From: Chloroflexota bacterium
Lineage (GTDB): Bacteria > Chloroflexota > Dehalococcoidia > Lucifugimonadales > Lucifugimonadaceae
Reading direction: 5' to 3'
Assembly: GCA_013204545.1 (NCBI GenBank)
Contig: JABMNN010000122.1
Location: forward strand, 1 to 39,293
Length of the DNA: 39,293 nucleotides
Positions 1-39,293 of this stretch are shown here, piece after piece; the stretch's first letter is position 1; each line of letters opens with the position of its first letter. The translations under genes and the position numbers were made by a program. The notes beneath the pieces were generated by a model. It was given only the letters and a program-made list of their open reading frames with translations. It was not told the origin of the DNA and made no database searches.

Positions 1-1883
<1,883 letters not shown>

Positions 1884-1930
1884 TCTTGTCTCTGTAAGTT
1901 TCCGTGATCGCTATTTCAGTTCAGGAGTGC

Positions 1931-3442
1931 CTAGAAGCTGACTGTTTGCTTGAAAGCAGCCACAGCCTCATCGAGTTTCGCCTTATTTTCGTCACTGAGC
2001 AGGCCCGAATCTTTAATCGATTTCAATACGTCTGGCAAGTTAGCGGCGGCGTAATCGTGCCACTGAGCCTCGAAAGCCCGAATGTTCTCAACCGCAATAT
2101 CGTCAATCGCACCAGAGTTTGCGATGTACAACACCGAAATTTGGGCCTCTGTCGACAGTGGAGAGTTTTCATCTTGTTTCAAAATCTCAGTAATTCGTGC
2201 GCCACGCGCAAGTTGACGTCGAGTCACTGCGTCGAGGTCGTCGGTTCCGAATTGAGCAAACGTAACCAGCGCTGCGTACTGCGCCATTTCGGCCTTCAAC
2301 GATCCTGAGACCGCCTTCATCCCTTTAGTTTGAGCAGCTGAACCCACACGAGTAACGGAAATACCTGAATTCACTGCAGGTCGAACACCTGAGTTGAACA
2401 AGTCTGGCTCAAGGAAGAGCTGACCATCGGTAATCGAAATAACGTTGGTAGGAACATAAGCCGAAACGTCACCAGCCTGTGTCTCAATAATCGGCAGGGC
2501 TGTGATCGATCCACCACCAGCTTCTTCGTTCAGGCGAGCAGCCCGTTCAAGTAAACGTGAGTGGAGATAGAAGACATCGCCGGGATATGCCTCACGACCC
2601 GGAGGACGGCGAAGCAGGAGTGACATCTGTCGGTAAGCCCAAGCATGTTTCGTCAAATCGTCATAAACGATCAGAACGTCTTGACCTTGAGCCATGAAAT
2701 ATTCAGCAATAGCGCAACCCGTGTAAGGAGCGAGGTACTGCATAGCGGCAGGATCTGAAGCATTGGCGGTTACGATAACGGTGTTATCGAGTGCGCCGTT
2801 TTCTTCCAATCGAGTTACAACCTGAGCGACCTTGGATGCACGCTGCCCGATAGCTACGTATACACCAATGATTCCGCTGTTCTTTTGGTTGATAAGCGCA
2901 TCGATACAGACTGAAGTCTTACCGGTTGCACGGTCACCAATGACGAGCTCACGCTGACCTCTGCCGACCGGAACCATCGCATCTACGATCTTCAGACCGA
3001 ATTGCACTGGCTGGTCCACCGATTTTCGAGCGCCAACACCAGGTGCGATCTTCTCGACCGGGTATGACTCGGTGGTTGCAATAGCACCTTTGCCGTCGAC
3101 GGGAACACCGAGAGAATCGACAACTCGACCCTTCATGGCCTCACCGACGGGGACCTCAATAATTCGGCCTGTGCTGCGAACCTCGTCACCCTCTTTGATC
3201 TGGAGGTAGTCACCGAGAATTACAGCACCAACCCTGTCCTCTTCGAGGTTCAGTGCTAGTCCAAAAATATCGCCGGGGAATTGGAGCAGCTCGCTGTACC
3301 GGACTCCTGAGAGACCGTGAATCTGCGCCACACCATCAGCGGCTTCAACAACGGTTCCGACATCTACCTGAGTAATGTCGCCACCGAAATTTTCTATTTG
3401 CCTCTTGATAACTGAGGCTATGTCCTGACCTCGTACTGCCAT
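1931..3442 (-). CDS. atpA: F-type ATP synthase subunit alpha
   Basis: Non-catalytic nucleotide-binding subunit of F1. The 503-residue length is standard. The N-terminus (MAVRGQDIASVIKRQIENF) is the helix that contacts subunit delta. The P-loop GDRATGKTS and the following VCIDALINQK are present, as is the conserved VGSAAQTKGMK segment near the subunit interface. The start ATG at 3442 has a good ribosome binding site (GGAGAGAG) a few bases upstream. It lies between atpH and atpG in the canonical order. Confidence 0.98.
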   Translation of the reverse strand: MAVRGQDIASVIKRQIENFGGDITQVDVGTVVEAADGVAQIHGLSGVRYSELLQFPGDIFGLALNLEEDRVGAVILGDYLQIKEGDEVRSTGRIIEVPVGEAMKGRVVDSLGVPVDGKGAIATTESYPVEKIAPGVGARKSVDQPVQFGLKIVDAMVPVGRGQRELVIGDRATGKTSVCIDALINQKNSGIIGVYVAIGQRASKVAQVVTRLEENGALDNTVIVTANASDPAAMQYLAPYTGCAIAEYFMAQGQDVLIVYDDLTKHAWAYRQMSLLLRRPPGREAYPGDVFYLHSRLLERAARLNEEAGGGSITALPIIETQAGDVSAYVPTNVISITDGQLFLEPDLFNSGVRPAVNSGISVTRVGSAAQTKGMKAVSGSLKAEMAQYAALVTFAQFGTDDLDAVTRRQLARGARITEILKQDENSPLSTEAQISVLYIANSGAIDDIAVENIRAFEAQWHDYAAANLPDVLKSIKDSGLLSDENKAKLDEAVAAFKQTVSF

Positions 3443-3510
3443 CGGACTCTCTCTCCGGGTAAAACCCGTGTAACTTGCTCTACAGGCCTGATCGATCGGC
3501 CATTTTGACC

Positions 3511-4050
3511 TTAATCGACTGGCCGCTCGGCCAACGAATTACGCATCGCTCTCAACCGAGTCCGTGTGCTCCCATCAATCAGGCGGTCGCCGACTTTCGC
3601 CACGACCCCCCCAATAATGCTTGGGTCAACACGCTCAGTAATTTTCACTTCACTACGTCCAACCAACTTCGCCAAACTAGCAGTAATTTTACTGCGAGGA
3701 GCGTCATCGAGTGGCACTGCCGTAATCACTTCGGCTCTTGCGATACCGCGGTGCTCATCGGCCATCTCACTAAATAGACGGTAAGTATCCGCGAATTTAG
3801 TTATGTCACGGTTCACCGTCATCAGGTTTACCGTATTTCGCACTAGCACATCAACATCCGAAAAAAGTTTCCCGATCCCGTCGAGCTTTACGCTGTCCGG
3901 CACCTGCGGAGCACTGAGAAAACTCAGCACATCTGTGTCGCCCAGAACAACAGCCGCCAGCGCGAGGTCTTTCTCCCAACGGTCGAGGTTGTTCTTTTCT
4001 TTAGCCAGCTCGAAAGCTGCCTGTGCGTATCTTCGTCCGGTTGCTGCCAT
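3511..4050 (-). CDS. atpH: F-type ATP synthase subunit delta
   Basis: Peripheral stalk subunit linking F1 to the b subunits. It is 179 residues, the family's usual size. The N-terminus MAATGRRYAQAAFELAKEKN matches the helical N-terminal domain that binds subunit alpha, and the C-terminal part has the family's KITERVDPSIIGGVVAKVGD segment before a short tail. The gene starts 30 bases downstream of atpF and ends 68 bases before atpA. The assignment combines these sequence hallmarks with operon position. Confidence 0.95.
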   Translation of the reverse strand: MAATGRRYAQAAFELAKEKNNLDRWEKDLALAAVVLGDTDVLSFLSAPQVPDSVKLDGIGKLFSDVDVLVRNTVNLMTVNRDITKFADTYRLFSEMADEHRGIARAEVITAVPLDDAPRSKITASLAKLVGRSEVKITERVDPSIIGGVVAKVGDRLIDGSTRTRLRAMRNSLAERPVD

Positions 4051-4080
4051 TGCTAATCAGAGACCCCTATTAGGGGAGCC

Positions 4081-4581
4081 CTAGTTATTCCTCTTGCTGA
4101 GTCCCTCTTCCAAGACCTTATCGATAAGTTTGGAGTGAGACTTCGCATCAAGTGATCCTTCAACGATTCGTTCTGCGGCCGCTATAACAAGACTCGCAAA
4201 TTCCTTGCGAACTTCTTCCACAGCGGCATCCTTCTCGCGACCAATGTCAGTCCTTGCACGTTCGATCATTGTTTCGACCTCTACACGTGCACGTCCCTGC
4301 TCTTGTTCACGAAGCTTCGAAGCTGCATCGCGTGCTTCAGCAACAATCTTCTGGCCATCGATACGGGCTGAAGCGATTTCCGCTTCCACTCGTTCGGCTG
4401 AAGATGCCGCTTCTAAACGCGCGTTCTCAGCTGCTTCCAAACTTTCCTTGATCTTCTGTGCACGACTGTCGAGCATGCCCATAATCGGGCCATACGCCAA
4501 CTTGTACAACAAGAAAAACAGGATCAGGAAGCTAACCAACTGAGTTAGCAACTGCTGAAGTGTTATTCCAAGCGCTTCCAT
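4081..4581 (-). CDS. atpF: F-type ATP synthase subunit b
   Basis: Peripheral stalk subunit: one N-terminal membrane helix (about residues 12-30, LVSFLILFFLLYKLAYGPI) anchors a long charged coiled coil that reaches up to F1. The 166-residue protein shows exactly that layout, with regularly spaced Lys, Arg, Glu and Ala from about residue 38 to the end. Only one b-type gene is visible, so the stalk is probably a homodimer rather than the b/b' pair of phototrophs. The ATG at 4581 places the membrane helix at the usual distance from the N-terminus. Confidence 0.95.
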   Translation of the reverse strand: MEALGITLQQLLTQLVSFLILFFLLYKLAYGPIMGMLDSRAQKIKESLEAAENARLEAASSAERVEAEIASARIDGQKIVAEARDAASKLREQEQGRARVEVETMIERARTDIGREKDAAVEEVRKEFASLVIAAAERIVEGSLDAKSHSKLIDKVLEEGLSKRNN

Positions 4582-4695
4582 ATTCGTTCCTTTATCGGTT
4601 ATGCCGACGAATCAAATTCGCCGTCACCGGGCCGCTAGCGACTCCTGAGCAAGAGAAAACTCTCACCCAGGCAAGTCATGCGGATTCCGATTGAA

Positions 4696-4947
<252 letters not shown>

Positions 4948-5016
4948 CTATGCGTCGGTGGCCAATCACAATGATTCATGTCGCCCACCACGCCCGTTTC
5001 AAGAGGATCGCTGTTC

Positions 5017-6300
5017 TCAGTGATCTTCCGCGTGGCTGTCGTGATCACCGTGACTCGCGACTGCCATGACGCCAAATACAAGAGTGAGCATTGCGAAGAT
5101 GTACGCCTGGATAACGCCCACAAACAATTCCAGACCCATGAACGGAATGATTCCGATCAGCGGTAGCAAGAATGCCATCGCTATCAACAAAATTTCTCCG
5201 GCAAACATGTTACCGAATAGTCGGAAAGTAAAACTGATAGTTCGTGTCAGCTCACCGAACGCTTCAAGTACACCTACAAAAGTAGCGATCGGCCCCTTTG
5301 TGATCGGGTTGACTAAGAACTTCCCACCGTAACCACGCACACCCAACGCTCGGAAGCCCCAGAGTTGGACTGTGAACATCGCAATGATAGCTATTGCAAG
5401 AGTTGTGTTGATGTCAGTACTCGCACCGCGAAAGTAAGGGACCAATAATCCAGCAGTTCGACCGGTGAAGTTGTAGTCGGTTTCCTTGTCGCCACCCACA
5501 TCGTAAGTAAACTTACTCTTCACAACACCGGCTTCGATGTCGTGGTGAATACTTTCAAGAGTCCCCACGTGAGCAAGGTCATCGCCGTGCTCAATCGCCA
5601 ACTCGATTTCGTGGAGATCGGCGTCGGTAAAGCTAACGATCTTGTTTAGTGGAACGCGTGCCTGTTCGCCTTGCCCCAGAGGAACGAATATCCCGTCGAA
5701 TGCAACGAACGTGTCACTGCCGTGTTCTTCAAGCAGGTGAACCAATGCAGCAGCTTCTATCTGCTCTTGGTTGTACTCAGGGTTACTTGCCCCGACGTCG
5801 GCTTCCAACTCTGCGGCGTGGTGATGCACCCACTCTTCGATAGATTCGATTCGTCCGATTGACCCGACACCGGGGAGAATTCCAACCCAGTTGATAATCA
5901 TCACTACTAGGAAAATCGTGGAGACGAGAGCGAGGAATCGACGGCCTGCCTTCGGTGTCCCGCCAGCAACACCATCAACGGTGTTACTGAAGAATTCATA
6001 GATCATTTCCATCAGGTTTTGCCATCCTGACGGAATATCTTTCACGTTTCGGCCAGCTCGCCAAGCGATGAATATAAGAACAAACCCACCGACCCAGAAC
6101 ATGACCGTTGAGTTAAGAAGTGGGTAGCTGCCAATGTAGGCGACTCGCTCTGCAGGAATCGATATAAATGGGATAGGACCGCCGAGGAATCCAAGACCGA
6201 ACGATGCACCTAGTGCACCACCGGCTACTGAAACCAAAAGCGCCGCAATTGCGGCTATGGCGATTGCAAGGAGTTTGGGACTATAAAGAAGCTTTCCCAA
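5017..6300 (-). CDS. atpB: F-type ATP synthase subunit a with an extended hydrophilic loop
   Basis: Membrane stator subunit that forms the proton channel against the c-ring. The essential arginine is Arg360 in SFTFRLFGNMFAGE, followed by the paired hydrophobic C-terminal helices. At 427 residues the protein is far longer than the usual 230-290. The extra length lies mainly between about residues 148 and 285, an acidic, His-rich hydrophilic stretch after the second predicted helix (IFLVVMIINWVGILPGVGSIG). The C-terminus is also His/Asp rich (SHGDHDSHAEDH). The start is a TTG at 6300, chosen because it precedes the first membrane helix; no strong ribosome binding site supports it, so the first few residues are uncertain. 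It lies 39 bases downstream of atpI. Confidence 0.93.
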   Translation of the reverse strand: MGKLLYSPKLLAIAIAAIAALLVSVAGGALGASFGLGFLGGPIPFISIPAERVAYIGSYPLLNSTVMFWVGGFVLIFIAWRAGRNVKDIPSGWQNLMEMIYEFFSNTVDGVAGGTPKAGRRFLALVSTIFLVVMIINWVGILPGVGSIGRIESIEEWVHHHAAELEADVGASNPEYNQEQIEAAALVHLLEEHGSDTFVAFDGIFVPLGQGEQARVPLNKIVSFTDADLHEIELAIEHGDDLAHVGTLESIHHDIEAGVVKSKFTYDVGGDKETDYNFTGRTAGLLVPYFRGASTDINTTLAIAIIAMFTVQLWGFRALGVRGYGGKFLVNPITKGPIATFVGVLEAFGELTRTISFTFRLFGNMFAGEILLIAMAFLLPLIGIIPFMGLELFVGVIQAYIFAMLTLVFGVMAVASHGDHDSHAEDH

Positions 6301-6339
6301 GCGGCTTGTACCTAATTCTCTTTCGTTCTCTGTTGGCAG

Positions 6340-6633
6340 TTACCGCCCACTTCGAATAGCACTGAGAAGCCGGAACATGCCAACGAAAGCCGTTAGCACA
6401 CCCAACGCCAGCCCTATGATTGTGAGGACAGGAGCCGTATCAAATTGTCGATCGAGCCAATACCCGCCATAGGCTCCCAAGGCAATAGTGATACCGACAA
6501 ACCAGCCGATTCCACCCACTCGCCCCAGCAACACAACAGTTGCGGGCCAGCCACTACTCACACGTTCCGTAGAACTACTTGGCGAACTTCCGTTTTCGCT
6601 ATTCTGATCCAGCGATTCTGATGCGTCCGACAA
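6340..6633 (-). CDS. atpI: AtpI/AtpZ-type ATP synthase accessory membrane protein
   Basis: Small membrane protein of the type that heads many atp operons and is thought to help c-ring assembly or ion supply. Two predicted membrane helices are seen (VGGIGWFVGITIALGAYGGY and PVLTIIGLALGVLTAFVGMF) separated by the short polar YWLDRQFDTAP, the usual pattern. An upstream GTG at 6675 would give 111 residues. The TTG at 6633 is preferred because AGGGG stands six bases ahead of it, giving 97 residues (MSDASESLDQ). The N-terminal 30 residues are Ser-rich and poorly conserved in character. It is the first gene of the atp operon. Confidence 0.8.
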   Translation of the reverse strand: MSDASESLDQNSENGSSPSSSTERVSSGWPATVVLLGRVGGIGWFVGITIALGAYGGYWLDRQFDTAPVLTIIGLALGVLTAFVGMFRLLSAIRSGR

Positions 6634-6811
6634 GGTAATCCCCTGCTCTAAATGACCGATTGTGCATGCTATCACGAACGACTAAAAATCAAAACGGAAA
6701 AATTACCCAACAGGCTCAGATCGAAGCTCATTTTCTTCGACAAACTCGTCGTCAAGCCGAAGGTAAGTCACTGAAACAAACTCGAAATATGACTTAAGAC
6801 GAACATTAACG

Positions 6812-6834
6812 AAAAAACCTCGCTACTAACGAGG
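6812..6834 (-). terminator. Rho-independent terminator downstream of the BFN/DUF151 gene
   Basis: Read on the minus strand, CCTCG pairs with CGAGG around a 7-base loop and is followed directly by six T residues. It lies 57 bases beyond the stop of the DUF151 gene and about 180 bases before the atpI start, so it separates that gene from the atp operon, which then needs its own promoter in 6640-6811. Confidence 0.75.
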
Positions 6835-6890
6835 GCAATATTCGACCGACCAGGGCGCACCACAAACGCAAATTACCAACCTGCTACGGG

Positions 6891-7469
6891 TTATTCGTCG
6901 GATTTCCCGTCGCTGTCTGCCCCCATGTCACCAAGGTCGAGCGATTCGATGAAGTCGGCGAATGCAGAAAGCGTTTTAGCTTCCTCAGTGCCGACCGGAC
7001 CACCAACATCTCGAGCTGGAGCAGTTGCACCCGTGGCATCTTCGCCAACAACTGCAAGACCGCTTTCCTTGTCAAGGCGAACGCCACACTTCTCCATAAC
7101 CTCTGGGACTGCAAAAATCTGAACGCCTGCCCTAACAGCAAGCGCCAGAGCATCGGAAGGTCGAGCGTCGATCTCTACTGTCTTATCACCCTGCCGGACC
7201 ACGATTGTGGCGTAGTAGGTATCGTTTTCCATGCTCGACACGACGATGTGATCGATAGTCCCACCAAGATTTTTGATGGAGTTGTGCAGCAGGTCATGCG
7301 TTAAAGGACGTGGAACAGAGACTTCCTGCAACCGAACGGCAATGGCATCTGCTTCGGGAGGGCCGATCCAAATCGGCAGGTATCGATCGATGTCCTTTTG
7401 CTTAAGGATTACGACGCGCTGGTGGTTAAGCAAGCTAACCCGAATGCTGTCTATTACTAGCTCCATCAT
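6891..7469 (-). CDS. Bifunctional nuclease (BFN/DUF151) family protein
   Basis: A 192-residue protein whose first ~130 residues form the BFN/DUF151 domain: ELVIDSIRVSLLNHQRVVIL, the YLPIWIGPPEADAIAVRLQ segment, and the DARPSDALALAVRAG motif are all hallmarks. Plant members have nuclease activity in vitro; the role in most bacteria is not established. The C-terminal ~60 residues are acidic and low complexity. The start ATG at 7469 has GGAGG eight bases upstream; an ATG 18 bases further up overlaps that site and is less likely. A 12-bp palindrome lies about 50 bases upstream and a terminator follows. Confidence 0.88.
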   Translation of the reverse strand: MMELVIDSIRVSLLNHQRVVILKQKDIDRYLPIWIGPPEADAIAVRLQEVSVPRPLTHDLLHNSIKNLGGTIDHIVVSSMENDTYYATIVVRQGDKTVEIDARPSDALALAVRAGVQIFAVPEVMEKCGVRLDKESGLAVVGEDATGATAPARDVGGPVGTEEAKTLSAFADFIESLDLGDMGADSDGKSDE

Positions 7470-7517
7470 GTCGTGAGCCTCCATCATTACGCCAGTTCGA
7501 TCCCTTTAGCCTTAAGG

Positions 7518-7529
7518 TGCGGTACCGCA
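7518..7529. promoter_or_regulatory. 12-bp perfect palindrome upstream of the BFN/DUF151 gene
   Basis: TGCGGTACCGCA is a perfect inverted repeat in the 130-base gap between the DUF951 gene and the DUF151 gene. It could be an operator or simply chance; no second copy was noticed in the window. Confidence 0.3.
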
Positions 7530-7617
7530 ATACCGAACTAAGTTGAAATAAGATTACACCGAGCTCGCCATGACCGAGCAGTTGGAACGTCACTAATCAC
7601 CATATTTGTATTACCGA

Positions 7618-7833
7618 CTACGGCTCATCAGAATTCGAATCGTCGACTGCTTCAACCCGGGCAATCATGCGTCGCTCGGCGTCTCGCCGGGTGAGCATCA
7701 TTCGACGTTCGCATTTTAAACACTTCATCCCAATATCAGCGCCAATACGGTAAACCTCCCAATCGAAGCCACCGCACGGGTGCTTCTTCTTGAGAGTTAT
7801 ACGATCGCCGACTTTGAAAGGAGTTCCCGACAT
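7618..7833 (-). CDS. DUF951 family small protein
   Basis: A 71-residue protein matching the DUF951 pattern: a conserved GDRITLKKKHPCGGFDWEV segment, then the IGADIGMKCLKC block and a basic RRDAERR stretch. Function is unknown. The three cysteines (one in HPCGG and a CLKC pair) could bind a metal, and the fold may be nucleic-acid binding, but that is inference. It begins 18 bases after pyrF ends and probably shares its transcript. The acidic tail (EAVDDSNSDEP) is not part of the family core. Confidence 0.82.
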   Translation of the reverse strand: MSGTPFKVGDRITLKKKHPCGGFDWEVYRIGADIGMKCLKCERRMMLTRRDAERRMIARVEAVDDSNSDEP

Positions 7834-7851
7834 GAGACTAATCAGAATCGA

Positions 7852-8718
7852 TTATCGGATAGTCACTGATTGCGTATCCAACACATCAGGTGCGAGGGAA
7901 TCATTGATTTGATCACGAAGAACAGTGGCAGCGACTCGTGCCTTGTATTCAAAATCTTCCGGCTTGTCTGAGGCGTAGATAATTCCTCTAGAAGAGCTTA
8001 CGAGGAATCCGCTGCCATATTCATTTGCTCCTGCACGAGCGTCTTCGGCAACTCCGCCCTGTGCGCCAACTCCGGGAATGAGGAAGTGTGGCTCAGGATG
8101 CTTGGCTCTAAGAGCCGCTAGATCATCAGGGTACGTCGCTCCAACAACCAACCCAACGTTCTCCGTTCTAGCCCATCGGTCGGCCATGGCCGCTACACGA
8201 TTGAAGACCTTCTCACGTCCACTTGGCCCCTCGGTAACAAGATCCTGTATGTCTCTAGAACTCGGGTTTGAAGTGCGACAAACGATGTAGACCCCTTTTC
8301 CTGGGTGCTGGAGGAATGGTTCCACCGAATCGCTGCCTTGATAGGCGTAGATAGTTGCGACATCTACATCCCAAATTTCGAACATGGCAGTGGCGTAGGC
8401 GGTCGCAGTAGTAGAGATATCGCCACGTTTACCGTCACCGATTATCACGTGGTCTGGTGCGACTTTTCGAATGTGTTGAATAGTTTTTTCGAGAATCTTA
8501 AAACCGTCGACCCCCATCGCCTCGTAGAATGCAAACTGTGGTTTGAAAGCTGAAACAACGTCTTTTGTGGCGTCCACGATGGCGCAGTTGAACGCGAGAA
8601 TGTCATCAATCGGCACGCGAGCAGGAGTAGGATCCAGACCGACACACACAAAACTTTTCATCTTGGCTGCAGCTGCGTCCAGCCTTTCGAACATCGTCTG
8701 CAATGGTGGCTCCCTCAT
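7852..8718 (-). CDS. pyrF: Orotidine 5'-phosphate decarboxylase
   Basis: Converts OMP to UMP, the last step of de novo pyrimidine synthesis. At 288 residues it is the longer (~270-residue) form of the family. The N-terminal VCVGLDPTP, the FKPQFAFYEAMG strand, and the catalytic GDGKRGDIS segment with the Asp-Lys-Asp network are all present, as is the phosphate-binding LIPGVGAQGG near residue 215. The ATG at 8718 has AGGCG five bases upstream; a second ATG 24 bases later lacks one. It stands 8 kb from the rest of the pyr genes, so it is not under the leader described at 24.5 kb. Confidence 0.96.
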   Translation of the reverse strand: MREPPLQTMFERLDAAAAKMKSFVCVGLDPTPARVPIDDILAFNCAIVDATKDVVSAFKPQFAFYEAMGVDGFKILEKTIQHIRKVAPDHVIIGDGKRGDISTTATAYATAMFEIWDVDVATIYAYQGSDSVEPFLQHPGKGVYIVCRTSNPSSRDIQDLVTEGPSGREKVFNRVAAMADRWARTENVGLVVGATYPDDLAALRAKHPEPHFLIPGVGAQGGVAEDARAGANEYGSGFLVSSSRGIIYASDKPEDFEYKARVAATVLRDQINDSLAPDVLDTQSVTIR

Positions 8719-8895
8719 ATGCGCCTGTGACGAACTATTACGATAGTCGCCGCCACTGAATTATCGCACATCGCTAACGAGTTGTTGGCAAAGCGGCTAT
8801 CTAGTTCTTGGCTACAGTGACAGTTTTATTCCATAGGCGATGCCCACCTGAATCAGAACTCTCTGATTTCTCACCGATTTATCCTTCAGTTGAAT

Positions 8896-9588
8896 ATGAC
8901 ATCCGCACCCGTAACACAAACTCTACTTGATATATACCAGCGTCTTCTCAATCGCACTGGCAATCGCAATTGGTGGCCTGTCAGGTACGATTCGGGCCCA
9001 GACGCTGGTTTTGAAATCGCCGCTGGAGCCATCCTCGTCCAGAACACAACTTGGAGCAATGCCGAGCGAGGGTTGGCCAATTTACACAAAGCAGACATTT
9101 GGGGTTATACGGCCGTTTACGAAGCTACCGAAGTCGATTTAGTCGAAGCGATTCGTTCATCTGGTTATTACAACACCAAAACAAAAAAACTTAAAGCATT
9201 CACCCAGACAATGGTCGAGGAGTACGACGGCATAGACGCAAACCTGTTCGCCCTCGAACTTCCTGAACTACGGAGTCGATTACTCGGTATCTACGGTATT
9301 GGAGAAGAAACTGCCGATGACATCATTCTTTACGCAGCCAAAAAGCCGAGTTTCGTGATGGATGCCTATACTCGTCGGATAGTCGACCGACTCAAATGGA
9401 AAGTCGGCGGCGATAAATACTCCGACTACCAACGACTATTCGAATCGAATCTCAAACCCGACGTAGAGTTGTGGGGTGATTTCCATGCCCAACTCGATGG
9501 TCACGCAGCGAGAGTTTGCCGAAAACAAAACCCACTCTGTGATCAATGCGTTTTACTTGATCTATGTCCAACGGGGCAGAACCACTAA
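8896..9588 (+). CDS. Endonuclease III-like DNA glycosylase (HhH-GPD family), probably monofunctional
   Basis: Base-excision repair glycosylase fold. The helix-hairpin-helix is GIYGIGEETADDIILYA (about residues 131-147), the catalytic aspartate is in VMDAYTRR (about residue 156), and the C-terminus has a 4Fe-4S loop with cysteines spaced C-X6-C-X2-C-X5-C. In classical endonuclease III the hairpin carries a lysine that makes the enzyme an AP lyase; here that position is glutamate. This resembles MagIII-type 3-methyladenine glycosylases and other monofunctional members. The N-terminal AILVQNTTWSNAERGLANL helix is typical. A TTG six bases upstream is an alternative start. The gene is divergent from pyrF and convergent with the lipoprotein gene. 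Confidence 0.85.
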   Translation: MTSAPVTQTLLDIYQRLLNRTGNRNWWPVRYDSGPDAGFEIAAGAILVQNTTWSNAERGLANLHKADIWGYTAVYEATEVDLVEAIRSSGYYNTKTKKLKAFTQTMVEEYDGIDANLFALELPELRSRLLGIYGIGEETADDIILYAAKKPSFVMDAYTRRIVDRLKWKVGGDKYSDYQRLFESNLKPDVELWGDFHAQLDGHAARVCRKQNPLCDQCVLLDLCPTGQNH

Positions 9589-9629
9589 CAACAGTGAGTG
9601 GGCTAAACAAGAGTGCGATTGGTACTCGG

Positions 9630-10265
9630 TCATTCTGGTGGCCCCGGGATTGGCACAAGTTCCGCTGCGAAGAAAGAAATGTTCTTGTGTTCGCTTCCGG
9701 GAGCAAACTCGATGACTACATTCGTTGGAAATCCAAACACTGAATCAAAACCGAGAGTTACGCTCCCCGGACCGTCATTGATTGCCTGTTCGATTATCTT
9801 GAACAATCCGTCGATCTCGTAATACTGATCCATATTCGGTTCGGCAGGCACTACAAAATCGACCGGCTCAGTGCCGTCCGTTTTCACAGCGTTGTCGGCC
9901 CAACGAACAGAGTCGACGATATTTTTGAGTACGCGTACCTCAACGTTCGCTCGCTCATAAGCGAACTCGCCTTCATTCCACTGAAACCCGAACTTATAGT
10001 TGCTGCTTGGTCGTGTAGCCCAAAGCTCGCGGTGTAAATTGATCCCGATCAGCATCGCCGTTTTTCGATCAATTACAGCGTCGTCAGGAACTATTGACGA
10101 CGCGTCGCCTTCTATTGTCGCTACCGGAACAGGTGTAGACGTCGGCTGGGGTGTAGCGGTCGGTTTTGGGTCTGACGAGCATGCGGTGAGCGCAATTACG
10201 AAAATTCCAACGAATAAAGCCAGCAATAAAGTGCGTTTCATATGAGTTACGATTCGATTTCTCAT
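9630..10265 (-). CDS. Predicted lipoprotein coupled to modC, function unknown
   Basis: A 211-residue secreted protein with a basic start, a hydrophobic signal core (LLLALFVGIFVIAL) and a lipobox LTAC, followed by a Pro/Thr-rich linker (PTATPQPTSTPVPV) that would lift the mature domain off the membrane. The remaining ~150 residues, from about DDAVIDRKTAML, are not recognised. Its ATG overlaps the TGA stop of modC by four bases, so it is probably translated with the molybdate transporter; a role in capturing or sensing the ligand is a guess. A second in-frame ATG 24 bases downstream gives the same signal peptide. Confidence 0.7.
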   Translation of the reverse strand: MRNRIVTHMKRTLLLALFVGIFVIALTACSSDPKPTATPQPTSTPVPVATIEGDASSIVPDDAVIDRKTAMLIGINLHRELWATRPSSNYKFGFQWNEGEFAYERANVEVRVLKNIVDSVRWADNAVKTDGTEPVDFVVPAEPNMDQYYEIDGLFKIIEQAINDGPGSVTLGFDSVFGFPTNVVIEFAPGSEHKNISFFAAELVPIPGPPE

Positions 10266-11326
10266 GCGTCGAAGACGTCGACGCTGCTTGATTTAAACAC
10301 TAAAAATACATCATGACCAACAGCTATACCGAGTTCACTCAGTGCGTTTTCGGTCAGCTCTACGATAAATTTCTGCCCGACATCTACCTCAGTGAATACC
10401 CTGTCGTCGTTCGACCATATCTCGCTAACCACCCCCGTAAGGATATTTCTTGCCGAAAGGTTTTGGGGTTCAGATGCTGCCAAAATGATTTGATTCGCAC
10501 CTAGTGAAACGACAACTTTCTCGCCAAGGTTCTTATTTTGGTGACGAGTTGAGATTTTGACCCCGCCGACCATAACCGTCGTCAGGTGATCAGTCGAATC
10601 ACCAATCACTCCATCAAGAATATTGGTAAAGCGGTCGACATCTCCACCTGCGGCAGCTGCGCCTAGCAACAATGCCGAAGGTCTGTCGAAACCTTCAACT
10701 TTACCCTCACGTAACAACACCGCTTTAGACGCCACTGAAACGACTTCCGAAATAGAATGTGAGACATAGATCATCGGCATCTCAAACTCGGAATGCACCC
10801 GCTTCAAGTAGTTCAGTATCGAACCTCGTCTCGCTGCGTCTAGTGAAGCCAACGGTTCATCCAGTAATAGCAATGCTGGCGAAGTAGCGAGTGCTCGTGC
10901 GATAGCCACTCGTTGACGCTCTCCCCCGGATAGTTCACTCGGTCTACGTTCAAGCAAATGGCTCAAACCGAGGAATTCTGCAATTTCGAGCGGGTTTAGT
11001 CGACGATCAGCTGTTTGTAAAAATTTCCAGCCGAACTCGATGTTTTTGCGAACGTCTAGATGTGGAAATAAAGCCCCATCCTGATAGACAGTTCCAATTC
11101 TTCGATTCTCAGGTTTAACCCATGTGCCTTCAGCACTTGAGAACAGCGTCGTGCCAGCAAGGCTCACCATCCCGCTGGTTGGTCGAATCGTTCCAGCAAG
11201 GCAGTCAAGCAAAGTCGATTTACCGGCACCCGAAGGCCCGAACACGGCCGTTATTCCGTTGTCGAACTCTCCAGATATGTCCAGTGAGAATTCTTGACGA
11301 TCAAGTTGAACGTCGAACGAAATCAT
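10262..11326 (-). CDS. modC: Molybdate ABC transporter ATP-binding protein
   Basis: The ATPase that powers molybdate import. Walker A GPSGAGKS is at residues 30-37, the ABC signature LSGGERQ at 132-138, Walker B LLLLDEP ends at 158, and the switch histidine is His190. The C-terminal region from about residue 290 (NILTGVVSEIWSNDDRVFTEVDVG...) is a TOBE/Mop-type domain, as in ModC proteins that bind oxyanion for regulation. The 354-residue length fits. It starts four bases inside the end of modB and ends four bases inside the lipoprotein gene, so all are likely co-translated. Confidence 0.93.
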   Translation of the reverse strand: MISFDVQLDRQEFSLDISGEFDNGITAVFGPSGAGKSTLLDCLAGTIRPTSGMVSLAGTTLFSSAEGTWVKPENRRIGTVYQDGALFPHLDVRKNIEFGWKFLQTADRRLNPLEIAEFLGLSHLLERRPSELSGGERQRVAIARALATSPALLLLDEPLASLDAARRGSILNYLKRVHSEFEMPMIYVSHSISEVVSVASKAVLLREGKVEGFDRPSALLLGAAAAGGDVDRFTNILDGVIGDSTDHLTTVMVGGVKISTRHQNKNLGEKVVVSLGANQIILAASEPQNLSARNILTGVVSEIWSNDDRVFTEVDVGQKFIVELTENALSELGIAVGHDVFLVFKSSSVDVFDA

Positions 11327-12018
11327 CGAGTAACTCCGTTCGAGGAATTACTACTTACGGAAGATCGTTTGAGGAGCCAGTTGTGAATTCCGAGTGCAAT
11401 CACTCCAAGCACAATCGACACCAAAGCCAGCCGCCAAGCGGCATCCGTGTCACCTGCCGAAATTCTGGTGAATATCGCTGAAGGAACGGTTTGAGTCCGA
11501 CCAGGGATGTTTCCCGCAACAACGATAGTCGCCCCAAATTCAGAAAGCGCTCTCACAAACCCAAGTAGCGCACCGGCGACTACCCCTCGGTAAGCAAGAG
11601 GAAGAGTTATCGTCAGGAACGTGCGAACTGGACCCGCGCCCAACCCACGCGCCGCAATCTCAAGCCGAGGGTCGACACCAGCGAGTGCCGCTGAAAACGA
11701 ACGAACAACCAACGGAAGCGAAACTATTGCGGCTGCCAATGCGGCTGCAATCCATGTGAACGCAAGAGTCGAGCCGAACAGCGATTCACTAACTTGACCA
11801 ACCCAGCCGTTTGTTCCCACCAACCACAGCAACGCGTATCCAATTACCACCGGCGGCAATGCGAGCGGTAGCGATACAAAAACGTCAAGTGCAAATTTCC
11901 CGCGAAATTGCTTTCGCACCAAAAGCCACGCCACGAACATTCCAAGCGGCAGCGTCACTGCAGTCGCAACAAGTGCAATCTGAAGCGATAACGCTACTAT
12001 CGAGATGTCTGAATTCAT
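11323..12018 (-). CDS. modB: Molybdate ABC transporter permease
   Basis: Membrane channel of the ModABC importer, 231 residues with about five hydrophobic helices. The cytoplasmic coupling (EAA) motif is EIAARGLGAGPVRTFLTITL followed by the characteristic GALLGFVRALSEFGATIVVAGNIPG of ModB proteins. The N-terminus (IALVATAVTLPLGMFVAWLLVRK) is the usual first helix. It begins 24 bases after modA and overlaps modC by four bases. A tungstate transporter would look similar; the ModA and ModC partners favour molybdate. Confidence 0.92.
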   Translation of the reverse strand: MNSDISIVALSLQIALVATAVTLPLGMFVAWLLVRKQFRGKFALDVFVSLPLALPPVVIGYALLWLVGTNGWVGQVSESLFGSTLAFTWIAAALAAAIVSLPLVVRSFSAALAGVDPRLEIAARGLGAGPVRTFLTITLPLAYRGVVAGALLGFVRALSEFGATIVVAGNIPGRTQTVPSAIFTRISAGDTDAAWRLALVSIVLGVIALGIHNWLLKRSSVSSNSSNGVTR

Positions 12019-12042
12019 GAATTCGTGACCCTAATTACTACA

Positions 12043-12843
12043 CTATCCACTAGGGCTACCTAGTCCCAAGTTTCTTGGAATCAGATCGAATCCCGCAGAC
12101 TCGAACACTCTCCTAGTCTCCGGTTCCAAAACAACGTAATTAAGAAAAGTTTGTGCTTCGCGACTATGCTTGGCACCGGTAATTCCGGTTGCAAAGTAGC
12201 TAATTTGTACAACATTGGTGTCGATTTCAAGAACTATCTTTAGTGTGTCGGAGGTGATGGCATCTGTTCGATATACGATGCCATATTGAGCGTTACCTGA
12301 CTCTACAGCTGCCAAAGCCGCTCGCACATCAACGGTAAATATCAACTGATCGGAAATCGCATCCGATACTCCCGCAAGTTCCAGAGCTCGCATTGCATAA
12401 CGCCCAGCTGGTGCGAGTTCAGGATCTCCGATCGCGACCCGCTTTCCTTGATTCGCTAAATCGGTCAATGAACTGATAAACGGACCATCGTTGCCGCCGA
12501 TTACCACCAGATCTGTCGAAATCAGTTGCGGAGCATTGTAGAAATCTCCGAGCCCAGCTTCAGTGATCAGCTGTGCCGGCCCATCTCCCGCAAACAGCAC
12601 TCCATCAGCAGGGGCACCCAACTTCGCAATCTGATTAGCCAGAGTGATCGACCCGCCAAAGCTAAATTCAACCCGCTTCCCAGTCTCTCTCTCGTATATT
12701 TTTGCCGACTCGGTCAGGACATCTGAAAGTGATGCCGCCGCAAATATCAGCGGGACATCGTCATGGAAGTTCCCAACACACGATGCGATGAGCCCTACGA
12801 ACACGAAAGCCAGCACCAACTGAACGAAACAACGAGTCAACAA
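12043..12843 (-). CDS. modA: Molybdate-binding lipoprotein
   Basis: Extracellular binding protein that hands molybdate (or tungstate) to ModBC. A hydrophobic signal (FVQLVLAFVFVGLIAS) ends in a lipobox IASC, so the mature protein is lipid-anchored, as expected where there is no periplasm in the classical sense. The mature domain opens with the hallmark IFAAASLSDVLTESAKIYE, followed by FSFGGSITLANQIAKLGAPADG, which contribute ligand-binding serines in ModA. Length is 266 residues. The start appears to be one of two consecutive TTG codons at 12843 and 12840. It is the first gene of a modABC-lipoprotein operon. Confidence 0.92.
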   Translation of the reverse strand: MLTRCFVQLVLAFVFVGLIASCVGNFHDDVPLIFAAASLSDVLTESAKIYERETGKRVEFSFGGSITLANQIAKLGAPADGVLFAGDGPAQLITEAGLGDFYNAPQLISTDLVVIGGNDGPFISSLTDLANQGKRVAIGDPELAPAGRYAMRALELAGVSDAISDQLIFTVDVRAALAAVESGNAQYGIVYRTDAITSDTLKIVLEIDTNVVQISYFATGITGAKHSREAQTFLNYVVLEPETRRVFESAGFDLIPRNLGLGSPSG

Positions 12844-12970
12844 AAAATCAGGTATCCCCTTAATGAAATTGGCAAGCTCTGATAGAATTCAATTATCACG
12901 GCTGGGCGCCGTGATTGATCCACAGAGATCGTATTTGAAGAAAAGCTGTATATGCAGCGGATCAAGAGGC

Positions 12971-13801
12971 ATGAATTTGGTCACAGTGAACGAAGAATAC
13001 TCCTTCACAAGCTTCTCCAACCTACCCTTCTACACCAAGGTCAACGAACGTTTGCTCGACCTTGCTGAAGTTGGGAAGCAACATAAAATCGTCGATCTAG
13101 GTTGCGGAACTGGTGGGATTACCAAGCTCATTCTGGAACGCCTTCAGTCGGCAAAAGACACCGTAATCTACGCAGTAGACCATTCGACAACGGCCCTAAA
13201 AGCCGCTGCCGATGAAATCGGCGACCGAAAAGACGTAGCGATCAACTACGTCCACTCCGAGGTGCAGAATCTTGCCAGAGCGGTAAAGGACAAGGTTGAC
13301 GCAGTTGTCTACTGCAATTCGATCCACTACGTTCCTGACAAGCCGGTGTTGATAGATCAGATCAAGGAAAAACTCGTCCCCAACGGCATTTTTGCTTTCA
13401 ATACCTCTTTCTATGAAGGTTCTCACCCGGACGATAGTCTCGAATTTTTCCGCAAATGGATGATGCGGTCGTTACGCATTCTCAAACGGGAATATGGGTT
13501 GTCAGCCGATAAATCGGCAAAGGTTGAATCTCGAGTGCAGCTGAAAGCTCACGACTATGTCGACCTTGTTGAAAATGCGGGATTCAAGGTGTTAGTCAAC
13601 GATTTCAACCGAGTCGAGGTTCCCCACGAAGGCTGGCATCACATTTCTGGTTTCTCCGACTGGATAGAAGGAGTAATGCCTGGTGTTCCCCTCGACATCG
13701 GACGCGAAACCCTGCAAAAAGGGCTTGGCCAGATTTGGGATGAGATGAATCTCGAAACCGTTCCAAGGGTGTGGCTTTCGGTGAGTGCCGCTAAGGTCTG
13801 A
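12971..13801 (+). CDS. Class I SAM-dependent methyltransferase
   Basis: A 276-residue Rossmann-fold methyltransferase. Motif I is VDLGCGTGGITKLI, the acidic ribose-binding position is in VIYAVDHSTTAL, and motif IV-like VDAVVYCNSIHYVPD follows. The substrate is not predictable from sequence; the overall layout resembles methyltransferases of small molecules such as quinones or lipids. The frame is open upstream to 12863, but the ATG at 12971 has AGAGG just ahead and starts close to the domain, so it is preferred. It is divergent from modA with 127 bases between them; no functional link to molybdenum is evident. Confidence 0.8.
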   Translation: MNLVTVNEEYSFTSFSNLPFYTKVNERLLDLAEVGKQHKIVDLGCGTGGITKLILERLQSAKDTVIYAVDHSTTALKAAADEIGDRKDVAINYVHSEVQNLARAVKDKVDAVVYCNSIHYVPDKPVLIDQIKEKLVPNGIFAFNTSFYEGSHPDDSLEFFRKWMMRSLRILKREYGLSADKSAKVESRVQLKAHDYVDLVENAGFKVLVNDFNRVEVPHEGWHHISGFSDWIEGVMPGVPLDIGRETLQKGLGQIWDEMNLETVPRVWLSVSAAKV

Positions 13802-13957
13802 CCTTAAGCATTTGATATATAAAATGCGAACGTTACATCGCTCTCACCTGTAGCTATGTAATTACGTGCTGACACACATTAGTATCAAACTTCATTCGAA
13901 GTAATCTCTCGCGTACATGTATGCATCATCTCTTGAGTGACCTAACTCTCTGGAAAC

Positions 13958-15742
13958 ATGATCGATCCACCATTGAATACAGAAACCTCACCGAATGAAT
14001 CGAGTGACGTGCTTCTTCGACTTCAAGTCGAATTACGTACTTACGAGATACTGGCGGAAATCAGCAAAATTGTTGGCGCTAGTAGCTACCTACAAAATGA
14101 TCTGTCTAAAGTCGAACAGTTAGTGTCACAAATCGTCGAATACGACGATATTTCTTTCCTTACATACAATCCCGACAAGAAAACTGTTCAACAGTTGTAC
14201 GACAAAGTAGGTTTCAACGAAGCCGCAGGATTTACTCACTCTTCGGTGGGAAAAATTGAGTTCCCGGTGAACACGTCTGCATCGCTGATCGGACTCGACG
14301 AGCGAAAAACTTCGTTATTTGTTTTCACCTCAACAAGTGATATCGAGCAGTATTCCGAAAGCGTAGAAGCGTTCAATTCTGGCTTCCGCACATTCCTCAC
14401 TATCCCGTTAATTTCAAACGATCATGTAGTTGGGGTTATCCAAATCCGAAGCAAACAACCCTCTGCCTACACCGAGGCCGATACCCAACTGGGCGAGCGC
14501 ATTGCAAATCAAATAGCCGGTGCTCTAGCCAACTCGCTGGCAAATGATCAGATTCGCTTGCAAGCGGCTGCCCTTCAATCCACAGAGAGTGCGATTGTCA
14601 TCACATCACCATCTGGAATTATCGAATGGGTGAACGGTGCATTCACGAGACTCAGTGGTTGGTCGCCAACGGAAGCGGTAGGACAACATACGTCGATCAT
14701 GAAATCGGTCGATCTGACAAATGATGCTGATAACGAAGCCATTTGGAATGCTCTCAACGATGGGAAATCGTGGCGCGGTGTTCATCCTTCACGCCGAAAG
14801 GATGGCTCCGAATTCCCAGAAGAACTCACAGTCACGCCAGTTCTGGGACCCGATGGTGAAGTAGCCCACATTGTCGGCATCAAACAGGATGTCACCGACC
14901 GTCTTCTAGCAGAAAAAACATTCGCCAACTCACTTCAAGTCGAATCTGAGAACCGTGAACTCCAGCGGGTAGCTGCAGCCCGGAGCACATTTTTGTCAAC
15001 GGTATCTCATGAGCTTCGAACTCCCTTAACAACCGTTTCAGCGTTTGCCGACATTCTGTTTAACAGTCATTCTGAGAACCTGAACGAACGACAGCGAATG
15101 CAATTGAGCCTAATTAGGAAATCATCAACTCAGCTGAGTTCGTTGATAGACGATCTTCTCGACATATCGCAAGCAGACACCGGCCGACTAATCCTCGACA
15201 AGTCCTCTTTTGATATTGAAATGATGATCGACGAGATAAGCGATACATCTCGGATATTGCTCGCTACTCGAGAACAAGTCCTTGAGTCCGATGTCAAAAC
15301 CATCTCCTGTGCGTTATTTGCTGACCGAACACGTGTTCTTCAGATTTATAGCAATATTCTCACGAACGCCTCAAAGTTCTCTCCGATTGGCTCGACAATC
15401 CGCATCATTGTTCGAATAAAAGGAAAGAATCTCGCTGTGACGGTGACGGATCAAGGTTCGGGTATATCGAAATCGGATCAAATGATGATGTTCAGTCCGT
15501 TCTTCCGCGGCGGCAGCGGCACTGCTCAGCCAGATGGTAGAGGGTTGGGACTAGCAGTCGTTCGATCATTAACCGATCTTCATGACGGCACGATCACCGT
15601 CAATAGTAAAAATGACATAGGCACCTCGATCACCGTTACACTCCCCGGTGTAATCTCGGAACCGGTCAACCGAAAGTCGATTCAACACAGTAGTATCCAA
15701 GGTAGCCATTGTCATCTTCTAAAGAAGAATTTTCCAAGCTAG
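13958..15742 (+). CDS. Cytoplasmic GAF-PAS sensor histidine kinase
   Basis: A 594-residue kinase without membrane segments. The order is a GAF domain (about 45-190, ending YTEADTQLGERIANQIAGAL), a PAS domain (about 205-315), a dimerisation/phosphoacceptor domain with His351 in STVSHELRTPLTT, and an ATPase domain with the N box around Asn470 (NILTNASKFSP), a D-x-G-x-G motif near 498-502 and GRGLGLAVV at 528-536. The ligand is unknown. No response regulator is adjacent. The PAS-to-ATPase part resembles the second kinase at 36-38 kb, suggesting paralogues. The last 34 bases overlap the start of the APH-type gene. Confidence 0.9.
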   Translation: MIDPPLNTETSPNESSDVLLRLQVELRTYEILAEISKIVGASSYLQNDLSKVEQLVSQIVEYDDISFLTYNPDKKTVQQLYDKVGFNEAAGFTHSSVGKIEFPVNTSASLIGLDERKTSLFVFTSTSDIEQYSESVEAFNSGFRTFLTIPLISNDHVVGVIQIRSKQPSAYTEADTQLGERIANQIAGALANSLANDQIRLQAAALQSTESAIVITSPSGIIEWVNGAFTRLSGWSPTEAVGQHTSIMKSVDLTNDADNEAIWNALNDGKSWRGVHPSRRKDGSEFPEELTVTPVLGPDGEVAHIVGIKQDVTDRLLAEKTFANSLQVESENRELQRVAAARSTFLSTVSHELRTPLTTVSAFADILFNSHSENLNERQRMQLSLIRKSSTQLSSLIDDLLDISQADTGRLILDKSSFDIEMMIDEISDTSRILLATREQVLESDVKTISCALFADRTRVLQIYSNILTNASKFSPIGSTIRIIVRIKGKNLAVTVTDQGSGISKSDQMMMFSPFFRGGSGTAQPDGRGLGLAVVRSLTDLHDGTITVNSKNDIGTSITVTLPGVISEPVNRKSIQHSSIQGSHCHLLKKNFPS

Positions 15743-16717
15743 CTCAACAACTAGAGAAGTTTCTCCGTTCAAAGCTCAGTAATGACGTTTCAATCACCGG
15801 GAGTCTCGCGCGCCTCCATGGCGGATTCGACACAGATACATACGCCTTTTCTATCGAAAATCCACCACTTAATTTCCCGCATGAACTCGTACTACGCCAC
15901 TATCAGACCAGAGGCGAATCAATGAGAGTTGTGTTCGAGTCAACGATGCAGAGTGTCGCCCGAAATGCCGGTCATCCCGTGGCGCACGTCCCGATCGACT
16001 CCAGTGGTCATCTACTCGACAATCGTCCATTCCTAATCATGGAACGCCTTCCAGGGTCAGCTTTGGGTGATCTACTAGGCGATCAGTCAGTACTGCAACA
16101 GCTGCCTCAAATCATGGCAAAGTTGCAACTCGGACTGCACAAGATCAATTCATCTGGACTGAAATCTAAGCTGGAAGAATCCGGAGTCAACATTGAGTTT
16201 ATGTCGCCTCTAATCATGCTGAAGCGAGTCACGGCACTGGCGAATGCTTGCAAGGAACCCAAGCTACTTACGGTCAATTCATGGCTGGTCGACAACTGGC
16301 CAAATCAACCTCAGACACCAACGATCTGTCACGGCGATTTCCATACCAACAACATTCTCTACTTGGACGGAAAAGTTACCGGTCTAATCGACTGGGGCAG
16401 TCACAAGACTAATTTTGTCGATCGGGCCACCAGAGTCGGATAACGATGCAAGCGCAGCACTTAGGCCGATGATCAATCGACTCATAGCTGAGTACATCGC
16501 GATATATCGCAAACAAAGTTCGCTTGATGACACGCTGCTCGATTACTATGCTGCACTACGATCCGCTCATGCTTACGCCAAAGTAATCGGTGACAAACGT
16601 GGTGTAGATCTGCCATACGTAGCTGGTGATGGCTATGCTTGGGCTCTACCTCAGCTATTCAGAACGATCACCCGAGTTATAGAAAACACAACCGGTTTGA
16701 CACTGGAATCGGGTTAA
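15709..16717 (+). pseudogene. APH-type phosphotransferase split by a frameshift
   Basis: The first frame (TTG 15709 to TAA 16443) encodes an aminoglycoside-phosphotransferase/choline-kinase-like fold: ITGSLARLHGGFDTDTYAF in the nucleotide loop, then the catalytic Brenner-like motif HGDFHTNNIL and the metal-binding LIDWG. The expected C-terminal part, with IGPPESDNDASAAL and the following helices, continues in the +1 frame to the TAA at 16715-16717. The break must lie around 16400-16415. This family phosphorylates small hydroxylated substrates, not necessarily antibiotics. The start is supported by AAGG seven bases upstream and lies inside the end of the kinase gene. It is either a disabled gene or a one-base sequence error. 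Confidence 0.75.
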
Positions 16718-16732
16718 TTTCGCAACGGCAGA

Positions 16733-19700
16733 CTACTTACCGTCCAAGTATTCAGCGAGCGTCTTGATGTTGTAAGCATGGCCACCGGTCGCTCCTGAAA
16801 CAGCGCCTTCCACCTCGATAGCGCAACGCGCCGTATCGATTGAGGTGAAGCAGGGAATTCGCTGCATTACTGCTGAACGTCGAATATGAAAGCCATCTTG
16901 CATTGTCGAACGGTCCCCGGTGACCGTATTAACAACAGCACTCACAGTACCGTCTTCGATAATGTCGACAACTGTACGTCCACTTCCGCCTTGAAGGCGT
17001 TTTTCGACTTCATTGACCTCGACTCCCATTGCTCGAATCATCTCGGCAGTTCCACCCGTGGCGTATATCGGATGCCCCGCCTTGTCCAGCGTACGAACCA
17101 ATCCAAGCGCGTCTGCCTTATCAGGATCAGCAATACTCAATAGCACCGCACCACCCTTCGGCACGTTCATACCCGACCCTAACAGCGCTTTTGTCACCGC
17201 ACCGTCGAATGTCGTGTCGATACCCATAACTTCACCAGTCGACTTCATCTCAGGACCCAAGAAAGTATCGACTCCAGCAAGTTTAGACATTGAGAACACA
17301 GGAGCTTTAACCGCTATCAGGTCACGCTTCTTAGCTAAACCGCCGGTGTATCCTTGCTCTTTAATCGTCTTTCCGCGCATGACTTCAGTAGCAATCTGAA
17401 CCATTGGAATTCGAGTGACTTTGGAAATGAACGGAATCGTTCGGGAAGAACGCGGATTCACTTCGATGATGTAAATCTCAGGATCACCCGATTTACCGTT
17501 TACACCGCTGGCGTTGAATCCACGATAGGTTCCGCCACCGGCTACAACGAATTGAATGTTCATGAGTCCGATCACACCAAGTGCCAGACCAATTCGACGT
17601 GTGTAATCGACGATGGTTTCGACTTCGGCTTCAGTCAGTGACTGTGCCGGATACACCGCCATCGAGTCACCAGAGTGAACACCAGCTCGCTCGATGTGCT
17701 GCATGATTCCTGGTATCAGTACGTCTTCACCATCACATACAGCATCGACTTCGACCTCGAGTCCTGTCAGATAGTGATCGATCAAAATCGTCTGACCTGA
17801 GAAGTCTCGCATCACCATCTCGAAGTATCGAAGTAGCTCGGCAGGAGTCTGTACGATTTCCATCGCCCGGCCACCAAGCACGTAACTAGGTCTCACCAAA
17901 ACGGGATAACCCACATTGTTTGCGACCTGTATGGCACTCTCGACATCTGATGCCATTCCGCCGGGAGGCAGCGGCAATCCGTGACGAGAAGCGACTTTTT
18001 CAAAGCGCCCACGATCTGAAGCGAGGTCGATCACATCTGGTGTAGAACCCAGAATGGGAAGATCTGCCACTCCCAATAATTGCGAAAGATTGATCGCCGT
18101 CTGGCCACCGAACTGCACCATCGTCGAAGGATTCCCCTCAGGAGTACCGTCGCCTTCGTTCTCGATGATGTCTCGAACGCTCTCTTCATCAAGCGGCTCG
18201 AAGTACAGACGATCCGATGTGTCGAAATCGGTCGATACAGTCTCTGGGTTCGAGTTGATCATGACGGATTCGACGCCAGATTTCTGAAGAGCCCACGCAG
18301 CGTGAACAGAGCAGTAATCGAACTCAATACCCTGTCCGATACGAATTGGACCACTGCCCAAAACGATCGCTACTTCACGTCCCGAAGGAATAGCCTCATT
18401 CTCCTGCTCGTATGTCGAGTAGAAGTACGGAGTCACGGCTTCGAATTCACCAGCGCAAGTGTCGACCATCTTATAAACCGGTTTGAGCCCCCACCCTTTA
18501 CGCATCGTACGAACCTGTTCAGGCAGATAGTCCGAAAGGGTTCCGATCTGGGAGTCAGAGAATCCCATGCGCTTGGCGCGTCGCATCAGGTCCGGAGTCA
18601 GTTCCTCAGCCAGAAGCGTCCGTTCCATATCGACGATTCGCTGAAGTGCTCGCGTGAACCATGGGTCAACACTGGTTTCTAGCGTCACCGATGCAGCCGT
18701 ACGACCGCCTCGAATTGCGGCGATCAACTTCCATAGTCGATCATCGTCGGCAAGCAAATCAGGTGGACCATCACTACCCCACTCAGGATTCTCCCAAAGC
18801 AATGATCCACGACCGTTCTCCATTGAGCGAACGGCCTTCTGCAATGCGGCTTCGAATGTACGATCGATGGCCATTACCTCGCCGGTCGCCTTCATCTGGG
18901 TTCCCAGAGAACGATCTCCCGTCGGGAACTTGTCGAACGGCCAGCGTGGGATTTTCACCACACAATAGTCGAGAGCCGGTTCGAATGCTGCAGTCGTCTT
19001 TCGCGTCACCGCATTCGAAATCTGATCAAGCGTCTTACCAAGCGCTATCTTGGCAGCAACCCGAGCAATCGGGTATCCAGTCGCCTTTGACGCAAGAGCC
19101 GAGGATCGGCTTACACGGGGATTCACCTCGATGACGTAGTACATCGATCCTTCGTCGTCATAGCCAGCTCCCTCACCAATGGTTTCAGCGACCATTTTTG
19201 AAGGTCGGTAACCGAGTTGAACATTACAAGCCCCCTTAATGCCGAGCCCAGTAATGATGTTTAGCGACGCAGTGCGAAGACGCTGATAATCCTTGTCGTT
19301 CAGTGTCTGACTCGGTGCAACAACGATCGAGTCGCCGGTGTGGACGCCCATCGGATCGAGGTTTTCCATGTTGCAGATCGTGATGACGTTCCCGTCACCA
19401 TCGCGCATTACTTCGTACTCGATCTCTTTCCAGCCAAGCAACGACTGCTCAACTAGAACCTGTCCTACTTTGCTCGCTGAAATTCCGCCGGTTGCGATTT
19501 TTCGCAACTCATCTTCGTTCCACGCAATTCCACCACCGGTTCCACCAAGCGTATATGCCGGGCGAACCACCGCCGGATAACCAATTTTGCGACCGGCTTC
19601 AACGGCATCCTCAACAGTCTCAACAGCAAACGAAGGGAGAACTGGCTCACCGAGTCGTGCGAGCAAATCACGAAATTGCTCGCGGTCTTCAGCCATCTCG

Positions 19701-20077
19701 ATCGAAGCTATCGAAGTACCAAGTACCTTGACGTTATATTTTTTAAGAATTCCCGCTTTATCAAGGTCAACAATGAGGTTCAGTCCGGTCTGACCACCCA
19801 TCGTTCCAATGACACCGTCCGGACGTTCTCTGGCAATGATTCGTTCGAGCACAGGCACCGTGAGAGGTTCGATATAAATACGGTCAGCCATATCCTCATC
19901 GGTCATGATCGTCGCCGGGTTCGAGTTGACCAGTACGACCTCGACACCCTCTTCACGAAGCGAGCGGCATGCCTGCGTACCTGCATAGTCGAACTCTGCT
20001 GCCTGTCCGATAATAATCGGCCCCGAACCAATAACCAGAACCTTTTTAGGCGTCTCAACCGCTACCGCGCTCGTCAA
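16733..20077 (-). CDS. carB: Carbamoyl-phosphate synthase large subunit
   Basis: Makes carbamoyl phosphate from bicarbonate, ATP and the ammonia delivered by CarA. The 1114-residue protein has the duplicated architecture: two ATP-grasp halves beginning KKVLVIGSGPIIIGQAAEFDY near the N-terminus and EVAIVLGSGPIRIGQGIEFDY at about residue 570, each with a NPR motif (IEVNPRVSRSSAL and IEVNPRSSRTIPF). A C-terminal MGS-like allosteric domain (IYATGGTAEMIRAMGVEVNEV) follows. The start is TTG 20077 with AGGAG about seven bases upstream. It is the last gene of the pyr operon, 145 bases after carA. No terminator was seen in the 15 bases before the convergent APH gene. Confidence 0.98.
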   Translation of the reverse strand: MTSAVAVETPKKVLVIGSGPIIIGQAAEFDYAGTQACRSLREEGVEVVLVNSNPATIMTDEDMADRIYIEPLTVPVLERIIARERPDGVIGTMGGQTGLNLIVDLDKAGILKKYNVKVLGTSIASIEMAEDREQFRDLLARLGEPVLPSFAVETVEDAVEAGRKIGYPAVVRPAYTLGGTGGGIAWNEDELRKIATGGISASKVGQVLVEQSLLGWKEIEYEVMRDGDGNVITICNMENLDPMGVHTGDSIVVAPSQTLNDKDYQRLRTASLNIITGLGIKGACNVQLGYRPSKMVAETIGEGAGYDDEGSMYYVIEVNPRVSRSSALASKATGYPIARVAAKIALGKTLDQISNAVTRKTTAAFEPALDYCVVKIPRWPFDKFPTGDRSLGTQMKATGEVMAIDRTFEAALQKAVRSMENGRGSLLWENPEWGSDGPPDLLADDDRLWKLIAAIRGGRTAASVTLETSVDPWFTRALQRIVDMERTLLAEELTPDLMRRAKRMGFSDSQIGTLSDYLPEQVRTMRKGWGLKPVYKMVDTCAGEFEAVTPYFYSTYEQENEAIPSGREVAIVLGSGPIRIGQGIEFDYCSVHAAWALQKSGVESVMINSNPETVSTDFDTSDRLYFEPLDEESVRDIIENEGDGTPEGNPSTMVQFGGQTAINLSQLLGVADLPILGSTPDVIDLASDRGRFEKVASRHGLPLPPGGMASDVESAIQVANNVGYPVLVRPSYVLGGRAMEIVQTPAELLRYFEMVMRDFSGQTILIDHYLTGLEVEVDAVCDGEDVLIPGIMQHIERAGVHSGDSMAVYPAQSLTEAEVETIVDYTRRIGLALGVIGLMNIQFVVAGGGTYRGFNASGVNGKSGDPEIYIIEVNPRSSRTIPFISKVTRIPMVQIATEVMRGKTIKEQGYTGGLAKKRDLIAVKAPVFSMSKLAGVDTFLGPEMKSTGEVMGIDTTFDGAVTKALLGSGMNVPKGGAVLLSIADPDKADALGLVRTLDKAGHPIYATGGTAEMIRAMGVEVNEVEKRLQGGSGRTVVDIIEDGTVSAVVNTVTGDRSTMQDGFHIRRSAVMQRIPCFTSIDTARCAIEVEGAVSGATGGHAYNIKTLAEYLDGK

Positions 20078-20090
20078 TCAACTCTCCTGT

Positions 20091-20103
20091 GTGCCAATGG
20101 CAC
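20091..20103. repeat. 13-bp inverted repeat just upstream of carB
   Basis: On the plus strand GTGCCA and TGGCAC flank a single A. It lies 13-26 bases upstream of the carB start, immediately ahead of the AGGAG ribosome binding site, within the longest gap of the pyr operon. It might be an RNA processing hairpin or a protein site; chance cannot be excluded. Confidence 0.3.
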
Positions 20104-20222
20104 TTCTACTAACCGCTCTCTTCCTGTCATAGAGGGAGCTAGAGGGTGGGTGAAATCGTTCACTCAAAAATTACCCGTACTGCGGGATGCGATCTGGCTT
20201 ACTACACTTTCGAACTTTTCTG

Positions 20223-21452
20223 CTAATAAATTGCGCCATTATTCGTCGTTTTATCGCCCGTCATCCCAGTCTGAATCAGCCCAATAAACCGATCAAACAA
20301 ATACTCGCTGTCATGCGGACCCGGCGAAGCTTCTGAGTGGTACTGAATTGTCATGATCGGCATGTCACGGTGGCGAAGACCCTCCACCGTCTGATCATTC
20401 AAATTGATGTGGCTAACTTGGAGTTCATCTGGCAACCCAGCAGGGTCAACCGCATACCCGTGATTCTGCGCCGTGACGTAGACCCGACCCGATTCCAAGT
20501 CCTTCACCGGTTGGTTACCACCACGATGCCCAAAATGCAGCTTGAAAGTGCTGGCACCGAACGCCCGGGCGATCACCTGATGACCGAGGCAAATCCCCAT
20601 CAATGGAACCTTGCCAACAAGACCTTTGGCCGTAGCAACCGAACGGCCCAGTAGTTCAGGATCACCGGGGCCGGGTGAAAGCATCACACCGTCTGGGTGA
20701 TGACCCAGAATATCATCAGCGGAAGCATCGTCTGGAACAACGATTACTTCACAGCCACGCGCTCGTAGCGACCTCAAAATATTCAGCTTCACGCCGTAGT
20801 CGTTGACCACAACCTTCATGTAGTTGTCGCCAAGATCGCGCTGCCCAATCCCGCGCTCAACGTCGACCCCCAAACCGCCCTGGCGCGCTCTGCCACGTAG
20901 GTCAAAGAACGCTCGTGACCGCTCTCCAGCATCACCATTCCATTCATACACGTCATCGGTCGATACATCGCCAACAACATCGAACTCACCGTAGCGTGGA
21001 GCCTTCGCCAGAGTTTCCAGAGCCGATTGAACGTCTTCGTTCGGCGTGATAATTCCCATCATCACACCAGCCGACCTCAACTTGCGTGTGATCGCCCGAG
21101 TATCGACTCCTGAGATTCCCGGAATATCATTTTTCAACAAATAATCGTGAACAGTGCCTTCAGAAAGAGGATGCGACGGCTCCTCGCAATCGTCGCGAAC
21201 TACAAAACCGTTTACCTGAATCCGAGTCGATTCAACATCAGCCTCACTCGTACCGTAGTTTCCGATCATCGGGTAGGTCGGTACGAGAATTTGACCACCG
21301 TATGAAGGATCGGTCAGCATTTCCTGATAGCCGGTCATAGACGTGTTGAACACGACCTCGCCGGTAGTTTCTCCTACAGCACCCAATCGCTTTCCCGGAT
21401 ACACCGAGCCATCTTCGAGTACGAGATACATATTCCCACGCACATCGCTCAT
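20223..21452 (-). CDS. carA: Carbamoyl-phosphate synthase small subunit
   Basis: Glutaminase subunit that supplies ammonia to CarB. The 409-residue protein has the N-terminal CPS small-chain domain (LVLEDGSVYPGKRLGAVGETTGEVVFNTSMTGYQE) and a C-terminal class I glutamine amidotransferase domain with the nucleophile cysteine in MGICLGHQ and the His-Glu pair in QYHSEASPGPHDS. It is slightly longer than average because of an Arg-rich stretch near residues 185-205 (AGERSRAFFDLRGRARQGG). The ATG overlaps the pyrC stop by four bases. The gene ends in TAG, showing that TAG is a true stop in this genome. Confidence 0.97.
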   Translation of the reverse strand: MSDVRGNMYLVLEDGSVYPGKRLGAVGETTGEVVFNTSMTGYQEMLTDPSYGGQILVPTYPMIGNYGTSEADVESTRIQVNGFVVRDDCEEPSHPLSEGTVHDYLLKNDIPGISGVDTRAITRKLRSAGVMMGIITPNEDVQSALETLAKAPRYGEFDVVGDVSTDDVYEWNGDAGERSRAFFDLRGRARQGGLGVDVERGIGQRDLGDNYMKVVVNDYGVKLNILRSLRARGCEVIVVPDDASADDILGHHPDGVMLSPGPGDPELLGRSVATAKGLVGKVPLMGICLGHQVIARAFGASTFKLHFGHRGGNQPVKDLESGRVYVTAQNHGYAVDPAGLPDELQVSHINLNDQTVEGLRHRDMPIMTIQYHSEASPGPHDSEYLFDRFIGLIQTGMTGDKTTNNGAIY

Positions 21453-22834
21453 TGTTTAGCCCCAAGCTTGGCGCCAGAATTCACGCCAACAGCTCCACCA
21501 CTCAGATCGAACACGGTCTCTCCTTGATAAATCGTCGTCACAACTCGACCCACAAACTCCACTCCAGCTAGCGGACTATTCACGCTCTTCGATTCAAACT
21601 GCTCAGGATTCACAACCCATTTCCTGCGGGGGTCGATAATCGCAACGTCTGCCGAGAATCCCTTCTTCAGCGAGCCAAGATCTCGCCTCAAGATCGCAGC
21701 CGGACCTGCTGTCAGCGATTCGATCAGGCGTACTACTGAAATCTTCCCTGCATCTACCAACTGGAACACCGATGAAAACGCCGTTTCCAGAACATTGATG
21801 CCGTGAGCCGCTTCGTTATATGTACACACCTTGTCGGTAGTAGCGTGCGGAGCGTGATCGGTTGCGATGATGTCGATCAGTCCTTCGCTCAACGCTTCGA
21901 TCACTGCATCAACATCGGTTCGACTTCGTAGTGGAGGATTCACCTTAGTGTTGGTGTCGTACGCCTGAGAACCAACCGTCGCTGGTACCTCGCCTTTCAA
22001 GCCGTACACCCACTCGTCGTTCAGAGTCAGGTGATGAGGAGTGACCTCGGCAGTCACATCGACTCCTCGTTCCTTCGCCGACCGTAAGGCGACGAGAGAA
22101 CCCATCGTGGAAATATGTGGGATGTGTAGGTGCGCTCTCGTCAACTCAGCAAGTTGCAAGTCACGCACAACCATCACCGTTTCAGCTTCCGCAGGTACGC
22201 CAGCAAGCCCTAATCGAGTAGCCACAGCACCTGCACTCATCACTCCACCAGCACCGATTTTCTTATCCTCGGCGTGGTTGATAATGGGCAGTCCTAGCTC
22301 GACCGAATACGCGAGTGCCTGACGCATCAGGTTAGGGTCTGCGACGGGATGCCCGTCGTCCGAAAATCCAATCACTCCAGCATCAGCAAGCTCGCCCATC
22401 GGAGCAAGTTGCTTGCCGTGCTGACCAACCGAGATCGAGCCGATTGGCAATACCCGAATTGTTCCAGCCAAGGCAGCACGACGCATCACGTCAGTGACTA
22501 CAGCAGCGGAATCCTGCACCGGATCGGTATTAGGCATTGCGCAGACTGTTGTGAATCCACCGTGTGCCGCTGCACGGGTACCAGTGACTATCGTCTCTTT
22601 CCACTCTTGGCCGGGATCACGAAGGTGTGTGTGAAGATCGACAAAACCCGGCGAAACAATCTTCCCCGAAGCGTCGATCTGTTCATATCCAGCAGGTGCG
22701 CTGCCTGACGAGTTTTCAGTTACGGATTCGATTTTCCCGTCAGAAATCAGCACGTCAGCAACCCGATCTATCCCCTGTGCGGGGTCGATCACTCTGCCAC
22801 CAGTTATCGCCAGTTTTCTGGCTGCCAAGAGCAT
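21449..22834 (-). CDS. pyrC: Dihydroorotase (class I)
   Basis: Cyclises carbamoyl aspartate to dihydroorotate. The 461-residue metal-dependent hydrolase carries the metal ligands in DLHTHLRDPGQEWKE, the later His residues in HLHIHPHIS-like HLHIPHIS, and the catalytic aspartate in IIATDHAPH. The N-terminal beta-sandwich (KLAITGGRVIDPAQGIDRVADV) is complete from ATG 22834. The frame is open 54 codons further up inside pyrB, but that stretch is not dihydroorotase-like; the chosen ATG has AGAAGGG close by and lies 13 bases after the pyrB stop. It overlaps carA by four bases. Confidence 0.96.
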   Translation of the reverse strand: MLLAARKLAITGGRVIDPAQGIDRVADVLISDGKIESVTENSSGSAPAGYEQIDASGKIVSPGFVDLHTHLRDPGQEWKETIVTGTRAAAHGGFTTVCAMPNTDPVQDSAAVVTDVMRRAALAGTIRVLPIGSISVGQHGKQLAPMGELADAGVIGFSDDGHPVADPNLMRQALAYSVELGLPIINHAEDKKIGAGGVMSAGAVATRLGLAGVPAEAETVMVVRDLQLAELTRAHLHIPHISTMGSLVALRSAKERGVDVTAEVTPHHLTLNDEWVYGLKGEVPATVGSQAYDTNTKVNPPLRSRTDVDAVIEALSEGLIDIIATDHAPHATTDKVCTYNEAAHGINVLETAFSSVFQLVDAGKISVVRLIESLTAGPAAILRRDLGSLKKGFSADVAIIDPRRKWVVNPEQFESKSVNSPLAGVEFVGRVVTTIYQGETVFDLSGGAVGVNSGAKLGAKQ

Positions 22835-22847
22835 TTCCCTTCTGAAA

Positions 22848-23909
22848 CTAGGCTTCGTCGCCGCCGCTAAGTCGTGATGATTTACCCGGGGCGCAAAGTG
22901 TGTAAAGAACCGCCATTCGCACAGCGACTCCGTTCCGCACTTGCTCCTCAACGACACTCTGAGCGCCGTGAGCAACATCACTCGAAATCTCCACACCCTC
23001 GTTCATCGGACCCGGGTGCATCAATAACGCGCCATCATTTGCCAAAGCCATTCGCTTCGCATTGATACCCCATCGGTCGGAATACTCTCGAAGACTCGGT
23101 AAGTGCCCTGCATCCTGTCGTTCCTGCTGAATACGTAGAGCCATCACCACATCTGCACCTTCAACGGCGTCATCAACATTTCGTGCCAGTTTCAAACCAC
23201 CGAAGCCCGTAGAGGCATCAAGAGTCGTTCCCAGTTGCCACTCATCGGGAAGCAACGTATTCGGACACGAAACCGTGACTTCGGCTCCCATCTTCTGGAA
23301 GGCTAAGATGTCTGAGCGTGCGACCCTGCTGTACAGAACGTCGCCAACGATTGCGATTTTCTTCCCAGCGATGTCTCCCACGTGGGTTCGGACTGTGAAC
23401 AAATCCAGCAGCGACTGCGTTGGGTGAGCGTGCGTGCCGTCTCCAGCGTTCACCACTGAAGCGTCGGTATGGTTTGATATGAAGTACGGCGCACCTGAGT
23501 GCGGATGCCGAACTACGAGTGCGTCGATCTGCATCGCTTGTAACGTTTTCACCGTGTTCAGCAGCGATTCACCTTTCGAAACACTGCTGGCAGATGCCGT
23601 TACGTTGATTACATCGGCACCGAGAATCTTTCCAGCCTGCTCAAACGACACCCGTGTACGCGTGGAATTCTCGAAGAACATGGTGATGATCGTCTTCCCG
23701 CGAAGGGCCGGGGTCTTGCGAACGTCCCTGTTCGTGATTTCGAGCATGCCCGCAGCACTATCGAGCAGATCAGTGATCTCTTTAGTGGAGAGATCATCCA
23801 GATCAAGCAAATGCCGGCGTGGAGTTACATTTGCATCTGCCTTGTCGCCAGAAGTCTGAATGACCTCGGTCGCATTGCCGTTTCCTACAGTGATCGTCGG
23901 GTTTGCCAT
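22848..23909 (-). CDS. pyrB: Aspartate carbamoyltransferase catalytic subunit
   Basis: Condenses carbamoyl phosphate with aspartate, the committed pyrimidine step. The carbamoyl-phosphate loop MFFENSTRTRVSFE is at about residues 77-90, the HPTQSLLDLFT motif is in the middle, and the C-terminal aspartate-binding HPGPMNEGVEI is present. The 353 residues include an N-terminal extension of about 30 Thr/Asn/Asp-rich residues not found in most family members. The ATG at 23909 overlaps the pyrR stop by one base. No pyrI regulatory chain is seen, in line with control at the RNA level by PyrR. Confidence 0.97.
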   Translation of the reverse strand: MANPTITVGNGNATEVIQTSGDKADANVTPRRHLLDLDDLSTKEITDLLDSAAGMLEITNRDVRKTPALRGKTIITMFFENSTRTRVSFEQAGKILGADVINVTASASSVSKGESLLNTVKTLQAMQIDALVVRHPHSGAPYFISNHTDASVVNAGDGTHAHPTQSLLDLFTVRTHVGDIAGKKIAIVGDVLYSRVARSDILAFQKMGAEVTVSCPNTLLPDEWQLGTTLDASTGFGGLKLARNVDDAVEGADVVMALRIQQERQDAGHLPSLREYSDRWGINAKRMALANDGALLMHPGPMNEGVEISSDVAHGAQSVVEEQVRNGVAVRMAVLYTLCAPGKSSRLSGGDEA

Positions 23910-24451
23910 TAGCTCTCACGTCCCAGTACAACAGCATCGTCGCCGTCTATTTCCGTGATTCGAACCTGTACACGCTCGCCGCGTGCAGTGGGAACATTCT
24001 TACCAATAAAATCGGGGCGAATAGGTAGCTCACGATGTCCGCGATCTACAAGAACCGCCAACTGGATTCGACTCGCTCGCCCAAAGTCCAGAAGCGCTTC
24101 CATCGCAGCCCGAATCGTGCGGCCCGTGTACAAAACGTCGTCGACGATAACTACCGGCTTTCCGTCTACGCCATTTGGAATATCTGATGGCAATAGCGGG
24201 TGGCTCGAAGCTACATCGGGATCGTCACGCCATAATCGTGGGTCGAGCGTGCCTACAACAGGCTTGAATCCCTCGATGCGTTCGATGTTTTCAGCGAGGC
24301 GGCGCGCCAAGTGCACACCGCGAGTCTGAAGTCCAACTAATACAAGATCGGAGGAAGCACGATTTTGTTCGAGAATCTCGTGAGAAATCCTCGTCATCGC
24401 TCTTCGAATATCGTCCTGCGTAAGCAGAACTCTGTCGATCTCGTTCGCCAA
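23909..24451 (-). CDS. pyrR: Bifunctional pyr operon regulator / uracil phosphoribosyltransferase
   Basis: UMP/UTP-sensing RNA-binding attenuation protein with a phosphoribosyltransferase fold. The PRPP loop is VVIVDDVLYTGRTIRAAM, and the LVGLQTRGVHLARRLAE, LYRDD-like LWRDDPDV and LAVLVDRGHRELPIRPDFIGKN segments match the family. The frame is open up to ATG 24535, but a rho-independent terminator lies inside that upper stretch, so translation must begin after it. TTG 24451 has CGGAG five bases upstream and gives 180 residues (MANEIDRVLLTQDDIRRAMTR), almost the length of Bacillus PyrR with the same N-terminal layout. It is the first gene of pyrR-B-C-carA-carB. Confidence 0.93.
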   Translation of the reverse strand: MANEIDRVLLTQDDIRRAMTRISHEILEQNRASSDLVLVGLQTRGVHLARRLAENIERIEGFKPVVGTLDPRLWRDDPDVASSHPLLPSDIPNGVDGKPVVIVDDVLYTGRTIRAAMEALLDFGRASRIQLAVLVDRGHRELPIRPDFIGKNVPTARGERVQVRITEIDGDDAVVLGRES

Positions 24452-24484
24452 ATGCACTCCGTTGTGTCGTCCGGTTACGGGCAC

Positions 24485-24512
24485 AAAAAAATCCTTGCCT
24501 GCTGACAAGGAT
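24485..24512 (-). terminator. Attenuator terminator of the pyr leader
   Basis: On the minus strand ATCCTTG (24512-24506) pairs with CAAGGAT (24497-24491), extendable inside the loop to a 4-base AGCA loop, and is followed by a run of seven T. It ends 34 bases before the TTG of pyrR. Its 5' arm is also complementary to the PyrR element upstream, which makes it a conditional terminator. Confidence 0.9.
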
Positions 24513-24588
24513 CGGTGACGCGTGTTGCGTGACATGTGTGCGAAGAAACCCGTGCGGCGTTTTGCGCAAGCAGAGGCGTCAAAGCGGA

Positions 24589-24616
24589 TTCCCTTGCCAG
24601 CCTCACTGGACTGGAA
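24589..24616 (-). promoter_or_regulatory. PyrR-binding RNA hairpin and antiterminator arm of the pyr leader
   Basis: The minus-strand RNA reads CCAGUCCAGUGAGGCUGG from 24614 to 24597: CCAG/CUGG form the lower stem and the loop CAGUGA fits the CNGNGA hexaloop of known PyrR sites, within the AGUCCNGNGAGGCU-type consensus. Directly after it, GCUGGCAAGGG (24601-24591) can instead pair with UCCUUGUCAGC (24511-24501), the 5' arm of the terminator, over 11 base pairs. Thus PyrR-UMP binding would favour termination, and its absence antitermination. The consensus is from Bacillus-type systems; the pairing is read directly here. Confidence 0.9.
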
Positions 24617-24761
24617 TTAAAGGCCCACAAATATTCAGTTCTTAATGTTTAAAGCTACCACTATCCAACATTAATCACAATGTGGAGCGGTTAATAAAAG
24701 GCGCAAACGACGAGCCACCGCCTGCCATTGCGAGGGGGATGAATCAATTCATTCCGCTGAG

Positions 24762-24767
24762 TACAAT
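24762..24767 (+). promoter_or_regulatory. Candidate -10 box giving a leaderless transcript
   Basis: TACAAT ends six bases before the ATG at 24774, so initiation would fall at or near the A of the start codon. No ribosome binding site lies upstream of that ATG and the -35 match (ATGAAT with a 17-base spacer) is weak. A near-perfect TGAAT-CA-ATTCA inverted repeat overlaps the -35 region. Confidence 0.35.
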
Positions 24768-24773
24768 CATGGG

Positions 24774-25557
24774 ATGAACTCGCCGAATGACCTTAAAAAT
24801 GCAGCCGATCGCATTCTCTCTCCGCTCGACCGTGCTAATAAATGGCTTAGCCGGGTCGAAATGATCGCCGTTGTGGTTATCGCTCTCGTTTCTTGGCTGG
24901 GTGGTCGATTCATTCCTCTACCAAGCGAAACTCACCAGTATGTGACGGCAGAAGGGGTTGTGCTCTCTGAAAAAACGGTCGAGTCGCCTGATTGGTTGCT
25001 GAGTGTAGCAATATTCGCCATCCTTTTATTTTTACTCGCTTTTTGGGCAGTCCTTCGGGATGTTAGAGAAAAGCGAAGTAGCCTAAACCGAACAGACAAC
25101 AACCCTGAACCAACAGAAGCTGAGCAACGTCTATCGATCGAAATTGAAAATATCGAGAGAGTTCCAGCATTCCGTGAAATAGAACGTAATGACGGCTCCC
25201 AATTGTGGAAGTTCAAGGCACTTCTAATAAATCGCCAAGAAAAACCTGAAGGGATTGCTCGCGTATGGATGGAAATCAAATCTCCAAAGGGGATCCGCCA
25301 TGTGGCCACTAATACCTTCTGACCCCGGAGTTACGCAACAGCTTCAATTAGACCATTACGAACCCGGTATACCTGTTCGACTCGACGGTAAGGATTCAAA
25401 AAACGTAGAACTCGTGTTTTTAGTTGGACCACATGATGGGGATGAAGAATCAGTGAGGTTGATTGCGGCCGACCTATCAGGTCACAGAATTGAAAAAACT
25501 ATCAACGAGAACGGTATCCCTGACCAGCTAATGTGGATGGGAACGACTTACATCTAG
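24774..25557 (+). pseudogene. Two-helix membrane protein of unknown function, frameshifted
   Basis: Not recognised. The first frame (24774-25322) has a short cytosolic start, two hydrophobic helices (about residues 30-48, IAVVVIALVSWLGGRF, and 75-94, WLLSVAIFAILLFLLAFWAV) and then a soluble domain that breaks off at TGA 25320. The domain appears to continue in the +1 frame to 25557: ignoring one base at the TGA gives VATNTFDPGVTQQLQLDHYEPGIPV and onward without a gap. The alternating hydrophobic pattern of this region looks like a beta-sandwich. It is divergent from the pyr operon. The break is either a real mutation or a sequencing error. Confidence 0.5.
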
Positions 25558-25659
25558 ATAGCGTCTAGGTGCTGACGTGTGACACCGTCGAACGAACCGA
25601 CTACACCACGCTTGAACAATTCCAATAAAGGTGTTCGTGCGAATGCCGCTCCCTAGGAA

Positions 25660-26343
25660 CTAAAGCATCACCCAATCGCCATCCGTTCCGCGCTCAGCAG
25701 GTGCGACCGCTCTCCATGATTTCGGATACAGCTTGAGACCGCAAATGCAGCGCACTGAATTAACCCGACGCTTCCTAACTATCAGCACATTGCAGTGCCC
25801 GCACTTCGACAAGTAACGAACCTGCGAACCCCACTGTGCGGTGGCGACATCCACATACCTACGTGGCTTTGCCCCGATCTCGTTGCACACCAACCGAAAC
25901 TCACGACCATGTGCGCTCGGCTTACTGCCCCACCTAGCGTGAACGATGGCATGCGCAACCTCATGCAACACCACCTGCCGGATATCGTCGTCTTCGCCCA
26001 TCGCCAGTAGCCGCGAAGATATAGCGATCTGCTTTCGTGACGGCATGTACGATCCGAGAGTGCGACGCATCCGACCCGATACCCTCACCGCGGGTAATTC
26101 AAGTTCCGGTTCGTGAGTATCAAGCGTCGCCTTAATGAGCAGGTCGACATTTGCCGCAGTGGGCTTCGCAACTGGTCGCTGCTCAAGATCAAACGCAAGT
26201 TGCCTCGACTCGACAACCGAAACCAATCCAGCCCGCTCCGGCGCGAGCGTTACTTGCGCAAGTTCAGCAGCCTGATCGACCACGCGTAGTATGGTTTTTC
26301 GAACGGAGAATGAGATAACAGTCGCCCCAGCGCCACTAAACAA
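25660..26343 (-). CDS. SprT-like zinc metalloprotease domain protein
   Basis: A 227-residue protein with the SprT/Spartan-type catalytic helix HEVAHAIVH (His127, Glu128, His131), the third ligand region SAHGREFRLVCNEIG (His145), and a C-terminal zinc ribbon with cysteines at 181, 184, 199 and 201 (CGHC and CIC). Eukaryotic relatives cleave DNA-protein crosslinks; bacterial members are little studied. The start is uncertain: TTG 26343 is the most upstream option, and a GTG about 20 codons later is also possible. The N-terminal 90 residues show no clear domain. It is the only gene on its side until the oxidoreductase 96 bases upstream. Confidence 0.82.
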   Translation of the reverse strand: MFSGAGATVISFSVRKTILRVVDQAAELAQVTLAPERAGLVSVVESRQLAFDLEQRPVAKPTAANVDLLIKATLDTHEPELELPAVRVSGRMRRTLGSYMPSRKQIAISSRLLAMGEDDDIRQVVLHEVAHAIVHARWGSKPSAHGREFRLVCNEIGAKPRRYVDVATAQWGSQVRYLSKCGHCNVLIVRKRRVNSVRCICGLKLYPKSWRAVAPAERGTDGDWVML

Positions 26344-26439
26344 AATACATCCAGACGCGAGTATCCAGATTTCCCGCGCAAAATCGCGCCATACCAGAAG
26401 ATAAATCGAGCGTTGAATCCGTATCCATTAAATACAACG

Positions 26440-27555
26440 CTAACTAAAACGATCCAACGAAAATGCACTCACGTCGATCGGCGATTCAACCCCGGTCACC
26501 AGCGCAGCAGTCGCAATACCCATCGCGGGACCAAGTGCAATTCCCTGTCGACCGGCACCCGTCGATATCACCAACCCCTCAGGGCCTGCAGCGCTGTCGA
26601 TAATTGGCATTTTGTCGGGAGTCATCGGTCGCAGGCACGCCGTCTGATGAACAAGTTCGGCATCTTCTAAATATGGAAGCATCGCTATCGCCGATCCAAT
26701 AATCCGGTCCCGTGCTGCATCGCTGGTTCGATCGTCGAACCCCACTTCTTCTTCGGTCGTACCGATCCACGTCAACCCGTCCGACTTCGTGGTTGCGTAA
26801 TCCTCATCCCACCACAGCGAAACTTTCATTGGAGGAGAAGGCGTATTGAGCCGAACGATCTGACCCTTCAGAGGCGAAACCGGAACCGCAATGCCCAAAC
26901 CTAATAGCAATTGCGAACTCCACGGCCCCGCGGCAGCGACCACAGCGTCAGCTTCAAACGTCTGAGCGCCAGTCACTACGCCAGTAACCCGGCCACCACT
27001 CACATCGATCTCGTTCACCTCGCGGTTCATCATCTGAGCGCCGTTTTGTTCAGCAGCCTGCCACATCGAAAGCGTCAGTTTATAAGGATCAACCTCATAC
27101 GCCTCACCGATGTACAGTCCACCAATAACATCACCTGAAATACGTGCTTCAATATGACTCAATTCACCAAGACTCAGCCAACGTAAGTCGTACGAATGAT
27201 CGCTGGCATTTGCCTCGTAAACCCTACGCATCGCGGTGGCTTCCACTTCGTTTCTAACGAGCAGAACAGAAGGCTTGCGAACGAAGTTCAGACTTTCGCC
27301 ACTCGCTCCACTGCCTGCCAAAACGTCGGCCAGATGCTTATGCAACCCGATTGAATAGGTCGATAGAGCTTCGTAAGCCGGCTCACGGGTTTCGGGGATG
27401 ACAGGATTTATAGCCCCGAGCGCAAAACCCGAGGCGTGTGATGCCAACGAATCACGCTCGAATAGCGTCACATCATGTCCGTCTTTAGACAGATAGTAGG
27501 CGGTGGCGCACCCTGCGATACCGCCCCCGATAATAGCGACCTTCAACTTCGACAT
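26440..27555 (-). CDS. FAD-dependent oxidoreductase of the D-amino acid/glycine oxidase (DAO) family
   Basis: A 371-residue flavoenzyme. The dinucleotide-binding motif VAIIGGGIAGCATAYYL is at residues 6-22 with the acidic end FERDS, and the C-terminal FAD segment is LVISTGAGRQGIALGPAMG, both typical of the DAO fold. The middle holds DAVVAAAGPWSSQLL. Members oxidise the C-N bond of amino acids or secondary amines such as glycine, sarcosine or proline; the substrate here cannot be told. No thiamine genes lie nearby to support ThiO. It stands alone with about 95-base gaps on both sides. Confidence 0.85.
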   Translation of the reverse strand: MSKLKVAIIGGGIAGCATAYYLSKDGHDVTLFERDSLASHASGFALGAINPVIPETREPAYEALSTYSIGLHKHLADVLAGSGASGESLNFVRKPSVLLVRNEVEATAMRRVYEANASDHSYDLRWLSLGELSHIEARISGDVIGGLYIGEAYEVDPYKLTLSMWQAAEQNGAQMMNREVNEIDVSGGRVTGVVTGAQTFEADAVVAAAGPWSSQLLLGLGIAVPVSPLKGQIVRLNTPSPPMKVSLWWDEDYATTKSDGLTWIGTTEEEVGFDDRTSDAARDRIIGSAIAMLPYLEDAELVHQTACLRPMTPDKMPIIDSAAGPEGLVISTGAGRQGIALGPAMGIATAALVTGVESPIDVSAFSLDRFS

Positions 27556-27649
27556 CCCGAACGTTGATCCCTCAGTACATTAACAGCACTCGCCATTACC
27601 TGCGCTAATTCTGAAAACAGCATCGACAGAATCAATAAGAATGCCTCGG

Positions 27650-29107
27650 CTAACCTTGTACTTCGAACGCAGCGTAAACCTCGTCACCTCTACGCTGTCG
27701 ACGTCGCGCTACGCCGGTCTCCGAGGCGACCCTCGATACAGCTCGCGCCACTCGCCTTGAAACATTCTTGTCAAACACACTAGGAATGATGAAATCCTCG
27801 GAAATGTGCGAATCAGGAATCACTCCGGCAATCGCCTTCGCTGCAGCTATCTTCATTTCATCGTTAATGGTCGAAGCACGCACATCGAGCACACCTCTGA
27901 ACAAACCAGGGAAGCACAGTGAATTGTTCACCTGGTTTGGATAGTCAGTACGGCCTGTAGCCATAACGCGAACGTTATCAGGAACCTCTTCAGGCCAAAT
28001 CTCTGGGTCCGGGTTCGACAAAGCGAACACGATTGCGTCGGAAGACATTTTTGCTACCTGCTCACTTGTCACCAGACCCGGTCCAGCGAGTCCCAGCAAC
28101 ATGTCGACACCCACCAGCCCCTCTGCCAGAGTACCGCTGATGTTATCGGGGTTCGTATTGTCAGCGAACCACTGCTTCATCTTGTTGGTACCGTAGTCTC
28201 TGCTTCTATCAAGAGCACCCTGACGATCGTAACCGACAATGTTCGTCACGCCGAAACTCTGAAGAATTTTGGTGCAGGCGGTACCCGCAGCCCCCACGCC
28301 TGCGACAATGACTTTGAGATCTTGTGGCTTCTTTTCGACGATCTTCAGCGCATTGATCAACCCCGCAAGTACAACCACAGCCGTGCCGTGTTGATCGTCA
28401 TGGAACACAGGAATATCAAGTTCGGCTCTCAACCGTTCCTCGATCTCAAAACAGCGAGGTGCACTGATGTCCTCAAGATTGATGCCACCGAATCCAGGAG
28501 CGATCGCTTTCACGATACGGATGATCTCTTCCGTGTCTTTAGTGTCCAGCACTATTGGCCAAGCATCGACACCGCCGAACTCCTTGAACAACAACGCTTT
28601 ACCTTCCATAACCGGAAGCGAAGCGGCGGCCCCAATATCACCAAGACCAAGCACGGCCGTACCATCTGAAACAACTGCTATCGTGTTGCCCTTGCCGGTA
28701 AGAGCCCAAACTGCTGCTGGGTCATCATGGATCGCCATGCAGACACGACCAACTCCCGGGGTGTAAGCCTTAGACATATCGTCGCGTGTGGTCACTGGCA
28801 CACGCGACCTCATTTCGATCTTGCCACCGACGTGAAGTAGGAACGTCTGATCGGAAATGCTACGAACTTTTACTTCCGGTACTGCCTTGATCGCCTCGAC
28901 AACCTCGATTGCGTGTTCATGGCCTGACGTGTTGACAGTGAAGTCGCGCACCATCCCGCCCGTCGTCGCTTGAACAACGTCAACGCCCATTGCGCTACCT
29001 CCAGCAGCACCGATTGCGCTGGTAATTTTGCCCAACATTCCGGGTATGTTCGGATACTCGGATCGAATCGTAATGCTGTAAGCAACACCTGGTGTTCGTA
29101 CTGCCAT
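27650..29107 (-). CDS. Malic enzyme with N-terminal ACT domain
   Basis: Oxidative decarboxylation of malate to pyruvate with NAD(P). The first ~90 residues (YSITIRSEYPNIPGMLGKITSAIGAAGGSAMGVDVV) are an ACT-type ligand-binding domain. The malic domain follows with the catalytic tyrosine in SKAYTPGVGRVCMAI, the lysine in PVMEGKALLFKEFGGVDAWP, and metal ligands in NLEDISAPRCFEIEE and FHDDQHGTAVV. The nucleotide-binding part is VIVAGVGAAGTACTKIL. Length is 485 residues. Regulation by an amino acid or other effector through the ACT domain is inference. The ATG at 29107 has GGAGCGGA upstream. The 290 bases upstream contain no gene. Confidence 0.94.
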   Translation of the reverse strand: MAVRTPGVAYSITIRSEYPNIPGMLGKITSAIGAAGGSAMGVDVVQATTGGMVRDFTVNTSGHEHAIEVVEAIKAVPEVKVRSISDQTFLLHVGGKIEMRSRVPVTTRDDMSKAYTPGVGRVCMAIHDDPAAVWALTGKGNTIAVVSDGTAVLGLGDIGAAASLPVMEGKALLFKEFGGVDAWPIVLDTKDTEEIIRIVKAIAPGFGGINLEDISAPRCFEIEERLRAELDIPVFHDDQHGTAVVVLAGLINALKIVEKKPQDLKVIVAGVGAAGTACTKILQSFGVTNIVGYDRQGALDRSRDYGTNKMKQWFADNTNPDNISGTLAEGLVGVDMLLGLAGPGLVTSEQVAKMSSDAIVFALSNPDPEIWPEEVPDNVRVMATGRTDYPNQVNNSLCFPGLFRGVLDVRASTINDEMKIAAAKAIAGVIPDSHISEDFIIPSVFDKNVSRRVARAVSRVASETGVARRRQRRGDEVYAAFEVQG

Positions 29108-29397
29108 ATTTGTTCCGCTCCAGATAGCTCGTCAGACGATGCCATCGAGGTGCGATATCGTCCGACAAATTAAAGACTAAATTACGCCGAATACAAGCTG
29201 AAACTAGGTCGAATTTCGCTGTGTTCAAAGTGCAAGCGAAGTCTAACACCAGCCCATATCTATCATTTGGTGCCAACACACCAATAAACGGCAATCAGTA
29301 ACCCGTTGCATAAACCCACCCGTGCAAAACGATTCGAATGGCTCGCTAATACGGTATTCTGGATTGCGAATAATTCGATATTTCAACGGAGTAAACG

Positions 29398-30180
29398 ATG
29401 GCAGACGCTGCAGTCCCAAACATTAAAGGGCGATTTACAACCTGTAAACTTGTGAAACGTGAAGAACTCACCGTAGATCTGGTGAAGTTTTGGATCAAAC
29501 CTGCGCAGGACTACACGTTCAAACCGGGCCAGTACTGCACTATAGGTGTCGATGGCATCGAGCGCCCTTACTCGATTTCCTCCTCTCCGGACGAAGAGAA
29601 CATCGAGCTCTTCATCGAGATCGTTCCCATTGAACATGGTGGGCACTTAACCCCGCTTCTTGAGCACCAGAAAGTCGGAGCGGAGATGACTCTTCGCCCA
29701 CGGGCCAAAGGGGTCTTCGTCCTCCAGCCTCAGTTCAAGCACCACATATTCGTAGGCACCGTTACTGGTGTAGTTCCGTATATCTCAATGCTCCGCAAGT
29801 TCCTCAACGATCCCTCGTGGCCAGAACCTGTCGATGGTGTCGCCCGTGAGGACTACTCGTTCCACGTCCTCGAAGGCGCAAGCTACGACGATGAATTCGG
29901 CTACGACGAAGAACTTTCCGAGCTCGCTTCGAAGCACGATTTCATCCACTTCTACCCTTCAGTTTCACGTCCCAACGACGAACGAAACGCCAACTGGGCT
30001 GGCGCCAAGGGTCGAATCAACCTGTTGGTTGAAGACTATCTGGAAAAGCTCGGTGTCAATCCTGCTGAAACCTGCGTCTACGCCTGTGGCCACCCACAGA
30101 TGATCGAAGACGTCGGAGACCGCATGAAGCCAACCGACTACAACTTCATCGAAGAGCGCTTCTGGAAAGAAGACGAATAG
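29398..30180 (+). CDS. Ferredoxin-NADP reductase-like FAD/NAD-binding oxidoreductase
   Basis: A 260-residue two-domain flavoprotein of the FNR superfamily. The FAD domain includes FKPGQYCTIGV and the RPYSISSSP motif (residues 56-63) that binds the isoalloxazine and phosphates. The NAD(P) domain has FVGTVTGVVPYISMLR, then VYACGHPQMIEDVGDRM near the C-terminus, as in bacterial Fpr enzymes. No iron-sulphur domain is fused, so it probably exchanges electrons with a separate ferredoxin or flavodoxin. The ATG has GGAG seven bases upstream. It is followed by a structured 210-base gap that holds a copy of the 31-bp repeat. Confidence 0.88.
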   Translation: MADAAVPNIKGRFTTCKLVKREELTVDLVKFWIKPAQDYTFKPGQYCTIGVDGIERPYSISSSPDEENIELFIEIVPIEHGGHLTPLLEHQKVGAEMTLRPRAKGVFVLQPQFKHHIFVGTVTGVVPYISMLRKFLNDPSWPEPVDGVAREDYSFHVLEGASYDDEFGYDEELSELASKHDFIHFYPSVSRPNDERNANWAGAKGRINLLVEDYLEKLGVNPAETCVYACGHPQMIEDVGDRMKPTDYNFIEERFWKEDE

Positions 30181-30200
30181 ACCGCGTCGCAGACATGTAC

Positions 30201-30231
30201 GCGACCAAGTCAACTGATGATGCCCGGAGCT
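30201..30231 (+). repeat. 31-bp repeat, copy 1, in the gap upstream of a dehydrogenase gene
   Basis: Matches copy 2 (34058-34088) at 28 of 31 positions. It opens GCGACCAAGTCA and closes GCCCGGAGCT; the three differences fall in or next to the loop of a potential small hairpin (GUCA paired with UGAU here, UGAC in copy 2). The 3' end merges with a larger predicted stem: GGAGCTGAC (30226-30234) with GTCAGCCCC (30269-30277). It ends 159 bases before the start of the 30391 gene. Confidence 0.7.
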
Positions 30232-30390
30232 GACGATGGAGCCAGAGTTGCAGGCTGGAATACCTGTAGTCAGCCCCACAGCGAACTTCATCATGTGCGC
30301 TTCAGCCTTATACTGGCGCGTCTAAATATCTACTGAAACATAAATTCAAAACAGCACTAGCATCCGCTAGTAACTAGAGGAATCGCAGAA

Positions 30391-31284
30391 ATGGCAGAAC
30401 GAATCGGATTTGTCGGACTCGGAATCATGGGCAAGCCTATGGCAAAGAATCTGGTCAAGGCTGGTTACGATGTAACCGTATTCAACCGATCATCCGCAGC
30501 AGTCAACGAACTCGTCGCCGAAGGTGCAAAGGCCGGAACTTCATCCGCCGATGTAGCCGCAAAATCCGACATTATCGTTTTAATGGTCCCCGACTCTCCT
30601 GATTCCGAAGCGGTGGTTCTCGGCGAAAATGGACTGCTCGAAGGTGCTTCCGCTGGCGACCTCATCATCGACATGTCATCGATCGAACCGGGGGTCTCAC
30701 AGCGCATTCACAACGCCTGCGCCGAGAAGGGCGTCAAGTTCATGGATGCTCCTGTTTCGGGTGGCGAACCGATGGCAGTCTCTGGCGATCTTGCAATCAT
30801 GGTTGGTGGTAATGCTGGCGACTTCAAGCGCGCACAACCGCTCTTCGAAGTGATGGGCAAATCGGCTGTTCTCTGCGGCGATAGCGGTGCAGGCAACATT
30901 ACTAAGCTAGCCAATCAAATCATCGTTGGTGCGAACATACAGGCCCTCGCCGAAGCTCTCGTTCTGGCGACTAAAGCCGGTGTAAACCCCGAGACCGTAT
31001 TCAATGCCATCAAGGGCGGGCTAGCTGGCTCAAACGTAATGAACGCTAAGGGCCCAATGATGTTCGAGCGAAACTTCAAGCCAGGCTTTCGTATCGAGCT
31101 TCACTACAAAGACATCAACAATGCTGCCAAAACTGCGAACGAACTCAACCTTCCGCTCCAGGTCACAGCCAACTTGCAGCAGGTAATGAAGGCACTCGTA
31201 GGCTGGGGTGAAGGTGGCAACGACCACTCAGGCATCCTCAGCTACGTAGAAAAACTCTCCGGAGTCACAGTCACCAACAAATAA
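30391..31284 (+). CDS. NAD(P)-dependent 3-hydroxyisobutyrate/2-hydroxy-3-oxopropionate dehydrogenase family
   Basis: A 297-residue beta-hydroxyacid dehydrogenase. The nucleotide site is IGFVGLGIMGKPMAKNLVKAG with FNRSS after the second strand, suggesting NADP preference by its Arg. The substrate motif DAPVSGGEPMAVSGDLAIMVGG and the catalytic lysine in GNITKLANQIIVG are intact, as is the C-terminal KDINNAAKTANELNLPLQV. Tartronate semialdehyde reductase, 3-hydroxyisobutyrate dehydrogenase and related activities cannot be separated by eye. The start has AGAGGAA upstream. A strong terminator follows 45 bases after the stop. Confidence 0.88.
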   Translation: MAERIGFVGLGIMGKPMAKNLVKAGYDVTVFNRSSAAVNELVAEGAKAGTSSADVAAKSDIIVLMVPDSPDSEAVVLGENGLLEGASAGDLIIDMSSIEPGVSQRIHNACAEKGVKFMDAPVSGGEPMAVSGDLAIMVGGNAGDFKRAQPLFEVMGKSAVLCGDSGAGNITKLANQIIVGANIQALAEALVLATKAGVNPETVFNAIKGGLAGSNVMNAKGPMMFERNFKPGFRIELHYKDINNAAKTANELNLPLQVTANLQQVMKALVGWGEGGNDHSGILSYVEKLSGVTVTNK

Positions 31285-31329
31285 GTTCGGTGTCCGCTAA
31301 AAGAGTAATAAATTACTCAATGAAAATAG

Positions 31330-31358
31330 AAAACGGGTCGAGCAAGTCGACCCGTTTT
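31330..31358. terminator. Bidirectional rho-independent terminator
   Basis: A perfect 12-bp inverted repeat (AAAACGGGTCGA and its complement) around a 5-base GCAAG loop. The A/T ends provide a U-tract on both strands. It sits between the convergent genes ending at 31284 (plus) and 31388 (minus). Confidence 0.85.
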
Positions 31359-31387
31359 CGCGCCTAGAAACGTAGAGCCCAGTCGAA

Positions 31388-31921
31388 CTAACCCTCGACG
31401 CCTATCCCTGTCGCCCATAACAACTCAGCACAGCGATCAAGTGCCTGTTCAGAGTCTCTACCTTCGCACAAAATTATCGTATTTCCAACTACCACGAAAT
31501 CACCATAACGAGCGATCAATCCCCCGCTTGACGCACCAGCGCGACGGTCTGTCGTTCCCTCTGGCCAGCGCGTGTCTCCTGAACGAACCAGCGCATTCTC
31601 TCCAGTAACCTCATCCGCGTAACTTATCCCTTTATCAATGGCAGTCACTTGGTTTGGATACATTCGGAGTTCGTACTGGACTGAATTTTGTTCAGGTGGC
31701 GCAAAATAGCCCATGTAGGCGCTAGAAGCAGCAGGCAATTCAGCTACGTCATACTCCTTGGCAGTCTTGAAACCGTAGCTCTCGAAATACTCAATCGAAA
31801 ACTCTCGTTCTGGTTCTGATATTTTTGAAAATGTCGGATCACAACAACTGTCACTGCTGCAAGCAGTGATTACGAAAATCATCAAAGCGGAAACAGAAAT
31901 AGCGGTTGCTCTGACGCTCAT
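31388..31921 (-). CDS. Predicted lipoprotein, function unknown
   Basis: A 177-residue secreted protein. From ATG 31921 it has a signal core (ISVSALMIFVI) and lipobox ITAC, then a Ser/Cys-rich spacer. The mature domain has a conserved-looking ARYGDFVVVGNTIILCEG segment near the C-terminus, reminiscent of proteins that report per-residue differences, but no family was recognised. The frame is open to 31978, overlapping the PAC2 gene; the chosen start avoids the overlap, has AGGCG six bases upstream, and puts the signal peptide first. It starts seven bases after the PAC2 stop, so the two are probably co-transcribed. Confidence 0.65.
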   Translation of the reverse strand: MSVRATAISVSALMIFVITACSSDSCCDPTFSKISEPEREFSIEYFESYGFKTAKEYDVAELPAASSAYMGYFAPPEQNSVQYELRMYPNQVTAIDKGISYADEVTGENALVRSGDTRWPEGTTDRRAGASSGGLIARYGDFVVVGNTIILCEGRDSEQALDRCAELLWATGIGVEG

Positions 31922-31928
31922 GAGTCGC

Positions 31929-32873
31929 CTAATCAACCCGCGGTTCGAAATCTTCGTCATCGGAGTCAGTTTCGCCATTAGAAATTTCGCTTAAAAATTG
32001 TTCAATCTCATCCGATAGCGAAAAATCTTCCCCTTGGTCAGACATGGAACTGCTCAAATTACCATCACGGTCACCCGATTCACCGGTATCGAGTTCGCGC
32101 TCGAACCTCTCCACCATCTCCTTGAGTCCAGGGTTGTCCGTCATAGCCGGATTCACCTGATCGTATTGTTTTTCACCCAATTCAATTTCAGGAAGTATCG
32201 TGCTAAACCCGTAGAGTTCGGCGAGTATCTTCAGAATCCGAGCACTGCCAGCGTAGTCATCGTCGAGCTTGAGATACAACGGCAGATGAACCATCAACGA
32301 GAGTGTCTCTAGGTTCATATCGGAAAAGATACGCTCGGATATCTGAGAAGTCATCGAAGTCGGACCCTGATACCTCGAGCGCCCTATCCGCACATCGCCA
32401 AATCCGGCAGGCGGCTCCCAACCTCGAGCCGAACCTGTCACCGACAGTTGGCGCGAATGTGGCACGGAATCGTACATGCCACCGATCTGCACGTACCGAG
32501 TAACTCCCAGTGCCTTAATCAGCTCTATCACTGAATCGTTGAAATCTTCTGAGAATGAATGAGGCTCCAAAAGCTCTAGTAGCACCAGATCGTTAGAGCC
32601 GGGTCGTCTAACGTAACTAACTCGGGTATTCGGCACTCGAACCGTCCGTTCTTCGCCCGACAATCGAATCTCAGGACGATACCGTGTGAAATCGTAAAAT
32701 TTACTTGGACGTTCGAGTTGACCGATTTGTTCAGACGCGTACATCTTGCCGAGCCGTCGCAGCACGATCTTTCCAACATTGCCGACGTTTATCCACGGCT
32801 TCAAAATCGCTATGCAGTGCGGGTCTTGAAGCGGTGGATTCGGCATCTCTATTTCGAAATCACCAATTTTCAT
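31929..32873 (-). CDS. PAC2 family protein (proteasome assembly chaperone 2-like)
   Basis: A 314-residue protein from ATG 32873. The first ~230 residues match the PAC2 fold seen in many Actinobacteria, Chloroflexota and archaea: an N-terminal CIAILKPWINVGNVG strand-turn, YVQIGGMYDSVPHS in the middle, and SLMVHLPLYLKLDDDYAGSARILKILAELYGF near its end. The C-terminal ~70 residues are acidic and Ser-rich (SSSMSDQGEDFSLSDEIEQF) and likely disordered. In eukaryotes PAC2 helps assemble proteasomes; bacterial function is unknown and no proteasome gene is in the window. It precedes the lipoprotein gene by seven bases. Confidence 0.8.
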   Translation of the reverse strand: MKIGDFEIEMPNPPLQDPHCIAILKPWINVGNVGKIVLRRLGKMYASEQIGQLERPSKFYDFTRYRPEIRLSGEERTVRVPNTRVSYVRRPGSNDLVLLELLEPHSFSEDFNDSVIELIKALGVTRYVQIGGMYDSVPHSRQLSVTGSARGWEPPAGFGDVRIGRSRYQGPTSMTSQISERIFSDMNLETLSLMVHLPLYLKLDDDYAGSARILKILAELYGFSTILPEIELGEKQYDQVNPAMTDNPGLKEMVERFERELDTGESGDRDGNLSSSMSDQGEDFSLSDEIEQFLSEISNGETDSDDEDFEPRVD

Positions 32874-33048
32874 ATTTCCAGTCCTGCCCACAGCATACCG
32901 GGAATTTTCGTCCCCACAAAGGCGAATCAGTCCGTTGACACGGTGCTAAAATCCGTCTCATAGCCTATCGTCGAGCGATAAACATCAATCGACGCTCTCG
33001 TTTCATTCGACTGCCAACCAAGAACAAACAGGAAATCAGAACTACCTC

Positions 33049-34020
33049 ATGGCAAACAAGTTTGTATTTCTCCCACCGCAATCAGACCTCTTTGCCGAGT
33101 GGATTCCCCGATTGCTCGATAGTGCTCCGGGCTGGGAGATCGTCACCCCTACCACGAACGAAGACGCCCTAAAAGAGCTCCCCGACGCCGATGCTGCCTA
33201 CGGGACTATGACTCCCGAACTCATCGCAGCTGCACCAAAACTTCGTTGGCTTCAGGCACCTGCCGCCGCACCAAATGCCGGCTACTACTTCGACGAACTT
33301 ATCGCCCACCCAACGAAGGTCACCAATTTCAGGGAGATATATAACGATCATATCTCCGTCCAGATCCTCGGCTACATCCTCAACTTCACCAAGCACTTCA
33401 ATCTCTACCGCGACCAACAGAATGAACGCAAATACGAAGTCCTTGAATCTCCGTATCACGATATTTTCTTACCTGAATCAACCGTACTGATCGTAGGTGT
33501 AGGCGGAATTGGAACTGAAACAGCACGACTTTGCAAAGCAGTCGGCATGCACGTTTTGGGTATCGATGCTCGACGCGATGGCAAGCCAGAGTGGGTCGAC
33601 GATATGTTCCGCCCCAATGAACTAGACCAGCAGTTACCCAAGGCGGATTTTGTTGTACTGACAATCCCACACACACCGGCAACAGAAGGTCTCTTCGACT
33701 CATCGAAGTTTGCGCTCATGAAGAATTCCGCAAAGTTCATCAACATCGGACGAGGGATGACCACCAAACTCGACGATCTGAACGCAGCGCTACGAACCGG
33801 CGTTATCGGCGGAGCAGCACTCGATGTTTACGAAATTGAACCGCTTCCAGCAGATCACCCGTTATGGGACGCGCCGAACACGATTCTCACTCCGCACACT
33901 GCAGCAGTAGGTGGAGCAAATCTATTGGAACGTCGATATGAAATCGTCGTAGAAAACTTTAGGCACTTTGCAGATGGTGAGCCCCTTCGCAACGAAGTCG
34001 ATAAAGCCAACTGGTTCTAG
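33049..34020 (+). CDS. D-2-hydroxyacid dehydrogenase (NAD-binding)
   Basis: A 323-residue D-isomer-specific 2-hydroxyacid dehydrogenase. The Rossmann motif is LIVGVGGIGTETARLCKAVG with the ribose-binding aspartate in VLGIDARRDG. The catalytic set is visible: Arg in VVLTIPHTPATEGLF-NIGRGMTTKLDDL (NIGRG), Glu in DVYEIEPLP and His in LTPHTAA. The N-terminal half is divergent and gives no hint of substrate (2-ketoacids in general). A ribosome binding site AGGAAA lies somewhat far upstream of the ATG. It is followed after 92 bases by a second dehydrogenase of the same superfamily that is only distantly similar. Confidence 0.9.
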   Translation: MANKFVFLPPQSDLFAEWIPRLLDSAPGWEIVTPTTNEDALKELPDADAAYGTMTPELIAAAPKLRWLQAPAAAPNAGYYFDELIAHPTKVTNFREIYNDHISVQILGYILNFTKHFNLYRDQQNERKYEVLESPYHDIFLPESTVLIVGVGGIGTETARLCKAVGMHVLGIDARRDGKPEWVDDMFRPNELDQQLPKADFVVLTIPHTPATEGLFDSSKFALMKNSAKFINIGRGMTTKLDDLNAALRTGVIGGAALDVYEIEPLPADHPLWDAPNTILTPHTAAVGGANLLERRYEIVVENFRHFADGEPLRNEVDKANWF

Positions 34021-34057
34021 TACCACTGCCCCCCTCCTTCTAGCCGCGGCGCAACCT

Positions 34058-34088
34058 GCGACCAAGTCATCCGATGACGCCCGGAGCT
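34058..34088 (+). repeat. 31-bp repeat, copy 2, just upstream of a dehydrogenase gene
   Basis: Second copy of the repeat at 30201-30231 (28 of 31 identical). Here the central GTCA-TCCGA-TGAC can form a small hairpin. It ends 24 bases before the TTG start of the next gene and just upstream of its ribosome binding site, a position suited to translational or transcriptional control. Confidence 0.7.
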
Positions 34089-34112
34089 AAATAAGTAATT
34101 TGTATAGGAAAT

Positions 34113-35099
34113 TTGTTGAATCGAAAACCGCTAGTAGTCCACGTCGATACAACGGAATCGCCGCTTGAGTTGGAACGAATCGCACTCGCTGGAATCGACT
34201 GTGAAATCGTTTCGATCGCCGTTTCTTCGGAAGGCGAAATAATCGAGGCGGCAAAAGACGCTACCGTTGTCCTCAACGATCACTCACCTGTAACCAAGGC
34301 GATGGTCGACCAACTCACAAACTGCAAGCTAATCATTCGGTACGGTCACGGCTACGACACCGTCGATGTCGACGCCTGTACAGAAGCCGGGATAATCGTC
34401 ACCAACATCGCTGGCTCGACCTCTGAAGAGGTTTCCAATCACGCCCTGACACTTCTACTTGCATCGGCAAGAGAAATTAAACGATTCGACCTCGCAACCA
34501 CTTCCGGCAGATGGTCAGAGGTTTACTCTCGTTCAGCTCTTAATCGAATCTACGGTGAAACCGTCGGAATTGTCGGATTCGGGTGGATTGGTCGCGCCAT
34601 GGCACGCAAGTGCAGAGCGCTTGGAATGAACGTACTGGTCAACGATCCATACGTCGGTGAACATCTAGCGGTCGAATACAACGTGCAATTCGTGTCGAAA
34701 GATGAACTACTCAAACGTTCTGATTACGTAACCCTCCATATCCCTCACCTCGAAGACACCCATCACTTCATCAATGCCAAAGCGCTCGATCTCATGAAAT
34801 CAACCGCTTACTTGGTGAACACCTCCCGAGGGCCCGTCGTCGATGAACACGCACTCATTTCGGCACTTCAGCAACAACAAATAGCTGGCGCAGGAATCGA
34901 CGTTTACGAGCAAGAACCTCTGGCTATCGACAATCCACTTCTGAACATGGAAAACGTCATTTGCACTCCCCACGTCGCAGGGTCAAGCAAAATTGGCTGG
35001 GAAATCATCCGAAGGCGTGCCGGTGAAGAAGCAGCCAGAGTCCTACGCGGTGAACGACCTAATGTAATCGTAAATCCGGAAGTGCTCGGCCGTATTTAG
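34113..35099 (+). CDS. D-2-hydroxyacid dehydrogenase, C-terminal-binding-protein-like
   Basis: A 328-residue NAD-dependent dehydrogenase of the CtBP/phosphoglycerate dehydrogenase branch. The N-terminal substrate domain ends RYGHGYDTVDVDACTEAGI, the Rossmann motif is VGIVGFGWIGRAMARKCRALG, and the catalytic residues are in NTSRGPVVDEHAL, DVYEQEPLA and CTPHVAGSS. The start is one of two consecutive TTG codons (34113 or 34116) with AGGAA a few bases upstream. Copy 2 of the 31-bp repeat lies just before that site. Substrate unknown; similar enzymes act on hydroxypyruvate, glyoxylate or phosphoglycerate. Confidence 0.9.
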   Translation: MLNRKPLVVHVDTTESPLELERIALAGIDCEIVSIAVSSEGEIIEAAKDATVVLNDHSPVTKAMVDQLTNCKLIIRYGHGYDTVDVDACTEAGIIVTNIAGSTSEEVSNHALTLLLASAREIKRFDLATTSGRWSEVYSRSALNRIYGETVGIVGFGWIGRAMARKCRALGMNVLVNDPYVGEHLAVEYNVQFVSKDELLKRSDYVTLHIPHLEDTHHFINAKALDLMKSTAYLVNTSRGPVVDEHALISALQQQQIAGAGIDVYEQEPLAIDNPLLNMENVICTPHVAGSSKIGWEIIRRRAGEEAARVLRGERPNVIVNPEVLGRI

Positions 35100-35144
35100 C
35101 CAGATAATTAGCTAGTCGCTGATCACCGCTGGTAGACCGACGTT

Positions 35145-35184
35145 GATGGTGGGCAACAGGCTGTAACTAGATCTGACCACCGTC
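35145..35184 (+). repeat. Stem-loop downstream of the CtBP-like dehydrogenase gene
   Basis: GATGGTGG (35145-35152) pairs with CCACCGTC (35177-35184) over 8 bp including one G-U, with a 24-base loop. There is no T-run after it, so it is not a classical terminator. It may mark the transcript end. Confidence 0.35.
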
Positions 35185-35223
35185 TTAAGTAGTCACCCAC
35201 AAGCCTTTTTCGTCGAACTTCCG

Positions 35224-35229
35224 TATAAT
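35224..35229 (+). promoter_or_regulatory. Candidate promoter -10 box (TATAAT) for the structured leader region
   Basis: An exact TATAAT, 45 bases downstream of the previous stem-loop and about 93 bases upstream of the decapeptide ORF. No good -35 hexamer stands at 16-18 bases, so the evidence is the -10 and the position only. Confidence 0.4.
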
Positions 35230-35264
35230 CCCAGCAACGGTCTTGACCCTGGCAGGGCGATCGT

Positions 35265-35445
35265 GGGTAGAAAAACTCTACTACCCGGTAGTTCGAATCA
35301 AGAAGGAGGTGGTCAGTTTTAATGTCTAGTACCAAACGAGGTGTCCTACGCTAAAGTAGGGCGCCCTACCAGTAGGGCACCTCAAGAGTAGGACCACCCG
35401 AACAGCAAACGTCTCTGCGACAATGCTGTTCCGGTGGTCCTACTC
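35265..35445 (+). promoter_or_regulatory. Structured RNA region with mutually exclusive hairpins around a strong ribosome binding site
   Basis: Lies in the 455-base gene-free stretch between the CtBP-like and Nudix genes. In order: a hairpin GGGTAG/CTACCC (35265-35286); AAGGAGGTGG, a near-perfect Shine-Dalgarno (35303-35312); a 12-bp stem GAGGTGTCCTAC/GTAGGGCACCTC (35338-35349 with 35372-35383) enclosing a palindrome GTAGGGC-GCCCTAC (35356-35369); and a long hairpin 35386-35445 with 21 pairs and one mismatch. GACCACC (35392-35398) is complementary both to GGTGGTC at 35308-35314, inside the ribosome binding site, and to GGTGGTC at 35433-35439. No known riboswitch or small RNA family was recognised. 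The remainder, 35446-35554, has no feature that could be supported. Confidence 0.5.
35322..35354 (+). CDS. Ten-codon ORF with a strong ribosome binding site (possible leader peptide)
   Basis: ATG 35322 to TAA 35354 encodes MSSTKRGVLR. The AAGGAGGTGG site lies 9 bases upstream and is the best Shine-Dalgarno in the window, which is surprising for so short a frame. Codons 6-10 overlap the 5' arm of the first large hairpin, so a ribosome here would melt it. There is no run of one amino acid that would point to classical amino acid attenuation. It may equally be the remnant of a lost gene. Confidence 0.4.
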   Translation: MSSTKRGVLR

Positions 35446-35554
35446 GCGTCTGCCACCTTTTCCAGAATCAGGCACTCCTCTCATATGGGAGACTGCTGGG
35501 TGATGGGACAACCTCTAACCAGCCAAGAACCGACAGAACCTACTCGCTAGTCCC

Positions 35555-36058
35555 ATGATCCGACACTTCACAGCTACCGGCTTCGTCGTTCACGACGATA
35601 GCACCTTGCTGCACTGGCACAAAAAAGTTCAGGAATGGCTTCCACCCGGCGGACACGTCGATCCCAACGAAGACCCTGTCCAAACAACACTTCGTGAAAT
35701 CAAAGAAGAAACAGGATTCGATGTCGAAATCGTACCAACCCAGCAATCGCTCGTAATCGGCAATCTCGATCAGGTTTACGCGCCGCACAGCATCATGATC
35801 GAAGATGTCACTGACGCCAAACACGGCAAGCACCAGCACATCGACCACATCTACTTCACTCGGCTCATCGGTGGTGCATCATCTCCGAAAGGTGAACTCG
35901 CCACAGATCATGAAGAAACAACCATATGGCTCTGGGCATCCCTCATCGATCTCCAAAATGGAACCTCGTTCAAAACCCCAACAGGCGAGCTCCGCACGCC
36001 ACCCGAAGACGTCCTAAAACTAGGCTCGGCTGCCATTCGACACGTTAGCGGCGTGTGA
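35555..36058 (+). CDS. Nudix hydrolase
   Basis: A 167-residue protein with a full Nudix box G-X5-E-X7-REIKEETGF from Gly33 to Phe55 (GGHVDPNEDPVQTTLREIKEETGF region), after the strand TGFVVHDDSTLLHWHKKVQEWLPPGG. The family cleaves nucleoside diphosphates linked to other groups, using Mg bound by the REUXEE glutamates. A specific substrate cannot be named. There is no clear ribosome binding site before the ATG at 35555. It follows the structured region at 35.26-35.45 kb, whose last hairpin ends 109 bases upstream, and converges on the broken kinase. Confidence 0.88.
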   Translation: MIRHFTATGFVVHDDSTLLHWHKKVQEWLPPGGHVDPNEDPVQTTLREIKEETGFDVEIVPTQQSLVIGNLDQVYAPHSIMIEDVTDAKHGKHQHIDHIYFTRLIGGASSPKGELATDHEETTIWLWASLIDLQNGTSFKTPTGELRTPPEDVLKLGSAAIRHVSGV

Positions 36059-36087
36059 GCAACATTCCTCAATCTATTCCCAACGAG

Positions 36088-38085
36088 TTAAGGCGCCTCA
36101 GGGAGAATCCCCGGTATCCAAGCTCGCACAGTCGTACCCATTCCAACCTCGCTGTCAATCTCAATACGACCGCCATGTAGCTCGACAATCGTCTTGACCA
36201 CAACTAAACCGAGCCCCGTTCCACGTACTCCGTCCATTTGACCATTTTCCGCCCGGAAAAATGGAATGAACAATTTCTGTTGATCCTCAGCTGAAATGCC
36301 CATGCCCTGATCAACAATCGTCATTTCTAACACATCGTTTTCTGCCCGAGCCACGAACTCAACGGATGACCCAGGGGGCGAATATTTCGATGCATTTGTG
36401 AGCAGATTACTGAAAACCTGCATAATGCGGCCCCGATCACCATTCATCAACGTCGGATTGAGCAGATTGACAATTTCCAGTTTCTGCCGACGTTCATCAA
36501 AAATACCCATCACTATGCTCGACAATTCTTCGATGCTCTCCTGAACATCGAACGGAATTCGGTTCAGCGTGAATTTTCCACTCACAGAACGGGATACATC
36601 CAGTAGTTCCTCGATCATTTCATCGAGCCGGCGCCCACCTTTGCTAATTAACTCTAGTTGTTCGATTTGCAGAGGCTTCAGATTGTCATCCCTATTGCGC
36701 CTAATAATGTCTGAAAACGCCAGTATCGATGTGAGCGGTGTCCGTAGCTCATGCGAAACCGACGATAGGAACTCGCTCCGGGCTTCGTTAAGTCGCTCTA
36801 GTTCGTTGTTCTTCGATTCGAGGAAACGAGAAATTTCCCGTTCAGATTCCATTCGAATCCTTTGAGAAATTTCCCGTTTGATAGCGATTATCCGGACAAC
36901 GTTGCCTTCATCATCAGTTATCGGGGTGGCAACCATTTCCTCCGGGTACTCGGTTCCATCCTTCCGTTTATTAACCAGCGTGCCGGTCCACACTCTTCCA
37001 CCTAAGACTGTGCCCCAAAGGTCGAGATAAAAGTCATGGCTTTGGTGCTCCGACTTCAGCACACGCATAGTGTTCCCTATCATCTCTTCCGAGCTGTAAC
37101 CGGTCTCTTCGGTAAATGCATTGTTAATGTATTCGATGATTCCACTAGAATCGATAATAACGATCATTTCGTGCGCGGCATCCATCGCAGCACCGCGAAT
37201 TTGTAGTTCCTGTTCTTGATGAGAAAGAGAGGTCGTCATCGTATTGAACTCAGCAGTAAGTCGACCAATCTCATCTCCAGAGGTATCAAATAAGCTGATG
37301 GATCGATCACCTTTTCCAACACGAACCATAGCTCGCTCGAGTGCCCGAATCGGACGCGTCAAATTTGAAGCACTTACGAACGCTATTGCCAATATCAACG
37401 CTGAGCCTACGATTCCAACCCATACAGCCTGCGTCACACTCGTACGCAGATGATCGAAAATCTCAGACTCGTCTTGCTTAACTACAAGCCCCCAACCGAG
37501 CGAAGGACTAAATTCAATATACCGGTAGGCAGCAAGGACTTTTACACCACGATAATCTGTGCTGCTCGTGGTTCCGTTTAGACCGGCGGCAGCGGACATA
37601 GCCGCCTCGGTGCCAATTTCATATTTAAGAGGTTCGGCAATACTCCCGTCTGCCAATGGATGCGCCAGCGACGAAAGAATCTTATTGTCGTTGCCAATAA
37701 GCAGAGCTTCATCAGTCAGTCCCAGCGCTCCATTCGTAAGAATTATGGGTGTAATAATTTCCTCGAATTCCACCCGCAACATCAATATTCCATCAGTGGT
37801 GTCCGACCCCGGAGCGGTGATCTATCTCGTAATAACAAGCTCAGGCGATGGTAACGAATCGTGCTAATCCTGCATGACATGCATGAACTCTCCGGTTGAG
37901 GCTGGCTCCACGATCGCCTGAAAATGCGCGCCATTTTTCTCTCTCAATCCCAAAACATCAGGATCGGTTGAGACAACGAACAATCCAGTGTGTGCGTCTA
38001 TAATCACTATCGACTCATACACACCATAGGCATCTCTTATCAGAGCGAGACGTTGCTCCACACGTTGCGCCTGCCTCTCGTATCT
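36088..38085 (-). pseudogene. Membrane sensor histidine kinase (Cache-HAMP-PAS-kinase), truncated by the IS110 element and with two in-frame TAG codons
   Basis: One continuous minus frame runs from about 38085 to 36088. It has the second half of an extracellular Cache-type sensor (RLALIRDAYGVYESIVIIDAHTG...), a membrane helix (about VWVGIVGSALILAIAFVSA), a HAMP linker, a PAS domain, the phosphoacceptor SSVSHELRTPLTS and an ATPase domain with LTNASKYSPPG and GTGLGLVVV. The frame is broken by TAG at 37864-37866 and TAG at 37822-37824, 14 codons apart inside the sensor. Upstream it ends at a TAA at 38086-38088, where the IS begins, so the N-terminal membrane helix and first sensor half are gone. 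A start just after the second TAG (near 37785) could still give a 565-residue kinase. Confidence 0.8.
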
Positions 38086-38093
38086 TTAAACCC

Positions 38094-38261
38094 GAGGAGG
38101 GATCAGAGGCCGTGCCTGCCCTTGGGCGTAATAGCCCATAACTCAGATAGGCCCCCCTCTTCCCAGCGAATTGCGAACGGCATTTTGGCCCTTGAGGCCG
38201 TATCTACGAGGTCGCAAACGCAAACGGCTTGATTTAAAGCTTGCTCACGCCAGCCTCTGGC
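38094..38261 (+). ncRNA. Candidate bridge RNA in the left non-coding part of the IS110 element
   Basis: Two successive stem-loops with internal loops, then a small hairpin, lie between the left end and the transposase. First: GAGGAGGG (38094-38101) with CCCTCTTC (38155-38162), inside it GGCC (38108-38111) with GGCC (38150-38153), and at the tip TGGGC/GCCCA (38123-38138). Second: TTGCGA (38171-38176) with TCGCAA (38212-38217), enclosing ACGGC/GCCGT (38177-38201). Third: GCCAG-CCT-CTGGC (38249-38261). IS110-group elements such as IS621 encode their bridge RNA in this position with two looped domains for target and donor DNA. Assignment is by position and shape; guide sequences could not be verified because the right end is missing. 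Confidence 0.5.
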
Positions 38262-38292
38262 AAACTCGGGTTTCAGAGGGGGACCCACCACC

Positions 38293-39274
38293 ATGCATTA
38301 TTTAGGAATCGATGTCTCGAAAGCTACCCTGGATGTTTCGGACCCGTCCGGGGATCGACGGTTGTCTTCAGCAAACTCACGTCCCGGCATCCGCAAGGTC
38401 ATCAAGTGGGCGCAGGGTAAGCACGCCAGTAACAAGGTGATCCAGTTCGTGATCGAGCCCACCAGCACCTACCACCATGTGCTTTTGGACGAGCTCTCAA
38501 ACTCCGATATCGCCTTTACCGTCATCAACCCCGCAAGGACCAAGGCGTACTCGAACTCACTCGGCAGGCGTGCAAAGACCGACCGGGTGGACGCCCAACT
38601 GCTCGCATCACTCGGACAAACTCAGCAGACCGCTCGGTCACACCAGCCCGAGAAGTTTCAGGAGCAGATCAAATCACTCAGGCGCCACCGGGAATCGATC
38701 GAGCAGCAGATTCGCTCCTTGTGCAACCAGTTGGGATCCGCGACCTGCTCCCCCTGGGTCGATCGTGAAGTGCTGCAGAGCATGCGTTCGATTATTCGCC
38801 ACCTCGAAAAAGAGGTCGTATCGGCAGATCGGAGGCTGGAGCAGTTGATCAGCGAAGACGAGGTCTACTCCACGATCTCAGACCTGCTGCAAACAATTCC
38901 GGGAGTCGGCCCCAAAACGGCGCAGTTGATCCTCAGCGAGATGCCTCCGGCCTGGCAGTGCTCCACTTCAAGGGCGTGGGTCGCCTTCGCCGGGGTGTGT
39001 CCGCAGCCGTACCAGTCCGGGTGCCTCCAGCTACTCACGACTGTCTCGTATGGGCAGCAGACGTGTGCGGACCGGGATGTATATGGCGGCAATAGTTGCG
39101 ATGTCGTACAACCCCCCAATCGCAGAACTTGTCGCGAGGCTCAAAGAGCGAGGGAAGAGGGGCAAGCTGATCGTGATGGCGGCCATGAACAAACTGATCC
39201 GGATCTGTTACGGAGTGATCAAGTCTCGAAAACCATTCGATCCAACACTCAACACAACACCGAGCATAGCTTGA
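38293..39274 (+). pseudogene. IS110-family transposase with a late frameshift
   Basis: DEDD-type recombinase. The N-terminal RuvC-like domain has Asp7 in MHYLGIDVSKATLDV, Glu55 in FVIEPTSTYHH and Asp97/Asp100 in KTDRVDAQLL. The C-terminal Tnp20 domain begins LLQTIPGVGPKTAQLILSEM and reaches the catalytic serine, Ser242 in YQSG. Directly after it, near 39019-39022, the frame shifts by +1; the remainder (ASSYSRLSRMGSRRVRTGMYMAA... to the TGA at 39272-39274) continues in the other frame. Rejoined, the protein would be about 327 residues, normal for the family. The original frame stays open to the window end but reads nonsense. It is either a dead copy or a one-base error. Confidence 0.85.
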
Positions 39275-39293
39275 TTTTCAAGACGGCATCTGA

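Follow-up and report, generated by a model that had tools for sequence, protein, structure and literature searches.

A putative free-standing RNA gene with a tiny ORF in bacteria of the SAR202 order and its possible role in metering ribosome loading and release

The DNA under study, 39,293 nucleotides in length (hereafter, the window), belongs to a 2.95-Mb draft genome of a SAR202 bacterium (Chloroflexota, class Dehalococcoidia). On its forward (+) strand the window carries an element that we take, with slightly better than even confidence, to be a free-standing RNA gene of about 210 nt, representing an unnamed RNA family in the order of SAR202 to which Candidatus Lucifugimonas belongs, and metering ribosome loading and release. 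Throughout the text, g and f numbers are the genus and family labels of the genome set, g1 and f1 being the genus and the family of the window. A total of 93 canonical members was collected, from 53 genomes of f1 and 40 genomes of 16 other families, counts that include many close relatives (14 of the 40 members outside f1 come from one family). Their comparison at the sequence level shows a predicted −10 box, a strong Shine-Dalgarno (SD) sequence, a tiny ORF, a stop codon falling in the loop of a hairpin, designated as hairpin A, and a terminator-like hairpin, designated as hairpin B. No gene emerged from the same comparison as a consistent candidate cis target across families. We infer that the RNA is made, that ribosomes load on it and that being translated is more important than the peptide produced.

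Predicted parts of the element and covariation of its helices

The initial annotation had described the 181-nt segment at 35265-35445 as a switch-like RNA with a short ORF and alternating complementary heptamers. Eight of the nine heptamers that it named lie exactly at the positions given, the last GTCCTAC beginning at 35437 and not at 35438. The segment contains 11 complementary 7-mer pairs; 1000 mononucleotide shuffles had 0.9 such pairs on average and never more than 8, and only one of the 652 sliding windows of the 39-kb sequence reaches 11. Its RNA folding energy is −84.3 kcal/mol (z = −7.5 against 200 dinucleotide shuffles), the stable fold consisting of two adjacent hairpins, A (35338-35349 with 35372-35383) and B (35386-35398 with 35433-35445). 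No match at gathering score was found in the window with Rfam 15, and permissive Rfam scans, covering the window's region as well as 23 related loci, matched the element with scores that all fell short of the gathering ones; ARAGORN did not detect any tmRNA gene in the window. The earlier view of a structured RNA with a tiny ORF, fitting no recognized family, is supported, and the element is kept in relatives.

A putative −10 box (TATAAT, 35224-35229, + strand), exact or nearly exact in relatives upstream of the SD, was recognized, and transcription would start at about 35236. The exact hexamer was present upstream of the SD in 32 of 52 f1 members (2.6 in mononucleotide shuffles) and, when one mismatch was allowed, in 50 of 52 (15.0 in mononucleotide shuffles); outside f1 it was exact in 38 of the 40 canonical members (shuffles, 1.2). 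A generic promoter scan, also demanding a −35 box, gave no match in the window. The putative 5' leader (35236-35299) folds into a local hairpin, GGGTAG...CTACCC (35265-35286), which varies among genera. Support for a leader hairpin that closes near the SD came from the members outside f1 and not from those of f1: in 35 of the 40 members outside f1 the folding energy of the leader segment is lower than the mean of its own shuffles, and the paired bases among its last 12 amount to 6.7 versus 5.1 in shuffles outside f1, and to 4.25 versus 5.52 in f1.

The leader is followed by a very strong SD, AAGAAGGAGGTGGTC (35300-35314), invariant in all the 18 sequences of alignment A3. Its duplex with the 16S rRNA tail was computed using GGATCACCTCCTTTCT, as read in three relatives of other genera; a 16S rRNA family search did not retrieve any 16S gene in G000, G013 (single-contig) and G077, perhaps owing to a limit of the search, and the window's own tail was therefore assumed to be identical. 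The predicted duplex energy is −23.4 kcal/mol for the window (g1), the strongest and the median values of 35 mechanically called long ORFs of the window, each taken at its best start, being −13.3 and −7.9 kcal/mol. In one member for each of the other f1 genera the duplex ranges from −15.6 to −22.7 kcal/mol. Averaged over all members, the duplex energy amounts to −20.4 kcal/mol in f1, where no member is weaker than −15.6, and to −16.4 in the other families, where the weakest value, −12.7, falls within the range of ordinary genes.

The ORF encoding MSSTKRGVLR, reported in the initial annotation, is indeed present at 35322-35354, from ATG to TAA. An ORF is kept in all canonical members, with an overall range of 9-12 codons (93/93). 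It spans 10-12 codons in 53/53 f1 members, the start codon lying 7-12 nt past GGAGG, and 9-11 codons, of the type MDSSSRRCSR, in 40/40 members outside f1. Start codons in f1 are ATG (37), TTG (14) and GTG (2), and stop codons TAG (26), TAA (20) and TGA (7), while an in-frame TTG start occurs in all the 40 canonical members outside f1. By alignment, the stop codon is located in the hairpin A loop, which reads TAG[G/A]TGTTC in the same 40 members. The peptide sequence differs widely among families, and a frame test for peptide selection was negative: in 35 ten-codon ORFs from outside f1 (485 pairs), frame 0 was less conserved than frame +1, with BLOSUM values of 19.8 versus 25.1 and identities of 0.55 versus 0.61. 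No run of codons for a single amino acid was found in MSSTKRGVLR and its relatives. Three consecutive Ser codons are frequent outside f1, and no serine gene is present among the Pfam-checked neighbours. A second ORF, starting from GTG (ATG in one case) past the TAG outside f1, was also considered and rejected, its length varying from 3 to more than 50 codons without conservation.

The last sense codons of the ORF form the 5' arm of hairpin A (35338-35349), which contains an SD-like GAGGTG. This arm pairs with the 3' arm, GTAGGGCACCTC (35372-35383), whose CACCTC also fits the SD; the likeness of the hairpin 3' arm to the 16S 3' end is modestly higher than in shuffles (5.25 versus 3.60 outside f1, 5.21 versus 3.16 in f1). 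Right after the stop codon, the loop of hairpin A carries the palindrome GTAGGGCGCCCTAC (35356-35369), whose core, GGCGCC or GGTACC, was found in 47 of the 53 f1 members and is missing in the six members of g11. Variants of the palindrome stay symmetric, reading GGGCGCCC, GGGTACCC (g2 and two of four g4 members) and AGGCGCCT (three of nine g7 members). A loop-loop dimer or a protein site is possible at this palindrome.

Hairpin B is a terminator-like stem (5' arm 35386-35398, 3' arm 35433-35445), with two-sided changes in 16 of 19 pairs. As raw counts, a T-rich tail (at least six T in eight positions) past the hairpin was observed in 7/7 g10, 6/6 g11 and 0/16 g1 members and, on the whole, in 34 of the 40 canonical members outside f1 and in 16 of 51 in f1. 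A terminator scan found no T-tract terminator within the window. At positions 35399/35432 (columns 118/154 of alignment A5) a C faces a C in 28/29 sequences of A5 and 25/25 of A6, G078 being the sole A5 exception, with a C-G pair; this conserved mismatch is more than a plain terminator would need.

Covariation in relatives, a check proposed in the initial annotation, was observed for both hairpins in the window's family. In A5 (29 sequences from eight genera) 96.7% of the cells pair, with 132 two-sided changes versus 39.5 in shuffles, and in A6 (nine genera) 134 such changes were counted versus 39.2. The arms of hairpin A pair in 96.8% (A5) and 95.3% (A6) of the cells and, when hairpin A alone was examined on A7 (32 sequences outside f1), 32 two-sided changes were found versus 9.9 in shuffles. 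In all three alignments the signal was lost whenever the partners were slid by 1-3 columns. One of the five measures, further pair types, was unremarkable for the main structure, the count being reached by 158 of 500 shuffles in a first test and by 63 and 120 of 500 on A5 and A6, respectively.

Masking of the ribosome-binding site (RBS) by GACCACC and an exclusive pairing between the heptamers GTCCTAC (35343) and GTAGGAC (35388) had also been claimed. The former turned out to be inconsistently kept: the fifth of its seven pairs fails in 17 of the 29 A5 sequences and two more pairs fail in six, its two-sided cells (9 versus 2.8 in shuffles) all derive from three g7 sequences, to which the partial signal is confined, and sliding by −3 and −1 columns scores higher on covariation than the true register. 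The latter gave no signal above shuffled columns. A mutually exclusive, conserved terminator/antiterminator was not found in these comparisons, and the masked-RBS attenuator of the Nudix gene, as originally conceived, is not supported by pairings consistently kept across relatives. The SD could also pair with CACCTC of the hairpin A 3' arm: 94.8% of the cells allow this pairing, with only four two-sided cells versus 1.3 in shuffles, and it is compatible with the data rather than proved by them.

Distribution across the order

The family and order of Candidatus Lucifugimonas are said to be equal to f__UBA1328 and o__UBA1151 of GTDB R207 (PMC10444878). Long DNA matches were retrieved from 15 of 18 genomes of the same genus as the window, in whose own genome the element is single-copy, the sole other match being its own reverse strand. 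Contig breaks were noted at or beside the element in G001, G003, G010 and G011. In the three genus mates without a long match the contig ends at the site of the element: the Nudix match starts at contig base 2 or 3 in G010 and G011, and the contig of G001 ends within the element, its final bases still matching the 3' arm of hairpin B. In G013, another genus mate, the core element occupies 2,202,438-2,202,585. The assemblies of these relatives probably break there because of the hairpins.

A covariance model built on 18 sequences (R1) matched 42 of the 76 f1 genomes, and a model built on 25 f1 sequences from nine genera (R3) matched 53 of the f1 genomes (76 in the set). In spite of its training on f1 only, R3 also matched 32 more genomes from 13 other families among 250 genomes of the order, with rough E-values from 7.5e-9 to 4.8e-3. 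In 400 genomes of the phylum it gave five matches at E 0.001, three of them in f1. Model R2 had no match in 17 genomes of g5, g6 and g9, and its weak matches at the class level (G309, G272, G428, G308) were dropped on reading by eye.

A sequence pattern was found in 40 of 247 genomes of the order, the reversed-pattern control being found in five, and added families f6, f23, f25, f26 and f40; in the class it was found in 6 of 255 genomes. When genome contigs were scanned, 24 of the 28 stretches retrieved were titled Dehalococcoidia, SAR202, Chloroflexi/Chloroflexota or Lucifugimonas, and the matches in Microbacterium, Brachybacterium, a Planctomycetaceae MAG and Nocardioides were taken as chance. 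A plasmid search and a viral pattern scan gave no matches. The pattern matches in G050, G173, G251 and G276 were dropped on account of long open readings, an unusual start, or a missing −10 box and hairpin, and those in G239 and G249 were left out of every count. Canonical members span 17 of the 41 numbered families of the order, a lower bound given the strict filters applied above 40 genomes; most of the genomes are drafts. The 40 members outside f1 share one layout, i.e., TATAAT, leader hairpin, AAAGGAGG, TTG start, 9-11-codon ORF, hairpin A and T-rich tail; since 12 of them were found by means of a pattern demanding some of its parts, the shares of its parts are not all independent.

Nine look-alikes (G042, G165, G166, G167, G183, G185, G191, G303 and G934) were excluded from the 93. 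Four belong to f7, three to f37, one to f65 and one to f163, and seven were folded. The look-alikes of f7 and f163 have their stop codon within or next to the apical loop of a long hairpin, those of f37 have it inside the inner part of a large hairpin, and the fit of the f65 one is poorer. The f37 loci (L209, L210 and L211) carry a near-identical RNA-like stretch of more than 200 bases. It comprises an SD, a longer ORF, MEASLTCWGDGRHQSGHDGV(N/S)AS, and a hairpin of very large size, and may represent an RNA class of its own. Outside the order, L247 (G303, f65) and L216 (G934, f163) show a strong SD and a Ser-rich short ORF ending at a hairpin, with little further sequence likeness to the element.

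Gene neighbourhood

The Nudix hydrolase gene at 35555-36058 (+ strand; Pfam NUDIX, E 2.6e-13), indicated in the initial annotation as the possible controlled gene, is a neighbour rather than a demonstrated target. Of the 22 f1 loci examined, a set without g11, 20 have a Nudix gene downstream in the same orientation, the two exceptions being a locus at a contig end and one of g12 whose flanks are short. The gap between RNA and Nudix is of just tens of bases in g7, in one g3 member and in some g4 and g10 members. The claim thus retains the usual association within f1 and is weakened by the loci of g12, g11, g5, g6 and g9 and by those outside f1. The RNA is separated from Nudix in three g12 loci by a convergent gene belonging to a single cluster (one member of which is DUF2267), and this gene is also present in a fourth locus, whose flank stops before Nudix. 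In g11 the RNA precedes another gene, one copy of which gave no Pfam match, and the two Nudix loci read are both without the RNA, as are all the seven Nudix loci read in g5, g6 and g9.

The first downstream ORF with 80 codons or more was recorded for 33 loci outside f1, a set including look-alikes and leaving out the 12 canonical members found by the pattern only: in 27 loci this ORF is convergent, 5 loci have a co-directional one and 1 has none. When canonical loci were considered, it is convergent in 25 of 28, loci that are not independent, 13 of them belonging to f39. The RNA does not always precede Nudix genes, as seen from the other gene in g11 and from the mostly convergent ORFs outside f1. 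Convergent neighbours, together with the lack of a consistent cis target, are the pattern of a free-standing gene, and the small-RNA option put forward in the initial annotation is possible, considering the convergent downstream neighbours outside the family and the −10 box. Within f1 the element is usually followed by Nudix and, in most genera, rarely by a T-rich tail, so that read-through is possible; the element may have a secondary cis role in this family, Nudix often starting shortly downstream.

The upstream neighbour outside f1 (L184-L215) is often a divergent gene from one cluster of 21 proteins, backing onto the promoter of the RNA; it was of glyoxalase type by Pfam in the one protein checked. 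By Pfam, the neighbours comprise Nudix, glyoxalase, PTE, CinA, SRP54, ABC ATPase, DUF2267 and one without a match. Further along the window, an ORF starting MHYLGIDVSKATLDVS (about 38293-39291, + strand) was observed, presumably coding for an IS110-type transposase.

Proposed working, rival explanations and related systems

In the working that we propose, a 30S subunit would bind the SD, and the ribosome would translate about ten codons and halt within hairpin A, melting it; that a ribosome on the ORF may open the first stem, as initially suggested, was judged plausible. As long as the ribosome occupies the stop codon, the 3' arm released in this way, whose CACCTC is anti-SD-like, could pair with the SD and delay the next ribosome, and upon departure of the ribosome hairpin A would re-form and the SD reopen. 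A finishing ribosome would so close the SD behind itself, and the RNA would meter initiation against termination. RNA stability, a trans target or 30S sequestration are candidate outputs of such metering.

The 53 f1 members were modelled for folding with a ribosome footprint placed on the stop codon and, as controls, with footprints of the same size covering the leader or hairpin B instead. The modelled pairing between SD and 3' arm had a mean of 0.44 with the ribosome at the stop versus 0.01 in the free RNA (controls 0.02 and 0.01), exceeding 0.5 in 27 of 53 members and in none with either control. The modelled openness of the SD dropped by at least 0.1 in 30 of 53 members (6 and 13 with the controls), from 0.35 to 0.15 in g1, from 0.38 to 0.02 in g10, from 0.47 to 0.17 in g11, from 0.35 to 0.19 in g12 and from 0.32 to 0.03 in g4. 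It drops little in g3, the SD of g7 is shut in both states, and g8 and g2 are without a modelled response (0.92 to 0.92 and 0.51 to 0.64, respectively). The window's own sequence responds weakly (SD-3' arm pairing 0.13; openness 0.56 to 0.42). The lack of frame-test support for peptide selection agrees with the act of translation being the function, while the preservation of Leu and Arg via different codons in much of f1 keeps the peptide reading alive. A tentative and rather doubtful extension is a ribosome gauge. Besides the true SD, the RNA has an SD-like stretch in the hairpin 5' arm and, outside f1, another in the loop (AGGTG), against a single anti-SD-like arm; the position of one ribosome would set the helix formed, and the exposed arm or SD would act in trans, either on ribosomes or on mRNAs of other genes.

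Some of these observations would also suit a cis attenuator of the Nudix gene, in which read-through beyond hairpin B would depend on translation of the leader ORF: the same-strand Nudix of 20/22 f1 loci, the gap of tens of bases in the g7, g3, g4 and g10 members mentioned above, the absence of a T-rich tail past hairpin B in 35/51, and the partial g7 signal of the RBS-GACCACC pairing. We regard it as unlikely, because a convergent gene intervenes in three g12 loci, g11 has another downstream gene, Nudix loci without the RNA occur in g5, g6, g9 and g11, co-directional neighbours are few outside f1 and no antiterminator pairing is consistent. Just as unlikely in our opinion is a tiny-protein gene, having the peptide of about ten residues as its product and hairpins that merely stabilise or time the mRNA. 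Frame 0 is less conserved than +1 outside f1 and the peptide diverges widely among families, even though in f1 the types of start and stop codon switch with the frame open in 53/53, Leu is kept mostly via CTA, CTG, CTT and TTG (not in g11 and in two g12 members) and Arg via CGA, CGG and AGA in g1, g7, g8 and g11.

The SD complementarity in f1, well above that of other ORFs, and the leader hairpin before and hairpin A after the SD outside f1 might also be expected from a ribosome decoy, binding and holding 30S subunits through the 16S tail in slow-growing cells. A decoy needs no ORF with a hairpin-placed stop, yet both are kept, and some members have an SD of merely ordinary strength, which makes this explanation quite improbable. 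Finally, that the site acts at the DNA level, as protein-bound palindromes or a DNA-strand hairpin with no RNA role, appears highly improbable: the GGCGCC/GGTACC palindrome (47/53) and the contigs of several relatives ending at the site could be so explained, but G-U pairs are frequent in the helices, and conservation extends jointly to the SD, the start, the stop and the −10 box.

The metering RNA favoured here can be compared with several known systems. MDR-NUDIX is a Nudix-linked structured RNA motif located upstream of a Nudix gene; a structured RNA upstream of Nudix is what the element has in common with it, without any Rfam match at gathering score. The trp and erm leaders are ribosome-mediated attenuators with leader peptides. 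The element resembles attenuators of this kind in having a short ORF whose ribosome would decide the choice of hairpin, and differs from them in having no codon run for a single amino acid, no kept terminator/antiterminator and, outside f1, mostly no co-directional neighbour. The motif ilvB-II/uORFC-75-1 is likewise a ribosome-mediated attenuator with a leader peptide, according to PMC11109978. For peTrpL, a free attenuator RNA and its leader peptide act in trans, as PMC7298713 reports; the element is similar as an RNA with a leader-type ORF and a possible trans role, and dissimilar in that no operon stands behind the RNA in most of the families examined.

A literature search retrieved no earlier description of the element, the closest paper retrieved being PMC11109978. 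The fthC motif (uORFC-39-1) of Streptococcus, as described there, consists of P1, a purine-rich SD-like linker with a putative start, P2, often with an in-frame stop, and P3, with intrinsic-terminator character; its main ORF is 5-formyltetrahydrofolate cyclo-ligase, and it is reported from Streptococcus only (PMC11109978). On the basis of that description, the element appears to follow the same order of parts, with a leader hairpin evident outside f1 only and a T-rich tail past hairpin B in a part of the members, and it has an in-frame stop within the second hairpin (here, in the loop of hairpin A); we liken the two without claiming membership, as the element belongs to another phylum and has no consistent downstream gene. 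The 5-formyltetrahydrofolate cyclo-ligase was not found among the Pfam-checked neighbours of the element. The report of a similar layout in Streptococcus hints at a possible general principle.

SAR202 bacteria are widespread in the ocean, and the four cultured strains described in PMC10444878 grow at 0.18-0.24 per day. An RNA common to many families of one order and lacking a consistent target would represent a new way to read ribosome traffic and, if the ribosome gauge were true, its dedicated role would be to sense how much capacity for initiation and termination is available in ocean bacteria that grow slowly.
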